Assembly (NCBI GenBank): GCA_017519045.1 | Contig: JAFWTC010000063.1 | Span: 1 to 64,000 of the forward strand | Source: Candidatus Methanomethylophilaceae archaeon | GTDB taxonomy: Archaea > Thermoplasmatota > Thermoplasmata > Methanomassiliicoccales > Methanomethylophilaceae | Direction: 5' to 3' | Length of the DNA: 64,000 nt | Shown here: piece by piece, positions 1 through 64,000 of the stretch | Numbering within the stretch: position 1 is the stretch's first letter | Layout of the letters: the number at the start of each line of letters is the position of its first letter | The notes under the pieces: generated by a model | What the model saw: the letters and a program-made list of their open reading frames with translations, nothing else | Databases searched by the model: none | What the model was told of the DNA's origin: nothing | Made by a program: the position numbers and the translations under genes

Positions 1-138
1 GCCAGGTCGACGAGCATCACGTGTTCTGCATTCTCCTTCGGGTCGTTGCGCAGGTATTCGGCACCGCGGCGGTCGGCGTCGGTCCTCTTTCCCGGCGCTT
101 CCGCTGGCCACGGTTCCCGGAGCGATCTTCAGCGTGTG
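1..138 (-). pseudogene. Fragment of a chorismate-binding enzyme (TrpE/PabB-like), cut by the window edge
   Basis: Read leftwards off the window, this frame gives an alanine/arginine-rich stretch followed by ADPKE-like and AEHVMLVDL motifs. In anthranilate synthase and aminodeoxychorismate synthase component I these lie just before the LxRND active-site segment. The frame is closed upstream by a TGA near 137. The similarity seems to continue in another frame (APETL at about 142-156), where SPE-like residues would be expected, and no N-terminal half fits before the methyltransferase gene that ends at 215. I read it as a frameshifted, 5'-truncated remnant. The rest of the gene lies outside the window, so a sequencing indel cannot be excluded. 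Confidence 0.45.
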
Positions 139-214
139 GCACAACGTCTCAGGAGCCGTCCTGGCCTGGTATTATTCGAGGAAGGCCGATCCGGAAGAGG
201 TCTCGGACCGATGC

Positions 215-1216
215 TCAGGCGTCGCGATACCTCGACAGCGCCAGCAGGTTCTCGTTCGGCGTGACCGGGGGCACCCCGCATTCGGGAGTTATCAGGCAGT
301 ATCCCGCGTCCGCGGCCCTCCACGCCGATTTCCTGACTTCTTCCGGGGTCCCCTGCATCAAGGTGCCGACGGGATCCACTCCGCCCACCAGGACCACCTT
401 GTCGCCGATGCGGTCCGCTATCGATTGAGGGTCGTCGTGGGATTCCACCGACAGCGCGTTCGATCCCATCGCCGCCAGCTTTTCTAGGACCTTGCTGGTC
501 GTGCCGCAGCAGTGTGCGACCGAGAAAGAATCTTTCATGCAAGCGAACACCTTGGATTCGAATCCGTTGAAGAGGTCGAACATGTCCGGGGAGGCGATCT
601 CCTCCGCGCCGCCGGTGATCATGAACACGTTGTCGCTCGCTTCCGACAGCGCCTTGGCGTACTCGCATTGGTACGGGGTGACCGCCGCCACCCATTTCGC
701 CGTAGCCTCGGGATCCATGAAGGAAGCGATCATGAAGTTCTCCATCCCCATCAGATAGCCTGCGACCCCGCCTGGGCCGATCATGCACGAGGTGAGGAAG
801 AGCTCCGGGTGCTCCTTTGAGAGCCTTCTGGTCACCTCTATGTGCATGGCGCACCTGCCTCCTTCTATGAACTCGTCCACCGGCATGAGCTCCGGAGGCT
901 CTCCTACGTCTTCGGTCTTCCAGGGCGTGTCTATCACCGCCGGCTGCCTTCCCTTCGCGTCGCGGTCTATGGTGCATCCGAGCCTCTCCGCCTCCGCCGT
1001 TATGTCGAACGGTATCCTGACGGTGGCGAATCCGAACATTCTGGAGGCCTGCAGCGCCAGCTCCGCCATCTTCTCCGCATCAAAGTTGGCCTCCGGCCAT
1101 CCGGCTCCGCAGGCGTCCATCTGCCCGAACGTGGCGGTCTGGGAGAACAGCGCCGGAGGGGGAGTTCCCTCGTGCTCCCTGTTCATGGCATCGATGATCT
1201 CCTGCTTGGACGTCAT
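215..1216 (-). CDS. Methylcobamide:coenzyme M methyltransferase, MtaA/MtbA family
   Basis: The 333-residue protein belongs to the uroporphyrinogen-decarboxylase fold family that moves a methyl group from a methylated corrinoid protein to coenzyme M in methylotrophic methanogenesis. The zinc-site pattern of MtaA and MtbA is present: a His-x-Cys pair in SVAHCCGTT, and a distant Cys in TPECGVPP about 75 residues later. Length matches the family (about 340). The sequence does not tell me whether the partner is methanol- or methylamine-specific. The mtaCB genes 50 kb away make the methanol role reasonable. The enzyme is cytoplasmic. The gene stands alone, with a divergent zinc-ribbon gene upstream. 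Confidence 0.9.
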
Positions 1217-1312
1217 GGATGGCGGACCGCGTTGCTCCTAGATAATCAGTGGCCGTCCTTCCTCAGAGGTCCTGTCGATACCCTGATAACGTACCAAGTG
1301 GTTCCGTCACGC

Positions 1313-2050
1313 ATGTTCGGCCGTCGTTACAATCTCGTCTGCAGCTTCGGATTCGAGACGGAGAAGACGAAATACAAGCCTGGGGAGCCGGTCTGCGTAA
1401 CGTTCTCGCAGTTCGCCACCGACACCAGCTACACCTTCCATGTCGACGCGGACGACGTGGACATCAAATACGAGGACGGGAAGGCGATCATACGGTTTAC
1501 GATGCCCGATCATGACGTGGAGGTCGGCTATTCTTGTAGGAACACCATGTATAGGCCGACTTCTGGATCCGATTTCTTTGGTTTCGGGGGCATCGACGGC
1601 GAGATGAAGGTCGTCGATGACCCCGAGAAGAAGGACGAGGCCCCCTTGCAGGAGGGGGAGTGGGTTTGCGTGTCGTGCAAGGCCAGGAACTACGGGAAGT
1701 TCTGCTGCGAATGCGGATCCCCCAGGCCGAAGCGAGACGATGGCATCGCATCAGGAGACTCTGGACGCGGTGAAGGCCGTACTGCCGGACGTCACCCACC
1801 GCAAGATGATGGGCGAGTACCTCCTGTACCGGGACGGGGTCCTGTTCGGCGGAATCTACGACGACAGGCTGCTTCTGAAGATCACCAAGGCCTCGGCTGC
1901 AGCCCTGAGGGATTGCCCGGCGGCGTTCCCGTACGAGGGCGGAGGGGAGATGATACTCTTCCCGGAGCCTTACGACGCCCCCCTGCTTCAAAAGGTCGTC
2001 TCATCGATAGTGGAAGAGCTTCGGAAAAGCAAGCGTCGGAATTAATTTAA
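1313..2050 (+). CDS. Small zinc-ribbon protein of unknown function; C-terminal boundary uncertain
   Basis: I do not recognise the N-terminal 100 residues, which look like a beta-rich domain (tyrosine/phenylalanine, PGEPVCVTF, TMPDHDVEVGY). An acidic linker follows, then a C-terminal zinc ribbon of the CxxC-x9-CxxC type (VCVSCKARN, CCECGSPRP) ending near residue 143. After that the frame stays open for about 100 more codons, across the whole TfoX-N gene in a different frame. That tail is Arg/Gly/Pro-rich like an out-of-frame translation, so the functional protein probably ends near 1745. The start was chosen at the first ATG in frame before the conserved-looking part. Confidence 0.55.
   Translation: MFGRRYNLVCSFGFETEKTKYKPGEPVCVTFSQFATDTSYTFHVDADDVDIKYEDGKAIIRFTMPDHDVEVGYSCRNTMYRPTSGSDFFGFGGIDGEMKVVDDPEKKDEAPLQEGEWVCVSCKARNYGKFCCECGSPRPKRDDGIASGDSGRGEGRTAGRHPPQDDGRVPPVPGRGPVRRNLRRQAASEDHQGLGCSPEGLPGGVPVRGRRGDDTLPGALRRPPASKGRLIDSGRASEKQASELI
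1740..2045 (+). CDS. TfoX N-terminal-domain protein
   Basis: The 101-residue product matches the stand-alone TfoX N-terminal domain. It has a MMGEYLLYRDG motif, FGGIYDDRLLLK, and a PYEGGGEMILF segment near the end. These proteins are related to the N-terminal half of the competence regulator TfoX, but their role in archaea is not established. The ATG at 1740 gives the usual family start (MASHQETLD). The upstream zinc-ribbon frame overlaps it completely in another frame, which suggests a lost stop codon in that gene. The protein is soluble and cytoplasmic. Confidence 0.85.
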   Translation: MASHQETLDAVKAVLPDVTHRKMMGEYLLYRDGVLFGGIYDDRLLLKITKASAAALRDCPAAFPYEGGGEMILFPEPYDAPLLQKVVSSIVEELRKSKRRN

Positions 2051-2084
2051 CCGCCGGAGCCTCCGTTGAGGCGGAGGTTTCGAG

Positions 2085-3188
2085 ATGATAAACGCTGCGA
2101 TACGCGGGGGTTCCGCAATGAAAAAGGAAAACATTGTCAGGTGGTCCTTCGAGTCATCCGACTACAGCGACTCCATGGAGGTCAGCCTGGACCGCAGGTG
2201 CCGCTGGATGCATTTCTGCCTGTCGGCATGGCCGGAGGAGTTCCACAAGCCGGAATACTCCTGGACGTTCCCGCTCGACGACGCCCTTTGGAGCCGTTTC
2301 ACCAGGATCCTCGACAGGCACAAGCCTCTAGATTGGGAGCCCGGGCTCCACCATCAATACATGATCCTGAATCCCGTCGAGTGGGAGATGAAGGCCGAGA
2401 CGCCGGATGCAAGTCTGGATTGGAGTGGAAACAAGTATCCGGAGTCGTTCTGGGGCCTCTACGAGGACCTGGAGAGGCTCTGCGTCGACATGTATTCTAA
2501 GATAGCCCCTCCTTCGGATTTCCACGGTATTTCTCTGCGCTTCGGATGCAATCCGGAGAGGTCGGTAATCATGAACTCCTGTGGACTGATCGTCGATGAC
2601 GGGCTGGGGAGCCGCGCGGTCTGCGGAACGACGCCCGAGGACCTCTCCGCCATGTCGGAGATCCTGTCCCGGTACGACGCATCCCCTCGTTTCCAGGAGC
2701 CTGTCAGATACGAAGAGGGCGGATCCCTGGTCTCGTTGACGCTGGATTGCGGCATAAATGGCACATACGAGCTGCTCTGGGGCGAGAAGCGGCCCGAATA
2801 CGTCGACAGGCTCTGCGAAGACATCTGGGGTCTGGCCAAGAGGATATCATCCGAGGATGGGAGGGCGGGACCTTCTGAGAACGAGGTGATCCTCGGGCGG
2901 AGGGACGGCATCGTGACCGTATCCTGCTCCACGGTCCGCATAGTAGAGGAGGCGGCCTCCAGGTGCAGGGTGCGTTTCCCCATGGACGGCAAGGGCTTCA
3001 GCTATGTGTGGGAGACCATAGAGGAGGCCAGAACGAGGGCGGACCGCGCCCAGGCCGTCGGCACGCAAGTCGACGAGAAGCTGGCCATGGATCTGAGGAC
3101 CGCCTGCGAGGAGATCCGCCTGCTAAGCGACAGGAGATTGAACATGCAGACGATCAACGTGTTGCTGCAGAGGGACCGGAACGCCTGA
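2085..3188 (+). CDS. Hypothetical protein, 367 residues
   Basis: I do not recognise a family. The protein is soluble, rich in charged residues and tryptophan, with no signal peptide or membrane segment. A C-terminal stretch rich in Glu, Arg and Ala looks helical. The start at 2085 is supported by a strong ribosome-binding site (GGAGGT at 2073-2078). A second candidate, MKKENIV at 2118, lacks one. GC content and codon use match the neighbouring genes, so it is probably a native gene. It is followed convergently by the flavoprotein gene. Confidence 0.6.
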   Translation: MINAAIRGGSAMKKENIVRWSFESSDYSDSMEVSLDRRCRWMHFCLSAWPEEFHKPEYSWTFPLDDALWSRFTRILDRHKPLDWEPGLHHQYMILNPVEWEMKAETPDASLDWSGNKYPESFWGLYEDLERLCVDMYSKIAPPSDFHGISLRFGCNPERSVIMNSCGLIVDDGLGSRAVCGTTPEDLSAMSEILSRYDASPRFQEPVRYEEGGSLVSLTLDCGINGTYELLWGEKRPEYVDRLCEDIWGLAKRISSEDGRAGPSENEVILGRRDGIVTVSCSTVRIVEEAASRCRVRFPMDGKGFSYVWETIEEARTRADRAQAVGTQVDEKLAMDLRTACEEIRLLSDRRLNMQTINVLLQRDRNA

Positions 3189-3250
3189 AGGAACCGCGTT
3201 ATCTCCGCCGTTCATAAGCGAATCGCGACGTCGCCGGGATCGGAAAAAGG

Positions 3251-3266
3251 AGGCCCCGGAGGGCCT
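3251..3266 (-). terminator. Hairpin terminator after the iron-sulfur flavoprotein gene
   Basis: AGGCCC, loop CGGA, GGGCCT forms a six-pair stem 9 nt beyond the stop codon. On the minus strand it is followed by CCTTTTTCC, giving a hairpin plus T-run. Confidence 0.6.
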
Positions 3267-3274
3267 GGAGAGTT

Positions 3275-3820
3275 TCAGAACTTCTTTCCGATCTCGTCCG
3301 CGGCCTTGAGGACGTCGGCGTTCTTGGCGGCGTAGTCGGGGACGTTGCCGGTCACGACGGCGATCTTTCCGACGGGCTCGAACTTGAAGTAGTTGACGAA
3401 CCTGCCCTCGATCTGGTCGGCGAGCTCCTGGGCTCCCGCGCTTCCAGCGGCGGTCACGACGGCGACCTTCTTCCCCTTGTCGATGAACAGGTTGAAGGCG
3501 GGGTCGAGGAACGAGAACATCCTGTCCTCGAAGATCCTGTACTGGGCGCAGGGCTGTCCGAAGTACACGGGGGCGGAGACGATGACTCCCTCGGCGGATT
3601 TGATGGCCTCCAGGAGCTCGCGTACGTCGTCCTTCTGGACGCAGTTTCCGCTCTTCTTGCATCCGAAGCAGGATTTGCATCCGTTCTTGTTCTCCATCTT
3701 GCACAGGTCGAAGAACTTGACGTCCTTCCCGTTGGCCTTGGCGGAGTCCGCGATGGCGTTGACGATGGTGTCGCAGTTCGCCCCTTTGCGAGGGCTGGAT
3801 AGAATGGCTACTATTGACAT
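3275..3820 (-). CDS. Iron-sulfur flavoprotein, NADPH-dependent FMN reductase family
   Basis: The 181-residue flavodoxin-like protein begins with a typical phosphate-binding strand-loop (MSIVAILSSPRKGANC). Residues 48-60 hold a compact cysteine motif, C-x2-C-x2-C-x5-C (GCKSCFGCKKSGNC), as in the Isf iron-sulfur flavoproteins of methanogens, which bind FMN and a 4Fe-4S cluster and pass electrons in redox or oxygen-stress metabolism. VSAPVYFGQPCAQYR supplies the second flavin loop. The frame is open upstream as far as 5065, but that extension is antisense-like low-complexity sequence inside the GTPase gene, so I start at the ATG at 3820. Confidence 0.85.
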   Translation of the reverse strand: MSIVAILSSPRKGANCDTIVNAIADSAKANGKDVKFFDLCKMENKNGCKSCFGCKKSGNCVQKDDVRELLEAIKSAEGVIVSAPVYFGQPCAQYRIFEDRMFSFLDPAFNLFIDKGKKVAVVTAAGSAGAQELADQIEGRFVNYFKFEPVGKIAVVTGNVPDYAAKNADVLKAADEIGKKF

Positions 3821-3903
3821 TGTAGTTCCCGGACGGAGAATCGGATTCGGGTAATTAACCGTTTTCGATGGACTACGGATGGCGGCTAGCCATGGGTCCG
3901 GCG

Positions 3904-5352
3904 CTACGGTAAGACCATGGGGCTCGGACCCATCCGGCGCCTTCGGCTGAAGAATTGCGCGATGTCCTCGCCGGCGTCCTCGCTCAGCCTCCTCACGGCC
4001 TCCACCGCCGCGTCGCTCTCCGTCCTCGCGTCGCAGGAGAAGAACGACACCCTGCGGAAGTCCCTCTCCGCGGAGTTCACCAGGTTGAAGTAGCCCTCGT
4101 CGGCCATCCTGTCCCTGAGCTCCTTCCCGGACAGCCCGCTCAGCGGCCCGGGGACGTCCGCATGCGTAACCACGACGGCCAGCGGCAGGTCTATCGTGAC
4201 GGACGCATCCATCCTGTTGAACTGGCGGTACCTCTCCACGAGCACCCTGTATGCGTTCAGGGCTACGTCCTCGGGGCGGTCGCACGTGGGGTCCAGGGCG
4301 AACGCCAAGGTGTCGGTGTAGGCGTACTGGGGCTGTATGTCGGCTTCTATATGGCCGGTGAAGAACTCGCCTCCGACGTCGAACATGTATAGGAGCCTGC
4401 ACGTGTCGAGCCTGCTGGACTCCAGCTTCACGATGTTCGGCATCTGGAAGGAGGCGGGAGTGGGGTCGCAGGTCCCGGCGCGGTATTTCGCCAGTTCCGG
4501 TCCCTCCCATGCGTGGTAGAGGAGGGCCGAATCGGCCTTGCCGTTCCCGGAGGTGGACAGGACCCTCCCTATGACGGAGTGGACGAAGCTCGTCTTCCCG
4601 GAGGACGGCGCCCCGGCGACGGATATGACGAACGGCCTGCCCTCCTTCGTCTCGAGAATCGAGGAGCAAAGCGGGCACGTCTGAGCCAGATCTTTTCTCT
4701 TGCCTTTGGACCCGAAGCAAGGGAAGGACGCGGATTCCATCTCCACCGTGAATATGCCCTCTTCGCTCGGGCGCAGACCCAGGATCCCGCTGCCGCAGAC
4801 CTCGTAGAACGGGCGGTCGGAGGCCCTGCCGCACTCCGGGCAGACGAGACGCTTGGTGTTGTGCCTGTACTGACGCTTGTCTATGGTCTTCGCCACAGTC
4901 ATGACGACGTAGTAGCCGGCGTCGACGAGCGCCAGGTATGGAATCAGCAGAATCGCCATGATGACTGTCACGACCAATATGGGGAAGAATATGGGGAAGA
5001 GCGCTATGCTGAACATGAGGACCCACATGCCTAGATTGTAGAACTCGGACGCCAAGCTCTTCCACATATTGCTTAGTCCGATGAATGGCACGGGATACTT
5101 ATCCGGATCGGGGACCTTCTGCTTCATTTCGAAGTGCTGGCCCAACGTGCCGAAGCAGATGATCAGGAACCCCAGGCAGCCGATCACGGTGGGGGCGGCC
5201 TGGAACGGTCCCGTGTCGTCAAATACGTAGGAGAAGAAATCGAACGGGAAGACCGTCAGCAGGAACCCGAAGAAGAGGTACGTGAGCAGGCAGGCAGGAA
5301 CGAGCGGAACGATGAAAGCCAGGTTCCAGACCGCCGAGTTCAGATTCTTCAT
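3904..5352 (-). CDS. Membrane-anchored zinc-ribbon GTPase-like protein
   Basis: The 482-residue protein has about four hydrophobic segments in the first 160 residues (roughly 10-35, 55-75, 108-130, 130-155). Two zinc-ribbon half sites follow (CPECG near 171, CPLCS near 226), then a P-loop NTPase domain with Walker A GAPSSGKTS near 247. LLYMFDVGGEF, Asp-containing as in a Walker B/G3 motif, and VVVTHADVPG as a G4-like motif point to a GTPase of the TRAFAC class. Its ATG overlaps the stop of the upstream beta-propeller-like gene (ATGA, 5349-5352), so the two are translationally coupled. The gene ends with TAG and further TAGs follow in frame, with no coding-like sequence between them. It resembles the GTPase at 57055. 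Confidence 0.7.
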   Translation of the reverse strand: MKNLNSAVWNLAFIVPLVPACLLTYLFFGFLLTVFPFDFFSYVFDDTGPFQAAPTVIGCLGFLIICFGTLGQHFEMKQKVPDPDKYPVPFIGLSNMWKSLASEFYNLGMWVLMFSIALFPIFFPILVVTVIMAILLIPYLALVDAGYYVVMTVAKTIDKRQYRHNTKRLVCPECGRASDRPFYEVCGSGILGLRPSEEGIFTVEMESASFPCFGSKGKRKDLAQTCPLCSSILETKEGRPFVISVAGAPSSGKTSFVHSVIGRVLSTSGNGKADSALLYHAWEGPELAKYRAGTCDPTPASFQMPNIVKLESSRLDTCRLLYMFDVGGEFFTGHIEADIQPQYAYTDTLAFALDPTCDRPEDVALNAYRVLVERYRQFNRMDASVTIDLPLAVVVTHADVPGPLSGLSGKELRDRMADEGYFNLVNSAERDFRRVSFFSCDARTESDAAVEAVRRLSEDAGEDIAQFFSRRRRMGPSPMVLP

Positions 5353-7649
5353 CGTTCCTCACTCTCTTCGGACTCGTCGATCGTCGTCCTGGCGCCCTTC
5401 GTGGCTATGAACAGGGCTCCGGCCTTGTGCACCGTGTATTCCCCGGTGGACACCTCGGCGAACAGGCGGCGGTGCTCCTCGTCCCCGCTGTACAGCAATC
5501 TCTTTCCACGGCTCCTCAGATGCTCGTAGTCCCTCCAATCCGCCGGGACTATGCTTCCTCCGCGGATCTTGAACTCCATGTCGTCCAATGAGCAGGAGCT
5601 GCCATCGAAGCCCCTTATGTGCGGAATGCGGCCGCGCTTGGAGAGGGGCTCCTCCGCGATGACGTCCGGCCCTTCTATCCTGAGGACGAAGAGCCCCTTG
5701 CGATACTCGATCGAGGCAGTCATGCTCCCGCGGGACACGGTGGAGACCGTCTCGCTGTCCGTGACCCTGAAGCGGCCGCCGTCGAGCACGAACATCCTCC
5801 TGTCGCAGACCGCTTCCGGTCCTTCGCCCGAGAGCCTGCACAGGCCCCACATGAGAAATCCGCTCCCGGAACGGACTATCTCGATCTCCTTCAGGGCGGA
5901 TCCCAGGTCCGGATGGGCGCTCGGAGGCTCCCCCTCGTAGGTGAAAGGCACGTCGATCACGGCCTCGGCCGCATCCTCGACCATGCCCAGGCGCAGCGCG
6001 GCCAGTATGACGCGGGTCCTCGCCCAGCCGACCTTCCTCTTCCTTATCCTGACCAGCCTCGCGCCGTCCTCGAGCGGGGTGGAGGAGACCGGGGAAGGCG
6101 GCTCCATCGACCCGGGATACGGATGGGTGAAGTCGTCCCTGTCCAGCACAATCGCGGCATCGCCTATGGGAATGACGAAGGCGCCGTAATCCTCCAGAGG
6201 AACGAACTTCTCGCATCCGCGGGGCACGCAGGTCGCGTCCCTGGGGCTGCCGTAGGACTCCTTGGAGGCTCCGGTGAAGTATCCCTCCCTGAACCTCTCC
6301 TCCCCGCGCCTGTAGTCTATCGCGATCCCGCCTTCGGCGCCGTCCGACTCGGCGAGATATCCCTATACGGGGGCGAAGGGGACGTCGACCTTCCTCTCCT
6401 CCCCCAAAGGACGGAGGAGCAGGTCGTAGTCCTGGATGCCGGCGCATACGATCCCGTCGTCCGGGCAGTGCGCCACCGTGATGGAATCCTCTCCGCGGGA
6501 GATTATGCGCCCTCTCAGGCACCTCTCCTCGTTCTTCGGGTAGTTCGCCCCGGAGCTGACGTTCCAGGCCTCTATCCTGCCGTCGTCGTCCTCCAGAGCA
6601 ACGTACCTCCCGCCTCCGTAGGTGACGCATCTGAGGAGTTCGTTCATGCGCATGTTCGGGCTGCTGTACAGCTGCCCCTCCGTCCCCTTGAGGTTATAGC
6701 GGACCATGGATCCCGCGGAGGCGTCCATCATCCTGAGGAGCGCCCTCTCCGACCCGTCGTCGTCCTTCAGGCCTTTCGAGACCACCATGTACCTCCCGTC
6801 GTCCGACGATACCGCTATGCCGTCGGAGATCCTGTCCTCGACGACCGCCGTGCGGCTCCTCTTGAGGATATCCTTCGAGATCTTGTACGACGTCAGCCTG
6901 TCCTTCGTCAGGATAACCGCCCTGCCGTTGGAAATGGCTGCGGCGCGGACGTCCCCGGCCGTTATCTCGGGCCATTCGTACTTCTTGAAGGACATGTCCG
7001 AATGGGACAGCATCCCGTACTCGCGGCGGTCGAACGCGCCTCCGCGCTCCCTGGTCGCGAGCTGGACGTCGCCGTTGGCAGACAGGAGGACCGCTTCCCA
7101 CCCGCGAGGCACGTTCTCGAACCCGCTCCTGTTGAAGGGATCGGATGTCAAGGGGCCCTTCTTCCAGTTCCTGACGGACCAGGACACGCGGCCGATGTTC
7201 AGGGTCTCCGAGTCCGGGAACGACAGGTAGCCATGACGCATGTACCTCCATTCGTCCAGAAAATGCTCGTCCAGGAGGTCGGTCCTTATCGATACGATCG
7301 GCCTCATCTCGCCGGCGGCCAGTATGGTCACCGTCCTGTAGTCCATGCATGCGCACAGATCCCCCTTCGGTGACATGACCACGTCATGGGCGGAGAACTG
7401 GGGGTGGCCGGAGACCTCCGGCTGCGGGATGAATCCGTGCGCCCTGCAGAGCTCCGACAGCCTCTCTATCAGCGGCTGCCCGTCGGCGAGCGTCTTGTAG
7501 TGCTTCATTGCGAAATCCACCGAAGAGGCCATCGCGAGAAACTCGACGTTCTGCAGGTCCGGTTCCTTGAATCTGTTCAGCGCCTCGGAAACGGCGCCAT
7601 AGAACGAATCAGGGTCAAGCATCAGCTCAGTAATTGATTCCTTTTCCAT
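5349..7649 (-). CDS. Beta-propeller-like protein interrupted by one in-frame UAG (possible pyrrolysine readthrough)
   Basis: Two frames, 6366-7649 (428 codons) and 5349-6362, lie in the same phase and are separated only by the TAG at 6363-6365. The 45 codons after the TAG carry no ATG but have the composition and codon use of coding sequence. The first alternative start is a GTG at 6227 without a clear ribosome-binding site. The upstream part has repeated Ser/Gly/Asp-Gly blade-like strands (for example SANGDVQLAT, SSDDGRYMVV, DDDGRIEAWN), as in WD40-type propellers. The downstream part is an all-beta domain I do not recognise. Methanomassiliicoccales decode UAG as pyrrolysine, so a single 766-residue product is possible. 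Two adjacent genes or a nonsense mutation are the alternatives. It is coupled to the GTPase gene. Confidence 0.6.
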
Positions 7650-7651
7650 GA

Positions 7652-7840
7652 GTCCACACTCCGAAATGCGAGAGCACTGCAGCTTCGGCAGACTCGGAAG
7701 ACGAAGAGGACCCTGTCTGCATCGAACGGACGTACGACGCTGACACGATGATGGTTGAGTTGACCCCGGTCATCCCTCTGGCTCCTTTGCTGTCGCGGCT
7801 GCATGATAACAACCGCCACAGGGAGCTGGATGACCTCTAA
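7652..7840 (+). pseudogene. Possible 3' fragment of a lost gene
   Basis: A 63-codon frame without a plausible start codon ends in TAA. It encodes an acidic stretch (ADSEDEEDP) followed by a coherent C-terminal-like segment (VELTPVIPLAPLLSRL). Composition resembles real coding DNA, but nothing upstream can supply an N-terminus because the divergent propeller gene begins at once. I know no family for it. The stretch 7841-7959 otherwise shows only AT-rich, promoter-like sequence. Confidence 0.25.
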
Positions 7841-7959
7841 GAAGAAGCCGGACTCCAATACGGTGTTCCGTGAATCGCAAAACCGAGTATGATTTCGCCG
7901 TATTTAATCCTATTTTTCTGCGATCGTGTGCGACGGCCCTGAAGGGCTGATGTGAAAAT

Positions 7960-7983
7960 GGCCGAGGCTCCGAAGCCCCGGCC
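7960..7983 (-). terminator. Hairpin terminator after the TPR gene
   Basis: GGCC-GA-GGCT, loop CCGA, AGCC-CC-GGCC forms an interrupted eight-pair stem 12 nt past the stop of the minus-strand gene, followed on that strand by CATTTTCAC. Confidence 0.5.
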
Positions 7984-7995
7984 GGACAAACATCC

Positions 7996-8772
7996 TCACT
8001 GCTTGGACATCGCGTCCTTCATGGCGTCGATATGGCTCTGGAACTCATTTGCCAGGAAGTCCATTTCGGGCATCGTCTCCTTGATCGCCTTGACGATCTT
8101 GCCGAAGGCCTCGATCCCTTCCTCGTTCTTTCCGAGCTTCTCGCAGCACTTGCCGATGCCCTCGTAGTCCTCCATGAGGTCCATGTCGCTCTCGACGAAC
8201 CTCTTCTTTATGTCGAAGCCTTTCTTGTAGTATCCGAGCGCTTCTTCGAACCTCTCCATCTTCGAGAGGGTCTCGGCCATGACGCTGTAGAGACGGTAGA
8301 ATGCGGGGTCGTCCTCGCTTTTCTTCGTCCTCAGGAAGTCCATGGTCGCAGTGAAGCAGCTGACTGCCTCCTCGTAGTTTTCGGAGTAGAAGTGACAGTC
8401 TCCGATGTTCCTCATGGCCGTGGTTATCTTGTCGCAGTCGTCGGGAGACGTCTCCTTGAAGGTCTCAAGGGCCTTGGCGTAGTATTCGAGGGCGGCCTCG
8501 TAGTCCGATATGTTGAACAGTCCGTTCCCCGCGTTCATGGCGGCGTCCCCAGCTTCGACGCTGGACTCGCCGTACTTCATGAGGGTCTCGGTTAGGGCGT
8601 TCATGTAGTATTCCTTGGACTTCTCGAATTCCCCTTCCTCTTTGGCCTTGTCGCCCATGGCCGTGTACAGGGCGATGATGTCCTCGTCCTCGGCATCGTC
8701 GGAATCCAGAAGCTCGTCGAGCTTCTTCTCGCATTCCTCGAGCGTCATCTCGCTGATATTATCGAGAGTCAT
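7996..8772 (-). CDS. Tetratricopeptide-repeat protein
   Basis: The 258-residue acidic protein is composed of about five to six TPR-type helical repeats, visible as recurring NGLFNISDYEAALEYYAKAL-like units (for example GDCHFYSENYEEAVSCF and SKMERFEEALGYYKKGF). TPR proteins are protein-interaction scaffolds; no catalytic domain is visible. It lies about 350 bp from the propeller/GTPase module on the same strand and could be a partner of it, but there is no direct evidence for shared transcription, and a terminator-like hairpin separates them. Confidence 0.8.
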   Translation of the reverse strand: MTLDNISEMTLEECEKKLDELLDSDDAEDEDIIALYTAMGDKAKEEGEFEKSKEYYMNALTETLMKYGESSVEAGDAAMNAGNGLFNISDYEAALEYYAKALETFKETSPDDCDKITTAMRNIGDCHFYSENYEEAVSCFTATMDFLRTKKSEDDPAFYRLYSVMAETLSKMERFEEALGYYKKGFDIKKRFVESDMDLMEDYEGIGKCCEKLGKNEEGIEAFGKIVKAIKETMPEMDFLANEFQSHIDAMKDAMSKQ

Positions 8773-9224
8773 GATGCATGGTACGCTCTCCTAGCAATTA
8801 ATGCAATCTAGGTTGCACTCGGAAACTTTCTCGGACAAGCTATCGCAGGATCCGGGGCTTTCAGAGGACCCGGACGAGCACATGGGGGTCATTCGTCAGA
8901 GGATGGGCGAGGAGCGCTTCCGCAGGCAATGATGTTCCACCATCACGGTGGGATATGCCCCAAGGGATCGAAGCACTCTGTCAGGAACACAGGTTACATC
9001 GACCTCGTAATCATCACCGTAGTCGTTAAGAGGCTAGAAGACAGCTGGGACTATAGTGATAAGCTCTCTTCGGATTCGCGACGGGATTAGAGCATCCGAA
9101 GAGACGGTTGTGTCTGGCCAGACGGTCGCGGTCATCTCTGAAGACCATAGTGATGATGATGTGGATCTAAAAGCAGGAAATGGTTTTGGGGCGGGTCGGG
9201 TAGATTTCCCTTCCCGCCGCGTTA
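8773..9224. other. Intergenic stretch without a recognisable gene
   Basis: No frame over this 452-bp region looks like an intact gene. A short plus-strand frame near 8850-8935 ends in VIRQRMGEERFRRQ, faintly like the helix before an HNH motif, and a second frame continues after a frame change. This may be decayed coding DNA. The left end must hold the promoter of the TPR gene. Confidence 0.3.
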
Positions 9225-12200
9225 TCACTTGCCCCTGCCTCTTAGGAACAGCGCGGCGCCCAGGATGGCTACGAGGGCGGCTATCCCTATCCCCGCATAC
9301 AGGAGGAGGTTGCCGGACGAGCCTCCCTGGGGCTTATCCTCGACGGTGACGTCGCAGTAGGCCTTCAGAGCCTTGTCGACGGACACGGCGGTTATCGTCG
9401 CCTTGCCGGAGGATACGGCCTTCACGTTCCCGTCCTGGTCTACCGTGGCGACGCTCGGGTCGCTGGTCATCCAGTCGACCTCCTTGAGGCTAGCGTTGTC
9501 GGGGATGATCGTGGCCTTGAGCTTCTGCGATCCCCCTGCCTCCAGGGTGATCCTGTTCTTGTCCAGGGTTATCCCGGTGACAGGGACGTCCTCGCCGAGG
9601 ACCGCTACGCTGCATGTGGCCTTGAAGCCCCCGTCGACCGATATGGCGGTTATCGTCGCCTTTCCGGGGGATACCGCTTTCACGTTCCCGTCCTGGTCGA
9701 CCGTGGCGACGCTCGGGTCGCTGGTCATCCAGTCGACCTCCTTCAAGCCTGCGTCGGACGGGTACAGGGTCGGAATCAGCTTGCTTGTGCCCCCTGCGCT
9801 CAAGGTCAGGGAGCTGCTGCTCAGGGAGATGCCGGTAACCGGCTTGTCGGACTCCTTCACCGTCACTATGCAGTTCGCTTTCACGTATCCTCCTCCGGTC
9901 GAGGCTGAGATGGTGGCTGTCCCCTTGGACACGGCCTTCACGTTACCGTCCTGATCGACCGTGGCGACGTTGGTGTTGCTGGACTTCCAAGCCACGGTGT
10001 CTGTTGAATTGGAAGGCGTCAGGGCGGCTGTTAGCCGTATCGACTCTCCCTCGCACAGGGTGGCGGCCGTCTGGCTGAGCTTGACGTTCGTCGCGGGGAC
10101 CGACTCCGAGACGACATTCACATTGCATGTCGCGGTCTTGGATCCGTCGTGGGTGGTGACGGTCACGGTCGCGCTTCCTGCGGATACTGCCGTGACCTTG
10201 CCGTGCTGGTCGACCTTGGCTACCGAGGGGTTGCTGGACTTCCACGATACGGACTGGTCGGTGGCGTCGGAAGGGTGCACGGCCGCTTCCAACGTGCGCG
10301 CTCCGCCCACATGCATCTCCATGAATGTGCTGCTGAGGGACACGCTGGTGACAGGCACGGTGGAGGGTCCGGTCACCGTTATGGAACAAGTGTCGGTGTA
10401 TCCGCCGTCGTTCGTCTTGACGGTGATGACGGCGTTGCCGATTCCTACGGCCTTGACGACACCGTTGCTGACCGTAGCCACGCTCGTGTTGTTGCTCGAC
10501 CAGGTCACGCCCTTGTTGGTGGCGTTGGCGGGCTTCACGGTCGCGGTCAGGGTCAGGCTCCCGCCCTTGCTGAGGCCGGCTTCGTCCTTGTCGAGATCGA
10601 CTCCGGTCGCCGGGACGTCGGTCGAGGGCGCCTTGTAGTCGGAGGCGTAGACTGCCGGGTATACGATGTCGTTGACGACGCGTCCCTGCATGGCCGCGCT
10701 CCCTCTGAGGAAGTAGCTGTTCGTGTTGCCGGTGTCGTCCCAGGTGGCGTCGACGAAGTACCAGTTCCCGTCTTCCATCTGTACGAAGTTCCATGCGTGG
10801 CCGACCTCGTCGCCCGCATGCGCATGCCCGGCCACGTAGACGCAGGGGATGTCATGGATGTCGCAGAGCATCTGGAAGGCGGCGGCGTAGGATTCGCACA
10901 CGCCCCTGTGGTCTCCGATGATCGCGTTGTAGATGCAGTGGTACTTGTGGGTGGTCGTGTCGGCGTAGTTGTAGGTGATGAGGTCGCAGACATAGTCGTG
11001 TATGCTCTTCACCTGGGCGTATCTGGACGAGCCGTCTATCTTCAAGTTGCGGAGGGCGGAGACGGTCTTGTCGTAGCTGCTCCTGTCGAAGCTGTCGCCT
11101 TTGCCGACCTCGATCGTGTCCATCCCCTGGCCTATGTTCACGCTCCCCATGAAGTCGTACCCGTCGTCGGCGTCCCACACTTGGCGGTAGTCCTTCTTCA
11201 GGGAGTCGTAGACTCTGTCCATTGTGGTGATGGCGTACGATATCCGCTCGTCCTCCGACATGCCGTCCGGCAGCTTCACCGTGGATTCGGTTTTATACAA
11301 TATGGCGGCGACGACGGCGTCGTAGAGCTTCTTCTCCACGGCGTTCAGCTCGCTGTAGTCCGGAAGGCCGTCGTACTCGAGGGTCGTCGTCCTGGCCTTG
11401 GCTGGGACTGACGGGGACATGGACACCGGGCATCCGTAGAAGGAGCCATCCCCGAAGCTCTTGACGGAGCCGAGGGAGCCCGCGTCGGCAAGCGCCATGC
11501 ATCCGTAGAACGCCATGTCGTCTACGTACATGACGGTGCTGGGCAGGTTCACGGTTTTAAGGGCGGAGCACCAGTAGAACGCCTTCTCGCCTATCGTGTC
11601 CACGGACTTCCCGAGCTTCACGGACGTGAGGGCAAGGCATCCGTAGAACATCTCGTTCGCCACGTCCTTCACGGAGCCGCCGAGCGTGGCCGTCGCAAGG
11701 TCATTGCACCTGCTGAAGGCCCCCTCTCCGATGATGGTGACATTGTCGGGTACGGTCACGGACTTGAGCCCGCTCTCGGCGAACGCCTTCTCGCCTATCG
11801 TGTTCACGGACGAGGGGATGGTCACGTTCCTTAGGCTCAGGCATCCGAAGAACGCGTCGTCCCCTATGGTCTTGACCGAGGCGGGGATCGAGACGGAGGT
11901 CATGGACGTGCAGCCTTCGAAGGTTCCGTCCTCGACGATCGTTATCCCGTTGGGGATGGACACGGATTTGATGGACCAGCATCCGCAGAATGCTTCCTCC
12001 CCGATGGATTTGACCGAGGACGGCAGGGTGATGCTTTGCAGGCTGGAGCATCCGTAGAATGCCTTGTCCCCTATGCTCGTGACGCTGCCGGGGATGCTGA
12101 CGGAGTCTATCCAGGTTTCGTAGAACGCCCTGTCCCCTATGTGGGTGACCCCGTTTCCGATCGTCACCTTGCTGATCATGAACGATCCCGCCCAAGGGGC

Positions 12201-12449
12201 GGCGTCTTTCGAGGTGTAGTCGTACATGGCGCCTGTGCCGGTGATCTTCAGCGTCTCGAAGTCTACTATCTCGTAGCTGACGTTATTCCCGCATTTTCCG
12301 GATTCAGCATCGGACTGGTCCGACATCGCCGGAATCAGGGCCAGAACGGAAATCGCTAGCACGAGCAGGACCATCGTTCTCCAGACGGGGGAATTCCAGT
12401 GCCGGAGAACGCGGTTTGTGCTGTCGTCGGTTCTGTTCATTTTGATCAT
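9225..12449 (-). CDS. Large surface protein: leucine-rich repeats, transglutaminase-like domain, five Ig-like domains
   Basis: The product has a signal/anchor helix (about residues 22-45), then about ten BspA-type leucine-rich repeats (IGDKAFYGCSSL units, about 60-350). A transglutaminase-like domain has its Cys in GVCESYAAAF, His in VGHAWNFV and Asp in FVDATWDD. Five bacterial-Ig-like (Big_2) domains of about 84 residues and a C-terminal membrane helix followed by RGRGK complete it. The protein is probably exported, held in the membrane by its tail, and used for cell-surface contact or peptide crosslinking; its substrate is unknown. I chose the ATG at 12449 because a TATA-like TAATAAAA near 12490 would place transcription start inside the longer version. 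BspA-like proteins are frequent in gut-associated methanogens. Confidence 0.85.
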   Translation of the reverse strand: MIKMNRTDDSTNRVLRHWNSPVWRTMVLLVLAISVLALIPAMSDQSDAESGKCGNNVSYEIVDFETLKITGTGAMYDYTSKDAAPWAGSFMISKVTIGNGVTHIGDRAFYETWIDSVSIPGSVTSIGDKAFYGCSSLQSITLPSSVKSIGEEAFCGCWSIKSVSIPNGITIVEDGTFEGCTSMTSVSIPASVKTIGDDAFFGCLSLRNVTIPSSVNTIGEKAFAESGLKSVTVPDNVTIIGEGAFSRCNDLATATLGGSVKDVANEMFYGCLALTSVKLGKSVDTIGEKAFYWCSALKTVNLPSTVMYVDDMAFYGCMALADAGSLGSVKSFGDGSFYGCPVSMSPSVPAKARTTTLEYDGLPDYSELNAVEKKLYDAVVAAILYKTESTVKLPDGMSEDERISYAITTMDRVYDSLKKDYRQVWDADDGYDFMGSVNIGQGMDTIEVGKGDSFDRSSYDKTVSALRNLKIDGSSRYAQVKSIHDYVCDLITYNYADTTTHKYHCIYNAIIGDHRGVCESYAAAFQMLCDIHDIPCVYVAGHAHAGDEVGHAWNFVQMEDGNWYFVDATWDDTGNTNSYFLRGSAAMQGRVVNDIVYPAVYASDYKAPSTDVPATGVDLDKDEAGLSKGGSLTLTATVKPANATNKGVTWSSNNTSVATVSNGVVKAVGIGNAVITVKTNDGGYTDTCSITVTGPSTVPVTSVSLSSTFMEMHVGGARTLEAAVHPSDATDQSVSWKSSNPSVAKVDQHGKVTAVSAGSATVTVTTHDGSKTATCNVNVVSESVPATNVKLSQTAATLCEGESIRLTAALTPSNSTDTVAWKSSNTNVATVDQDGNVKAVSKGTATISASTGGGYVKANCIVTVKESDKPVTGISLSSSSLTLSAGGTSKLIPTLYPSDAGLKEVDWMTSDPSVATVDQDGNVKAVSPGKATITAISVDGGFKATCSVAVLGEDVPVTGITLDKNRITLEAGGSQKLKATIIPDNASLKEVDWMTSDPSVATVDQDGNVKAVSSGKATITAVSVDKALKAYCDVTVEDKPQGGSSGNLLLYAGIGIAALVAILGAALFLRGRGK
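9391..9743. repeat. Near-identical 95-bp repeats within the Ig-like domain region
   Basis: Bases 9391-9485 and 9649-9743 match at nearly every position with a 258-bp offset, equal to 86 codons or one Ig-like domain. The last two domains therefore arose by a recent in-frame duplication or gene conversion. Confidence 0.85.
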
Positions 12450-12719
12450 CGAAAGAAATGGTTCTGATATTGTAATCAATCTGGGTTTTATTACTTGTTT
12501 CTTCGATTATAACGAATCCGGAACGTGGTACGGAGTCTGGTTTTAGCTTTGTTCGATATCCTTCGCAATCGTTGTCAAAGCGCATCGTGTCGAGAATGCC
12601 GCGGCCTGATGTCCGGGAGGGGCATGCCGGCGGCAGGGTCGCGAGCGGAAGGAAGCTTTCCTTCTGAAAACAGCGCGAAGAGACGGAACGGATAAATCCG
12701 GACTCCCGGATTCCCAGGC

Positions 12720-13853
12720 ATGAGCAGCCTCCGCGGCCTTCTTGCCGAATTCGCATCGAAATACCCGGCAGCCAGGAAAGAGAGCCTGAAGGGCCATCCG
12801 GTCGCCGACCTCATGAGGAGATCCATCGCAGGCGAGATTTCCGCCATGGGCGTCTTCGGCGACGGCTACATGGTCCGTGGGAGCGTCGGCAAAGGGGGGT
12901 GGGCCGAGATACCCTGGGCCGCCGTTTTCGACCTCGACGAGACGGACACGTTACATCACGGGCTCTTCGTCATCTTCATCTTTTCGGCTGACATGGAATC
13001 GTTGTTCCTCTGTCTGGACCAGGGCAGCGTGACGTATTTCGACTCGCATGGCAGAACGGAGACCAACAGGCACCTGGAAGAGAACTCCGCCGCTCTGATC
13101 GAGGATCTGGATACGGAGGGTTTCGACACCGGCCGCATAGACCTGAAGGCCACCAGCAGCGTCGGGAGGTTCCTCGAGATCGGATGCGTCTGCAGCCGGA
13201 GGTACGATGTGAGGGAGCTTCCGTCCGAGGATAAGCTTAGGGCGGACTTATCCGATTTCAAGAACCTGTACTCAAGGGCGATGGAGGCGGAGCGCAGGCT
13301 CGGCCTGGACATGGCCATACCGGGCAAGCGAACCGTAGTGCCGGTCGGATTCTTCAGGGAGAGGGACGCCGTAGCCGTCGCCAGGGCGGTCGTGGGAATG
13401 TTCCTGTGCCGCAGAATGCCCGACGGGACCGTCCTCAGAAGGCGCATCACCGAGACCGAGGCATATACCGGGGAGGACGACACCGCCGCGCACGCCCGCT
13501 TCGGCCACACCGAGCGGAACAGGGTCCTCTACGAGGACGGCGGCAGGGCCTACGTCTATCGCTGCCACATGTTTTGGCTGCTGAACCTGACCGCCGGCGG
13601 AGAGGGAGATCCTCAATGCGTCCTGGTGAGAGGGGTCGAAGGGGCGGAGGGCCCCGGCAGAGCGTCCAAGCTGATGGGGTTCGGCAAGGAGATGTACGGA
13701 GACCTCCTGGACGAGGAGCACGGGCTGTGGCTGGAGGACGACGGCCGGCATCCGGAGATCGCGTCCGGCCCCAGGGTGGGAGTCCCTTACGCATCGGAAG
13801 CAGACAGGGAGGCTCCGTTGAACTTCAGGCGCAGGCCGCGACGGGAATCGTGA
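12720..13853 (+). CDS. Fusion of an McrB-type N-terminal domain (DUF3578) with an alkyladenine-type DNA glycosylase
   Basis: Residues about 5-190 resemble the DUF3578/MrcB_N domain that recognises modified DNA in some McrB proteins. The diagnostic part reads RGSVGKGGWAEIPW, then a GLFVIFIFSADM strand and LDQGSVTYF. Residues about 200-377 are a 3-methyladenine (AAG/MPG) glycosylase. RITETEAYTGEDD contains the catalytic Glu and intercalating Tyr, DTAAHA the active-site His, LLNLTAGG the Asn and LVRGVEG the Arg, and PRVGVPYASE is the usual C-terminal motif. This architecture suggests a glycosylase aimed at modified, possibly phage, DNA. A GATAAATC box about 25 nt before the ATG implies a leaderless transcript. 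No partner gene is adjacent, but an McrBC-like island starts about 4 kb further on. Confidence 0.75.
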   Translation: MSSLRGLLAEFASKYPAARKESLKGHPVADLMRRSIAGEISAMGVFGDGYMVRGSVGKGGWAEIPWAAVFDLDETDTLHHGLFVIFIFSADMESLFLCLDQGSVTYFDSHGRTETNRHLEENSAALIEDLDTEGFDTGRIDLKATSSVGRFLEIGCVCSRRYDVRELPSEDKLRADLSDFKNLYSRAMEAERRLGLDMAIPGKRTVVPVGFFRERDAVAVARAVVGMFLCRRMPDGTVLRRRITETEAYTGEDDTAAHARFGHTERNRVLYEDGGRAYVYRCHMFWLLNLTAGGEGDPQCVLVRGVEGAEGPGRASKLMGFGKEMYGDLLDEEHGLWLEDDGRHPEIASGPRVGVPYASEADREAPLNFRRRPRRES

Positions 13854-13858
13854 CAGTC

Positions 13859-15277
13859 TCAATCGTCCCACTCGGTCACTCCGGAGGAGTCCGAGAGGGC
13901 GCTCTTGTGGAATACCGGGTCTTTGACTCCGGCGGCCTTCTGGGCGCGGTAGTCCTTGTACGCCTCCAGGGCATGCTTCCCGAGCTTGAACATGACGAAG
14001 CAGTTGACGGTCCCGCAGATGGCCAGGAGGACGTCCATGATGGCGTACAGGCCGTCGGATCCGAAGTAGGCTGACAGGAACACCACCGCCAAGGTCAGCG
14101 CCATTAGGCCGATCCTGGCCTTCCTGTCCTTGGTGATGAACTTCAGGTTGTTCTCGCCGATCACGTAGTCGCCCATGAAGCTGGTTATCGCGAACAGGAA
14201 CATGAAGAAGAAGACCAGAGTAGGGGCGGCTCCGCCGAGGGTGGTCCCCATGACGTGCTCCAGCAGCGGCATGGACTCGTCGATCCCAGTGGCCACCAGC
14301 GCGTCGTAGTCGGTGAAGAAGCCCAGGACCATCAGGGCGGTCATGGTGCTTATGATCGTGTCGAACAAGACTCCCAGGGACTGGGAGAGGCCCTGCTTCA
14401 CGGGATGCGGGACGTCCGCAGAGGAGGAGATGTTGGTGACCGTCCCCTCTCCGGCCTCGTTGGACCAGATTCCCCTTCTCATGGCGATCGTGAGCATGGC
14501 TCCGACGCCTCCTCCGACGGTAGCTGGGATGCTGAACGCGCAGCGGAATATCGAGGCGACTGCCTCCGGGATCCCGGCGTAGTTCATCAGCATCACCGTC
14601 AGGCAGATGATTATCCACAATATCGCCATGATCGGGACCACGAGGGCGGAGGCTTTGGCCACGCGCCTGAAGCCTCCGGTGATGACCAGGACGGCTATGA
14701 CGCAGAGGATGAAGGCTATGACCAGGTTGCTGTACTCGAAGTCGTAGGCGCCGCTGAACGACGTGGATATGGTGGATATCTCGGAGAGGACGTATCCGCC
14801 GATGTAGACCGCGATCATCAGGACGGCGATCAGCATCCCGAACCTCTTGGAGTTCAGGCCTTTGGCGACGTTGTGGGCCGGGCCGCCGATGAAGTCGCCG
14901 TTGTCCGCGCGGCTCTTGAAGATCTGACCGACGGTGGTCTCGACGAAGCTGGTTGCTCCGCCGAGGGTGGCGAACACCCACATCCAGAATATGGCTCCGG
15001 GGCCCCCCATCAGGATCGCGGTGATAGGTCCTGCTATGTTCCCGATTCCTATGCGGTTCCCCATGCTCATGCAGAAGACCTGGAACGAGGACACCCCGTC
15101 CTTCCCGGTCTTCTCCATGGAGAAGGTCGCCCTGCACATCTCCGGGAGGTTCGTTATCTGCAGCCCCTTGAACTTTATCGTCGAGTAGATTCCAAGACAG
15201 ATTATCAGGGCGAACGGGACGTACCAGAGGTAGTCGTCGAACTCCCACACGGCATCCATAAGCGATTCGAATGACAT
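13859..15277 (-). CDS. Alanine/glycine:cation symporter, AGCS family
   Basis: This 472-residue integral membrane protein has about ten to eleven transmembrane helices and the conserved AGCS segments GNRIGIGNIAGPITAI, SNEAGEGTVTNISS and FAITSFMGDYVIGENN. Members take up alanine, glycine or related amino acids with sodium. The family-typical start is the ATG at 15277 (MSFESLMDAV). The 21 codons upstream are Arg/Ser-rich and not conserved-looking. The gene is convergent with the glycosylase fusion, with a gap of only 5 bp. Confidence 0.9.
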   Translation of the reverse strand: MSFESLMDAVWEFDDYLWYVPFALIICLGIYSTIKFKGLQITNLPEMCRATFSMEKTGKDGVSSFQVFCMSMGNRIGIGNIAGPITAILMGGPGAIFWMWVFATLGGATSFVETTVGQIFKSRADNGDFIGGPAHNVAKGLNSKRFGMLIAVLMIAVYIGGYVLSEISTISTSFSGAYDFEYSNLVIAFILCVIAVLVITGGFRRVAKASALVVPIMAILWIIICLTVMLMNYAGIPEAVASIFRCAFSIPATVGGGVGAMLTIAMRRGIWSNEAGEGTVTNISSSADVPHPVKQGLSQSLGVLFDTIISTMTALMVLGFFTDYDALVATGIDESMPLLEHVMGTTLGGAAPTLVFFFMFLFAITSFMGDYVIGENNLKFITKDRKARIGLMALTLAVVFLSAYFGSDGLYAIMDVLLAICGTVNCFVMFKLGKHALEAYKDYRAQKAAGVKDPVFHKSALSDSSGVTEWDD

Positions 15278-15376
15278 GGTTCGGCTCCGTCGGGATGACG
15301 AACGCCGTGCGTAGTATTTGCTAAGTTTCTTAAAAAACAACAGGAGTCCGGAAAGGAAGGCGAGGCCGAGGGAGAT

Positions 15377-15432
15377 TGCTAACCCTCGTTTTGGTGCTCG
15401 GAACGGGGTATGCTAACCCTCGTTTTGGTGCT
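15377..15432. repeat. Two 22-bp direct repeats before the DUF4143 ATPase gene
   Basis: Positions 15377-15398 and 15411-15432 are identical (each starts TGCTAACCCTCG and ends TTTTGGTGCT), a 34-bp period. The second copy runs directly into TTATTTTAATA, a likely TATA element for the ATPase gene, so the repeats may be regulator sites. Confidence 0.8.
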
Positions 15433-15463
15433 TATTTTAATACTGGCAATCCGATGTCCATCC

Positions 15464-16816
15464 ATGGCGTCTTCGGCTGGAATCTTCAAGAGAAAAATCT
15501 ACGACGACTTGCTGTCATGGAAAAGGGACTATTCCGACAGATATGCCGTCATGGTCGAAGGTGCCAGGCGCGTGGGGAAAAGCACGGTGGTCGAAGAGTT
15601 CGCCAAGAGAGAATTCAAATCATACATCCTCATCGACTTCGGGAACGCCAGCGATTTCGTCAAGGGCCTCTTCAAGCGCTATCCGAACGATCTGGACAGA
15701 TTCTTCCTCCTTCTCGCCTCCGATTATAACGTGAATCTGGTCGAGCACGAGAGCGTAATCATATTCGATGAGGTCCAGCTGTACCCGCTGGCCTATCAGA
15801 TGGTGAAATACCTGGTCAAGGATGGCAGATACCCTGTCATCGAGACCGGATCGATGGTCACCCTCAAAATGAAGACCCGGGTGCTAATACCGTCGGAGGA
15901 GATCACCCTGAGAATGAATCCTATGGATTTCGAGGAGTTCCAATGGGCGCTCGGAAGGGAGGGGAGCCTGAACCTCTGCAGGGATGCGTTCGAGAGGATG
16001 GAGGCGTTGGACAACGGGGTCCACAAGCGTCTCATGGACGACTTCACCACGTATATGCTGGTCGGGGGAATGCCTCAGGCGGTGTCCGAGCTCATATCGT
16101 CCAACGACTTCATCAAGGTCGAGAAGGCAAAGGAGACGATACTGGACCTCTATCGCAACGACGTGATGAGGGAGGACGACCCGATTCTCGCATCCATGTA
16201 TTCCAGCCTTCCGTCTCAGCTGAACAGGACCCGCAAGGTGTTCTCGCCAGGGGTGGTGAAGAAAGGGACCAAGAGCAGGACGTACATCAGAAGGGCGTCG
16301 TGGCTGAAGGAGTCCGGGCTGGTCAACCCCTGCATCCTCTGCACCGATCCCGACCCCGCCTTGGACCAGTTCGAGGACGTGTCGGCGTTCAAGCCGTATC
16401 TGGTCGACACGGGGCTCCTCCTCACGATGTGCATCAGGTCCAACATGGCGGACAGGCAGGAGATATACCGCGAGATCCTGGCCGGAAGGCTCGGGATGAA
16501 CAAGGGGATGTTCTTCGAGAACATGGTTGCCCAGACCCTCGTCGCCAACGGGGTACGCCTCCATTACTACATGTTCGAGGACTCCGGAAGGAAGTATGAG
16601 CTGGATTTCCTCATGGCGGACGGGAAGAGGCTGGTGCCGATCGAGGTCAAGTCGGGAAGGTCCGGATCCCATCCCTCGCTGGACGCGTTCATGGGCAGGA
16701 ACCGGAGGAGGGCCAAGGTCGGCTACGTCGTCCATTCCAAGAATCTGAGGGTCGAGGGCGACGTCGTCTACCTGCCGATCTATCTGCTTTGGCTGCTGGG
16801 CAGGCGTCCGGCCTGA
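15464..16816 (+). CDS. AAA-type ATPase with C-terminal DUF4143 (PD-(D/E)XK-like) domain
   Basis: The 450-residue protein has Walker A GARRVGKST near residue 33, Walker B-like VIIFDEVQL, and the DUF4143 tail with GMFFENMVAQTL, YELDFLMADG and PIEVKSG, the last a degenerate nuclease-like core. Such ATPases are numerous and mobile in archaea and bacteria. Their function is unclear, and links to defence or toxin-antitoxin behaviour are often suggested. I start at the ATG at 15464 (MASSAGIF). An ATG further upstream lies inside the direct-repeat promoter region and gives a hydrophobic, unlikely leader. Confidence 0.85.
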   Translation: MASSAGIFKRKIYDDLLSWKRDYSDRYAVMVEGARRVGKSTVVEEFAKREFKSYILIDFGNASDFVKGLFKRYPNDLDRFFLLLASDYNVNLVEHESVIIFDEVQLYPLAYQMVKYLVKDGRYPVIETGSMVTLKMKTRVLIPSEEITLRMNPMDFEEFQWALGREGSLNLCRDAFERMEALDNGVHKRLMDDFTTYMLVGGMPQAVSELISSNDFIKVEKAKETILDLYRNDVMREDDPILASMYSSLPSQLNRTRKVFSPGVVKKGTKSRTYIRRASWLKESGLVNPCILCTDPDPALDQFEDVSAFKPYLVDTGLLLTMCIRSNMADRQEIYREILAGRLGMNKGMFFENMVAQTLVANGVRLHYYMFEDSGRKYELDFLMADGKRLVPIEVKSGRSGSHPSLDAFMGRNRRRAKVGYVVHSKNLRVEGDVVYLPIYLLWLLGRRPA

Positions 16817-16851
16817 GGTCCCCATCTTGTGAATCGTGGAACTATAGTCTG

Positions 16852-17307
16852 TCACGAAGGGTTTGGAGGGTCCTTTTCGAGCATTTCCTTGACTATTTCC
16901 GCAGCGGATTCTACGTATCCAGGGCAGAGCTTGACGAAGAGCCCGTTCTCCCTGGCCTTTCTCCTTCCGTCATCGGTGTCGAGGTCGCAGTCCAGCAGGC
17001 TGTTGCAGATGTACGAGCCGTTGCGGCGCTCGAACTCGTCCAGGAACTCGGAAGCCTTCTGCTTCGCGGCCAAGCGGCGATCCATGTCCTTGGAGTCCGA
17101 ATTCCCGTATGCCAGTCCGAGCACCATCAGCGCCCCGGTGCACGCGCCGCACACGTCCCCCTTGTTCATTCCCGATCCGAAGCAGGCTCCTATGCGGAGG
17201 GCCTGGTCCTCGCTGACGCCGTATTTCTCGGAGAAGGCGGCGAAAACCGCCTGGGAGCACATGAAGCCGCTCCGGAACAGCTCGACGGCTTTGGAGACCT
17301 CGTCCAT
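16852..17307 (-). CDS. C_GCAxxG_C_C family redox protein
   Basis: The 151-residue protein shows the family hallmark: an early Cys (FMCSQAVFAAF), then GACFGSGM, DVCGACTGAL and a late C-x(n)-C pair (SLLDCDLD, KLCPGYV). The conserved cysteines are thought to bind a metal or act in thiol chemistry; the function is unproven. It is cytoplasmic. The gene is convergent with the ATPase gene and just downstream of the small gene at 17347 on the same strand. Confidence 0.85.
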   Translation of the reverse strand: MDEVSKAVELFRSGFMCSQAVFAAFSEKYGVSEDQALRIGACFGSGMNKGDVCGACTGALMVLGLAYGNSDSKDMDRRLAAKQKASEFLDEFERRNGSYICNSLLDCDLDTDDGRRKARENGLFVKLCPGYVESAAEIVKEMLEKDPPNPS

Positions 17308-17346
17308 TTGAATACCTGGCCCGTACTCTGCGGAAGGCGGATAAGA

Positions 17347-17847
17347 TTATCGGCGAAGCCTGTCCGAGAGGAACTCCAGGACTTCGTCGAAGAACGGCGC
17401 CGGGATCCGAATCTTCATCGCGGGCTTCACGGATTTGATTTTCACAGATATCGTCTCCTCGGCCTTCTCGGGAGCCAGCGACTCCACCCTGTCGTACGTG
17501 ACGTCGCACCCGGGCTCCATGTCACTGTCCATCCCGTGGCTCACCGCCGAAAGTTCTACCGCATCCCTCGCCAGCATCTTCATGAGGCTCGGGCCGGAGA
17601 TCTCCAGATCAAGACGCTCGTCGAAGGACGGCTCTCTCGAGCGGACTGAGTTCTCGGAGACGCAGAACAGCATCGTGCGCCTCCCGTCTAGATAAAGCCA
17701 GGCGTAGCCGTCCCTGAGGCGGACTAGGTCCTGGACGTTCTCCTTCCCGAAGGCCTTCCTGCAGTCCTCGAAGACCTCGTCGGCGGAGAGGTCCGATCCT
17801 CTCACGACTCCGGCGGGCCTGGGCTTCTCCTTCTTGAACAGAGCCAT
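17347..17847 (-). CDS. Hypothetical protein, 166 residues
   Basis: No family recognised. It starts at the ATG at 17847 (MALFKKEKP); the two codons before it begin with TTG. The sequence is charged, soluble, alpha/beta-like, with a basic C-terminus (DRLRR). GC content matches the backbone, so it marks the left, native side of the AT-rich island that begins just beyond its promoter. The upstream 60 bp contain the inverted repeat at 17910-17966. Confidence 0.6.
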   Translation of the reverse strand: MALFKKEKPRPAGVVRGSDLSADEVFEDCRKAFGKENVQDLVRLRDGYAWLYLDGRRTMLFCVSENSVRSREPSFDERLDLEISGPSLMKMLARDAVELSAVSHGMDSDMEPGCDVTYDRVESLAPEKAEETISVKIKSVKPAMKIRIPAPFFDEVLEFLSDRLRR

Positions 17848-17909
17848 GTGCAAAGATGGGTTTGGAGGTTATTATAGCTGGTCTCAGAGGATGCAGCGGA
17901 ACTGTCAAG

Positions 17910-17966
17910 TTGCAATCTGAGTAGCCAAGGTGTTGCAATGTGAGTAGTTGACTACTCAGATTGCAA
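17910..17966. repeat. Three copies of a 15-bp element, one inverted, at the edge of the AT-rich island
   Basis: TTGCAATCTGAGTAG (17910-17924) and TTGCAATGTGAGTAG (17933-17947) are direct copies. CTACTCAGATTGCAA (17952-17966) is the exact reverse complement of the first. The second and third can form a 15-pair hairpin with one mismatch and loop TTGA. It lies just after the 3' end of the restriction gene and before the next minus-strand gene. It could be a terminator, an operator or an island junction. Confidence 0.8.
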
Positions 17967-17978
17967 TTATCGGTATTG

Positions 17979-19646
17979 TCATGATGACTTGTGGGCGCGA
18001 ACACTTCTGCCTTCATCAAACATTTCAATGGTAAATTGTCCAGTGTTGATAATTGGCCACCTTTTCAGGACTTTTTCCAATAGTGCTTGTTGGCGGTGTT
18101 CTATTTCTTCGACACCCCATTTTTCATACTCGGCTATTTGACGGGTTTCTTCAATACTGGATTTTATGTATTCTTTCTTCTTTTCATCAAATAGTTTGTT
18201 GCTAATTATCCGATTTTTCTTTCCGTCTAATAGGATCATGTTGCCAAAGCGCACATGGTATTCCTTCCATGACTCGTGTTCTATCTGCCAGTCTTTGGGT
18301 TTCTTCGGTAATATATGTTCTAAATGGACATCCTTGCCCCTGTTGGTGATTTTTGTTTCGGTATGGCTATAGTTGTAAATTTCAACTAGGAGTAGTTTAC
18401 CGACACCTTCTTTGGGGGAGAATTTGGCGAAAGAAGAACTTACATCGGAGTCGGAGTCTGTAGTTGCGTATATTTCCGATAGTATTTGATCGGGTGTTTT
18501 AAGACCTTTAGATAATGATAAAGCCCACTCTGAATATTTTCTTTCATTTTTGTTAGCCGTCTTTTTGCCTATGACCTGATTTCTTAGAATCTGCGTCTCA
18601 ATCGCTTTTACGATTGAAGGGATCTAACATTTGTTGTCAGTATTGTATAAAGCGATTACTAATGGACAAAATGAACTGGCTCCGAATTGTTTCAAATTTT
18701 TTAGGCAGTCCACTGTATCATCATCAAAAATGGTACTTTTGCTATCTGGATTTACGATTTCTATATACAATTCCTCTGAATCAAACAGTCCTTTAAGGAA
18801 ATCATACAGGTCGGCATCGGGAATTTTGCTTATTCTATCGAATAGTTCTTTTTCACGAATAAACTCGTTAAGTGAGTTCCAGTAATATTTGATAAATTGG
18901 GTGGTAGCTTTAGGTCCTATTTTGGAGATTTTGTCTACCATCTCAATCCAGTTGTTCTTTATATATTCGTGATTTTTGTCCAGCCTGCTGAAGAAGTGAT
19001 TTTTCAAAAGATCTGGAACTTCTAAGGGAGATCCTCTTGCATTCAGAGTTTCAAATACGGTAAATGCCTGGGATAGAGAATCTGTTTCAACGTAAGAAAT
19101 GTGGAAACCATCAAGGAACCTAGTGGCGAGAATCTTGAGTTTATCTGGTGATTCGTCGTCGTTTCCTATGTACTCTATGGTTTGATCGTAAAGCTGCTGG
19201 TATGCATTTTTTAGTTTACGATCTATGTCCCGTTTCGGCTTATAGTCATGATTTGCACCTTGAACATAGTTCATGAAGAATTCTCTGCTATCATAACCGC
19301 TGGTCAGACGGTATTGTTCATCTGCAAATCCTATTGCATTATTGATTTTAGTACGTAAGGAGTCAATATCGTATTTTCTTTCTTTTAAAATATCACGTAT
19401 TACGCAAAGGAATATTGTGGATGTAGTGATTCTTTGTTGCCCGTCGACAATGTAGTTAATCGTATCGTCGTGGTGAATGATTATTTGCCCGAACAGGTAG
19501 TATTCGTCTTTACGGGTAATGAAGTTTTTCAGGTCTGTAAAAAAATCGTCTATATTGTCTTCGGTCCAAGAAAAGGATCTTTGATATTCAGGTATAGTTA
19601 GGTTGTTGGTAAATAACTCTTTAATTGCTTTATCAGACCACTTCAT
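17979..19646 (-). CDS. GmrSD-like type IV restriction protein (DUF262-DUF1524) with one in-frame UAG
   Basis: The first 340 codons form the DUF262 domain, with the NTP-handling motif VDGQQRITT near residue 68. After the TAG at 18624-18626 the same frame continues for 214 codons and supplies the DUF1524 HNH nuclease domain: HLEHILPKKP near 441, RFGNMILLDGKKN and SNKLFDEKKK. The join is seamless: SFCPLVIALYN before and IVKAIETQILRNQVIG after correspond to adjacent family segments. GmrSD and related enzymes cut modified phage DNA. Without readthrough the product would lack its nuclease. The DNA is AT-rich relative to the backbone, indicating transfer. Pyrrolysine insertion, suppression or a pseudogene are the alternatives. 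Confidence 0.75.
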
Positions 19647-19676
19647 AGAACCATTTGATCATTAACAATCAGATCT

Positions 19677-20627
19677 TTAGATCTTACGATAATGAATGAT
19701 TAAGGAGGATAGTGGTAAAGGGCTGTGGTGAAGGTCATTATACAATCCAAAGACTCTATTTGGTTGAATCAATAATCGGACATTCTGGTTTTTGTTATGT
19801 TCTACCATTTTACGCATAGTTTCATGTTGATCATGTATGAAATCACGATTTGAAGGGTAGCAATCAAGGCATGAAGGGCGATCTGCACTTGCATGGTAAT
19901 TTTTTCCACAGATGTAACAGTGGCCTTCCGGTTCAGTATAAGAAAAATTGTTGTATCTGGACCATGAGTCCAGACATCTTCCACAATAAAAATATGGGTG
20001 ATTTGAAGGAATGATATGATTACAACGGATGCAATGGCATTTGCGCAATGGGGTATCAACAGGTTCAGGGGCGTTATCGACTTCTGGCTCGTCATTGCTG
20101 CCGCCATCTAGACAGGACAGGTCTGTTTGAGATCTAGGTGTTGATCTCCATCCAAATAATCCGGATGGTATTTTGCGTATGCACTCGTCGTTCCATAGCC
20201 CGTGTGTTTTTTCTGCCATGTCTATAAGACGAGCGGCATGGAATGCCAGGTCCTTATACCCTCTACGATCCCTTTTATCGAATATGACGCCTAGTTCTTC
20301 ATTATTGATTTGAGAGAATGTGTATATGTTCATGGACATGACAATGCCCGCGAGTTCCATCATGAATATTTTGGCATGGACATTTTTAATGTATCCAATT
20401 GATGAGTTATGCAATCCTTTAATCCATTTTTCAGTATCGTCATCGAGTTCTTTCTTTCCATAGATAAAGAATGTTTTTACCCCTCTATCATCAGCGATTT
20501 CTATGATCTTTCTCAGTCTGTCGTTAATCATAAGATATGGGCTGGTTATGAAGATAAATTTCTGAGAGTCTTCAGCCATATGTGCAATTGCTGAATTCAG
20601 GTCATGTGTATCCAGAATACCGGGCAT
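19677..20627 (-). CDS. PLD-like nuclease-domain protein with zinc ribbons
   Basis: Residues 1-150 resemble a phospholipase D-superfamily nuclease domain, with a KFIFITSPYLM strand and one HxK motif (NVHAKIFMM) followed by SMNIY in place of the usual serine/asparagine residues. Only one HKD half is present, as in dimeric members. The C-terminal part holds several Cys pairs (CHCIRCNH, FYCGRCLD, CYICGKNYH, SCLDCYP), probably two to three zinc ribbons. It sits 30 bp upstream of the GmrSD-like gene on the same strand with matching AT-rich composition. I infer a role in the same defence island. Confidence 0.7.
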   Translation of the reverse strand: MPGILDTHDLNSAIAHMAEDSQKFIFITSPYLMINDRLRKIIEIADDRGVKTFFIYGKKELDDDTEKWIKGLHNSSIGYIKNVHAKIFMMELAGIVMSMNIYTFSQINNEELGVIFDKRDRRGYKDLAFHAARLIDMAEKTHGLWNDECIRKIPSGLFGWRSTPRSQTDLSCLDGGSNDEPEVDNAPEPVDTPLRKCHCIRCNHIIPSNHPYFYCGRCLDSWSRYNNFSYTEPEGHCYICGKNYHASADRPSCLDCYPSNRDFIHDQHETMRKMVEHNKNQNVRLLIQPNRVFGLYNDLHHSPLPLSSLIIHYRKI

Positions 20628-20690
20628 TAAAGGTCAATTGCAGGATGCATATAACCATATTCTGTTTTTTTTTTACCTGAGAGATTTGAA

Positions 20691-22505
20691 TTAAAAATCC
20701 ATCGTGCCGCTTTGGGATCCTATCCTGTCCAGTATTATCCCGATGGCATGTTTCAGGCCGTCATCGTCTTTTCCCGGGACCAGGGGGATGGCTCCGACAG
20801 ATGGCAATACCATGCCTTCACGCTCGTCCCAGAATTGCTCGTCCGGCGGCTTCACATAGTATTTCCCCTCTCCCGTTCCAGGATATAGGACGTACGACCC
20901 CATGCTTTTCAAGAGGGCGTCGCGGTACGTGTGCATCTTGTAGATGTCGTATTCCCAGCAGCCTATCTTCATTTCAGAGTCTTCGATGGCGATTTCAGAC
21001 GGGTCCTTGAGTTTCACCTTGTATTTGGAATCGAAGTTGATGATGCTCTTGTTCCCGTTGTTGGTTATGACCAAGGTGAAGTCTGGGCGGAGGCGTATCG
21101 AGTAGGACCTGAATTCTTCGATGTCCTGATCGAAGTCCTTGTTATAGTAGAACTCCACGGTGTATTCCCCGGATCTGCGGATTATCTCAAAACTGATGGG
21201 CTTCCTGAACGTCACAGTCTTGTTCTTGCCCGAAACTCTTAACGGAGGCTTGTTATCAGACATTTCAAAGAGGCATTGGTACAGTTTCAGATAGCACCAG
21301 CACTCATACGTCTCGTATACTTTCTTCTCATGTCCTCTGATCAGCTCCGGTCCCTCGTCCATTCTGAATTCTATGCTCATCCCGAGGACGATGTACGCTT
21401 CGAACAGCTCTCTGTATCCTTGTCTTTTCAGAAGCACCGTGGATTCGAACGGTTCATGTTCTAGACGCTTCACGTCCTCTAGCCATCTGTCTGATAGAAG
21501 ACGGTCGATGATCGAAGCCATGTCGAGAAGGCTGTCGTGAACGTATCCAGCCTGATTCATGAGAAAGCTTTCCATCAAAGTGTGGATGCGATCTTGAATC
21601 CTTATCAGAAGGTCTTTGACCAGCCTGTTTTCCGGAGTGTCCAGGGTTTCCTCGTACACGGTGTTCGGAATGTATTCGGGAGCGGCCCTCAGCCCCGGCA
21701 TGTTCGATACGTTCCAGCAGCCGCCGCTTGAGAAATGAACGATGTCGGATGGATCTATGGAGTATGCGCATCCGCTAGGCGCCATGTTTTTGACCTTCAT
21801 CAACACGGCATACGGGTTCCTGCGCACGTATTCGTATGAGGATTCCAGGTCTAGTTTTTCGAATATGTATTCCAGGATCAGAAAATCTTCATAGAAGTCG
21901 GAATCCGTTTTCGGTGACAATCCGTAGTTTCTGAACAGCGGCGATTTGTAGTCCAAGATAGCAGGCAAGGAGATCTCTGCTATCTCAGCTAGCATTTGCG
22001 GGTAATGGGTGAGGTATTCGATCTTTTTGGACCTCATCTCAAACGGAATCGATATGGTATCACTATAGTACTCGATATCGAAGAACCCTTTGCCCACATA
22101 GCTTTTCGAGTATAGTCTGTATGATTTTTCATTGTCGTCGGAGTTGAATATGCTGGGTTTCAGTATAAGGTCTGTATTCGACAAGGATTTGAGCCGATTC
22201 CCGACTCCGGCTATAGATTTCAGCTCCATCTCATATTCAGTTTCTTCAGACAGCAGTATGGGAGAAAGGTACGGGTCATCTCCACAATATATCTGTATGC
22301 CGACGTTAGGGTCGATTTCAGACTTTTCCCTAATGAATTGGATGTTCTGGGAGTTTTCTACATCTATGTACTCAGGAGGCTTGATGTCGGATGGCACATC
22401 GCCTGGAATATGGCCGACGCAGGCAATTCTCAGAGTGGCCACTAGACGATCTCCGATACGGAAGTCTACAGACAGGATCTGTTGGCCCTCAGTTGAAGGA
22501 TACAT
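20691..22505 (-). CDS. McrC-like nuclease subunit (DUF2357 plus PD-(D/E)XK)
   Basis: The 604-residue protein has a long N-terminal region of DUF2357 type and a C-terminal PD-(D/E)XK nuclease core: LRPDFTLVI, then INFDSKYKVK, the DxK motif seen in McrC-related proteins. It is the nuclease partner expected next to an McrB-type motor. I start at the ATG at 22505 (MYPSTEGQQ), which overlaps the end of the McrB gene by 17 bp. A longer start at 22574 adds residues without family look. Composition is intermediate between the AT-rich island and the backbone. Confidence 0.8.
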   Translation of the reverse strand: MYPSTEGQQILSVDFRIGDRLVATLRIACVGHIPGDVPSDIKPPEYIDVENSQNIQFIREKSEIDPNVGIQIYCGDDPYLSPILLSEETEYEMELKSIAGVGNRLKSLSNTDLILKPSIFNSDDNEKSYRLYSKSYVGKGFFDIEYYSDTISIPFEMRSKKIEYLTHYPQMLAEIAEISLPAILDYKSPLFRNYGLSPKTDSDFYEDFLILEYIFEKLDLESSYEYVRRNPYAVLMKVKNMAPSGCAYSIDPSDIVHFSSGGCWNVSNMPGLRAAPEYIPNTVYEETLDTPENRLVKDLLIRIQDRIHTLMESFLMNQAGYVHDSLLDMASIIDRLLSDRWLEDVKRLEHEPFESTVLLKRQGYRELFEAYIVLGMSIEFRMDEGPELIRGHEKKVYETYECWCYLKLYQCLFEMSDNKPPLRVSGKNKTVTFRKPISFEIIRRSGEYTVEFYYNKDFDQDIEEFRSYSIRLRPDFTLVITNNGNKSIINFDSKYKVKLKDPSEIAIEDSEMKIGCWEYDIYKMHTYRDALLKSMGSYVLYPGTGEGKYYVKPPDEQFWDEREGMVLPSVGAIPLVPGKDDDGLKHAIGIILDRIGSQSGTMDF

Positions 22506-23841
22506 ACCGCTGCTTCTCCAGGGTCTTGACCATCCTCTCGATTCTAGATGCGGACCTGTCGTATCCCCCGTCAATGCAGATTGATTGCATGGATTTCAGT
22601 CCGTCAGCGATCTCCTGTCCTCCATGTATCTTCGGCAGGATCTTCTGCTTGACCTGGGAGTCGAAGAACCTCTTGTATTGATGGAAGTCGCCGTGTCCGG
22701 TATAGTTCCAGGCGGCGTACATGAAGCGCATGATTTCGTCGATGGTCCTCAAGCCTATGGGAAGTCCCATTGACTCCATGCATTCCTGCAGCTTCTCAAG
22801 GTCATCGGCGATCGTGTCGGCAACCTGGCCGTTTCCAGAGGAGCGGATCGCTTTGATGATGTCGGGGCCTTTCATTCTCCTGATGGCTACCCCGTTCATG
22901 CAGTCTTGGAGATATTCCACATTCCCTGCTGGAGTTCCATTCGGTCCATTTCCGGACAGATAGGAAGATGCGGGGACGGAACTGAACTCTATGACGTTGG
23001 CGCGGTCAAGGACCTTGGGCGAGAACGTGTATGTTGTCTCATCCACGTTCACGGTTCCGACTATCATGAGGTTGTCGGAGATCCGCACCTGATCTGGGAT
23101 GGAGTCGTCGCTCCCGTTGTCGATGCATATCGCCTCCCCGCTTTCCATGGAAGACAGGATGTCCGAGAAATAGCGCTCCACGTGGGAGAGGTTCATCTCG
23201 TCCAGAATCAATAGGAACGGCTCGCCCGGGTTTCTATTAGCCTGGACGATCAGGTCTAGCGATTCGGTGCTTGAGTACTTGCCGTTCAGAACATTCCTGT
23301 ATCCTATGATGAAGCGGCTCTCGGTCCAATTCGATCCTACCGGGACGATACGATAGTTGCTGCCGGAGGTCTTTCCTTGGGGGATGAACATCCGAAGGAC
23401 TTCTTTCTCCTTTCCTTCAGTTTTCAGCCTTGTTATTTCGTCAGCCAGCTCATCGCTGTCCCTGAACCAGAAACGCGGGGTCAGATCGATTTCTCCCGTG
23501 GACTTGACGTTTCCAATCTCCACCTTGTATTCGCCATTGGCTTTTCTCCCGTCGAAAGGAAGGTTGTTGAAGAATTCATCTCTGCTCAGCGTGAATCCGC
23601 GGTTCTTGTCCGATTTGTTCAGGGTCACGCTGAACTCTGCCGTTTTGTATTCCTGGCCGGGTTTCGATATGAACCTGCCGTAAGCTTGAGCCAGTTTTGT
23701 CTTGCCGGTTCCGCTTCCTCCGCTTAGAATCACGAAAGGCTTGACCTTCAGAGATAGCAGGAAATCTTCGACCGCCTCAATAGGGAAGAATAGTTTTTCT
23801 TCTGATAGATAGTCGAAGAAATTGATACGGTCGCTTGCCAT
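22489..23841 (-). CDS. McrB-like AAA+ NTPase of a type IV restriction system
   Basis: The 450-residue protein carries Walker A GGSGTGKTK near residue 44, Walker B LLILDEMNLSHVERY, and the McrB signature GTVNVDETTYTFSPKVLDRANVIEF in short form (GTVNVDETT, then SPKVLDRANVI). McrB hexamers drive cleavage of modified DNA by the McrC nuclease. The usual N-terminal DNA-recognition domain is missing: the AAA+ core starts almost at once. Recognition may lie in the DUF2357 partner. I use the ATG at 23841; a TTG seven codons upstream is possible. It is the first gene of a coupled pair. Confidence 0.88.
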   Translation of the reverse strand: MASDRINFFDYLSEEKLFFPIEAVEDFLLSLKVKPFVILSGGSGTGKTKLAQAYGRFISKPGQEYKTAEFSVTLNKSDKNRGFTLSRDEFFNNLPFDGRKANGEYKVEIGNVKSTGEIDLTPRFWFRDSDELADEITRLKTEGKEKEVLRMFIPQGKTSGSNYRIVPVGSNWTESRFIIGYRNVLNGKYSSTESLDLIVQANRNPGEPFLLILDEMNLSHVERYFSDILSSMESGEAICIDNGSDDSIPDQVRISDNLMIVGTVNVDETTYTFSPKVLDRANVIEFSSVPASSYLSGNGPNGTPAGNVEYLQDCMNGVAIRRMKGPDIIKAIRSSGNGQVADTIADDLEKLQECMESMGLPIGLRTIDEIMRFMYAAWNYTGHGDFHQYKRFFDSQVKQKILPKIHGGQEIADGLKSMQSICIDGGYDRSASRIERMVKTLEKQRYVSFN

Positions 23842-24053
23842 AAGACAGCGTATGTCGTTCAAGTTGATAGGGTTTGTCTGATTCCATTACTGTAACAGGT
23901 AGAGAACCCATACGGTATCACTATAGTTCTATTTGGTGATGGGTATCCGCATGCTACGTTCGATTATTATTAGTACAGTCGATTTCGAAATCATCAAAGA
24001 TGTGGGGAAGTTTTTCGCCAATTAGAAATACCCCTTCGTATGTAACAATAATT

Positions 24054-24908
24054 ATGACAAACGGGGTGCTGGGGATAATAGCGTGTCCTATGGTGGACGA
24101 CAACCTCGTCTACAGCCTTTCGAAGGATCCGGAGGAGAAGGACATCCTGATCGTGGACAACAAGAACAACGTCTCCATCAGGAGCAAGCTGGACAAGGCA
24201 GGGATAGGGTATTCCGTCGTATCCTGGGACGACCTGCTGTCCGGGAAGCACAGCCTGGACCACGGGAGGTTCACGATCCTGGTCTACATGACCGACCTCG
24301 GGCTGCACGCGGTCCCGGAGGTCCTGAAGTCCACGGTGGAATCCCTCGCCACGGAGATGCAGCCCTTCGTCGATGCCATGGGCTTCTACCTGGGGACCTG
24401 CGGCAACTTCGAGTGGAACGCCCCCGCCTGGTGCAAGGAGAAGGGCTACAAGCCTTCCGCGACGTTCTGCGACAGGAACGGCCGCCTCTGCCACGACTGC
24501 GTCGGCATAAACATCGCCGGCGGCCCCAAGTACTTCGAGATGCAGAAGCGGTATCCCGGCCACATGTACGTCTTCCCGGCCATGGCCACCAACTGGGACG
24601 CCTTCAACGAGGCGGACTCGGCTAATTCCGCGGCAACCGAGGATTCCATCACCCCGGACATGAGGGAGTCCCTTGGGATTGAACCTGGCCACGACGGCTA
24701 CATGAGGTGGCTGCTGAGCCTCGGGGGATACGAGCACCTTCTCAGACTGGATACAGGCATCGGCGACAGGGAGGCCTTCGACAGGGACCTGCAGAAGGTC
24801 TCCGAGAGGACCCGTCTTACCATCAGGGACGCCGAGGACGGCTGGGCGGACCTCCAGCCCACGGACGACCTCTATGCCAAGTGCAAGTCGCTCCTTTCAG
24901 GCGAGTGA
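24054..24908 (+). CDS. DUF1638 family protein
   Basis: The 284-residue protein starts VLGIIACPMVDDNLVYSL and has many cysteines (LGTCGNFEW, CDRNGRLCHDCVGI), matching DUF1638. This family is common in methylotrophic methanogens and often found near corrinoid methyltransferase genes; no activity is proven. I choose the ATG at 24054, as the 18 codons before it include promoter-like AT-rich sequence. The Rrf2-type regulator gene starts 5 bp after its stop, so the two probably form an operon. Confidence 0.75.
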   Translation: MTNGVLGIIACPMVDDNLVYSLSKDPEEKDILIVDNKNNVSIRSKLDKAGIGYSVVSWDDLLSGKHSLDHGRFTILVYMTDLGLHAVPEVLKSTVESLATEMQPFVDAMGFYLGTCGNFEWNAPAWCKEKGYKPSATFCDRNGRLCHDCVGINIAGGPKYFEMQKRYPGHMYVFPAMATNWDAFNEADSANSAATEDSITPDMRESLGIEPGHDGYMRWLLSLGGYEHLLRLDTGIGDREAFDRDLQKVSERTRLTIRDAEDGWADLQPTDDLYAKCKSLLSGE

Positions 24909-24912
24909 CGAG

Positions 24913-25473
24913 ATGCGCGTGGACTCGGAGTTCACCGTCGGCATACACACGCTCCTGGCGTACGGGTTCTTCGACGAGGACAGGATAACCAGCGGCATGG
25001 TCGCCAGGAGCATCGGGTGCAACCCGGTAATCGTCCGCAAGGTGTTCGGCAAGCTCTCCAAGGCGGGGCTCCTGAAGACCGGGATGGGAGGCGCCCGCAC
25101 CGTCCTGGCCAGGCCCGCCGAGGAGATAACCCTCAAGGACGTGTTCCTGGCGACCGAGGAGGAGGACGCCGAGGCGGCGTTCAGCATGTACCCGGCCAAC
25201 CTCCGCTGCCCGATAGGCAGTGAGATCCATGGCATGCTCCTCTCCCGCTTCCGGTCGGCCATGGACTCCATGCTGGAGGACCTGTCGCGCACCACCCTGG
25301 CCGACCTCGTCGCCGAGCTCCCGCAGGATAGGCGCAGGCTTCCCGAGGAGCTTAGGAACCAAGTCTTCGGCGAAGTACGTACGCGTCCACGACCTCCCCG
25401 ATGTAGACGACATGGTCGTCCTCGTCGGTGTCGTGGTCCCTCTCCGGCATGTGGGGATAGTACCTCTTCCTGA
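24913..25473 (+). CDS. Rrf2-family transcriptional regulator; C-terminal boundary uncertain
   Basis: The first 140 residues are a winged-helix Rrf2-type regulator. The recognition region reads SGMVARSIGCNPVIVRKVFGKLSKAGLLKTG, shown here as its hallmark parts ARSIGCNPVIVRK and LSKAGLLKTGMGG. The three-cysteine iron-sulfur site of IscR/NsrR types is absent, since only scattered cysteines occur. After about residue 150 the frame runs antisense through the flavin reductase gene without a stop (Arg/Pro-rich tail), so the true end is probably near 25370. It probably regulates the DUF1638 gene upstream or the convergent reductase. Confidence 0.75.
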   Translation: MRVDSEFTVGIHTLLAYGFFDEDRITSGMVARSIGCNPVIVRKVFGKLSKAGLLKTGMGGARTVLARPAEEITLKDVFLATEEEDAEAAFSMYPANLRCPIGSEIHGMLLSRFRSAMDSMLEDLSRTTLADLVAELPQDRRRLPEELRNQVFGEVRTRPRPPRCRRHGRPRRCRGPSPACGDSTSS

Positions 25474-25906
25474 CGTCCTCCGGGATGAGCGAGACGTCCT
25501 GCTCCTGGCGGTAGACGACCTTGCATTCCAGCGTCATCGGGAGCTCCAGGATCCCCGGGACGGAGACCTTCTCCCCGTTGACTAGGGTCATTCCTGTTTC
25601 CTTGACCTTGTCCACGTCGCGGCCGCTCCTCCCTCCGCAGATTTTGAAGATCTTCCTGTCGTATGGGCCCGTAGGGATGTTTATCGTGAACTCGGGGTTC
25701 GCGTCCAGCATCTCGCGGGTGAACCTGCTCCTTCTCACGAAGGCTATGAACACCGGCTTGGCCCAGAGGTTCCCGAGGGCGCCCCACTCGATGGCCATGG
25801 TGTTCACCTTGTCCCCGCGCCTGGTGGTCAGGAACACGCAATGCCGGATAGCGTCCGCGATCTCGCCGGAGCGGTCGAAGACGTCGAAATGCTCCCTTTC
25901 TGCCAT
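25352..25906 (-). CDS. Flavin reductase-like FMN-binding protein
   Basis: The 184-residue protein matches the flavin reductase-like domain: CVFLTTRRGDKVNTMAIEWG, FIAFVRRSRFTREMLDANPEFTIN in outline (RRSRFTREML is the visible core), and a KICGGRSGRDVDKVKETG segment. Such proteins bind FMN and often act with iron-sulfur or molybdenum enzymes. The start is the ATG at 25906 (MAEREHFD); the track upstream begins at a TTG with no support. It is convergent with the Rrf2-type gene and about 50 bp from the metal ATPase gene. Confidence 0.8.
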   Translation of the reverse strand: MAEREHFDVFDRSGEIADAIRHCVFLTTRRGDKVNTMAIEWGALGNLWAKPVFIAFVRRSRFTREMLDANPEFTINIPTGPYDRKIFKICGGRSGRDVDKVKETGMTLVNGEKVSVPGILELPMTLECKVVYRQEQDVSLIPEDVRKRYYPHMPERDHDTDEDDHVVYIGEVVDAYVLRRRLGS

Positions 25907-25957
25907 GACGAGGGGGAGGGCGAGAGGATACAATACAGTTCCGCCCTCCCTTTCCGT

Positions 25958-27841
25958 TCATGCGGGAACGAGAGCCACGGGTCTTCCCTTCTTCTTCGAG
26001 TGCCTCCCGGGCCTCCATGGATTGTATGTAAGGAGCGCCGCGGCGGCCAGTATCACCGCCACGGACCCGGCGTTGTGGACCAGCGCCCCCTCGACCGGCC
26101 CTATCGTCCCCGTGAACGCCAGGACGGTCGCGGCCAGGTTCAGCGCGAGGGAGGACGCTATACCCAAGCGGATGGTCTTGAGCGTCCTCCTGGCCATGGA
26201 GAACACCCCAGGCAGCACCGCCAGGTCCTCCCCCATCATCACGATGTCCGAGGATTCTGACGCCAGCCCGCCTCCTCCGATGGAGACCCCGACGTGAGCC
26301 CTCTTCAGCGAGGGGGCGTCGTTGACCCCGTCCCCTATCATGCAGCACCTGCCGCTCTCTTCGATCTCCGACACTATCCTGAGCTTGTCCGACGGCATGC
26401 ACTCCCACACGGCGTCGTCCAGCCCCAGCTCGGAGGACATTCTCCTGGCAGGGGCCTCCGAATCGCCAGTGAGCATTATCCTGCGCAGCCCGAGCATCCT
26501 CAGGTGGCGCGAGGCGTACTTTGACGACGGGCGGAGGGTGTCGCTCAGCAGGGCGTATCCCGCGGATTCCTTGTCGATTCCGACCAGGACGCACAGGAAC
26601 CCTTCGGATTCGCGCTTCGCCGCCTCTGCCTCAAGCTTCTCGATACCCCCGGGGCATGTCCTCCGAAGAAGGGCGCGGTTACCCACTGTCACGGTACAGC
26701 CACATACCGTCGCGCGTATGCCCTGTCCGGGTATGTATTCGAAGTCCTCTACGACGTCATCCGTCTTCACGGATCCGGTGATCGCCTTCCCGATCGGATG
26801 CTCCGAGAGCGACTCCGCCGCCGCGGCCAGGCGGGAGATCTCATCCTTGTCGCGTCCCGACGTGGAGAAGAACCCGAGGCATTCCATCCTGCCCGTGGTC
26901 AGGGTCCCGGTCTTGTCGAACAGTACGGTGCCGACGTCCGCCATCCTCTCCATGGCGCCGCCGTCCTTCACGAGCACCCCGCGCCCGCCTAGATTGGCCG
27001 CCGCGGCCATCATAGCCGTCGGAGTGGCCAGGACCAGGGCGCAGGGGCAGAACACCACCAGGACCGTCACCGCGCGCTCCACGTCGAGCGTGAGCAGATA
27101 AGCTAATATGGATCCGGCCAGAGCCATGACGACGATGCGAGACGCCCATCTGTCCGCGGTGCGGACCACTCTAGATCTGTTGGCGTCCGCCTTGCGGATC
27201 AGCCTCTCCATGCGGGAAGCCGCCGACCCCTCCCCGGCGCTCTCCACCTCTATGTCCAGGCATCCGAACATGTTGGCCGTCCCGCCGTACACCCTGTCCC
27301 CGGCGGCGACGTCTTTAGGCAGGGGTTCGCCCGTCATCATGGACGTGTCCACGGACGATGTCCCCGAGACGACCGTCCCGTCCGCAGGGATCGTCTCGCC
27401 GGGAAGCACGCGCACTATGTCGCCGCGTACCAAGGAGTCCGGGCTCACGTCTTCGGTCCCGTTTCCTTTCACGATTCTAGCTTTGTCAGGCCTGAGCCCG
27501 GCCGCCATGCCTATGCGGGAGTTCGCGTGGGCCACAGTGGCCTCCTCCAGGAACGAGCCGATGCCCATGATGATGGAGACCTCCGCGGCTGCTTCCAATT
27601 CTTCGATCAAAACGCTGGCGACGATGGCTATGGACACGAGCAGGTCCGCCGTGATGTCATGCTCTTTGGCCAGGGCGACCGCCGCCCCGGCGATTATGGG
27701 TATTCCGCAGAGGACTATCGGCACCCAGACGAGCGCCTCCAAGCCTTCCAGCGTCATCGACGCGAGAAGCGACAGCCCTCCGGCGAGGATGGCCCCCGCC
27801 TTCTTCTGCTGAGCCTTCAAGGATTCGGTGATGATGCCCAT
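25958..27841 (-). CDS. P1B-type heavy-metal transporting ATPase
   Basis: The 627-residue membrane pump has the metal-binding CPC motif in its transport helix ([15 protein letters not shown]), the phosphorylation site [16 protein letters not shown], and the hinge [10 protein letters not shown]. No N-terminal heavy-metal-associated domain is present. Helix 7-8 residues (HNAGSVAVI) do not decide between copper, zinc/cadmium or another ion. The CsoR-type repressor gene just upstream and the operator in front suggest copper export. It acts in the cytoplasmic membrane. The upstream operator overlaps its probable promoter. Confidence 0.9.
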
Positions 27842-28157
27842 GATATACCCATATGGGGTATCTCATATATACCCTATGGGGGTAATATCGCAGACTTCGG
27901 ATTTTGGAATACTGTTTCAATACTTCCTCGAAATCCGCCAATGTCTTGTCGACGTCGCCGCTTTTCAGGCCGTCCTTGACGCAGTGGTTGATGTGCCCCA
28001 CGAGGATGATCTCCCCGACCTTGTGCAGTGCGCTCGAGATGGCGTTGACCTGGACCAGGATGTCCGCGCAGGGGACGTCCTCGTCTATCAGCTTGTCCAG
28101 GCCGGCGACCTGCCCGGATATCTTCTTCAGACGCCTGTGGAGGTTGTCCGAATCCAT
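27657..28157 (-). CDS. csoR: CsoR-family metal-sensing repressor; 3' end uncertain
   Basis: Residues 1-90 are a CsoR-type four-helix repressor ([19 protein letters not shown]). The copper-type ligand set is visible: Cys in DVPCADIL, then His and Cys in VGHINHC. The ATG at 28157 has GAGG six bases upstream and gives the family start; an ATG at 28169 is also in frame. After KQYSKI near residue 86 the frame stays open through the operator and into the ATPase gene, ending only at 27657. That extension is not CsoR-like, so the gene probably once ended near 27900. It is autoregulated and controls the ATPase, by inference from the operator. Confidence 0.85.
27845..27886. promoter_or_regulatory. Two CsoR-type operator half-palindromes with a TATA element
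   Basis: ATACCCATATGGGGTAT (27845-27861) and TATACCCTATGGGGGTAAT (27868-27886) match the CsoR operator plan of facing CCC and GGG runs flanked by TA. They lie 4-45 nt before the ATPase start. On the minus strand TATATGAG (27864-27871) between them is a likely TATA box. Confidence 0.7.
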
Positions 28158-28192
28158 GCATTGCCTCATGGATGGGAATCGGACGGGGCGGA

Positions 28193-28729
28193 TTAATCGT
28201 TTCTTATGGAAAAGATGGGAAGAGCGGTTTCGCATCGTTCGGGAAGCTCGAACCCCAGCGCGAGGAAGTCCTCCTCGGTGAACCTGTGGTAGGTGGTCTG
28301 GCCCATCTCCTCCGAGAGGCAGTACACGTCCTCGTCCTCCGGGAACGACAGCACCCAGTCGAAGTCTATGACGTCGGATCTGCGGGATCTCGCATCAGGA
28401 TACCTCTCCGACACGCGCTCCAGGAACTCTTCCAGAGGAAGCCTCTCCTTAGTGAGTGACGTGATGAACTCCATGGTGCCCTTCATCGGCATCCCGGCTA
28501 TCCTCTCGCACTCCTCCTCCGGCACGGTCACCCTCACGCGTCCCGGGAGCATCTCGAGCACCATCCCCGGGAACCTCTCCGAGGATTCCCGGCGGAACTC
28601 CTCCGCCATCGCCTCGAAGTCCCCCTCGTAGGGGTAGTATAGCGACACGCTTCCCGCTGAATCCCCGATTTTCAGGCGCATCTCCTGCACCGACTGAACC
28701 GTCCTGGAGAGAAGCCCCTTTCCGTCCAT
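28193..28729 (-). CDS. Hypothetical protein, 178 residues
   Basis: I do not recognise a family. The protein is acidic and alpha/beta-like, without signal or membrane segments. It contains a C-terminal SFPEDEDVYCLSEEMGQTTYH region. It ends 35 bp before the csoR start on the same strand, so it could share its transcript, though nothing in it suggests metal handling. Codon use matches the backbone. Confidence 0.6.
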   Translation of the reverse strand: MDGKGLLSRTVQSVQEMRLKIGDSAGSVSLYYPYEGDFEAMAEEFRRESSERFPGMVLEMLPGRVRVTVPEEECERIAGMPMKGTMEFITSLTKERLPLEEFLERVSERYPDARSRRSDVIDFDWVLSFPEDEDVYCLSEEMGQTTYHRFTEEDFLALGFELPERCETALPIFSIRND

Positions 28730-28863
28730 GAATTCCCTATCAAAGAAGTAGGTTATTATTGTTCGCGTGCAAGTGGAGGATTTTTACGACTCTGAAATTC
28801 TTTTACAGTAAGGACCGTCATTAAATACGGACTTGGATTATGAATCCAACAAGAGGTGACGCA

Positions 28864-30207
28864 ATGAACACCAAAGCAATCTACGCGATAGTCGCCGTGG
28901 CCATAATCGCCATAGCGGCCGTGGCCGTGTTCGCCCTTACGAACAACGGCGGAGAGAAAGACGTGGACCACACCGGCAAGTCCTTCGCGGACACCCGCCT
29001 CAGGATCTACGGGAACGCCAACGGCGACGACGTCATAGACAAGACCGACGTCGGCGTCATCAACTGGATAATAAGCTCCAACGCCGACTCCGACGCCTCC
29101 AAGCACGTCGACTGGAAGAACCTCTACCCCCTCGCCGACGCCAACTACGACGGCAAGGTGAACGATTCCGACGCCAAGGTCGTCCAGGACATCATCGACA
29201 AGAAGAGCGTCCGCATGTACTACTTCAACAAGTACGAGAGGGTCACCTACGTCAACTACCCCATCAGCGACAAGATCGGCGCCGAGTACCTGGTCATGCA
29301 GCTCCTTCCTGCCATCAAGTCCTACGGCATGCTGAAGGCCGTGGACGACACCACCCCCTCCATCTACAACAACATCTACCCCGGCGTCGACAAGATGCCC
29401 GTGATGGGCACCTGGAGGGAGATAACCATCGAGAGCCTCACCGACCTCTATAACAAGGGCGTCATCGGTACCTTCCTGCAGTGGACCGGCGGCCAGAATG
29501 TCGACTACATCTGGGACAAGGCCGAGCAGTCCGGTCTCGCGGACAAGATGTCCTTCGTCATCGTCCCCTGCCAGGGCCCCGACGTCATCCAGGGCGTCCT
29601 GGAGCTCGCCTGCATGCTCGGAGACCAGAGCCTCTCCGACGATTACAAGAAGTGGTACGACAAGGTCATGGACGAGCTCTCCGCCATCGAGAAGAAGATC
29701 TCCACCGGGAAGAAGACCGTCACCGCGGTCAGGTGCTACAACAAGAACGTCTCCTCGATCGCGGCGTTCGGATCCAACCAGGGCCCCGCCCTCTGGTTCA
29801 ACAAGGTCATCAACTTCCAGCCCGACTACGTCGGCAAGACCAACTTCACCAACATCGGGTCCGTCGAGAACTTCGCGTCCTCCGCCACCGACGAGGTCAT
29901 CGTGATGTTCCAGAAGAACTGCGAATGGTCCGAGTTCAACGACATGGTCGACGAGTACCTCACCGCCGTCTACAAGGAGACGGAGCAGTTCAAGCACGAG
30001 AGGATGTACGCCATCGACTTCGAGATCATGCCCTTCGCTGCGGGTCCCGCGGGATGCTACATCCTGGCCGCCCACCTGTATCCCGAGCTTTTCAAGCTCG
30101 ACGACGCCCTCAACTTCCTCCAGGTCTACCTGGACGACTTCGCGGTCAGGAAGGGAGCCGACGCCCGCCAGGGATACACGTACACCGGCCCCGGATACAG
30201 CAGCTGA
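28864..30207 (+). CDS. ABC transporter iron/cobalamin-type binding protein with dockerin-like repeats
   Basis: The 447-residue protein has an N-terminal membrane anchor (AIYAIVAVAIIAIAAVAVFA). Two dockerin/EF-hand-like calcium motifs follow (YGNANGDDVIDKTDVGVIN and ADANYDGKVNDSDAKVV), then a periplasmic-binding-protein-like fold of the FecB/BtuF class (PVMGTWREITIESLTDL, YIWDKAEQSGL). It is the extracytoplasmic receptor of the importer encoded by the next two genes, starting 8 bp downstream. The start ATG at 28864 follows GAGGTGAC. A TTAAATAC element at 28822-28829 is a likely TATA box. The ligand is probably an iron chelate or corrinoid. Confidence 0.85.
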   Translation: MNTKAIYAIVAVAIIAIAAVAVFALTNNGGEKDVDHTGKSFADTRLRIYGNANGDDVIDKTDVGVINWIISSNADSDASKHVDWKNLYPLADANYDGKVNDSDAKVVQDIIDKKSVRMYYFNKYERVTYVNYPISDKIGAEYLVMQLLPAIKSYGMLKAVDDTTPSIYNNIYPGVDKMPVMGTWREITIESLTDLYNKGVIGTFLQWTGGQNVDYIWDKAEQSGLADKMSFVIVPCQGPDVIQGVLELACMLGDQSLSDDYKKWYDKVMDELSAIEKKISTGKKTVTAVRCYNKNVSSIAAFGSNQGPALWFNKVINFQPDYVGKTNFTNIGSVENFASSATDEVIVMFQKNCEWSEFNDMVDEYLTAVYKETEQFKHERMYAIDFEIMPFAAGPAGCYILAAHLYPELFKLDDALNFLQVYLDDFAVRKGADARQGYTYTGPGYSS

Positions 30208-30215
30208 GTGATACC

Positions 30216-31343
30216 ATGGAGGAGCAGGCCGGAAGGATGGACCTCGCCAGGAGGTCAGCGCTGCTGTGGGCCTCCGAGGACGACCTGGAGTCGGAGGATT
30301 CTAAGAATGCCGTGAGGGAATACCACGTGTCCGAGATGCGCAAGCTCGCGTTCACGTTCGTCTGCATAGCCGCCGCGGTGGTCGTCGCCGGCCTCTCCAT
30401 AGTGTACGGAACGATGGACCTGGGATTCCTGGATTGCTACCGGATAATCTGGGAGCACCTGACCGGGAACATCCAGGACAAGCTTCTGGACTACATCGTG
30501 GTCCAGGAGCGCCTCCCCAGGGTGGCCGCCTCGCTGGTCACCGGAGCCGGGCTCGCGGTAGCCGGATGCGTCATGCAGTCGGTGCTGAAGAATCCGCTCG
30601 CCGACCCCTACACCACCGGGATATCCTCGGGGGCGGGGTTCGGCGCCACCCTGGCCATAACCCTAGGGATCTCCCTGGTGGGAGGCAACTACGCCATAGT
30701 GGTGAACGCCTTCGTCTTCGCGCTCGTCCCCATGCTGGTCATGCTGGGCGTGGGGAAGCTGAAGGGCGCCTCCCCGACCATGATGATCATGGCGGGGATA
30801 GCCATCATGTTCATCTTCAACTCGTTCACCACCGTACTCAAGCTCCACGCCGACCCCGACGCCTTGGCGATACTGTACCAGTGGACGGTAGGGACCGTGG
30901 CGGACTGCAAGTGGACGGACATCCCCCTGATGGCAATCATAGTCATCGTAGGGACCGTGGTGACCCAGCTCCTCTCCCGCAAGCTGAACATCCTAGCCAC
31001 CGGCGACGACAGCGCCAAGGCCATGGGCCTGGACGTGGAGAACATGAGGATCCTCCTGCTCCTGCTGATCTCGCTGATGGTCGCCACCGTGGTGAGCTTC
31101 ACCGGGCTGATAGGGTTCGTAGGGCTGGTGGCGCCACACGTGTGCAGGATATTCGTGGGCGCGGACAACAGGTACCTGGTGATATCCTCGGCCATGTTCG
31201 GCGCCGTCCTGCTGGAGGTGGCCGACCTGGTGGGCCGCACCGTGATAGCCCCGGCGACCCTGCAGGTCGGAGTGGTGACCGCGTTCATCGGAGGCCCGAT
31301 GTTCCTGTACCTCATAATGAGGCAGAGGAAGTCCTCGTGGTGA
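30216..31343 (+). CDS. ABC transporter permease, FecCD/BtuC family
   Basis: The 375-residue membrane protein has about nine to ten helices and the family segments VQERLPRVAASLVTGAGLAVAGC (core RLPRVAASLVTGAGLA), NPLADPYTTGISSGAGFGA, and GLIGFVGLVAPHVCR near the C-terminus. It forms the dimeric channel of an iron-siderophore, heme or cobalamin importer. A 60-residue hydrophilic N-terminal extension precedes the first helix. It sits between the binding-protein and ATPase genes with gaps of 8 and 4 bp, a clear operon. Confidence 0.92.
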   Translation: MEEQAGRMDLARRSALLWASEDDLESEDSKNAVREYHVSEMRKLAFTFVCIAAAVVVAGLSIVYGTMDLGFLDCYRIIWEHLTGNIQDKLLDYIVVQERLPRVAASLVTGAGLAVAGCVMQSVLKNPLADPYTTGISSGAGFGATLAITLGISLVGGNYAIVVNAFVFALVPMLVMLGVGKLKGASPTMMIMAGIAIMFIFNSFTTVLKLHADPDALAILYQWTVGTVADCKWTDIPLMAIIVIVGTVVTQLLSRKLNILATGDDSAKAMGLDVENMRILLLLLISLMVATVVSFTGLIGFVGLVAPHVCRIFVGADNRYLVISSAMFGAVLLEVADLVGRTVIAPATLQVGVVTAFIGGPMFLYLIMRQRKSSW

Positions 31344-31347
31344 TCCT

Positions 31348-32661
31348 ATGAGGATAGACATCGAGGGAATGTCCGCCGGATACGGGGGGAGGGAGATCCT
31401 CAAGGGGATCGACCTCCACCTGGAGGGCCCGGGCCTGACCTGCATCATAGGTCCCAACGGCGTGGGGAAGTCCACCCTGGTCAAGTGCATGAACAAGCTC
31501 CTGGAGCCGACCGCCGGCAAGGTGAGCGTCAACGGCAGGGACGTGAAGGAGATGACCCGCAAGGAGATATCCGAGGCGATGTCGTACGTCCCGGTCCAGT
31601 CCGAGGACGTGTTCTCCATGCCGGTGTTCGACACCGTCCTGGTCGGCAGGGCGAACAGGTCTAGATGGAAGACGGACCCGAAGGACGTGGTCAAGGTGAA
31701 GAAGGTCCTGGAGGTCCTGGGGATCTCCGAGCTCTCCGATCGCCCGTTCAACGAGCTTTCAGCCGGACAGCATCAGACCGTCGCCATCGCACGCGGCCTG
31801 GTCCAGGAGACCGAGATGCTCATCCTGGACGAGCCCACCTCCAATCTGGACATAAGGCACCAGGTCTTCATCACCTCCCTGATGCACGAGATAGCCGTCT
31901 CCAAGGGGGTCATGGTGATAATGATAAGCCACAACCTCAACATCGCCTCCATGTTCGCAGACCAGGTGGTCCTGATGGCCGAGCCGGGGATCGTCAAGAA
32001 CGTCGGCACCGCGGAGGAGGTCGTCACCCGCGAGAACATCTCCGAGGTGTACGGCGTCGACTGCGAGGTCGTCATGCACAAGGGCCGCCCCGCCATACTC
32101 CTGGAGAACAGCATATTCCGACGTGTACGGAAATCCCATCCACCATCCTTGGTATATACCTCCAAGCGGTTCTCCCACGGGAGACCGCAGGGGGCGCCTA
32201 AGGATGCTCATAAGGTTCTGGGTGGAAGGATACCGCTGCTTCGGGGGCAGGGCGGAGCTCGACCTCACCGACAGCAAGAACTACCGTTTCGGGAAGGAAT
32301 GCCTCAGAGGGGACCTTCTGGACAAGATCGTGGTCCTCGGGAACAACAACTCCGGCAAGACCTCGTTTGGATACGCCATAACCGACATAGTCTCCACGGT
32401 CGGCGGCTTCTCCAAGGACATAGGCCAGCGCAACGAGGGCTGCTTCCTGAACAAGGACCTTCCCGTGGACCGCGTCACGTTCCATTACGAGCTCTCCAGG
32501 CGCGGCTCGGTGGTCGTATACGAGTATTCCAAGACCTCCCCCGACACCGTCGTATCGGAGAGCCTGAGGATCGACCGCCGTACGGTCTTCGAATACGACC
32601 TTTCCAGCGATTCGGAGCCGTCTTTCGACCTGTCGCTTCTCGGCATCCCCGAGATCCCTGA
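31348..32661 (+). CDS. ABC transporter ATPase, FecE/BtuD family; frame overruns its expected end
   Basis: The first 255 residues form a complete ATPase: Walker A IGPNGVGKST, Q-loop VPVQSEDVF, signature NELSAGQHQTVAIARGL, Walker B MLILDEPTSNLD and switch His in ISHNLN. It powers the importer of the two preceding genes. Family members end close to GRPAILLE (about 32105), but here the frame continues for about 180 codons across the next gene in another phase, with Arg/Pro/Gln-rich out-of-frame character. The functional gene therefore probably spans 31348 to about 32110, with its stop lost or moved. Confidence 0.88.
   Translation: MRIDIEGMSAGYGGREILKGIDLHLEGPGLTCIIGPNGVGKSTLVKCMNKLLEPTAGKVSVNGRDVKEMTRKEISEAMSYVPVQSEDVFSMPVFDTVLVGRANRSRWKTDPKDVVKVKKVLEVLGISELSDRPFNELSAGQHQTVAIARGLVQETEMLILDEPTSNLDIRHQVFITSLMHEIAVSKGVMVIMISHNLNIASMFADQVVLMAEPGIVKNVGTAEEVVTRENISEVYGVDCEVVMHKGRPAILLENSIFRRVRKSHPPSLVYTSKRFSHGRPQGAPKDAHKVLGGRIPLLRGQGGARPHRQQELPFREGMPQRGPSGQDRGPREQQLRQDLVWIRHNRHSLHGRRLLQGHRPAQRGLLPEQGPSRGPRHVPLRALQARLGGRIRVFQDLPRHRRIGEPEDRPPYGLRIRPFQRFGAVFRPVASRHPRDP
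32153..32158 (+). promoter_or_regulatory. TATA box before the AAA15-type ATPase gene
   Basis: TATATA in the context CTTGGTATATACCTCC lies 46 nt before the ATG at 32204. This predicts a transcription start near 32180 and a short leader. Confidence 0.5.
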
Positions 32662-33301
32662 GCCGGATGGGACGTCGGTCGTGCTGTCGATGTCCAGGTC
32701 CCGCAGGATAGACCCGGACAGCCCCGCGGGCGTGGTGCTGGAGTTCGCCACTCACACCCTCTATTACATGGCCATGTGGAAGCACGACGTCCACATTGGG
32801 ATGATGGACGGCGACGACGATGCGGAGCGCTTCGTGGCCGAGAACGGCCTCACGGACGGCTTCAGGTCCTTCCTGAAAGACGTCTGCTCCATCGACCTCG
32901 ACCTCCGCGCCGAGAAAGGACGCCTCCTGGTCTGCAAGAGGAACGGGGACGTCCCCTTCGCGGACTCGGTTTCAAGGGGTACGATGATCGCCTGCCGCCT
33001 CTACGCCTGGACGGTGAGGTGCCGGGACCGGGAGGCGCTGATCTACTTCGACGACTTCGACGACATGTTCCATTACAAGACCGCGGAGAACGCCATAAGG
33101 ACGATAATATCCCGCAGCTCGTCGCAATGCATATTCGTGACGCACAACACCGGGCTGGTCTCCAACGACTTCCTGCGCCCGGACTGCTGCTTCATAATGG
33201 GATGCGGAGGTCCCAGGTCCCTGGCCAGCCTCTCCGACAAGGACATCAGGTGGGGCCACAACCTGGAGAAGATGCTCCGCGAGGGGGCCTTCGGCTCATA
33301 A
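32204..33301 (+). CDS. AAA15/OLD-like ATPase with ABC-type ATPase fold
   Basis: The 365-residue protein has an SMC/RecF-like start (IRFWVEGYRCFGGRAELDL), Walker A LGNNNSGKTSF near residue 44, and C-terminal Walker B ALIYFDDFDDMFHYK followed by CIFVTHNTGL. This is the layout of AAA15-family ATPases, which often belong to abortive-infection or nuclease-coupled defence pairs. No nuclease partner is adjacent, so it may act alone. It has its own TATA box. Its last codons overlap the end of the convergent nucleotidyltransferase gene by 6 bp. Confidence 0.8.
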   Translation: MLIRFWVEGYRCFGGRAELDLTDSKNYRFGKECLRGDLLDKIVVLGNNNSGKTSFGYAITDIVSTVGGFSKDIGQRNEGCFLNKDLPVDRVTFHYELSRRGSVVVYEYSKTSPDTVVSESLRIDRRTVFEYDLSSDSEPSFDLSLLGIPEIPEPDGTSVVLSMSRSRRIDPDSPAGVVLEFATHTLYYMAMWKHDVHIGMMDGDDDAERFVAENGLTDGFRSFLKDVCSIDLDLRAEKGRLLVCKRNGDVPFADSVSRGTMIACRLYAWTVRCRDREALIYFDDFDDMFHYKTAENAIRTIISRSSSQCIFVTHNTGLVSNDFLRPDCCFIMGCGGPRSLASLSDKDIRWGHNLEKMLREGAFGS

Positions 33302-34192
33302 GGGGCCTTTGAACTTCTTCATGAAGCGGACGACGTCCTTGAAGTAGTCGTTGCATTTGTTCCTGGAGATCCATTCCTGCATCTGGGCCTTCGTGACGAA
33401 TCCCTTCTTCAGGGCCTCGATCTCGGGGCAGAGGATCTTCTCGCCGTTCTTCTTCTCCATGTCGCTGACGTACAGCGACGCCTCCAGGAGCGAGTCGAAC
33501 GTCCCGGCGTCTATCCACCTGGTGCGGGCGTCGATCTTCTTCATCTTCAGCCTGCCCTCGTCCAGATAGAGGCGGTTGAGGTCGGTGATCTCCAGCTCCC
33601 CCCTTTTGGAGGGCTTCAGGGTCTTGGCCTTCCCGGGGGCGTCCCCAGGCAGGAAGTACAATCCGACGATGGCGTACTCGGACTTGGGCTCCTCCGGCTT
33701 CTCCTCGATGGATAAGACCCTGCCCTCGTCGTCGAACTCGGCCACGCCGAACCTCTTCGGGTCCGGGACCCAGCGCGTGAAGATGGTGGCGTTCTCCTCG
33801 TCCTCCGCGGCCTCGTTCATCAGGCGCTCCATGTCGTATCCGCCGAATATGTTGTCTCCGAGGATGAGCGTGCACGGGTCCCCGTCGATGAAGTCCTCCC
33901 CGACTATGAACGCGTCGGAGATCCCGCGGGGGACCTTCTGCAACGCATAAGTTATCCTGACCCCGAACTGGGATCCGTCCCCCAGGGTCCTGACGAAGTT
34001 CGGGCGGTCGGCCTCGTTGGTGATCACCAGTATGTCTCTGATCCCGGCGGAGATGAGGGTGGACAGGGGATAGTATATCATCGGCCGGTCGTACACCGGC
34101 AGGAGGACCTTGGAAGTGGGGAACGTGGCGGGGTAGAGCCTGGTGCCCGATCCCGCCGCGAGGATGATCCCCTTTCTGGCTTTCGGAGTCAC
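33296..34192 (-). CDS. Sugar-phosphate nucleotidyltransferase, RmlA-like
   Basis: The 298-residue enzyme has the nucleotide-binding start GIILAAGSGTRLYPATFPTSKVLLP (core AAGSGTRLYPAT), VYDRPMIYYPLSTLISAG, GDNIFGG and RWIDAGTFDSLLEAS. These are the glucose-1-phosphate thymidylyltransferase motifs: it makes dTDP- or UDP-sugar from the sugar phosphate. The start is GTG at 34192, overlapping the stop of the TBP gene (GTGA), so it is translationally coupled to a general transcription factor gene, which is unusual. No other sugar genes are near. Confidence 0.88.
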   Translation of the reverse strand: MTPKARKGIILAAGSGTRLYPATFPTSKVLLPVYDRPMIYYPLSTLISAGIRDILVITNEADRPNFVRTLGDGSQFGVRITYALQKVPRGISDAFIVGEDFIDGDPCTLILGDNIFGGYDMERLMNEAAEDEENATIFTRWVPDPKRFGVAEFDDEGRVLSIEEKPEEPKSEYAIVGLYFLPGDAPGKAKTLKPSKRGELEITDLNRLYLDEGRLKMKKIDARTRWIDAGTFDSLLEASLYVSDMEKKNGEKILCPEIEALKKGFVTKAQMQEWISRNKCNDYFKDVVRFMKKFKGPL

Positions 34193-34737
34193 GACATCAG
34201 TCCGGCTTCTCTGAGCTCGTTGGCTATCTTGTCGACCGCCTTGTCCACGTCCTCGGGGACCTTGGCGCCGGTGCAGACCATCTTCCCGGATCCGAACAGG
34301 AGGACCACGACCTTGGGGTCGTCCAGCCTGTAGACGAGTCCGGGGAACTGCTCGGGCTCGTACTCCACCCTCTCGAGGCCCAGGGTGATGGCGACGGTGT
34401 TGAGGTTGATCTCCTGCTCCAGGTCGGAGGAGGCGACGATGTTCTGGACCTCTATCTTGGGCTCTATGGTGATCTTGATGTCGGCCTTCTCCAGGTCCTT
34501 GGCGACCTTTCCGATGGCGACCTTGACGTCCTCGCGGCACTTGGCGCCGGTGCAGACGACCTTTCCGCTCCTGAATATGAGAGTCGCGGTCTTGGGCTCC
34601 TGAAGCCTGTAGACGAGTCCTGGGAACTGCTGGGGGTTGTACTCCGCTCCGGCGAGAGCGCTCTGGATCTTGTTCAGATCGAGTTCCTGTCCGAGATAAG
34701 TGGAGGCCACGACGTTCTCGATATTCTTCTTAGCCAA
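34189..34737 (-). CDS. tbp: TATA-box binding protein
   Basis: The 182-residue protein is a tandem duplication of the TBP saddle half: IENVVASTYLGQELDL and VQNIVASSDLEQEINL, each followed by PGLVYRL and SGK(V/M)VCTGAK. It binds promoter TATA boxes with TFB to recruit RNA polymerase. No upstream ATG is in frame. The first codon of the conserved protein is TTG (34737), and a TATATAAA box 21-28 nt upstream implies an almost leaderless transcript. It is followed by the coupled nucleotidyltransferase gene. Confidence 0.95.
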   Translation of the reverse strand: MAKKNIENVVASTYLGQELDLNKIQSALAGAEYNPQQFPGLVYRLQEPKTATLIFRSGKVVCTGAKCREDVKVAIGKVAKDLEKADIKITIEPKIEVQNIVASSDLEQEINLNTVAITLGLERVEYEPEQFPGLVYRLDDPKVVVLLFGSGKMVCTGAKVPEDVDKAVDKIANELREAGLMS

Positions 34738-34757
34738 TATAACACCGAAGAGGGCTA

Positions 34758-34777
34758 TTTATATAGTGTTTATATAG
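34758..34777 (-). promoter_or_regulatory. Two TATA boxes before the TBP gene
   Basis: On the minus strand TATATAAA (34758-34765) and TATATAAAC (34769-34777) lie 21-40 nt before the TTG start. The near one sets a leaderless start. The pair could allow autoregulation by TBP level. Confidence 0.6.
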
Positions 34778-34848
34778 GTTTCTATACCGCTTTTTATAGT
34801 TGCATGAAAAAACACGCTCTTTTGAGATAAAAAGCAAGAATGAATGGA

Positions 34849-34922
34849 TGGGGTCGGGAGAGGGAATCGAACCCCCGTATACGGATCTGCAGTCCGTCAC
34901 ATAGCCTCTGTGTTATCCCGAC
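34849..34922 (-). tRNA. tRNA-Cys (anticodon GCA)
   Basis: The minus strand folds as a cloverleaf. The acceptor stem is GTCGGGA/TCCCGAC, the anticodon stem ACGGA/TCCGT with loop CTGCAGA (anticodon GCA), and the T arm GGGGG-TTCGATT-CCCTC. The discriminator reads C, rather than the usual U for tRNA-Cys, followed by an encoded CCA. A TATAT-type box at about 34945-34952 is correctly placed for its promoter. Confidence 0.93.
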
Positions 34923-35033
34923 GCTGGACGTCCGATGCCGAAAGGATATAAAAACGTTCGTAGACGCCGCTCGCCGTCGTAAGTTCTGGACGACTCTATG
35001 CAACGGTTAAATCGTACACGCGCATCAAAGCCT

Positions 35034-35870
35034 ATGCACTGCAAGGACGTCTCCGTCCGCGACGTGGACTTCAGCCTGGACGAGGATTCGATATCCGCCA
35101 TGATGGACGGCTGGACGGCCTACGTCCGCACCGAGTACCTGGTTCTGAGGCACGGGGACGAGCTTGCGGTCGTGGAGCTTCGCAAGTCCGGCGGGGACGG
35201 CCTGTTCAGGAGGCTGGAATCGTTCGAGATCGTCTCTCTTCCGGAGGACACGGTTTTCGTGGACGACCCTTCTCTTGACGTTCTCAACACCCCCGCCCTG
35301 GCCCGTTTGCAGCTGGCGCATCCCGGCAAGACCGTGGTGGTCAGGGGGATGTTCTCCCATATCAACTTCGTGAACGGGCTAGTTCCGGAAAGGCTCATGG
35401 TGGTGGACAACGTCCCTCCGTCCCCGGCGAAGCTCGGGGTGCTGGTGGACATGGCCCTGGCGTCGGGATTCGTCGACCTTCCGATAATCAAGGAGGAGCG
35501 CGTCATAGACATGGCCGTCCGCGCGAAAGAGGCGGATACGGGCGCGGTGATGTTCCCCTGCAGGGTCTCGGGCCTCACCGCTGACGTCCCTTACCTGTTC
35601 CTGGACGACGCCCCCGAGGAGGTCCCGGAGGACGTGACCCTGGTCGGATGCCATCTTTCCAAAAGGATCTTCGAAGCCCTGTACTGTCGCGATATTCCTT
35701 TCATAAACGTGTGCCCTGCGGACTTCGTGGACGAAGGGGTGAAGACCATCGTGAAGTGCTGCAAGGTGAAGTCCGGGCACGTGATAGAGGGGAACGTGGC
35801 CTGCGTCCCGTGGGGGGCCACAGTCCCCGAGGTGGTAGAGGCGATAAACGCCCTCTTCGGCGTCGCCTGA
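35034..35870 (+). CDS. Conserved-looking hypothetical protein, 278 residues
   Basis: No family named with confidence. The protein is soluble with alternating alpha/beta pattern, several cysteines (MHCKDV, VMFPCRV, GCHLSK, YCRDIP, VCPADF, KCCKVK) and a C-terminal ATVPEVVEAINALFG helix. The cluster of late cysteines could bind a metal or cluster. The start at 35034 follows the AT-rich promoter shared with the divergent tRNA; a longer start at 34998 is possible but basic and unconserved-looking. The gene converges on pyrK and overlaps its overrun frame. Confidence 0.6.
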   Translation: MHCKDVSVRDVDFSLDEDSISAMMDGWTAYVRTEYLVLRHGDELAVVELRKSGGDGLFRRLESFEIVSLPEDTVFVDDPSLDVLNTPALARLQLAHPGKTVVVRGMFSHINFVNGLVPERLMVVDNVPPSPAKLGVLVDMALASGFVDLPIIKEERVIDMAVRAKEADTGAVMFPCRVSGLTADVPYLFLDDAPEEVPEDVTLVGCHLSKRIFEALYCRDIPFINVCPADFVDEGVKTIVKCCKVKSGHVIEGNVACVPWGATVPEVVEAINALFGVA

Positions 35871-36633
35871 ACTTGACCAGGCGCCCGCAGGCGTCCCTCT
35901 TCGCCGACCCGAACTCGCTCAGCTTAGCGATCTGGTCCTGGTCGAAGACCGGCCCGTCCTTGCAGACCCTCATGTCGTCCATGACGCAGCATCCGCAGAC
36001 CCCGGCGCCGCACTTCATGTACCTTTCCAAGGAGAGCTGGCACTTGATCCCGAGCTCCTGGCAGGCCTTGTACGTGAAGTAGAGCATGACCTCCGGCCCG
36101 CAGGCCAGGACGCAGTCGTAATGCTTCTCCGCGGCCATCTCCTTCATGAGCTGGACGGCGTTCCCGTGGAATCCCCTGCTCCCGTCGTCGGTGGCGATCC
36201 TGAGGTTCCTGGAGAACCTTCCGGCCAGGTCGTCCATTATGACGTCCTTGTCGGAGCGCGCGGCTATGATGGAATCCGCCCCGGTGGCGACTATCGCCGG
36301 CATGACCGCGGCCGTTCCCACGCCTCCTCCGATGATCAGCTTCTCGCCCGGCGCGGAGAGGTCGAACCCGTTCCCGTAGGGCCCCCTGATCCTCAGCCTG
36401 TCTCCAATCTTGAGCTGATGCAACGCCTTCGTGGCCTCGCCGATGGCCTTCACCGTGATGCTCTTGCTCCTGTCCCCTATCCCGGACAGGGACATGGGGA
36501 TCTCGTCGACTCCGGGCACCCAGACCATCACGAACTGTCCCGGCCTCGCCTCCGCGTCCCACTCGAAGACGAACGTCTTGGTGTCGTATGCCTCGTCGAT
36601 TATCCTCTCTATGACGACCACGCTGTCATTCAT
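35701..36633 (-). CDS. pyrK: Dihydroorotate dehydrogenase electron-transfer subunit PyrK; 3' end uncertain
   Basis: The first about 255 residues are a ferredoxin-reductase-like flavoprotein: RPGQFVMVWVPG, IPMSLSG, LRIRGPYGNGF, GGGVGTAAVMP and the 2Fe-2S site CGAGVCGCC with a fourth Cys in RVCKDGPVF. It takes electrons from PyrD, via FAD and 2Fe-2S, to NAD. After GRLVKF (about 35880) the frame continues Arg/Pro/Ser-rich into the convergent gene without a stop, so the natural end is probably near 35875. It overlaps pyrD by 8 bp in a coupled pair. Confidence 0.92.
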   Translation of the reverse strand: MNDSVVVIERIIDEAYDTKTFVFEWDAEARPGQFVMVWVPGVDEIPMSLSGIGDRSKSITVKAIGEATKALHQLKIGDRLRIRGPYGNGFDLSAPGEKLIIGGGVGTAAVMPAIVATGADSIIAARSDKDVIMDDLAGRFSRNLRIATDDGSRGFHGNAVQLMKEMAAEKHYDCVLACGPEVMLYFTYKACQELGIKCQLSLERYMKCGAGVCGCCVMDDMRVCKDGPVFDQDQIAKLSEFGSAKRDACGRLVKFRRRRRGRLSPLPPRGLWPPTGRRPRSPLSRARTSPCSTSRWSSPLRPRSPQGTRL

Positions 36634-37531
36634 GGGCCGCTCCCTCCATTTCCTTGATGGACCTGTATCCGTAGTCGTCCATGAACCGCTCCAGTCCGCG
36701 GTTTATCTTCTCGAAGACGTCTACGCCCTCGGTGAGCACCGCGCTCCCGACCTGGAACGCGCACGCCCCGGCCATGATGTACTCGGCGGCGTCCCTCCAA
36801 CATCTGATTCCTCCGACCCCCACGATGGGTATGTCGAGGACCGTCCTGAGGTCGTACACCGCCCTGACGCCCACGGGCTTCACCGCGCTTCCGGACAGAC
36901 CTCCGAACCTGTTGCTGAGGACCGGCCTGGCGAACTCAGGGGAGATGACCATTGCCTTCAGGGTGTTTATCGCCACCACGGCGTCCCCTCCCGCGTCCTG
37001 CACCGCCCTGCCGATGTCTGCGAGGATATGGGTGTTGGGCGTGAGCTTGGCCCACACGGGGATGCTGACGGCCGATTTTACAGCTCCGACTATGGCCTTC
37101 ACCATGGCCGGGTCGGTCCCGACCTCCATTCCGTACCCCTTGGCGTGGGGGCATGAGAGGTTGAGCTCCACCGCGCACGCGCCGTAGTCCTCCATCCTCC
37201 CGGCCAGGGCGCTGAACTCGTCCGGCCCCGCGCCGTATATGGACCCTACGATCTTTCCGCATCTCGTCGCGTTCTCCATTTCCTCCGCGAAGGCGTCGAT
37301 CCCGGGATTGGGAAGGCCCATTGCGTTCACGAGCCCTCCCTCCACCTCGGTGAAGCAGGGGTTGGAATGCCCCTCCTTGGGCTCGGTTCCGACGGACTTG
37401 CTCACGACCGCTCCGGCCCCGTTCCTGAGCATGCGCTCCATGGACGGCCCGGTCTCGTCCATGATCCCGGACGCGACCATCCCCGGCTTCTCCAAGGTCA
37501 GTGCCCCGACCTCCGTCCTCAGCTTCGTCAT
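36626..37531 (-). CDS. pyrD: Dihydroorotate dehydrogenase, class 1B catalytic subunit
   Basis: The 301-residue TIM-barrel enzyme oxidises dihydroorotate to orotate in pyrimidine synthesis. The catalytic cysteine lies in ELNLSCPHA (about 129), with the FMN-binding KLTPNTHILADI, GLSGSAVKPVGVR and VGVGGIRC motifs. A cysteine base and the adjacent pyrK mark the class 1B, NAD-linked form. It is first in the pyrDK operon. Confidence 0.95.
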   Translation of the reverse strand: MTKLRTEVGALTLEKPGMVASGIMDETGPSMERMLRNGAGAVVSKSVGTEPKEGHSNPCFTEVEGGLVNAMGLPNPGIDAFAEEMENATRCGKIVGSIYGAGPDEFSALAGRMEDYGACAVELNLSCPHAKGYGMEVGTDPAMVKAIVGAVKSAVSIPVWAKLTPNTHILADIGRAVQDAGGDAVVAINTLKAMVISPEFARPVLSNRFGGLSGSAVKPVGVRAVYDLRTVLDIPIVGVGGIRCWRDAAEYIMAGACAFQVGSAVLTEGVDVFEKINRGLERFMDDYGYRSIKEMEGAAHE

Positions 37532-37619
37532 GCCTTCTCCATCGCTGAATTGTTAGATATAGCTGGCGAGCCGGGGGCGCCTCTGGTAACCTTAATAAAC
37601 CGCACGGCATGGGGAGCGC

Positions 37620-38861
37620 ATGGACTCCGACTCCGTCCGCGGAGACTTCCCCACTGTGAGGAAGGGCTCCGGAATCTATCTGGACAGCGCATGCCAGTCG
37701 CTCAGGCCGGACCAGGTCATCGAGGCGATGGACGAGTACTACGAGTCGTTCCCCGCATGCGGGGGGAGGAGCGTCCACTCGATGGCGTCCAAGGTGTCCG
37801 TGGCCGTGGACGAGGCCCGCGAGAGCCTGGCTTCGTTCTTCGGCACCAAGGACTCCGGATGCTACGTCTTCACGTCCAACTGCACCCAGGGCCTCAACAC
37901 GGCGGCGTACGGGCTCGGGCTGAGGGGGGGCGACGTCGTGGTCACCACTGACTGCGAGCACAACTCCAACCACGTCCCCTGGCTCCATCTCCAGGAGGAG
38001 AAGGGCGTCCGCAGGAGGATGTCGCGCTCCCGTCCGGACGGGTCCTTCGACATCGAGTCGTTCAAGTCGTGCATGGACCGCTCCGTGAAGGTCGTGTCCG
38101 TGCAGCATTCCAGCAACGTCACCGGATGCGTCGTCCCGGTCAGGGCGGTGACGGAGATAGCCCATGACTACGGGGCGACGGTCATAGTCGACGGCGCCCA
38201 GTCCGCGCCCCACATGCCCGTGGACCTGAATAAGATCGACGCGGACGTCTACTGCGTCTCGGTCCACAAGATGCTCGGCCCCTCCGGAGTCGGGGTGATG
38301 TACGGCAAGGAGGAGGTCCTGAAGAGGATGAGCCCGCTCTGCCTCGGAGGCGGGACCGTGGGCCTCGTGACCTATGGCAGCGTGAGCCTCGCCCCGGTTC
38401 CGGACAGGTTCGAGGCCGGGCTCCAGAACTACGCCGGGATCATAGGCACCAAGGCCGCCCTGGATTATCTGTCGCATGTGGGCATGGACGAGGTCGAGAG
38501 ATGGGACTCCATGCTCATGGAGAGGATGATGAAGGGCCTGGAGGACATACCGAACCTGCGCGTCGTCGGCCCTTCCGACCCGGACAGGCGCCTAGGGGTG
38601 TTCTCGTTCAACATAGACGGCCTGAACGCCCACGACATCGCCATGATGGCCGACAGCATGGCCGGGATAATGATCCGCTCCGGCATGCATTGCGCCCATC
38701 CGTTCTACGTGTCCCGCGGGATCGACGGGAGCGCCAGGGCGTCGACCTATCTCTACAACGACGGGAAGGAGATAGACGTCTTCGCCGACACGGTCCGCCA
38801 CATAGCGGAGGTCTTCGGCGACCGATCCCTTTCTCGATCGTCACTATCTCTCCGTATCTGA
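37620..38861 (+). CDS. Class V aminotransferase, cysteine desulfurase (SufS/Csd)-like
   Basis: The PLP-dependent protein has the cofactor lysine in CVSVHKMLGPSGVGVMYG (core VHKMLGPSG), an Asp-Gly-Ala-Gln loop (VDGAQSAPH), and the active-site cysteine region SGMHCAHPF. These features fit SufS/CsdA-type cysteine desulfurases or selenocysteine lyases, which release sulfur for cluster assembly. No scaffold gene is next to it. The last about 12 residues (RSLSRSSLSLRI) run past the expected end into the convergent pilin-like gene. Confidence 0.88.
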   Translation: MDSDSVRGDFPTVRKGSGIYLDSACQSLRPDQVIEAMDEYYESFPACGGRSVHSMASKVSVAVDEARESLASFFGTKDSGCYVFTSNCTQGLNTAAYGLGLRGGDVVVTTDCEHNSNHVPWLHLQEEKGVRRRMSRSRPDGSFDIESFKSCMDRSVKVVSVQHSSNVTGCVVPVRAVTEIAHDYGATVIVDGAQSAPHMPVDLNKIDADVYCVSVHKMLGPSGVGVMYGKEEVLKRMSPLCLGGGTVGLVTYGSVSLAPVPDRFEAGLQNYAGIIGTKAALDYLSHVGMDEVERWDSMLMERMMKGLEDIPNLRVVGPSDPDRRLGVFSFNIDGLNAHDIAMMADSMAGIMIRSGMHCAHPFYVSRGIDGSARASTYLYNDGKEIDVFADTVRHIAEVFGDRSLSRSSLSLRI

Positions 38862-39210
38862 GCTCGAACTCCGACCCGCAGCGCGTGAACGCCGTCGACG
38901 ACCGCGCGTCTGACTCCAGGGTCACCGTGTGGGATCCCACCTTCAAGGAGTGCTCCGGGGACGGGAGGACGCGGGACCCGTCCAGGGTCAGGGTCCGGGT
39001 CTCGGACGACCAGAACGCGTCCAGCATCTCCGCGATGTTCTCAGCCAGGGAGTCCTCCATGCCGTCCTCCGCGGCGTCCTTGTAGGAGCCCATGATCCCG
39101 GAGACGGACGCCAGGAGGATCACGCCGCATATGCACAGGGCGGCCCTGGAGATGGTGAACTCGATCGTTCCGCCACCCCCACGACCAGTCTCCCGTCCAC
39201 GGACGAGCAT
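38608..39210 (-). CDS. Pilin-like small exported protein; C-terminal boundary uncertain
   Basis: After a short basic, glycine-rich N-terminus (RETGRGGGG) there is one hydrophobic helix (AALCICGVILLASVSGIMG), then a polar beta-rich domain ending near IVTIEKG at about 38840. This is the layout of archaeal pilin-like or small anchored surface proteins. The frame continues about 75 codons into the cysteine desulfurase gene, with Arg/Ser-rich out-of-frame character. The start overlaps the end of the preceding pilin-like gene. It is the third of three related genes on this strand. Confidence 0.5.
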   Translation of the reverse strand: MLVRGRETGRGGGGTIEFTISRAALCICGVILLASVSGIMGSYKDAAEDGMEDSLAENIAEMLDAFWSSETRTLTLDGSRVLPSPEHSLKVGSHTVTLESDARSSTAFTRCGSEFELRYGEIVTIEKGIGRRRPPLCGGPCRRRRLSPSRRCRDRSTPWRSRRSRGTRRTDGRNACRSGSLSRPCCRPSWRCRGRSGRLC

Positions 39211-39572
39211 TCGAACGTGACGTCGCCGCCGGCGATCACGGACGTCGTGCCGGAGAGCACCACCGGCGCCTTGTCCAGGTACACGGTGCGCTTGAGCTCC
39301 CCGTTCCTGTACAGGCGTATGGAGTGGGCGTCCGCGCCCTCTCCGCCGAGGGCTATGGAGTCCTTCGGTTCCAGGTTCACATGGACGGTCTCTATGGACC
39401 CGGATCCGGCGCGGAACACCTTGTAGATGCATTCCTCCACGGCGGCGCAGGAGGGGTCGGCGCCCACGTCCTCGGAGCTCTCCTCGACCATGGACACCAT
39501 CCCCGTAATCGCCGGCAGCATCAGGCCGATCAGCAGGAATGACACCATCAGCTTCAGCGGCATTCCTATCAT
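39120..39572 (-). CDS. Pilin-like small exported protein, 150 residues
   Basis: MIGMPLKLMVSF begins a single N-terminal hydrophobic helix, followed by an acidic, mostly beta domain with two cysteines (SCAAVEECIYK) and SVIAGGDVTF near the end. It has the size and layout of archaeal type IV pilin-like or pseudopilin proteins, and lies 11 bp after the gene at 39584. The function is inferred from layout only. Confidence 0.6.
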   Translation of the reverse strand: MIGMPLKLMVSFLLIGLMLPAITGMVSMVEESSEDVGADPSCAAVEECIYKVFRAGSGSIETVHVNLEPKDSIALGGEGADAHSIRLYRNGELKRTVYLDKAPVVLSGTTSVIAGGDVTFECSSVDGRLVVGVAERSSSPSPGPPCAYAA

Positions 39573-39583
39573 GGCCCGGCCTC

Positions 39584-40039
39584 TCAGTTGTAGCTGATTA
39601 CCGCGAACTCCGTGCTGCAGTGCTCGCCGTATCCCGTCTTCATGACGTTGACGGTGACGGTTCCGAACGATCCCCTGGGCGGGGTGACGACCAGGTTGTC
39701 CAGAGTCGCTATTCCGTCGTCGTTCGTGTACGCGAGCGCCTTCCCGCCGTCGGCGTTCCTGATCCCCAGGCCGCTGAGGTAGACGGTGGCGTCCTTGAGG
39801 GGGTTGCCGTCCTGGTCCCTGACGCGGACGCTCACGGGGTCGATGTTGCCGTCGACGTCCGCGAGGCCCTCCGCGGAGATGACCTCCACGTCGCTGATGG
39901 AGTGCGGGGCCTCTATCCCCGCCATCCATCCGCTCAGTATCCCGACCGCCGCGACGGCCACGATCATCATGATCATGAACTGCAGCGGCAGCCCTTCCAC
40001 ACTTCCTTTCCTATCCGTTTTGAGCTTGTTGAGGTTCAT
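39584..40039 (-). CDS. Archaeal pilin-like protein with Ig-like C-terminal domain
   Basis: The N-terminus has a charged segment ending DRKGSVEGLPLQF, then a 20-residue hydrophobic helix. Gly/Glu around the junction resembles the class III or type IV pilin processing site (K/R-G, then Glu). The rest is a beta-sandwich-like domain (VRVRDQDGNPLKDATVYL, TNDDGIATLDNL) as in Ig-like or carboxypeptidase-regulatory domains. It is first of the three-gene pilin-like operon. Confidence 0.6.
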   Translation of the reverse strand: MNLNKLKTDRKGSVEGLPLQFMIMMIVAVAAVGILSGWMAGIEAPHSISDVEVISAEGLADVDGNIDPVSVRVRDQDGNPLKDATVYLSGLGIRNADGGKALAYTNDDGIATLDNLVVTPPRGSFGTVTVNVMKTGYGEHCSTEFAVISYN

Positions 40040-40097
40040 ATCGCTCAGGATGTGATTCCCCCTCGGACGGATTTATAGCAGGGACGGTGCGGTAACG

Positions 40098-40628
40098 TTA
40101 CTCCAGTGGGATCCTTTCCACCACGCTGTGCTTGGCGCCCGACGGTCCCAGGACGCTCTTCATCACCAGGATCCCGTCACAGACGAACCTGGCCATCTCC
40201 TCGCCGGAATGCCTTTCGACGAGGCCGGAGACGTCGACGGGGCCCTGACAGCGCCCGACGGTGATGTGGCTCTTGAACGGCTTGGAGTCGTAGTCGATGC
40301 CGGAGAGGTTGGACGCTATGCCCTTGGACAGCCTGGTCAGGACGTCCGCGGGCTCGGCTCCGGTCCAGACGACCCTGGGGCGCCTGACGTCCGGGAACGC
40401 GCCGACTCCCTTGATCGTTATCTCGAACGGACCGACGCCTTCGGACGCCTTCCTGACGGCCTTCACGACCCTGGGGACGTCGCGCTCGTCGGTCTCTCCG
40501 AGGAAAAGCAGGGTTATGTGCGTCTGGCCGGCTGGAGAGGGCCTGATCCCCTTGATCCCGGCGACGTCCTTCATGAGGGCGTCCATAGCCTCGCAGCGGG
40601 GCACCCGTATGGAGATGAAAAGGCGCAT
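40098..40628 (-). CDS. thpR: RNA 2',3'-cyclic phosphodiesterase / 2'-5' RNA ligase-like protein
   Basis: The 176-residue protein has both HxTx motifs of the 2H phosphoesterase family: HITLLFLGETDE near residue 38 and SHITVGRC near 122. ThpR acts on 2',3'-cyclic phosphate RNA ends, for example after tRNA splicing. The ATG at 40628 (MRLFISIRVP) gives the family start. It overlaps the tail of the phosphatase gene by 58 bp in the same operon. Confidence 0.93.
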   Translation of the reverse strand: MRLFISIRVPRCEAMDALMKDVAGIKGIRPSPAGQTHITLLFLGETDERDVPRVVKAVRKASEGVGPFEITIKGVGAFPDVRRPRVVWTGAEPADVLTRLSKGIASNLSGIDYDSKPFKSHITVGRCQGPVDVSGLVERHSGEEMARFVCDGILVMKSVLGPSGAKHSVVERIPLE

Positions 40629-41092
40629 CGGAGCCCCTCCCTCTCGCGAATCTCCCTGAGGAGGCCGGCGCATCCCCTCTCGATCTCCTCGTAGGCCTTG
40701 TCGAAGTCCCCGGTGTACCAGGGGTCGTCGATCTCCCCGCCCCCGGCGTGGTCCAGCAGCATCGAGACCTCCGCTTTGCAGTCACGGGGGCGGGCGCGCT
40801 CCAGGAAGCGGAGGTTCATGCGGTCCATGCACACTATGTAATCAAAAGAACGGAAATCCCCGTCCGTTATCCTTCTGGCCCTCTTCCCCTCGTAGGAGAT
40901 GCCGTGCTCGGACAGCACCCTGGCGGAGCGGGGGTCCACGCGGCACCCGGCGTTCTCGTCGCTGGTGGCGCAGGATTCGCACATAATGCTTCCGGAAAGC
41001 CCCTCCGCATCGGCCATGGACCTGAACAGGAACTCGGCGATGGGGCTCCTGCAGATGTTGCCGTAGCATACGAACAGGACCTTTACGGACAT
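40571..41092 (-). CDS. Low-molecular-weight protein-tyrosine phosphatase
   Basis: The active-site loop CYGNICRSP near residue 9 is the C-x5-R-S phosphate loop, and DDPWYTGD near residue 122 supplies the general acid. The protein is typical in length up to about residue 157; the last 16 residues reach into the RNA-ligase-like gene and may be a lost-stop overrun. Arsenate reductases share the fold, but the DPWY segment favours phosphatase activity. Confidence 0.93.
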   Translation of the reverse strand: MSVKVLFVCYGNICRSPIAEFLFRSMADAEGLSGSIMCESCATSDENAGCRVDPRSARVLSEHGISYEGKRARRITDGDFRSFDYIVCMDRMNLRFLERARPRDCKAEVSMLLDHAGGGEIDDPWYTGDFDKAYEEIERGCAGLLREIREREGLRCAFSSPYGCPAARLWTPS

Positions 41093-41111
41093 TTATATCG
41101 AAAAACGGAAG

Positions 41112-41129
41112 GAGGGGGAGGACCCCCTC
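41112..41129 (-). terminator. Hairpin terminator after the Sel1-repeat gene
   Basis: GAGGGGG, loop AGGA, CCCCCTC forms a perfect seven-pair stem 5 nt beyond the stop, followed on the minus strand by CCTTCCGTTTTTCG. Confidence 0.7.
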
Positions 41130-41133
41130 GGCT

Positions 41134-42951
41134 TCACTTCTTCTGCTCGGCCCTTCTAAGCTGGTTGAGGGCCCTCTTGGAGGCCTGGTTCCCGCCGGCG
41201 GCGGCCTTGTTGAACCATCTCCTGGCCTCTTCGGGATCCTTCTCGGTCCCGACGCCGTCCAGGTAGCAGCGGCCGACGATGAACATCGCGTCGGCGTCGC
41301 CGTTCTTGGCAGCGCGCAGGTACGACTCGAAGGGGGAGTCCTCGGACTTGACCTTGACCTTCTCGCCGGTGAGCTCCTCCACGATCTGCCTGGAGACGAT
41401 GTGCCCCTGCTCGGCGGCGCGGGTGTACCAGGATATGGCCTTCTTCTCGTCGGCCTTGGTCCCGACGCCGTTGTAGTAGCAGTATCCGGCATAGTACTGG
41501 CAGAGCACGTTTCCGCTCTCTGCCCCCTTGCAGAACCACTCGAAGGCGGCTTTGTCGTTCTTCTCGGTCCCGATCCCCTCGAAATAGGAGTACGCGACGT
41601 GGTACTGGGACTTCCCGAATCCGTTCTCCGCAAGGCTCTTGTGGAGCTCGAACGCCTTGGCGGGGTCCTTCTTGGTCCCCCTGCCCTTGGAGTAGGCCTC
41701 GGCGACGGAGAACTGAGCCTTCATGTAGTTGTCCTCCGCGGCCCTGGAGAGCCAGTCGAAGGACGCCTCCTCGTTCTTCTTCACGCCGTTCCCGAGGGCG
41801 TAGGCCGTCCCGATGTTGTAGCAGGCGACGGTGTTCCCGTGGGCGGCGGACATCATGTAGTATTTGATGGCGGTCTTGCCGTCCTTCTTCACGCCGGTCC
41901 CGTTGGCGTAGTTGTCGCCGGTGGTGAGCTGGGCGTACCCGTCCCCGAGGTCCGCGGCCCTCTTGAAGCACTCCGCGGAGAGCTGTGGGTTCCTGGGCAC
42001 CAGCTTCCCCTTGGTGTAGAGCTGTCCCAGCATGATCATGGCGTCGGTCTGCCCCATCTTGGACGCAGACTCCAGGAGCTTGAGGCCGGTGTCCTTGCTC
42101 TTGTCTGCTCCGACCCCTCCCATGTAGCATCTGGCGAGCCCGTAGGCCCCGTCGCGGGAGCCCCTCATCGCGGCCGCGGTGAACCAGGAGAACGAGTAGT
42201 TCCCGTCCTTCGGGACGCCGATGCCGTCCATGTAGCACCTTCCGAGGTCGTACATGCCATCGACGGACCCCATGTCCACCATCTTGTCGTAGATGGCGAA
42301 CGCCTTCTTCTGGTCGCGGGGCACCCCGAGCCCGTACTCGTAGCACCTGGCCAGCGCGGATCCGGCGGGGAGGAAGCCCTCGTCCCAGAGCGCGGAGATC
42401 GCCGACGCCCCCGCCTCGCGGTCCCTGGGCGTCCCCATCCCGTTCAGGATGCACGTGGCCACTGCCAGCTTGCCGTCCGCGAGGCCCATGTCCGCGGCCT
42501 TCTTGTACGACTTGAATGCGTTTTCCGGGTCGAATGCGGTGCCGACACCCAGCTCGTACAGCCTGCCAAGGATGAAGTTGGCGTCTGCGTCGTCCTTTTC
42601 GGAAGCGCTGAGGAAATATTCGAGAATGGCACCGTCGGCCGGTGTTTCGTGCGTTTCGTAGTAGTCGGACATAGTGCGCAGGGCGTCGGGATTTCCTCTC
42701 ATGGTGGCGCGGAAATACCACATGGCTGCCTCGTTCCAGTCCGCGTCGACGGCTATGCCGTTGGCGTAGCAGGTGCCGACCGCGTTCTGGGCCATGATGT
42801 TGCCGCCCTTGGCGGCGCGAAGGTACCATCCGAATGCTGCTTTCTCGTCAGCCTCGGTGCCTTCACCGAGCGCATATTTCTGTCCCAGCTCGAAGCAGGA
42901 CTGCACGTCCCCTGCCTCGGCCTTGGAAATCAACTGCTCTAAGGTTTCCAT
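41134..42951 (-). CDS. Sel1-repeat protein, about sixteen repeats
   Basis: The 605-residue protein is an almost continuous solenoid of 36-residue Sel1-like repeats (for example DGMYDLGRCYMDGIGVPKD and CYYNGVGTKADEKKAISWY). It has no signal peptide, so it probably acts inside the cell as a scaffold. A related but separate Sel1 protein lies at the right edge beside the Hsp70/GTPase operon, which makes a shared family of adaptors possible. A strong terminator follows. Confidence 0.92.
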   Translation of the reverse strand: METLEQLISKAEAGDVQSCFELGQKYALGEGTEADEKAAFGWYLRAAKGGNIMAQNAVGTCYANGIAVDADWNEAAMWYFRATMRGNPDALRTMSDYYETHETPADGAILEYFLSASEKDDADANFILGRLYELGVGTAFDPENAFKSYKKAADMGLADGKLAVATCILNGMGTPRDREAGASAISALWDEGFLPAGSALARCYEYGLGVPRDQKKAFAIYDKMVDMGSVDGMYDLGRCYMDGIGVPKDGNYSFSWFTAAAMRGSRDGAYGLARCYMGGVGADKSKDTGLKLLESASKMGQTDAMIMLGQLYTKGKLVPRNPQLSAECFKRAADLGDGYAQLTTGDNYANGTGVKKDGKTAIKYYMMSAAHGNTVACYNIGTAYALGNGVKKNEEASFDWLSRAAEDNYMKAQFSVAEAYSKGRGTKKDPAKAFELHKSLAENGFGKSQYHVAYSYFEGIGTEKNDKAAFEWFCKGAESGNVLCQYYAGYCYYNGVGTKADEKKAISWYTRAAEQGHIVSRQIVEELTGEKVKVKSEDSPFESYLRAAKNGDADAMFIVGRCYLDGVGTEKDPEEARRWFNKAAAGGNQASKRALNQLRRAEQKK

Positions 42952-43355
42952 TGGGGCGCGTTAGAATAATATGCATTAAAAAAGGTTATGTTCGGGGCGG
43001 TTGAACGCAATATCCAAGTCATGCTCCATTGCGATGCCAGAAAACCGGTTTGGAAGCGTTCCCGCCGACGTCGTGAGCCCTCATTTGGATGTAACAGCCA
43101 ACATCGGCAGGCCCGCTCGGAATCCAGCATGCGGTTGCGGAAGTACAGCCCTATGTTGACCCCGACCACGCAGATGTTGATGACGTAGAACGCCGCGACG
43201 AAGTTGACGCTCCCGGCCAGGAACTTGCTCGCCAGGCCGCATAGGTACCCTATCTCCACTATCAGCATGAAGCCGAGGCTGGTCCCTCTGGCGGTCCTCG
43301 CCCTGTACGCCTTCAGGGTGTTCACAGGCCAGGCGGCCAGGAAGCATAGCAGCAT
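42939..43355 (-). CDS. PQ-loop repeat membrane protein (SemiSWEET-like); C-terminus uncertain
   Basis: The first about 75 residues have three hydrophobic helices with the PQ-loop-like segment AWPVNTLKAYRARTARG, as in small SemiSWEET-like membrane proteins, ending IGLYFRNRMLDSE. The next 60 residues (basic, tryptophan/phenylalanine-rich) are not family-like and end in a TAG inside the Sel1 gene. Homology seems to begin some ten codons before the ATG (SAELLEV), where no start codon exists, so the 5' end may also be altered. I give the ATG frame. Confidence 0.6.
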   Translation of the reverse strand: MLLCFLAAWPVNTLKAYRARTARGTSLGFMLIVEIGYLCGLASKFLAGSVNFVAAFYVINICVVGVNIGLYFRNRMLDSERACRCWLLHPNEGSRRRRERFQTGFLASQWSMTWILRSTAPNITFFNAYYSNAPQWKP

Positions 43356-43386
43356 CAGGACTTCGAGAAGCTCCGCCGAGAACGTC

Positions 43387-44499
43387 TCAGTCCACCTCTA
43401 TCAGTTCGTAGTCGCCGTTCCCGAGGCCGATCCTCTCGGAATACTCGAAATGGGCCTGCCAGCGGGTTCCGGGCTGGCTGCATCCGAGGAGGTCGTCTGG
43501 CCTCGCAGATCCGCACAGGTCGTGGAGGTGGGATCCGGGCATGACCGGCTGCCTCATCACCAGGTCCACGCACGCCTTGTCCAGGGCGACGGGGTCGGAC
43601 GATGCCAGGATCCCCACGTCCGGGACGATCGGTGCGTCGTTTCCGGAATGGCAGTCGCAGTACGGCGAGACGTCGCATATGACGCAGATGTGGAAGCAGG
43701 GCCTGTCCTTGATGACCGCCGCGGCGTACTCCACCATCTTCTTGTCCACGATCGCTCCGTCCTGGTCGTACTCGGCGTATATCGCGTCGAAGGAGCACAT
43801 CCCGATGCACCTGCCGCATCCGGCGCAGGATTCCAGGTCTATGGACGCCTTCTTTCCGGAGACGGAGATGGCGTTCTGCCCGCAGGCCTTGGCGCACCTG
43901 CCGCATCCCACGCATCTGGAGGCGTCCAGGCGGGGCTTCCCCTGGCTGTGCATCTCCATCTTCCCGCGGCGGGAGGCGCACCCCATCGCCAGGTTCTTTA
44001 ACGCCCCTCCGAACCCGGTTATCTCGTGCCCCTTGAAGTGCGAGAGGGTGATCAGGACGTCGCTGTCGGCTATCGCGCGGCCGATCTTCGCGTTCTTCAC
44101 GTAGACGCCGTCTATGGGTATCTCCACGTCGTCGGTCCCCTTCAGCCCGTCCCCTATGATTATCTGGCATCCGGTGGTCGCCGGGAGGAACCCGTTCAGG
44201 TTGGCGCAGTCCATGTGCTCCACGGCGTTCTTCCTGGATCCCGGGTACAAGGTGTTGCAGTCGGTCAGGTACGGGATCCCGCCCTCCTCCTTCACGATGT
44301 CGGCTACGGCCTTGGCATAGTTCGGGCGGAGATAGGAGAGGTTCCCGAGTTCCCCGAAGTGCATTTTGATTGCCACGAACTTCTTCTCCATGCCGATGCC
44401 GCGGATGCCGGCGGCGTCGACCAATCTCCTCAGCTTGTCGAGGATGCTCTCGTCGACCTTGCATCTCATGTCCGTGAAGTAGACCTTGGGGGCGCTCAT
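43387..44499 (-). CDS. DUF362 protein with two 4Fe-4S ferredoxin sites
   Basis: The 370-residue protein is a DUF362 member (KMHFGELGNLSYLRPN, LITLSHFKGHEITGFGGALKN) with an inserted bacterial-type ferredoxin domain: CVGCGRCAKACGQNA and CAGCGRCIGMCSFDA near 195-245. A further Cys set follows (HICVICDVSPYCDCH). Such proteins are thought to be electron carriers or flavin-free oxidoreductases; activities are unproven. Cytoplasmic. It is 31 bp upstream of the PQ-loop gene on the same strand. Confidence 0.9.
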   Translation of the reverse strand: MSAPKVYFTDMRCKVDESILDKLRRLVDAAGIRGIGMEKKFVAIKMHFGELGNLSYLRPNYAKAVADIVKEEGGIPYLTDCNTLYPGSRKNAVEHMDCANLNGFLPATTGCQIIIGDGLKGTDDVEIPIDGVYVKNAKIGRAIADSDVLITLSHFKGHEITGFGGALKNLAMGCASRRGKMEMHSQGKPRLDASRCVGCGRCAKACGQNAISVSGKKASIDLESCAGCGRCIGMCSFDAIYAEYDQDGAIVDKKMVEYAAAVIKDRPCFHICVICDVSPYCDCHSGNDAPIVPDVGILASSDPVALDKACVDLVMRQPVMPGSHLHDLCGSARPDDLLGCSQPGTRWQAHFEYSERIGLGNGDYELIEVD

Positions 44500-44665
44500 G
44501 GGACATCCATCGAACCGCCGTATTTCGTTCTTTCCGATTATCGCTTGACCCGTACGGGATACGAGGGGACATCTTTCGTCTCTGCGGAGACACCTCCGGG
44601 CATCGTTTCAAATACGGGAAGCAAATAACCGCGCTTGGGCATCCCATTGCCCGAAGGTGATTACG

Positions 44666-45091
44666 ATGTACAGCATGAGTCAGTTCGCGGGTCGTCTCCT
44701 CTCCGATGAGGAATCGATCAAGAAGTACAACGACGAGAAGCAGTGGGGATTGCACATCGCCATCGACCTCGGAGAATGTGACCACCAGAAGATCAGCGAC
44801 GGCGAATACATCAAGCAGTTCGCCATCGACCTCGCTGAGCACATAAAAATGAAGAGGTACGGCGAGCCTATCGCCGTCCGTTTCGGGGCCGAGCCCAAGG
44901 TCGAGGGATACTCCCTGATCCAGCTCATCGAGACCTCGTGCATAGCCGGACACTTCGCTGAGGACACCGACAGGGCGTTCATCGACGTGTTCTCCTGCAA
45001 GGAGTTCCCTCCCGAGGCCACCGCCCAGTACTGCAAGGAGTACTTCGGCGCCAAGAAGATGCAGTACGCGACCCTTTTCAGGGACATCTGA
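44666..45091 (+). CDS. S-adenosylmethionine decarboxylase-like (SpeD-fold) protein
   Basis: The 141-residue protein resembles the bacterial/archaeal AdoMet decarboxylase fold (HIAIDLGECDH, YSLIQLIETSCIAGHF, RAFIDVFSCKEF). The segment that normally holds the self-cleaving serine (ESHISIH) reads ETSCIAGHF here, so processing to a pyruvoyl enzyme is doubtful. It may be a non-pyruvoyl relative with another role. A GGTGAT site precedes the ATG at 44666. A hairpin terminator follows at 45103. Confidence 0.6.
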   Translation: MYSMSQFAGRLLSDEESIKKYNDEKQWGLHIAIDLGECDHQKISDGEYIKQFAIDLAEHIKMKRYGEPIAVRFGAEPKVEGYSLIQLIETSCIAGHFAEDTDRAFIDVFSCKEFPPEATAQYCKEYFGAKKMQYATLFRDI

Positions 45092-45102
45092 ATTTCACAG
45101 CC

Positions 45103-45119
45103 AGGGCTCGTCCCTGGTC
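45103..45119 (+). terminator. Hairpin terminator after the SpeD-like gene
   Basis: CCAGGG, loop CTCGT, CCCTGG makes a perfect six-pair stem 12 nt after the stop, followed by TCCTCTATTTTC. Confidence 0.6.
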
Positions 45120-45261
45120 CTCTATTTTCAACCATCTGTTTTTTAGACAAGCGTTAGCGCATCATTGGGATAGACGCCTACGTGTTTTCCTAATTGTATA
45201 ATTTTTAGACCTTAGTATAATATACCCTGTCCGTGAATAGTTGGATTAGATTGGTGATACA

Positions 45262-46479
45262 ATGGATAAAAAAATCCTTGCAGTGCTGATCGTCGCCATC
45301 GTGGCCATTGCCGGGGCGGCAGCCTTCGTGCTGCTGAACAACAACGGCTCGCACAGCGACGACAAGAAATCGGACTACATCAGTCTGGGCCTTACCAACA
45401 ACTATTTCCCGGATCACACCTGCTGCGTCATCGCGGCCAACTACAGCTTCCTCAACAGCAACTCCACGGACGCCTACAAGTTCCTCGCCGGGTACTATGA
45501 CTCCGTGAAGTTCGTCGAGAACGCTCTCAAGGACCCTGAATCCGATGACTACAAGTGGCTCGTATCCTTCAGCCAGACCAAGGTCCCCGGACTGAACGAG
45601 CAGGAGGTCAAGGATGCGCTTTCCGACATCACCTACCTCTATGCGGACGGCAACGACGGCAACCTCTCGAATCTGAAGGGCGACATCCAGTCCCTCATCG
45701 CCGGCCTCAAAAAGGTCGGAGCCCTCCAGAAGAACGTCGACGACCCCGCCGCCTTCGCCGACAATTTCGTCGACGACGCGTACATGAAGAAAGCCATTGC
45801 CGACAAGGAGGCCCTCAAGGCCGGATCCGCCAAGGTCAGGGTCGCGGTCATCACCGGAGACATACACCAGATAGCGATCCACGTCGGAATCGAGAAGGGC
45901 ATATTCAGGGAGTACAACGTGACCGTGGAGATTTCCAACGCCCTCAACGGGGGCGGAATCGCCACATCCCTCATCAACGGAGACGCCCAGATGGGATTCA
46001 TGGGGGCCCCTCCCGCCACCATCAACATGGTGAACTTCGGCTACATCGACTCCGAGTCCGTCAAGGACGCCTCCAAGGCATACAACCTCGTGGCCCGCGT
46101 CAACAGCGAGGGATCCGGGCTGTACATCAACAGCGCGGTTCTCGACGACCCCGCCTCGAAGGTGCTCAAGAGGAACGGGACCGCGTTCTACACGGTCTCC
46201 GGCGATGACTACATCGTCACCTCCGCCAACGCGAAGGCCTGGGGAGGACTCGTCTACGGGACTCCTGGAACCACCTCGATCCAGCACATCCAGCTCCTGA
46301 CCCTCGCCGACGAGATGGGCCTCAACGTCAAGCAGTACATGGTGGGCGAGAAGCTCTCCTCCGACACGATTTACTGGATCACCAACCTCGCCAACTACAA
46401 CCAGATCATCGGCGACAAGACCATCAGCGCCGGAATAATCTGGGAGCCTCAGTACCAGAGGGTCATACAGGAAGCCTGA
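45262..46479 (+). CDS. Nitrate/sulfonate/taurine-type binding protein with apparent circular permutation
   Basis: The 405-residue protein has an N-terminal anchor helix (residues 4-25). In canonical NMT1/TauA-type proteins the order is N-lobe start (VRVAVITGDIHQIAIHVG), G(I)xG(D)A motif, ...WEP, then a C-terminal segment with HPCCVIA. Here the C-terminal segment comes first (PDHTCCVIAANYSFL, residues about 50-165) and the canonical start (KVRVAVITGD) follows at about 195; the protein ends at IIWEPQYQRVIQEA. The lobes should still assemble. It is the receptor for the permease and ATPase genes downstream. The ligand is unknown. A GGTGATAC site precedes the ATG. Confidence 0.85.
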   Translation: MDKKILAVLIVAIVAIAGAAAFVLLNNNGSHSDDKKSDYISLGLTNNYFPDHTCCVIAANYSFLNSNSTDAYKFLAGYYDSVKFVENALKDPESDDYKWLVSFSQTKVPGLNEQEVKDALSDITYLYADGNDGNLSNLKGDIQSLIAGLKKVGALQKNVDDPAAFADNFVDDAYMKKAIADKEALKAGSAKVRVAVITGDIHQIAIHVGIEKGIFREYNVTVEISNALNGGGIATSLINGDAQMGFMGAPPATINMVNFGYIDSESVKDASKAYNLVARVNSEGSGLYINSAVLDDPASKVLKRNGTAFYTVSGDDYIVTSANAKAWGGLVYGTPGTTSIQHIQLLTLADEMGLNVKQYMVGEKLSSDTIYWITNLANYNQIIGDKTISAGIIWEPQYQRVIQEA

Positions 46480-46553
46480 AGACGGCTTCCCGCCTCTCGA
46501 GGTTTTTTTGAAACCTTTTAAATTAAACCCTTTACTATATCTGCGTGGGTCCA

Positions 46554-47384
46554 ATGAGTCTGAATTACGACGAGCACAACAAATACCATCGCTTCGCCAG
46601 GATGGTATTGATCACGATCGTCTCGCTGGCCGTGTTCGTCTGCTTGTGGTGGGTGGTTTCGAAGCTCGCCAACAACGCGGCGATTCCTGAGCCTATGGAG
46701 ACCTTCGAAGCGCTTTTCTCTTTGATTGTAAACGGTGACGCGGTCACCGGGTTGAGCTTGTCCACATACGTCTGGTCCAGTCTCAACAAGTTCCTGAGGG
46801 GATTCGCCCTGGCGTTGGTCGTTGCCCTGCCTCTGGGGCTCATCCTGGGGAACTTCAAGCTCGTGAGGGAGTTCACCAGCCCTTGGATAGAGGTCCTGAG
46901 GCCCATAGCCCCCATCGCCTGGGCGCCGATATTCATCCTCCTGTTCGGATACGTCCAGGGGGCTACGTTCGTCGTGTTCGTGGGAATTTTCTTCCCGATG
47001 CTCACCAATATCATATTCGGAGTGTCCAAGATCGACCGCGTTCTTGTCGACGCCTCCAAGACTCTGGGTGCCAGCAACCTTCAGATCTTCACCAAGGTCC
47101 TGATACCTTCCACAGTCCCGTATCTCATGAACGGAATCAAGGTCGGTCTTGGAATCGGGTGGATGTGCATAGTCGCGGCCGAGCTCTACGCCACCCCTCT
47201 GGGCGGAATAGGGTTCTATGTCGCCAACATGATAACGTACGGGGCCTTCCCCCAGGCGTACGCGGGCATAATCGTAATCGCCGTGCTCGGGCTGCTGACC
47301 ACCGGTCTGGCCGAGTACATTTCCAAGAGGGTCTCAAGGAGAATGGGGATGGATGTCCGATGTCTAAGAGCAAGATCAAGATAG
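46554..47384 (+). CDS. ABC transporter permease, SsuC/TauC family
   Basis: The 276-residue membrane protein has six helices and the cytoplasmic EAA loop DASKTLGASNLQIFTKVLIPSTVPYLMNG (core TLGASNLQIF and LIPSTVPYL) that contacts the ATPase. It is the channel of a nitrate/sulfonate/taurine-type importer. The ATG at 46554 follows a TTAAATTAAA promoter element near 46518-46527. It ends in TAG inside the ATPase gene, 25 bp after that gene's start; the sequence beyond is out-of-frame, so TAG is a real stop here. Confidence 0.9.
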   Translation: MSLNYDEHNKYHRFARMVLITIVSLAVFVCLWWVVSKLANNAAIPEPMETFEALFSLIVNGDAVTGLSLSTYVWSSLNKFLRGFALALVVALPLGLILGNFKLVREFTSPWIEVLRPIAPIAWAPIFILLFGYVQGATFVVFVGIFFPMLTNIIFGVSKIDRVLVDASKTLGASNLQIFTKVLIPSTVPYLMNGIKVGLGIGWMCIVAAELYATPLGGIGFYVANMITYGAFPQAYAGIIVIAVLGLLTTGLAEYISKRVSRRMGMDVRCLRARSR

Positions 47385-48220
47385 AAGGCCAGAAATGGGG
47401 TTCGGAGCGCGTCCGCGCCGACCGCACCGACGAACTTTACAAGGACATACCGGAAGGCGGCACCTTGATGACCATCGACGGGCTCCGCGTCGTCTACGTC
47501 ACCGACGACAGCGAGACCGTGGCCGTGGACAGCTTTTCCCTGGACGTGAAGAAGGGGGAGCTGATATCCATAGTAGGCCCGTCCGGATGCGGGAAGACCA
47601 CGATCCTCCGTTGCATAGCGGGTCTCCTCCAGCCTACCGAAGGCACAGTCAAAATAGGCGACAAGGCCTGCACCTCCCCCGGCTCGGACCGCGGGATGGT
47701 GTTCCAGGACTTCGCCCTGTTCCCGTGGAGGACCGTCAAGCAGAACGTCAAGTTCGGGATGGAGATCGCAGGGGTTCCCAAGGACGAGCAGGAGGAGAGG
47801 GCGATGAGGTACATCAAGGCCGTCGGCCTGGAGAAGTTCGCCGATTCGCGCATACACGAGCTCTCCGGAGGCATGAAGCAGCGCGTCGGAATCGCCCGCG
47901 CCCTGGTCATGCACCCCGCCGTGATCCTGATGGACGAGCCCTTCGGGGCGCTGGACGCCCAGACCAGGAACATAATGCAGGAGCAGCTGGACAAGATCAT
48001 CGTCCACAGCGACAGGACCATCATCTTCGTGACCCACTCCGTCGACGAGGCCCTGTACCTCTCTGACAGGGTCGTCATCCTCACCAAGAGGCCGTCGACG
48101 ATCTACAAGGTCATAGACGTCCCGTGGCCGAGGCCCAGGGACCGCGCCAATCCCGAGTTCACGAAGCTCAGGAAGCAGATCCTGGAGTATCTCGAGCTTC
48201 AGAACGTCATGGAAGATTGA
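47360..48220 (+). CDS. ABC transporter ATPase, SsuB/TauB family
   Basis: The 286-residue ATPase has Walker A VGPSGCGKTT near residue 74, Q-loop VFQDFALFPW, signature ELSGGMKQRVGIARAL, Walker B VILMDEPFGALD and switch His in VTHSVDEAL. An N-terminal extension of about 40 residues precedes the core. It energises the importer encoded by the two preceding genes and overlaps the permease gene by 25 bp. Confidence 0.93.
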   Translation: MSKSKIKIEGQKWGSERVRADRTDELYKDIPEGGTLMTIDGLRVVYVTDDSETVAVDSFSLDVKKGELISIVGPSGCGKTTILRCIAGLLQPTEGTVKIGDKACTSPGSDRGMVFQDFALFPWRTVKQNVKFGMEIAGVPKDEQEERAMRYIKAVGLEKFADSRIHELSGGMKQRVGIARALVMHPAVILMDEPFGALDAQTRNIMQEQLDKIIVHSDRTIIFVTHSVDEALYLSDRVVILTKRPSTIYKVIDVPWPRPRDRANPEFTKLRKQILEYLELQNVMED

Positions 48221-48236
48221 ATTTCAGAAAAAAAAC

Positions 48237-48254
48237 GGAGGGGATATCCCCTCC
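48237..48254. terminator. Bidirectional terminator between the ABC ATPase and ramA genes
   Basis: GGAGGGGATATCCCCTCC is a perfect 18-bp palindrome between two convergent stops. A run of eight A precedes it, giving a T-run in the minus direction; TTCAAAT follows on the plus strand. Confidence 0.8.
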
Positions 48255-48260
48255 TTCAAA

Positions 48261-49877
48261 TCAAATCACGAGCCTCAGGTCGTCGTACTTGTAGACCTTC
48301 TTGGGACAGACGAACTGGCATCTGTAGCAGGCCGTTCCGAGGCAGTCCTTGGTCTTCACGACTATCTCGTTTCCTTCGGCGACCGTGAGTGCCTTCTGAG
48401 GGCACTCCTTCTCGCACTTCTTGCATCCGATGCACCCGTCCATGTGGCCGCGGAGCTCGGTCCCGATGTCGTGGAGGATGGTCAGCCCCTTCTCTCCCAG
48501 ATCGGGTATGTCGCGCTGCACGACGCGGACGACCTTGGGGACCCCTCTGGGCTTCGGAAGCTCCTGGATCCCGGCGGCGGCGTTGTTGCGGTTGTACATC
48601 TCCATGCTCATGCCTTCGTCGCAGACCGCGAGCTCCTGCATGTAGATCTGCTCGAATATCTTGTCCGAAGCGAACATGACGTGGTTGGCCCTGATGCCGT
48701 TGGCGATCTCCTGAAGCTTGTCCAGGAGCTCCGGGTTCCTCAGGATGTCGGTGGACATGGCGAGCGACGTGTTCCCGTACTGGTATATCGTCTCGCTGGA
48801 CGGAGGCACGAGGCCAACCTCCCTGGCCTTGATGGCGTCGACGTAGGTTCCCGACGCGCCGGCCATGTACATCGTCTTCATGTCGGCGAACTTGATCCCG
48901 GCGTGCTCCAGGAGGGTGAAATGTCCGGCTCTGATGGCGCCGATGGCCTTCATCGCCTCGGAGATGTCCTTGGAGTCGACGTATATGCCGTCCTGCATAC
49001 GGAGCTTCCCGTCGGAGGTCCCCAGCTTGCCCTTCCTGTAGAGGTGGCAGTCCAGGGCAGCCGAGACCGCGGCCACGACGCCGGTCCCAGTGATTCCCAC
49101 GGCCTTTCCGGTCATGGGTCCGTAAGGCTCCACGGTCTCCAGCCCGAAGTCGACCTTCGAGCCGTCCTGCGGGGTGATGGTGTCGTCCAGGACCTTGCAG
49201 ATCCACTGGAAGTCGTACTCCAGGTCGGATATGGCGCCCGGCCCGGCGAGCATTCCGCACTTGATCGACTGCCCCTCCATCGCGGGTCCGGCCGCCGCCG
49301 ATCCCGTGTAGATGTCGTCCCCGACCTTGAGCGCCATCTCGGCGTTGGTCCCGTAGTCGGTGACCAGGCAGTTCTCCTTCTGCTCCAGGAACCCGCTCTT
49401 GTACATCATGGCGAGGGCGTCCGCCCCGATCTCGTGCCTGATGGCGGGAGGGACCAGAAGCTCGCAGCCGTCCTTGACGTCCAGGCCGACGTCCACGGCA
49501 GAGAACACGCCCGCGTCCCTCTTCTGTTCCTTGATGCCTCTGGCCTTGTGGGCGTTCTCCCCGGCGAAGGCCAGGTCGTCCACGGGGATCCCCTGGAACA
49601 GGGACAGCTGGATCGGGTTTCCGCAGATGCTCACCCTCTCGACCGCGTTCTTGTCGATCCCCAGAGCCGAGATGACCTTGTTGACGGTGTCGATGAGAAT
49701 CCTGTGGGCGATGTCCGTGCCTACGTTTATGCAGAACGTCAGGTGGTCCATGATGTTGGCGCCGGGCAGCGGGTGGCACTCCGTCACGGCCGTCGACAGG
49801 ATCTTTCCCGTATCCAGGTCGACGGCATGGCCACGGGTACCGCTGGTGCCTATGTCCAATGATATTCCATATCTCAT
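48261..49877 (-). CDS. ramA: RamA-type corrinoid protein reductive activase
   Basis: The 538-residue protein has the ASKHA/DUF4445 ATPase-like core (GISLDIGTSGTRGHAVDL, VTDYGTNAEMAL, GSAAAGPAMEG, MYMAGASGTY) and a C-terminal pair of 4Fe-4S motifs (CIGCKKCEKECPQ, CYRCQFVCPKK). RamA uses ATP and low-potential electrons to return Co(II) corrinoid to the active Co(I) state after accidental oxidation in methyltransferase systems. The ATG at 49877 has an AGGAGG site 7 nt upstream. A 56-bp gap with a hairpin separates it from the His-rich gene upstream. It probably serves MtaC, encoded on the opposite strand. Confidence 0.9.
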   Translation of the reverse strand: MRYGISLDIGTSGTRGHAVDLDTGKILSTAVTECHPLPGANIMDHLTFCINVGTDIAHRILIDTVNKVISALGIDKNAVERVSICGNPIQLSLFQGIPVDDLAFAGENAHKARGIKEQKRDAGVFSAVDVGLDVKDGCELLVPPAIRHEIGADALAMMYKSGFLEQKENCLVTDYGTNAEMALKVGDDIYTGSAAAGPAMEGQSIKCGMLAGPGAISDLEYDFQWICKVLDDTITPQDGSKVDFGLETVEPYGPMTGKAVGITGTGVVAAVSAALDCHLYRKGKLGTSDGKLRMQDGIYVDSKDISEAMKAIGAIRAGHFTLLEHAGIKFADMKTMYMAGASGTYVDAIKAREVGLVPPSSETIYQYGNTSLAMSTDILRNPELLDKLQEIANGIRANHVMFASDKIFEQIYMQELAVCDEGMSMEMYNRNNAAAGIQELPKPRGVPKVVRVVQRDIPDLGEKGLTILHDIGTELRGHMDGCIGCKKCEKECPQKALTVAEGNEIVVKTKDCLGTACYRCQFVCPKKVYKYDDLRLVI

Positions 49878-49933
49878 TTGTTTTCCTCCTGAAAGGGGTT
49901 TGGGGCCGCCTTTCGGCGGTTTGGGTTTGAAAA

Positions 49934-50932
49934 TCAGTCGTGGTCGTGGCCGCAGCAGCACTTCTTCCCGCTGATGGCGCTCTTCAGGCCGGAGTCCTCC
50001 AACGCGTGGAAGACCCTGTGCTTGATCTCATGCTCGCAGACGCCTACGGCGACGCACTCGAGACGGAACGCGGCCTTCGCGCAGGTGGGGAACTTCCCCT
50101 CGAGCAGGGTGAAGTCCTTGTCCGTCATCGTGATGATCGCCCAGTCGGAGTCCTCGGGGGCGATGGTGACCTCGACGCACTCCGGCACGCCTTCCTTGGT
50201 CCAGATCCAGTCCCAGACGGCGTCCATGGCCTCGAGGATGGACATGTAGCTCTCGGGCTTCAGGTCCGAGAGGGTTCCGGAGAGCACTACGTCGCAGGCT
50301 TCCATGTCCTCGAGGTCGACCTCCTGGCAGTACCTGCAGCAGGGGCAGTGGCAGCCGTGGCTGTGGTGGTGCCCGTGGCATCCGCATTCCTCCCCGTCGT
50401 GGTGATGGTGGTGCTCGTGCTCATGGTCGTGGCAGCAGCACTCGTCGTCGTCATCATGGTGGTGATGGTGGTGCTCGTGCTCATGGTCGTGGCAGCAGCA
50501 CTCCTCCCCGTCGTGGTGATGGTGATGATCGTGGTCGTGGCAGTGGCAGGGCGCCTCGTCGAGGGTGTAGTCCAGGCCGGTGTCCTCCAGGGCGTGCCAC
50601 ATGGCGTGCTTCAGCTCATGCTCGTCCACGTCCAGGACGGCGCACATGAACGAGAAGTTCACCTTCTCCTGAGGCTCGAGGCGCCCGTGGTGTTCCACGC
50701 CGTTCTCGAGGTCGGTGAGGTTGAGGGTTATACCGGAGCCGTCCTCCTTCACGATGGCGGCCTTGATGTGCCCGAGAAGGGTCCCGGACTCCGCGACGAC
50801 CCATTTCCCGACGTCCAGGAGGGCCTTGGAGAACCTGGCCTCCGCGTCGGCGTTGTAGCAGCTGATCGATCCGGTGAACCCTACCGCGCATCCGCCGGCG
50901 ATCTCCAATGATGTCTGTTCTTTCTCGCTCAT
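49934..50932 (-). CDS. His/Cys-rich duplicated-domain protein, probable metal-binding chaperone
   Basis: The 332-residue protein has two related domains of about 115 residues, each ending CAVLDVDEHELKH-like or CVAVGVCEHEIKH-like and then HALEDTGLD/HALEDSGLK. A linker (about 125-205) joins them, made of alternating HDHEHEHHHHHH and CCCHDH blocks, a strong transition-metal sponge. The C-terminus ends KKCCCGHDHD. I infer metal storage or delivery. Its ATG overlaps the stop of the G3E GTPase gene (50929-50932), so it is translationally coupled to a metallochaperone-type GTPase and is followed by ramA. Confidence 0.8.
   Translation of the reverse strand: MSEKEQTSLEIAGGCAVGFTGSISCYNADAEARFSKALLDVGKWVVAESGTLLGHIKAAIVKEDGSGITLNLTDLENGVEHHGRLEPQEKVNFSFMCAVLDVDEHELKHAMWHALEDTGLDYTLDEAPCHCHDHDHHHHHDGEECCCHDHEHEHHHHHHDDDDECCCHDHEHEHHHHHDGEECGCHGHHHSHGCHCPCCRYCQEVDLEDMEACDVVLSGTLSDLKPESYMSILEAMDAVWDWIWTKEGVPECVEVTIAPEDSDWAIITMTDKDFTLLEGKFPTCAKAAFRLECVAVGVCEHEIKHRVFHALEDSGLKSAISGKKCCCGHDHD
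50401..50503. repeat. 60-bp tandem repeat in the His/Cys-rich linker
   Basis: Bases 50401-50443 and 50461-50503 are identical, with 60-bp spacing, encoding one 20-residue His/Cys unit. The number of units may vary between strains. Confidence 0.85.
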
Positions 50933-51516
50933 CTCATCAGCTCGTATACTTTGTCCAGGTTTTCCTCGGTCTTCGCGGATATGGGGATTATGGGCTTTCC
51001 AGGGAACTTGTCCTTTATCCAGGCGGTGATCTCCTCGATCTGCCCTTCCTTCGCCAGGTCGCTCTTGTTGATGAGCACGAAGTCTGCGTGGCTCATCTGC
51101 ATGGTGAAGAACTCCTCCTTCTTCTTGATGAGGTCCTCGAACCTCTGGACGTCCGCCACGCCTATGATGAACGTCTCGTCCGCATCGATCATGGATACGC
51201 GGACGAGCTCCTTCACCTTGTGGGGCAGGGCCAGCCCGGTAGGCTCCACGATGATGACGTCGGGGTCTATGTCCCTCTCGATGTTCTTGAGGGCGGACTG
51301 GAGGGTTCCGGAGAGGGAGCAGCAGATGCATCCGTTGGGGAGCTCGATGGCGTCGTACCCCTCGGCCTTGAGGGTGGCCCCGTCCACTCCGATCTCTCCG
51401 GATTCGTTCACCAGGAGCGCGGTCTTCTCGCCGCGCCTGGTGTACATAGAAGCGAGTTTCATAAGCAAGGTGGTCTTCCCGCTTCCCAGGAAGCCTCCAA
51501 GGATGTAAACATACAT
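50929..51516 (-). CDS. G3E-family GTPase (COG0523/CobW-like metallochaperone)
   Basis: The 195-residue protein has the G3E P-loop (GGFLGSGKTTLLMK), Mg motif, the metal-binding CxCC motif in NGCICCSLSG, VDVQRFEDL-like and the G4 motif LINKSDL. The CxCC motif marks COG0523 metallochaperones that load Zn, Ni, Co or similar ions into target proteins. It is shorter than most members and lacks the usual C-terminal domain. The downstream His-rich protein may replace that domain as metal reservoir. It starts at 51516 and diverges from mtaCB, whose products MtaB (Zn) and MtaC (corrinoid) need metals. Confidence 0.88.
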   Translation of the reverse strand: MYVYILGGFLGSGKTTLLMKLASMYTRRGEKTALLVNESGEIGVDGATLKAEGYDAIELPNGCICCSLSGTLQSALKNIERDIDPDVIIVEPTGLALPHKVKELVRVSMIDADETFIIGVADVQRFEDLIKKKEEFFTMQMSHADFVLINKSDLAKEGQIEEITAWIKDKFPGKPIIPISAKTEENLDKVYELMR

Positions 51517-51619
51517 GCTTTCGACAATGTATGTTCTCGTATTTACGTGGAATCGTGGATAGATTGGCGGACCTTATTCGACGATGTTTTCGAATAAACC
51601 TCTTTTTGTTGACATTCAC

Positions 51620-51651
51620 GTTATTATAGTGAGCAATCATCGTATAATAAC
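51620..51651. promoter_or_regulatory. 9-bp inverted repeat between the divergent ramA-side and mtaCB promoters
   Basis: GTTATTATA (51620-51628) and TATAATAAC (51643-51651) are exact reverse complements separated by 14 bp. A second imperfect pair, CATAATG (51654-51660) and CATTATG (51676-51682), lies beside it. Both overlap AT-rich promoter-like sequence of the two operons, so a shared regulator may bind here. Confidence 0.6.
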
Positions 51652-51728
51652 ACCATAATGAGTCAAAAACATGGACATTATGACTATCCATCCAACTCTT
51701 TTAATACAATCTGGATTGATTTTCAATT

Positions 51729-51753
51729 AGGCGTTCGGATAGAACCGACGCCT
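51729..51753 (+). promoter_or_regulatory. Leader hairpin just before the mtaC ribosome-binding site
   Basis: AGGCGTTCGG, loop ATAGAA, CCGACGCCT forms a nine-pair stem with one bulged T. The stem ends 3 nt before GGAGGG, so it could influence mtaC translation or mRNA stability. Confidence 0.5.
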
Positions 51754-51767
51754 TTGGAGGGAAACGA

Positions 51768-52547
51768 ATGATTGACTACAAAGGTGTGGACTTCGCCAAG
51801 ATCCTCAAGCGTTACGACGTCGAGGCTCAGAACGAAGATTCTCCTGAGACGATCGCGAAGAAGATGCTTCCGGCGGACCCGGTTCTCAAGAAGGTCGCAG
51901 AGGCAGTCCTGTACATGAAGCTGAAGGAGGTCGGACCCATCACGGCCGACGCCCTGAAGACCCACAAGCCTCTCGACATCATCAACAACGGACTCGTCGT
52001 CGGAATGGAGTGTGTCGCGAAGCTGTACGCTGCGCACATCTACTACCTCCCCGAGATCATGATGGCCGCGAAGACCATGGAGATCGGAATCGCTCTCGCC
52101 GAGAAGCAGATCGCCGGCGGAAGGCAGACCAAGGGACTCGTCGTCATGCATGCGGCGGAGGGAGACCCCCACGACATCGGAAAGAACATCGCAGCGGTCA
52201 TGCTCAGGTCGTCCGGATACTCGGTCATCGACATGGGCAAGGACGTCGCGGTCACCGACGTCGTCGCGAAGGTCGAGGAGACCAAGCCTATGCTAGTCAC
52301 CGGAACCGCTCTCATGACCACCACCATGACCGCGTTCCCCAGGGCGGCCGAGATCCTCAGGAAGGACGGATTCAACATGCCGTTCATGGCGGCCGGCGGT
52401 GCGGTCAACAGGGACTTCGCGGAGTCCTTCGACCTCGGAATCTATTCGGAGAAGGCTCCCCAGACTCCCCCGATCGCGGACAAGATCCTCGCCGGATACG
52501 ACTGGAAGAGAATAAGGGAAGAGTGGGACGACATAATCGGAGCGTGA
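51768..52547 (+). CDS. mtaC: Methanol-specific corrinoid protein MtaC
   Basis: The 259-residue protein has an N-terminal four-helix cap and a C-terminal cobalamin-binding Rossmann domain with the base-off motif GDPHDIGKNI (His ligand) and a TGTALMTTTMTAFP loop. MtaC accepts the methyl group from methanol by MtaB and passes it to coenzyme M through MtaA. A strong GGAGGG site and a leader hairpin precede the ATG. mtaB begins 5 bp after its stop. Confidence 0.95.
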   Translation: MIDYKGVDFAKILKRYDVEAQNEDSPETIAKKMLPADPVLKKVAEAVLYMKLKEVGPITADALKTHKPLDIINNGLVVGMECVAKLYAAHIYYLPEIMMAAKTMEIGIALAEKQIAGGRQTKGLVVMHAAEGDPHDIGKNIAAVMLRSSGYSVIDMGKDVAVTDVVAKVEETKPMLVTGTALMTTTMTAFPRAAEILRKDGFNMPFMAAGGAVNRDFAESFDLGIYSEKAPQTPPIADKILAGYDWKRIREEWDDIIGA

Positions 52548-52552
52548 TTGAG

Positions 52553-53950
52553 ATGGCGACGAAATACACCAAGATGGCATACGCGAACGCAGACGAGATG
52601 GTATTCGGAACTGCCAAGCAGCCCGTATCCTACGGTTTCGGAATCAAGGTCGGAGCCGGGAGGGTCATTCCCGAGCTCAACTACGGACCCAGGCCCGGAT
52701 CCGAGAAGGACCCCGCAAGGCTCAGGAAGGAATACGTCGACTACATCTCGAAGGACGTCCTCAACAGGGCGGTCACCCTGGGATTCCCCGACGTCCAGCT
52801 CGAGACGGAGTGGATCTCCCAGATGGGAAACCCGAAGATGTCCACCCCTGTCGTCGAGGGCCAGAAGGAGATCTGCGAGAAATACCACGAGGAGTACGGC
52901 ATCAACTGCGCCGTCAGGCACACCATCCCCGACCAGCGTGAGGCCGAGGAGGGGCTCAGGACCGGCATGGGCGGATCCCACGGATACCCCGAGGCTCTGT
53001 TCAGGGCGGCCGAGGTCGCCTGCGAGAACGGCGCCGACGTGCTCTCATGCGAGACGATGGGAGGAAAGGAGCTCGCGGACTACGCCACCACCAACGGAGA
53101 CATAGTCGCGTTCCTGTTCGGAGTCGGATACCTCGGAGCCATCGACATGGAGTACGTCTGGTCCGAGTTCGTGGACATCGCCAAGAAGAACAAGTGCATC
53201 GCCGGAGGAGACACCAACTGTTCCGGAGCCAACACCTCGATGTTCATGGCCGGCGGATTCCTGGACAACGACGTCCAGAGGACCTATTCCGCCGTCACCC
53301 GCGCCATCGCATCCCAGAGGACCCTGGTAGCATGGGAGTGCGGAGCGTCCGGACCTGACAAGGACTGCGGATACGAGGGACCCATATGCAAGGCGATCGC
53401 CGGAAAGCCCTGCGCCCAGGAGGGAAAGAACTGCCAGTGCGCCCACGCGGACCTTCAGGGTAACCTGATGGCCCAGGTGTGCGACCTGTGGTCCAACGAG
53501 TCCGTCGAGTACCACCCCGAGTTCGGAGGATCCTCCGTCCAGTGCTGGCTCGGTTCCCTCGGATACGAGGTGTCCCTGATGAACACCGCCATCGCCACCG
53601 GGAACGAGAAGATCCTCAGGGACCTGTACATGATCTCCGACCGCGTCCGCGGACCCGAGGGACACATCCTCGCCTACGACAACGCGTACAAGATCGGACA
53701 GGCCATCGTCGAGAACGGCAAGGACTACTACCTCAGAGGAAAGGCCGCCGGACTCACCGCCGCCAAGATCATCAAGAGCAGCTACGACTCCAAGGAGCTC
53801 GCCCTGACCAACAAGCAGCTGGACGTGGTCAACAACATCATCAAGGACCTCGAGGCCCTGCCGGACGACACCGACAAGTTCGTCGAGTACGCCGTGAAGA
53901 AGTACAAGGACGCGATCCCCAACTTCAACCTCAAGAACTACGGGCTCTGA
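52553..53950 (+). CDS. mtaB: Methanol:corrinoid methyltransferase MtaB
   Basis: The 465-residue zinc enzyme activates methanol for transfer to Co(I)-MtaC. Family motifs include FGIKVGAGRVIPELNYGPRP, TMGGKELADY (metal-site Glu region), IAGGDTNCSGANT and LVAWECGASGPDKDCG, which contain the likely Glu/Cys/Cys zinc ligands. The length equals that of Methanosarcina MtaB (about 461). The open frame begins further upstream, but that part is antisense-like and inside mtaC; the ATG at 52553 is the family start. Co-transcribed with mtaC. Codon use is strongly biased, as expected for a highly expressed gene. Confidence 0.97.
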   Translation: MATKYTKMAYANADEMVFGTAKQPVSYGFGIKVGAGRVIPELNYGPRPGSEKDPARLRKEYVDYISKDVLNRAVTLGFPDVQLETEWISQMGNPKMSTPVVEGQKEICEKYHEEYGINCAVRHTIPDQREAEEGLRTGMGGSHGYPEALFRAAEVACENGADVLSCETMGGKELADYATTNGDIVAFLFGVGYLGAIDMEYVWSEFVDIAKKNKCIAGGDTNCSGANTSMFMAGGFLDNDVQRTYSAVTRAIASQRTLVAWECGASGPDKDCGYEGPICKAIAGKPCAQEGKNCQCAHADLQGNLMAQVCDLWSNESVEYHPEFGGSSVQCWLGSLGYEVSLMNTAIATGNEKILRDLYMISDRVRGPEGHILAYDNAYKIGQAIVENGKDYYLRGKAAGLTAAKIIKSSYDSKELALTNKQLDVVNNIIKDLEALPDDTDKFVEYAVKKYKDAIPNFNLKNYGL

Positions 53951-53973
53951 GCACCCGGTTACCAAACCCCTTA

Positions 53974-53991
53974 CCTCCCTCAGGAGGGAGG
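53974..53991 (+). terminator. Hairpin terminator after mtaB
   Basis: CCTCCCTC, AG, GAGGGAGG is an inverted repeat of 8 bp starting 23 nt after the mtaB stop. No T-run follows, so termination is inferred from position. Confidence 0.5.
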
Positions 53992-54117
53992 CGCTGCGGG
54001 GTCCTCCCCCGCCCAGCCTCGACGGGGACGAGATCTCCTCGGGCCTTCCGCAGGCCCCCTCCGATTCTTTCTCCCCGCTTGTCCGCCCCTGTCCAGAGCG
54101 TCGGCCCGTCCTGGCGC

Positions 54118-54127
54118 TATATTTATA
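54118..54127 (+). promoter_or_regulatory. TATA box of the universal stress protein gene
   Basis: TATATTTATA lies 26-35 nt before the ATG at 54153, predicting a leaderless or nearly leaderless transcript. Confidence 0.65.
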
Positions 54128-54152
54128 GGTAATTCCAACAATCCGTAGACAA

Positions 54153-54557
54153 ATGACCGTGCTTCTAGCTTATGACGGGCGTCCGAACACAGAGAAGGCG
54201 CTGGATTACGCCATAAGGTATTCCATCAACTATTCCGTGCCGCTATACATACTCACAGTGGTCTCGAAGGACCAGATGGACCCGGAGGACCCCGACGAGT
54301 CCGTCAGGGAGTACATGGAGGCCGCCCAGCGCAAGGCGGCTTCGGAAGGGGCGACCGTCCACACCATCATCGAGGTCGGGAGGCCCGGCGAGACGGTCGT
54401 GGAGGTCTCCGAGCTCTACAAGTGCGACACGATCATCGTCGGGAGGTCCAACAGGTCCTCCCTCGACCGCCTGTTCCTGGGCAGCGTCTCGAACTACGTG
54501 GTGAAGAACTCGGACCTCACCGTCATCGTCGTGAGCGGCGAAAGGTCCGAGGAATGA
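54153..54557 (+). CDS. Universal stress protein, UspA family
   Basis: The 134-residue protein starts VLLAYDGRPNTEKAL and has the ATP-binding motif GRSNRSSLDRLFLGSVS near residue 95, then the NYVVKNSDLTVIVV strand. UspA proteins bind ATP and help survival under stress; the molecular role is unclear. It is cytoplasmic, monocistronic, with its own TATA box and a shared terminator after it. Confidence 0.93.
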   Translation: MTVLLAYDGRPNTEKALDYAIRYSINYSVPLYILTVVSKDQMDPEDPDESVREYMEAAQRKAASEGATVHTIIEVGRPGETVVEVSELYKCDTIIVGRSNRSSLDRLFLGSVSNYVVKNSDLTVIVVSGERSEE

Positions 54558-54561
54558 GGGG

Positions 54562-54575
54562 CGGGCCGGAGCCCG
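54562..54575. terminator. Hairpin between the universal stress and Hsp70 genes
   Basis: CGGGC, loop CGGA, GCCCG forms a five-pair stem between two convergent stops and could end both transcripts. Flanking T-runs are absent. Confidence 0.4.
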
Positions 54576-54581
54576 TCCGTC

Positions 54582-56168
54582 TCAGCATCCGGTGACGACC
54601 CTCTCCATGATGCTCTGGGACTTCTCGATCTCCTCCAGGGTCATCTTGAGGTCGTTCTCCAGCGTGTATTCCTTGTGCTGGTCCATGCAGGTCACGCTCG
54701 CCGTGAGTATGCCCTCCTCCGTGGCGACGAAGGTGACGTCTATGGGGGTCTCCTTGTCGACGTTCTCGGGCAGGTCCATGGTGAACTCGCCGATGGCGAC
54801 GCCGAGGGACATGTCGGTCTTGGAGCCCTCCTCGTCGTTCATGGCGGCGTCCTCGAATATCTCGATCCTGATGGAGTTCTGCTCCTGCTCCACGGGGTAG
54901 TAGCGCTTGGTCTTCTCTATGGGGAGCGTCTCGTTCCTGAAGATGATGTTGGAGATCATCTCGGTCCCGTCCTCGTAGGTCGCCTTCAGGCCGAAGGTCT
55001 TGCTGAGGACGTTCTTGACGATGATCCTCCTCTCTTCCTCCTCCTGGACGGCCTCGGCGACGGCGGCGGCCTCCCCCTCGACCATGGCGGCGGGGGAGTC
55101 GGCCATCGACTTCGCGAACAGGGCGGCGCCCTTGGCGACGGCGAGGTCGGCGTCGTGGGCCTTGACGTTGGCGGTGGGATACTTCCTCGTTATGGCTTCC
55201 TTGACCTGAGGCATCCTGGAGGATCCTCCGACGAGGATGACCACGTCTATGTCGTCTATGGTCATGGACTTGGACTTCAGGACCCTGTCCATGACGTCGA
55301 GGGTCTGCAGAAGCTTGTCCTCGGACATGTCCTCGAACTCGTTGCGGTTGACGGAGTAGACGTACTTGTGGCCGTCGACGGTCAGGGTGCCCTTGGTGAC
55401 GCCGGAGGTGGACAGCCTCTTCTTGATGACCTCGGAGTCGTACTCCAGGGACTTCACGACCTCGGGATCGCTCTCGAGGAAGTCTATGTCGGTCCCGGAC
55501 TCCTCGGATACCTTCTCCTTGATGATCTCGGACATCGCGGCGTCCCAGTCCTTCCCGCCAAGGAACCTCTCCCCGTCGGTGGCCACGGCGTTGAACTTCC
55601 CGCCCTCGATCTCCAGGACGGTGACGTCGAAGGTCCCGCCTCCGAGGTCGTACACCAGCACCCTCTCCTTGCCCTCCTTGTTCCCGCTGTATCCGTAGGA
55701 GATGGCGGCGGCGGTGGGCTCGTTGATCAGGGTGACCTCCTCCAGGCCGGCGATCCTTCCGGCGGTCTTGGTCTGGTCGCGCTCGTTCTGGCCGAAGTAG
55801 GCGGGGACGGTGATGACGGCCTTCTTGACCTCGCAGCAGTGGTTGCTGTTGAAGTCGTCCAGGAGCTTCTTGAGGATGGTGGCGGAGAGCTGGGTCGGGT
55901 TGTAGACCTTGCCGTCGATCTCCTTCTCGTAGCTGCTTCCGATCTTCCTTTTTATGGCGGTCACGGTCCTGTCGGGCTCGTACATCAAGGCCATCTCCTT
56001 GGCCTGCGAGCCGACAAGGATCTGTCCGTTGTCGTCGAAAAGTATCACGGAGGGGGTGGTCTCCTCCTGTTCGAAGTTCTTCTCGATCACCGGGTCCCCG
56101 TCCTCGTCCACGTAGGCCAGACAGGAATAGGTGGTCCCAAGGTCGATGCCGATGCAGTAGTCCGTCAT
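54582..56168 (-). CDS. Hsp70-family chaperone lacking the C-terminal lid
   Basis: The 528-residue protein has a full actin-like nucleotide-binding domain (CIGIDLGTTYSCLAY, VITVPAYFGQNERDQTK, NEPTAAAISYGY, DLGGGTFDVTVLE, LVGGSSRMPQVKE) and a beta-type substrate-binding domain to about residue 510. The helical lid of housekeeping DnaK is missing, and an Ala/Glu-rich insert (about 360-385) sits between domains. Its ATG overlaps the stop of the GrpE-like gene by 4 bp. I infer a specialised chaperone working with the other products of this operon rather than the general DnaK. Confidence 0.9.
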   Translation of the reverse strand: MTDYCIGIDLGTTYSCLAYVDEDGDPVIEKNFEQEETTPSVILFDDNGQILVGSQAKEMALMYEPDRTVTAIKRKIGSSYEKEIDGKVYNPTQLSATILKKLLDDFNSNHCCEVKKAVITVPAYFGQNERDQTKTAGRIAGLEEVTLINEPTAAAISYGYSGNKEGKERVLVYDLGGGTFDVTVLEIEGGKFNAVATDGERFLGGKDWDAAMSEIIKEKVSEESGTDIDFLESDPEVVKSLEYDSEVIKKRLSTSGVTKGTLTVDGHKYVYSVNRNEFEDMSEDKLLQTLDVMDRVLKSKSMTIDDIDVVILVGGSSRMPQVKEAITRKYPTANVKAHDADLAVAKGAALFAKSMADSPAAMVEGEAAAVAEAVQEEEERRIIVKNVLSKTFGLKATYEDGTEMISNIIFRNETLPIEKTKRYYPVEQEQNSIRIEIFEDAAMNDEEGSKTDMSLGVAIGEFTMDLPENVDKETPIDVTFVATEEGILTASVTCMDQHKEYTLENDLKMTLEEIEKSQSIMERVVTGC

Positions 56169-57058
56169 TGCTGATCCTCCTGTGTCTTATCTTCGGAAGG
56201 GGTTTCTGAATCCGCTTTAGCCCTGAGGGATTCCGCGAGTTTGTAGATGGAGACCTTCTCTTTCAGAAGGACCCTGTTGCCCAGCTTGTATCCGTCGGAC
56301 TCCCTCTCGGCCACCATGCCGTTGAGCTCGGGGTCCCCGGTGGGGACGATTCCGACGATGCGCTGATGCATCGTATTTATCTTGTCGTACGGGAAGGGCC
56401 CTATATACACCCCGCCGTCGCACAGTATGTTCTCCAGGTCCACGCTGTAGGCCTCGAACGATGACAGGACCTCCTCCGCATTGAGCGTGTCCAGCTTTCC
56501 CCTCACGCCGGCGCACAGCTTGTGGAAGTCCTCCCTCATCGTCGCGACCTGCTCCATGGTCCTCAGGAAGGCCTTGTCGGTGACCTCCGCGTCGCGCCTC
56601 TCGACGGCGGCGAGGATCGTCTTCATCTGCTCCCTGGAGGTCATGTGCGAGACGGACTCCTGGCGGATCTCCTTCTGCTCGGCCGATATCGACTCGAGCC
56701 TCTCCCCGATGTCGGAGAGGACGGTTCTCAGCCCCTCGTCCTGTTCGGGCGGCTCGTTCCTGCGGATGCCCTCGGACAGGGCCGACAGCCTCTCCCCGAT
56801 GTCGGCGAGGGCGGCCTTCACCTGCTCCAGGCCCGAGTCGCGGGAGGCAGCCTCCCGGCGCGTCTCCGCAAGCTCGGCCGATATCGACCCGAGCTCCTCG
56901 CCTATGCCGGCCAGGGCCTCCGCCAAGGCGTCCTCCCTCGCGGAGGGCGCGGCCTCTTCCGTCTCCGGGACCGGAGCGGCCTCCGGATCCTGGACGTCGG
57001 ACGTCCTGAGCCCGCCTTTGATGAAACTCATCAGCTTGTTCTCTTTTTCACCGGTCAT
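56165..57058 (-). CDS. GrpE-like protein with long coiled coil
   Basis: The 297-residue protein has a long heptad-rich region (GIGEELGSISAELAETRREA and two further related repeats, about 45-190). It ends in a GrpE-type head domain (NTMHQRIVGIVPTGDPEL, DGYKLGNRVLLKEKVSIYK, about 225-270). GrpE is the nucleotide exchange factor of Hsp70. Here it probably serves one or both Hsp70 proteins of the operon. The ATG at 57058 overlaps the GTPase gene's stop and its own stop overlaps the Hsp70 start. The three coiled repeats are unusually long for GrpE. Confidence 0.8.
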   Translation of the reverse strand: MTGEKENKLMSFIKGGLRTSDVQDPEAAPVPETEEAAPSAREDALAEALAGIGEELGSISAELAETRREAASRDSGLEQVKAALADIGERLSALSEGIRRNEPPEQDEGLRTVLSDIGERLESISAEQKEIRQESVSHMTSREQMKTILAAVERRDAEVTDKAFLRTMEQVATMREDFHKLCAGVRGKLDTLNAEEVLSSFEAYSVDLENILCDGGVYIGPFPYDKINTMHQRIVGIVPTGDPELNGMVAERESDGYKLGNRVLLKEKVSIYKLAESLRAKADSETPSEDKTQEDQQ

Positions 57059-58308
57059 TCCATTCCTTTCCTGTTGAGGAGCCAAATGAAGGGGTCCTCC
57101 ACTCTCATCGGCATTATCCCGCGCTGCAGGCCGTTCCCGGTGGGGTTGTTCCCGAGGGCGGACACCGCGAAATAGCAATGCTCTTCGAACCCGTTCACAA
57201 TCTGTATGAAGTCCTCCCCGGCAGTCCTTCTGAGGTATTCCTCGAGCTCCGCGTCTATCTGCTCGAAGTTCTCCTCGTCGTAGATCCCGGTCTCCCTGGG
57301 GATGCGCACCGCCGACCCGGGCGAGAAGAGGATCTTGTCCTCCTCGTCGTCCTCGGGGGATTTCAGCAGCACGTCGCATTTGGTTATGCTCACCGCGAGC
57401 GGTATGTCTATCAGGTCCTTGGGCCTCAGCCCCGGCCTCTGCTTGCGGATTATGTTGCAGATATTGTTCAGCGTCTCCGAGATGTCGGCCCCCACCGGAG
57501 GCAGGTTGTCGATGTGTATGCGGTCCCTCACGTACTTCATCTGGAGCGGGTCCACCAGGTAGACGATCCCGGCGGCCCCGGATATGAGGGCGTCGAGGTT
57601 GCTCCGCCCTATGGTCTCCGCGGTCGCCAGGTCCTCCCCGGCGGTGTCTATGAACGCGAAGGTGAACACCCTGCGCCTGTCCCCGCCGTACATGTTCAGG
57701 TAGTACACCAGGGGCTCCCGGTCGTCCCCGAGCTCGTCGTACGGCTGGGTGGGGGGCAGCTTCACCTTGTCGTCGTACAGGGGCTTCTTGTAGCGCTCCC
57801 TGTAGTGGAGCGTGGTCATGTCGCTGGCCGGGTTGAACACGGCGTTGAACTCGCTGGCGACGTAGGTCCTTATCTGGTTGATGAGGACCGCCATGTAATG
57901 GCTCTTGCCGACCCCCTTGGGGCCGAGTATCACGAAGATCCTGTTGCCTCCCTCCTCCGCCCCGGCCTGGATCTCGTTGTGGCAGGTGGGGCACAGGCGG
58001 ATGTACGTCGCCCGTCCGCACATGTCGCAGACCATCGACGAGTCGCGTATGATGTGGTGCTTCGCTATGGTCGCATGCGCGCCTCTCGGGTCCTTGCCGC
58101 GGAACACCGTCTTCTCGTAGTCTATCTCGTCCTGCCTGTCCATCGACAGGTACTGGCATTCGGCGTCGCGGGCGTGCTTGCTGACGTAGTTCCTGGCGCA
58201 GAACATCCCGGTGCAGGCGCTGTGGACCTTGTCCATGGTGAACCTGCTGAAGCAGTACGGGCACACGTAGGTGCTCTCGCTCTCCTTTGCCTTTCTTCTC
58301 GCGGCCAT
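57055..58308 (-). CDS. Zinc-ribbon GTPase-like protein of the chaperone operon
   Basis: The 417-residue protein starts with a Cys-rich region (VCPYCFSRF, a FCARNYV site, then CDMCGRATYIRLCPTCH near 94-109). A P-loop GTPase-like domain follows: Walker A LGPKGVGKSH near 129, FAFIDTAGEDLAT as a G3-like motif, and VSITKCDVLL as a G4-like motif. It is soluble. The zinc-ribbon/P-loop arrangement is that of the membrane GTPase at 3904, so the two are likely related. An AGGAGG site precedes the ATG. Known relatives in GTPase-centred conflict systems are the nearest precedent I can name; I could not verify this. Confidence 0.75.
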   Translation of the reverse strand: MAARRKAKESESTYVCPYCFSRFTMDKVHSACTGMFCARNYVSKHARDAECQYLSMDRQDEIDYEKTVFRGKDPRGAHATIAKHHIIRDSSMVCDMCGRATYIRLCPTCHNEIQAGAEEGGNRIFVILGPKGVGKSHYMAVLINQIRTYVASEFNAVFNPASDMTTLHYRERYKKPLYDDKVKLPPTQPYDELGDDREPLVYYLNMYGGDRRRVFTFAFIDTAGEDLATAETIGRSNLDALISGAAGIVYLVDPLQMKYVRDRIHIDNLPPVGADISETLNNICNIIRKQRPGLRPKDLIDIPLAVSITKCDVLLKSPEDDEEDKILFSPGSAVRIPRETGIYDEENFEQIDAELEEYLRRTAGEDFIQIVNGFEEHCYFAVSALGNNPTGNGLQRGIMPMRVEDPFIWLLNRKGME

Positions 58309-61291
58309 CTCGGCGCCTCCTGTAGAGAGGGTGTATGAATTTGAACAGGTTGTAGTCCGCCTCCTCCTCGAAGAAGAGCCTGACCCTCTCGATGTCCACC
58401 GCCGGGCTGCAGTTGACCGTGACCGATGCGGACCCGTCGGTCAGCTTCACCGGCCCTCCGGACCTCCATATGACCTCCCCGTCCCCCGCCCTTAGCGGGA
58501 TCCTCTCGCTGGACTGGACGGCCATCACCGGCGGGATCTCCGGCACGTCGCGGTCCGCGGAGAACTCGAAGGTGAGGTTCTTCTTGGACTTGGAGGCGGC
58601 GTACCTGACCTTCCTGCATTCGACGGAATACACGCTTATCATGATGGGGCGGGACGGGACCATCTCGTCCTCCACCCTGTACATGGCGTAGATGTAGACG
58701 AACTTCCTGGGCGAGTTGCCCATCGGTATCCTCACGTGCCTGTTCTCCTCGTACTCCTCGCGCTTCACCGTCTTGATCTCCAGGTCCGGGTCCTCGGGGT
58801 CCTTGGGCTCGTTGTTGGAGATCCTGAACTCGGCCTCGACGGCGAACTTGGGCCAGTTCATGGTTATGACGCATTCCCTGTTGACCACCGACTTCTCCAC
58901 GTCCCTGAACGGGATCAGGTTGGACACGCGGGCCTCGTCCCCCCTCACGCAGGTCTTCCCGCGCTGTATGATCGGATAGATGTACCACACGGCGCCGTCC
59001 TCCATCGCGAAGCGTATGCGGTCGGTGTAGACGTTGATCGGCTTTATCTCGGTCATCCAGGACTTCACGTCCTCGGTCTTCATGATCCTGTTTCCGAACC
59101 TGAGCTTCTTGGTGGAGTAGTACAGGGTGACGTCGTAGTTGGAGGACCAGCTGGCCAGATAGGTCCCGTCGGACCTGTCGCGGCGGATGTCGAGGTTGTT
59201 CACGGGCTCCGGCATTTTCATGGAGGACGCGGAGTACTCCAGCCCTTCGGACCTGACCGGCCTGCCGTTTATGTCGTATTCGGCTATGAACAGGTAGTAA
59301 TAGGAGGTTCCGCCGAGGCAGACGTCCTCGTACACGTCGGCGCCCTTGACGTCCAGCTCGGTGTACTCGGACTCGTCGTCCTTCTTGCGCCTCCAGATGC
59401 GGACCCTGGAGGCCTTCTTCGGCTTGTCGTAGGACAGGCGGAACCCTTCCTCGGTGGCGTCGATCTTGACGTTCCCGACCTCCGTGAGGACCATCACCGG
59501 GCCTATCAGCTCCTTGTTCCTCGACAGGATCCCCCAGCGCTTGGAGCACAGCACGTAATAGTAGTTCACGCCCGGCTCCGGGGTGGTGTCCTCGAATGAG
59601 CATTTGGACGTCTCCACGAGCGGGACGGTGGACTCGTCGACCCTGGGTATGGACCCTTCCTGGCGGTAGATGCAATACGTGACGCCCTTCGTGTCGGCCG
59701 GAGGGGAGAACTTGATGGAGACCACGTCGTTCTTGGGGCACGCCTCGCTGTCCGTGGGGCACTGGGGCGGATGCTCCCTGAGCTTGGACCTGGCCTCCGG
59801 ATGGTCGGGGCATATGTCTGCGGCGTTGATGTAGCATGCGAGCTTCTTGTCCTCGGAGTCGAGCCCGTCGGTAGCGCGGCAGATCCGCTCCGCCTCCTCG
59901 TAGCGCTTGAGCGAGTCCTCGTACTTGTGGCGGAGGTCCGGGTTGTCGGCCAGTATGTCCGGGTAGACGGCGTTCAGGGATTCGCAGGAGCTTTTGGCGT
60001 CGTAGTACCTCCTGCGGGCGTACGCGTCGTCAATTATCCCGATATACGCGGAGAACTTCTTCCTGGCCTCAGACAGCTTGGACGCCAGGACGGCGGTCTC
60101 CAGCAGCCCGGAGCAGGAGGCTTTGATCTCCTCCAGGTCGGAGGCGGCAGCGTCGATGCGCCCCTTGGCGATGCTCGCCTTGAAGCTGCGCTCCAGCCTC
60201 TTCGCGTTCTCCTTGCCGTTCTTGAAGTCGAATCCGCAGGTGCTGCAGGTCCTGTTCTTGGTCAGCTGCTTAGATCCGCAGCTGGGGCAGGTCACCCTGA
60301 TGCTGCTTCCGCAGCTGGGGCAGAAGGCCGTCTCGTCGTCGGCCGCTATGAGGTTCCAGCAATCCGGGCAGCGTATCATGCTGCTGTCGGATTCGGAGAA
60401 GTTTGCCGGTATCCTCCTGCTGTAGCAGAATATCTGCAGGATGGGTATGGCCATGTCCAGGTCGATCTTGGCGTGCTGAAGCTCCAGGATGCGGTCTATG
60501 TCCTCCCTGCCGAGGCGAGCGGAGTATTCCGTCTCCAGGACGTCCATGACGGGCGCGAGGTCGCGGTTGCATTTCCCGAATCTGACCAGCTCCGCGTAGT
60601 CGGATTCGTTCGCGAACGCCAGCTTCACGGTCCTTATGCACATGATGTAGGCGTCCTGCTCCGGGAAGTCGGGGAGCTTGATGTTGTTCACCCTCCCCTC
60701 GCAGGTCTTGAGGGTGCTCTCGGCGAGGGCGAACCCGCTGGCGTCGTTAAGGGGATGGCATTCTATCTTCAGGTCCGGGCGGTCTATCAGGGCGTTGAAG
60801 AGCTCGGCAGGGGTGTACGCCCCGACCTTGGCCATGGCCTTGTAGGCGTTCTGCACCTTGCTTCCCACGGGAGACGGGGGCGGCGTGCTCTTCACGCCGG
60901 TTATCGTCTTGACGTCCGCCTCGGTTACCCCTTTCCATCTGAGGACGGCGAGCTGCTTGGAGATCACGTCCGGGAACACGTGGATGCTGCCGTCGGACAG
61001 GATAACGCCCTGTCTCCTTATCCCCTGCAGCCTTCCTTCCAGAAGCCTTCTGGCGGCCTCGAACTCGAGCCTGCGGCGCTCCGGGTCCTTCATGGCCGCC
61101 CGCATCTCGGGGACCTCCTCGAGGTACTTGGAGGCCTTGAAGCGGACGGTGGGGTCGGTGGTCCTGCTGGACTTCCTCCATTCTTCCTCGGCGGCGTCTA
61201 TCGCCGCTTCCAGGGCCTCGTCGCCGTACTTGCTCGCCCTCAGGGGGTTGAGCCCTAGCAGCTGGCAGTAGCATTCCCTTCTGTCCAGCAT
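58309..61291 (-). CDS. Large J-like, zinc-ribbon, FN3-like scaffold protein; 3' end undefined
   Basis: About 990 residues look real. The N-terminus (RRECYCQLLGLNPLRASKYG, about 1-90) resembles a J-domain without an HPD motif. A double zinc ribbon lies at 308-353 (CPDCWNL, CPSCGSS, CPSCGSK, CSTCGFD), then a helical TPR-like part (365-500) and several FN3-like beta domains (520-890), ending near HPLYRRRR. No stop follows: the frame crosses the GTPase gene in another phase and joins the GrpE-like gene at 56165 (1708 codons). I treat the part beyond about 58310 as shadow. It may present clients to the Hsp70 proteins. Confidence 0.65.
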
Positions 61292-61298
61292 CGGCCGG

Positions 61299-63350
61299 TC
61301 ACTCCCTCGATCTGAGGTTGAAATGGTCCATCTTGATCACAGTGGCGATGGTGCTGAACGTATCGCCGAGGTTGTCGACGGTCGTGTAGAGGGCGCCGTT
61401 CTGGACCGTGGCAATCTGGCCGAGGAACGCCCTGTCGGCCTGTCCCACTCCTATCGCGAATATGGAAATCCCCTCGGAGCGGCATTTGCGGGACTGCTGG
61501 ACGGACTCGTCCTTGTGGGCCTTCCATATGCCGTCGGTGAGTATCACGATGATCCCGCATTTCGACTCCGTCTTGAGGATCGCCTCCGCCTCCCCGATGG
61601 GCATGGAGGTGGTCCCCCTTCCGGCGTCCATGGCGTCGGCCTCGTCCAGGGCGGTCATGAACCTGTCCACGTCGGACGTGAGGTCGCACAGCAGCAGGAC
61701 GCGGTCCCCGAACCCGACGAGCGCGAACTTCGCGCCTTCCTTCTTCAGTTCGTGGACGAAGTCCTTGATCGCCTTCTTGGCCACGTCTATCGGGGGTATC
61801 TCGTCCTTCTTGGCGAAGGTCATGCTCCTGGACAGGTCGAGGCATATCACTATGTTCTTCTCGGTGTGCTTCCGGTTCGGCCTGTCGCGGGGGCTTCCTC
61901 CCACCCAGGTCATGTCGTCTGGTATGGGGCACGGCTTCACGCGGAGCTCCTGGTCATGGTTCACGAATCCCCTGACCCTGACGACGCCGTTGTTCTCGTA
62001 GCTGTATTCGACGTCGATCACCACCCCCTCCCCGTCGTTCTTGAAGCCGCTGATCTCGCATCTGGAGATGGGCAGGCACTCCTCCGGGTTCTCGGACTCG
62101 CCCTGCATGGCGTAGACCTCTATGACGTCGGTCATGTTGCCCCTCTCGATGCGGAACTGCTTCCTCATCCTGCTGGGAATCCTGGAGTTCCTCTTGATCA
62201 TGATCTCGTTGACGTACCTGTCGCCCTCCTCGCTAACCGACAGCGCGCCGAGGCTGTGAGCGGTCACGTCCTGGAACACCCCCGTGGAGATCTGGTCGCG
62301 GTAGAACCTGGCCGCTATGCTCGCGCCCTTCGCCACCGCCAGCTCCATGTCGGGGTGCTGGACGGCGACAAGGCCGGTGGTGGCCTGGAGGAACGAGGCG
62401 ACCATGGGCATCCTGCTGGACCCTCCGATCAGGAGTATCTCGTCGATGTCGCTCCATTTCATGGAGATGGTGTTCAGGAGCCTGTCGCAGATGTTCTTGG
62501 TGGCCATGAGGTGCTCCTCGGACGCGTCCTCGAACTCCTCCCTGGTGATGTTGTACCTGGCGCTGCACCCCTGGTAGTCTATCTGGAACAGGGTGCTGTT
62601 CGCCTTGGAGAGGATCCTCTTCTTGTCCTCGGCCTGCGACATGAGCTCCGCGCTGCACACGGGGTCCAGGCGGGGGTCTATCTCGTACTCGTCCCTGAAG
62701 CGGTCGCAGGCGATGTCCATGAGGGCCTTGTCCCAGTCCTTCCCGCCCAGCAGGCGGTTCCCGTCGGTGCCGAGGACGGTGGTCTTCCCGTTCTCGAAGT
62801 TGATGATGTTGACGTCGAAGGTCCCTCCCCCGAGGTCGTACACCATGACCGTCTTGAGGTCGGCGTGCTTGTATCCGTAGTAGAGCGCGGCGGAGGTGGG
62901 CTCGTTGATGAGGTTGAGCACCTTGACGCCGCAGGCCTCGCCCGCCCTGATGGTGGACCTCCTGCAATCGTTGTCGAAGTATGCGGGAACCGTGATGACG
63001 ACCTCGTCGATCTTCTTCCTCAGCCTGGCGCTGGCATCGTCGATGAGGCGCTTGAGCAGCAGCGTAGAGAGGTTCTCCGACGTGTAGTCCTTGCCGCCGG
63101 CGGACACGAGCACCTTGTCGTCCCCCATCATCCTCTTGAAGGCGCTGATGCATGTGCCTACGCCGGAGGACATCATGTCGGCGGCCTCCTCGCCTATGAG
63201 CACGTCCCCGTCATCCAGGAAGCTTATGACGGAGGGGGTCAGCTCCTTGTCGTAGGAGTTGTTGAGTATAATCGGCTTGCCCGTGGTCTCGTCGTAGTAC
63301 GCCACGGCAGAATAAGTGGTTCCGAGGTCGATTCCCGCCCTAGTGCTCAT
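61299..63350 (-). CDS. Hsp70 nucleotide-binding domain fused to a von Willebrand A domain
   Basis: Residues 1-380 form an Hsp70 ATPase domain (AGIDLGTTYSAVAYY, VITVPAYFDNDCRRS, NEPTSAALYYGY, YDLGGGTFDVNI, LIGGSSRMPMV). Residues about 385-490 are a substrate-binding-like beta domain. Residues 494-683 are a vWA domain with the MIDAS motif DLSRSM, then a TTSMPIGEA and an ILTDG motif. vWA domains bind ligands through a metal. This fusion is unusual in archaea and is the first gene of the operon, downstream of a TATA box. It leads into the scaffold gene after a 7-bp gap. Confidence 0.9.
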   Translation of the reverse strand: MSTRAGIDLGTTYSAVAYYDETTGKPIILNNSYDKELTPSVISFLDDGDVLIGEEAADMMSSGVGTCISAFKRMMGDDKVLVSAGGKDYTSENLSTLLLKRLIDDASARLRKKIDEVVITVPAYFDNDCRRSTIRAGEACGVKVLNLINEPTSAALYYGYKHADLKTVMVYDLGGGTFDVNIINFENGKTTVLGTDGNRLLGGKDWDKALMDIACDRFRDEYEIDPRLDPVCSAELMSQAEDKKRILSKANSTLFQIDYQGCSARYNITREEFEDASEEHLMATKNICDRLLNTISMKWSDIDEILLIGGSSRMPMVASFLQATTGLVAVQHPDMELAVAKGASIAARFYRDQISTGVFQDVTAHSLGALSVSEEGDRYVNEIMIKRNSRIPSRMRKQFRIERGNMTDVIEVYAMQGESENPEECLPISRCEISGFKNDGEGVVIDVEYSYENNGVVRVRGFVNHDQELRVKPCPIPDDMTWVGGSPRDRPNRKHTEKNIVICLDLSRSMTFAKKDEIPPIDVAKKAIKDFVHELKKEGAKFALVGFGDRVLLLCDLTSDVDRFMTALDEADAMDAGRGTTSMPIGEAEAILKTESKCGIIVILTDGIWKAHKDESVQQSRKCRSEGISIFAIGVGQADRAFLGQIATVQNGALYTTVDNLGDTFSTIATVIKMDHFNLRSRE

Positions 63351-63372
63351 GCCGAACCGTATCTTATTAAAA

Positions 63373-63380
63373 GATTTATA
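63373..63380 (-). promoter_or_regulatory. TATA box of the Hsp70-vWA operon
   Basis: TATAAATC on the minus strand lies 23-30 nt before the ATG at 63350, implying a leaderless transcript. It sets the operon's 5' end between this gene and the Sel1 gene. Confidence 0.65.
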
Positions 63381-63442
63381 CGTTGTTCAGAGGTTCGTTA
63401 TTCGTAATAATCGGGAGTGCGGATTCCCGCATTCGAATGGAA

Positions 63443-64000
63443 TCACGCGTCTCTACGAATATCGTAGTCGGCCCCGTCTATCCTGATTATCTGGGTGTTC
63501 TGCTTGCGCCTGATCTCCGACACGAGCTCCTCCGCCATGCGGTTCCCTGCCGCCGCGGCGCGGACGAAGAGCTCCATCCCCTTGGCTGGATCCCTTTCCG
63601 TCCCTATCCCTTCGAACGCCATCCGGCCGGCCATGAACATGGCGTCCCCGTCTCCAAGCTCCGCCGCCTCCGAGTAGAGGGCGAAGGCCTTCCCCAGGTC
63701 CCTTTCTGCCCCCTTGCCCTCGTAGAGCATGGTGGCCAGGTTCACCATCGCCGCCGGCAGTCCGGCCTCGGCCGCGCGCCTGTACCATTCCCTGGCGGGA
63801 AGGTCGCTCTCTGACGGGTCCTCCTGGGCGACGACGCCCATCTTGAACTGCGCCTCCGGGACCCCCTTGTACGCGGCTATGCGGAACATGCGCACGGCCT
63901 CCTTCTCGTCCCTGTCGATGCCTATCCCGTCCGAGTACATGCATCCCAGCTTGAAGGCGGACATCGCATCCCCCGCCTCCTGGCCTTTCCTGAGCATCTC
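63443..64000 (-). CDS. Sel1-repeat protein, cut by the right edge
   Basis: The visible 185 residues hold about four Sel1 repeats (SAFKLGCMYSDGIGIDRDEKEA, AMVNLATMLYEGKGAERD, AMFMAGRMAFEGIGTERDPAK) and a short C-terminal beta tail (TQIIRIDGADYDI). The N-terminus lies outside the window. It runs in the same direction as the Hsp70-vWA operon, whose promoter follows directly, so a functional link is likely but not proven. Confidence 0.88.
   Translation of the reverse strand, partial: EMLRKGQEAGDAMSAFKLGCMYSDGIGIDRDEKEAVRMFRIAAYKGVPEAQFKMGVVAQEDPSESDLPAREWYRRAAEAGLPAAMVNLATMLYEGKGAERDLGKAFALYSEAAELGDGDAMFMAGRMAFEGIGTERDPAKGMELFVRAAAAGNRMAEELVSEIRRKQNTQIIRIDGADYDIRRDA

What the first reader, a model, noticed from the sequence alone, without database searches (positions are those of the whole stretch)
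17979..19646. GmrSD-like restriction gene carries one in-frame UAG between its two domains
Seen: the frame is open for 555 codons with a single TAG at 18624-18626. The DUF262 part (DGQQR) lies before it and the DUF1524 HNH nuclease part (HLEHILP, GNMILL) after it, with no gap relative to the family. Known: Methanomassiliicoccales decode UAG as pyrrolysine in methylamine methyltransferases. Inference: the defence nuclease is made only when UAG is read through, so restriction could be tied to pyrrolysine supply; otherwise this is a fresh nonsense mutation.
Basis: partly seen in the sequence, partly recalled or inferred. Interest (0 to 1): 0.85.

Follow-up and report, generated by a model that had tools for sequence, protein, structure and literature searches.

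The report
Amber codon inside a restriction-enzyme gene
A DNA-defence enzyme gene in a methane-producing archaeon is interrupted by one UAG codon that this organism, which carries the complete machinery for the 22nd amino acid pyrrolysine, most likely reads through as an amino acid, as it appears to do in about 20 of its other genes; the case is real but has precedents in this group.

Summary
On the minus strand, 17979-19646 is one 555-codon frame with a single UAG (codon 341). All GmrS motifs lie before it and all GmrD (HNH) motifs after it. There is no gap against relatives. The genome encodes tRNA-Pyl and pylSBCD, and its mtmB genes carry the usual UAG.

The most informative control was genome-wide. 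Coding sequence continues in frame past 21 of 110 UAGs, but past only 2 of 1027 UGAs and 0 of 142 UAAs. UAGs interrupt prephenate dehydrogenase, a DbpA helicase, LarC, ABC transporters and, notably, cas3 (twice) and cas6e of a type I-E CRISPR operon. UAG is therefore a sense codon in many genes here, which makes read-through more likely than a fresh nonsense mutation.

The site is a variable polar position at the start of a linker helix. Relatives have sense codons there, which suggests neutral capture. Re-initiation cannot rescue the nuclease, because the next start codon follows the HNH motif. Nothing here supports restriction being regulated by pyrrolysine supply beyond the trivial dependence.

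Precedents exist in the order (Cas1 in M. alvus, Cas3 in ISO4-H5). Verdict: new member of a known kind. Read-through itself is unproven without peptide data.

The parts
17979..19646 (-). GmrSD-like (DUF262-DUF1524) gene, 555 codons plus TGA stop, single in-frame UAG
18624..18626 (-). in-frame UAG, codon 341, at the N-terminal turn of predicted helix 339-359 in the inter-domain linker; variable polar column in 28 homologues (E 7, K 6, D 4)
18990..19625 (-). GmrSD_N / DUF262 domain (residues 8-219)
19431..19445 (-). DGQQR motif (residues 68-72), invariant in 28 homologues
18075..18398 (-). GmrSD_C / DUF1524 HNH nuclease domain (residues 417-524)
18306..18326 (-). HLEHILP nuclease motif (residues 441-447)
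18252..18254 (-). first in-frame start codon (GTG, codon 465) after the UAG; it lies beyond the HLEHILP motif, so re-initiation cannot give a working nuclease subunit
18598..18617 (-). 8-bp RNA hairpin starting about 6 nt after the UAG; only mildly more stable than shuffles (z -1.9), significance unclear
19677..20627 (-). PLD-like protein (weak PLDc_2, below cut-off), 30 nt upstream of the GmrSD-like gene; probable same operon
20691..22574 (-). McrC-like protein: DUF2357 + PD-(D/E)XK (PDDEXK_7)
22489..23862 (-). McrB-like AAA ATPase (PDC-M26A; weak McrB match), first gene of the low-GC island

Best explanation
The gene is an intact, horizontally acquired GmrSD-like modification-dependent restriction enzyme in a pyrrolysine-decoding archaeon, consistent with Methanomassiliicoccales. 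Its UAG is read as pyrrolysine by tRNA-Pyl for some fraction of ribosomes, giving a 555-residue two-domain nuclease with Pyl341 at the start of a linker helix. The rest terminate, giving a 340-residue DUF262 fragment without nuclease. The UAG arose by a point mutation at a position that tolerates many residues, mostly polar ones, and was kept because suppression makes such mutations nearly neutral here. Shown: the frame, the domains and motifs on either side, the complete pyl cassette, the UAG-specific continuation of coding sequence genome-wide, and the variability of the site. Inferred: actual decoding, its efficiency, the activity of the protein and its DNA target.
For: Complete cassette: tRNA-Pyl, pylS, pylB and pylC, pylD; both mtmB genes have the in-frame TAG. 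Coding potential continues in frame past 21/110 TAG, 2/1027 TGA and 0/142 TAA (Fisher P 1.4e-21, and P 0.002 after correcting for mutational opportunity). UAGs fall inside single Pfam domains of housekeeping genes: prephenate dehydrogenase, LarC, ABC ATPases, and relatives carry sense codons at the dehydrogenase and helicase sites. UAGs also occur in cas3 (codons 91 and 550) and cas6e (codon 157). A UAG in another gene of this window is shared by orthologues in two other species. In the GmrSD-like gene itself there is no other stop or frameshift, all family motifs are kept on both sides of the UAG, and our copy shows no excess of unique changes after the UAG (21 versus 19 in G002; 19 versus 27 before it; Fisher P 0.39). 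The site is permissive.
Against: No peptide or activity data. UAG is still used as a terminator: about 55 of 110 UAG-ended genes have a very short or clearly non-coding continuation, so read-through is not assured at any one site. No relative keeps a UAG here: all intact homologues in the order have sense codons, and one distant copy (G073) is a wreck with stops in three pieces. Defence genes in low-GC islands may decay more easily than housekeeping genes, and a very recent nonsense mutation would leave no other trace. Single assembled genome; a sequence error or strain mixture cannot be excluded.
Confidence: 0.76

Rival explanations
1. Fresh inactivating nonsense mutation: the UAG ends translation in practice and the gene is a young pseudogene.
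For: The UAG is unique to this copy. About half of UAG-ended genes in this genome look like genuine UAG terminations. Defence genes are frequently lost, and the G073 homologue is broken.
Against: In-frame stops inside otherwise intact genes are almost all UAG in this genome (21 UAG, 2 UGA, 0 UAA). All four internal stops found in its two defence operons are UAG (P about 0.03 by mutational opportunity). There is no other lesion and no sign of relaxed constraint after the UAG.
Confidence: 0.18
2. Assembly error or strain heterogeneity: the real codon is a sense codon one base away.
For: A single genome in 86 contigs with 91% completeness; no second genome of the species is held.
Against: The frame is otherwise perfect over 1.7 kb, and a substitution error that happens to give UAG rather than another codon is improbable a priori.
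Confidence: 0.04
3. The UAG splits the gene into two working cistrons, GmrS and GmrD, as in the two-subunit enzyme of E. coli CT596.
For: Two-gene GmrS/GmrD forms exist (PMC4619093, PMC4437046), and the UAG lies between the two domains.
Against: The next in-frame ATG/GTG/TTG is codon 465, after the HLEHILP motif at 441-447, so re-initiation would give a nuclease without its catalytic histidine.
Confidence: 0.02

Closest known systems
GmrSD / BrxU family of Type IV restriction enzymes (DUF262-DUF1524), also PADLOC HEC-06
   Same: Both Pfam domains over cut-off, full-length profile match E 3e-124, all published GmrS and GmrD motifs, fused single-chain order, defence-island context
   Different: One UAG codon between the domains; DNA substrate unknown; the Foldseek best match is the phosphorothioate-sensing DndI, then SspE, with BrxU weaker
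Non-methyltransferase amber-containing genes of Methanomassiliicoccales (Cas1 in 'Ca. M. alvus', PMC4153887; Cas3 among 46 genes in ISO4-H5, PMC5011839)
   Same: Same phenomenon: an in-frame UAG in an otherwise intact gene, including defence genes, in a pyl-bearing archaeon
   Different: No earlier case in a restriction enzyme was found in the papers read here; this genome uses UAG as a stop more often (at most 8.6% of genes, roughly 4% if only short or non-coding continuations are counted) than 'Ca. M. alvus' (1.6%)
MtmB, MtbB and MttB methylamine methyltransferases
   Same: UAG read in frame; the same genome carries them with UAG
   Different: There the UAG is conserved and its residue is functional (established knowledge); here it is unique and at a variable position

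Membership tests
GmrSD-family Type IV restriction enzyme | DUF262 (GmrS) domain with (I/V)DGQQR, QR and FxxxN motifs | tested here: met
   Pfam E 7.5e-34; VDGQQR 67-72, QR 22-23, FETLN 198-202, nearly invariant in 28 homologues; motif definitions from PMC4619093
GmrSD-family Type IV restriction enzyme | DUF1524 (GmrD) HNH domain with (E/D)HxxP, GNLxLLxxxN, NxxFxxKK and the W...R...W motif | tested here: met
   Pfam E 1.3e-23; LEHILP, GNMILLDGKKN, NKLFDEKK and WGVEEIEHR...W read directly, all downstream of the UAG
GmrSD-family Type IV restriction enzyme | Cleaves modified (e.g. glucosylated) DNA and not unmodified DNA | not testable with these tools
   No assay; the fold is also close to phosphorothioate-sensing DndI and SspE
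Genome that decodes UAG as pyrrolysine | pylT, pylS, pylB, pylC and pylD present, and mtmB with in-frame UAG | tested here: met
Pyrrolysine-containing protein | Peptide with Pyl at the UAG position | not testable with these tools
   Needs mass spectrometry
Pyrrolysine-containing protein | UAG-specific continuation of coding sequence in the same genome | tested here: met
   21/110 UAG versus 2/1027 UGA and 0/142 UAA
Functionally required (conserved) Pyl site | UAG conserved at the same position in orthologues | tested here: not met
   Relatives have Cys or other sense residues; no intact homologue in the order has a UAG
Pseudogene | Further stops, frameshifts or lost motifs | tested here: not met
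   None found in the 555 codons

The most novel reading that the evidence does not exclude
Restriction in this archaeon is conditionally gated by pyrrolysine: both its type IV nuclease (GmrSD-like) and its type I-E CRISPR effector genes (cas3 with two UAGs, cas6e with one) can only be made full length when Pyl-tRNA is charged, so immunity falls and rises with methylamine metabolism, and the UAGs are kept for that reason and not as neutral passengers.
Probability: 0.07. Interest if true: 0.85.

Novelty: new member of a known kind. Interest (0 to 1): 0.42.

Why it matters
It adds a restriction enzyme, and in the same genome a CRISPR effector operon, to the list of genes that apparently depend on UAG decoding outside methylamine metabolism. 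If confirmed, two layers of antiviral defence in a methanogen would depend on the pyrrolysine machinery, which would make that cassette costly to lose and would confine transfer of these genes to hosts that decode UAG. Standard gene callers would annotate the gene as a truncated DUF262 protein and miss the nuclease.

Tried and rejected
Split-subunit (GmrS + GmrD) reading: rejected, no start codon before the HNH motif. Relaxed selection after the UAG: tested by relative rate against G002 and G013, no signal (P 0.39). Conserved UAG in homologues: looked for in 147 genomes of the order with the protein and with the HEC-06 model, none in an intact copy. Close homologues in named genomes: the single-sequence scan gave none; the profile scan gave only distant relatives, mostly about 22-32% identity. 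First structure model from 3 sequences was useless (pLDDT 43); the 28-sequence model reached 87. Special recoding element after the UAG: an 8-bp hairpin is there but only z -1.9, so not claimed. The TGA reported inside the G013 homologue is simply that gene's own stop.

Full report
CHECK OF THE OBSERVATION. The feature is on the minus strand. Reading 17979-19646 on '-' gives ATG ... TGA with 555 codons and one internal stop, TAG at 18624-18626, codon 341. Pfam finds GmrSD_N at residues 8-219 and GmrSD_C at 417-524. The full-length PADLOC HEC-06 profile spans 11-531 with E 3.2e-124. The published family motifs (PMC4619093) are all present: QR (22-23), VDGQQR (67-72) and FxxxN (198-202) before the UAG; LEHILP, GNMILLDGKKN, NKLFDEKK and the W...R...W motif after it.

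SURROUNDINGS. The gene is the last of four minus-strand genes in an AT-rich island (36-53% GC in a genome of 59.8%). The island holds an McrB-like AAA ATPase (22489-23862), an McrC-like DUF2357 + PD-(D/E)XK protein (20691-22574), a weakly PLD-like protein (19677-20627) and the GmrSD-like gene, which starts 30 nt after the PLD-like gene ends. The whole reads as a type IV, modification-dependent restriction island. That description is by family names only; no substrate was tested.

HOST. The genome has tRNA-Pyl(CUA) at C8:64703-64776, pylS of 273 aa, pylB, pylC and pylD side by side, and two mtmB genes with the usual single UAG; MtbB and an MttB-family gene also carry UAG. The short PylS and gene content fit Methanomassiliicoccales, but that assignment is inference.

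DOES THIS GENOME READ UAG AS SENSE OUTSIDE METHYLAMINE GENES? I rebuilt 1.9036 Mb of the genome from fetched stretches and made a simple hexamer gene finder. Among 1279 genes the stops are UGA 80.3%, UAA 11.1% and UAG 8.6%. I then asked how often strong coding signal continues in frame directly after the stop, before any start codon (gap of at least 10 codons, score above 5). The answer was 21 of 110 UAG, 2 of 1027 UGA and 0 of 142 UAA (Fisher P 1.4e-21). Because nonsense mutations in this high-GC genome favour UAG (opportunity 0.62), I also compared 21 of 23 with that share: P 0.002. Several of these UAGs lie inside single domains: the prephenate dehydrogenase domain, the LarC domain and ABC transporter ATPase domains; another sits at the boundary of the DbpA RNA-binding domain of a helicase. 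Relatives in the genus have sense codons at the dehydrogenase and helicase sites. Two UAGs lie in cas3 (codons 91 and 550) and one in cas6e (codon 157) of a type I-E CRISPR operon on contig C66. About half of the UAG-ended genes have very short or non-coding continuations, so UAG is still a stop elsewhere: decoding is ambiguous.

THE SITE ITSELF. The closest relative (G002, 60%) has Cys at the aligned position with no gap; G013 (48%) has a slightly longer loop. Across 28 homologues the column is variable and mostly polar: E 7, K 6 (one of these being the query's own stand-in letter), D 4, others. In a confident AlphaFold2 model (pLDDT 87) residue 341 is in the first turn of helix 339-359, in the all-helical linker between the two domains. 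Foldseek puts the model next to DndI, SspE and BrxU. No intact homologue in 147 genomes of the order carries a UAG; a remote copy in G073 is broken by stops into pieces. Comparing changes unique to our copy with those unique to G002, before and after the UAG (19:27 and 21:19), gives no sign of relaxed constraint after it (P 0.39). This test has little power if the UAG is recent.

MECHANISM. Most likely UAG341 is read as pyrrolysine in part of the translation events, giving the full nuclease, with a DUF262-only fragment as the by-product of termination. Separate production of the nuclease half by re-initiation is ruled out by sequence: the first in-frame start after the UAG is codon 465, beyond the HLEHILP motif. 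The UAG is best seen as a neutral capture. A simple weighing: about 20 genes of this genome carry apparently read UAGs, while about 3 inactivating UAGs would be expected from the 2 UGA/UAA interruptions seen, so roughly five to one for read-through; all four internal stops in the two defence operons being UAG (P about 0.03) pushes the same way. I put read-through at 0.76.

WHAT IS KNOWN. Borrel et al. 2014 (PMC4153887) listed 16 non-methyltransferase amber genes in 'Ca. M. alvus', Cas1 among them, and argued that in a tRNA-Pyl context an in-frame amber would be a stable mutation. The ISO4-H5 genome paper (PMC5011839) reports 46 amber-containing genes including cas3 and 10 insertion elements. 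From memory only, not checked here: neutral acquisition of Pyl has been described for a Methanosarcina tRNA-His guanylyltransferase, and recent proteomics reports Pyl in further archaeal proteins. The present gene is thus a new member of a known kind. The restriction-enzyme identity, and the coincidence with UAGs in the same genome's CRISPR genes, are the new elements.

WHAT REMAINS OPEN. The regulatory reading (immunity follows pyrrolysine supply) is logically possible but has no positive evidence.

Noticed in passing
window 5349-7649, minus strand (UAG at 6363-6365, codon 429): A second in-frame UAG in this window: a 766-codon gene with no Pfam match. Orthologues in two other species of the genus (G001 80% identity over the whole length; G026 67% locally) also have one UAG within about 40 residues of the same place, so this looks like a conserved pyrrolysine site outside methylamine metabolism, potentially more interesting than the finding given.
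   Followed up: partly
L087:1590-9794 minus (own genome, contig C66): Type I-E CRISPR-Cas operon with in-frame UAGs in cas3 (codons 91 and 550) and cas6e (codon 157); cas5e has a UAG near its end with about a dozen further codons open.
   Followed up: partly
L153:9299-11689 plus (own genome, contig C84:29299-31689): A NifH-like protein (CfbC-like) is joined in frame through a UAG to a nitrogenase-component-1-like protein (CfbD-like), with no start codon for 44 codons after the UAG.
   Followed up: partly
L053:7289-8407 minus (own genome, contig C32): The only chorismate mutase-prephenate dehydrogenase found carries a UAG inside its nucleotide-binding domain; relatives have sense codons there.
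   Followed up: partly
window 18598-18617 minus: An 8-bp RNA hairpin begins about 6 nt after the UAG of the GmrSD-like gene; z -1.9 against shuffles, so it may be chance.
   Followed up: partly
window 15410-16816 plus and L105:15220-16560 minus: AAA_14/DUF4143 ATPase family proteins; the second one continues in frame 44 codons past a UAG.
   Followed up: no
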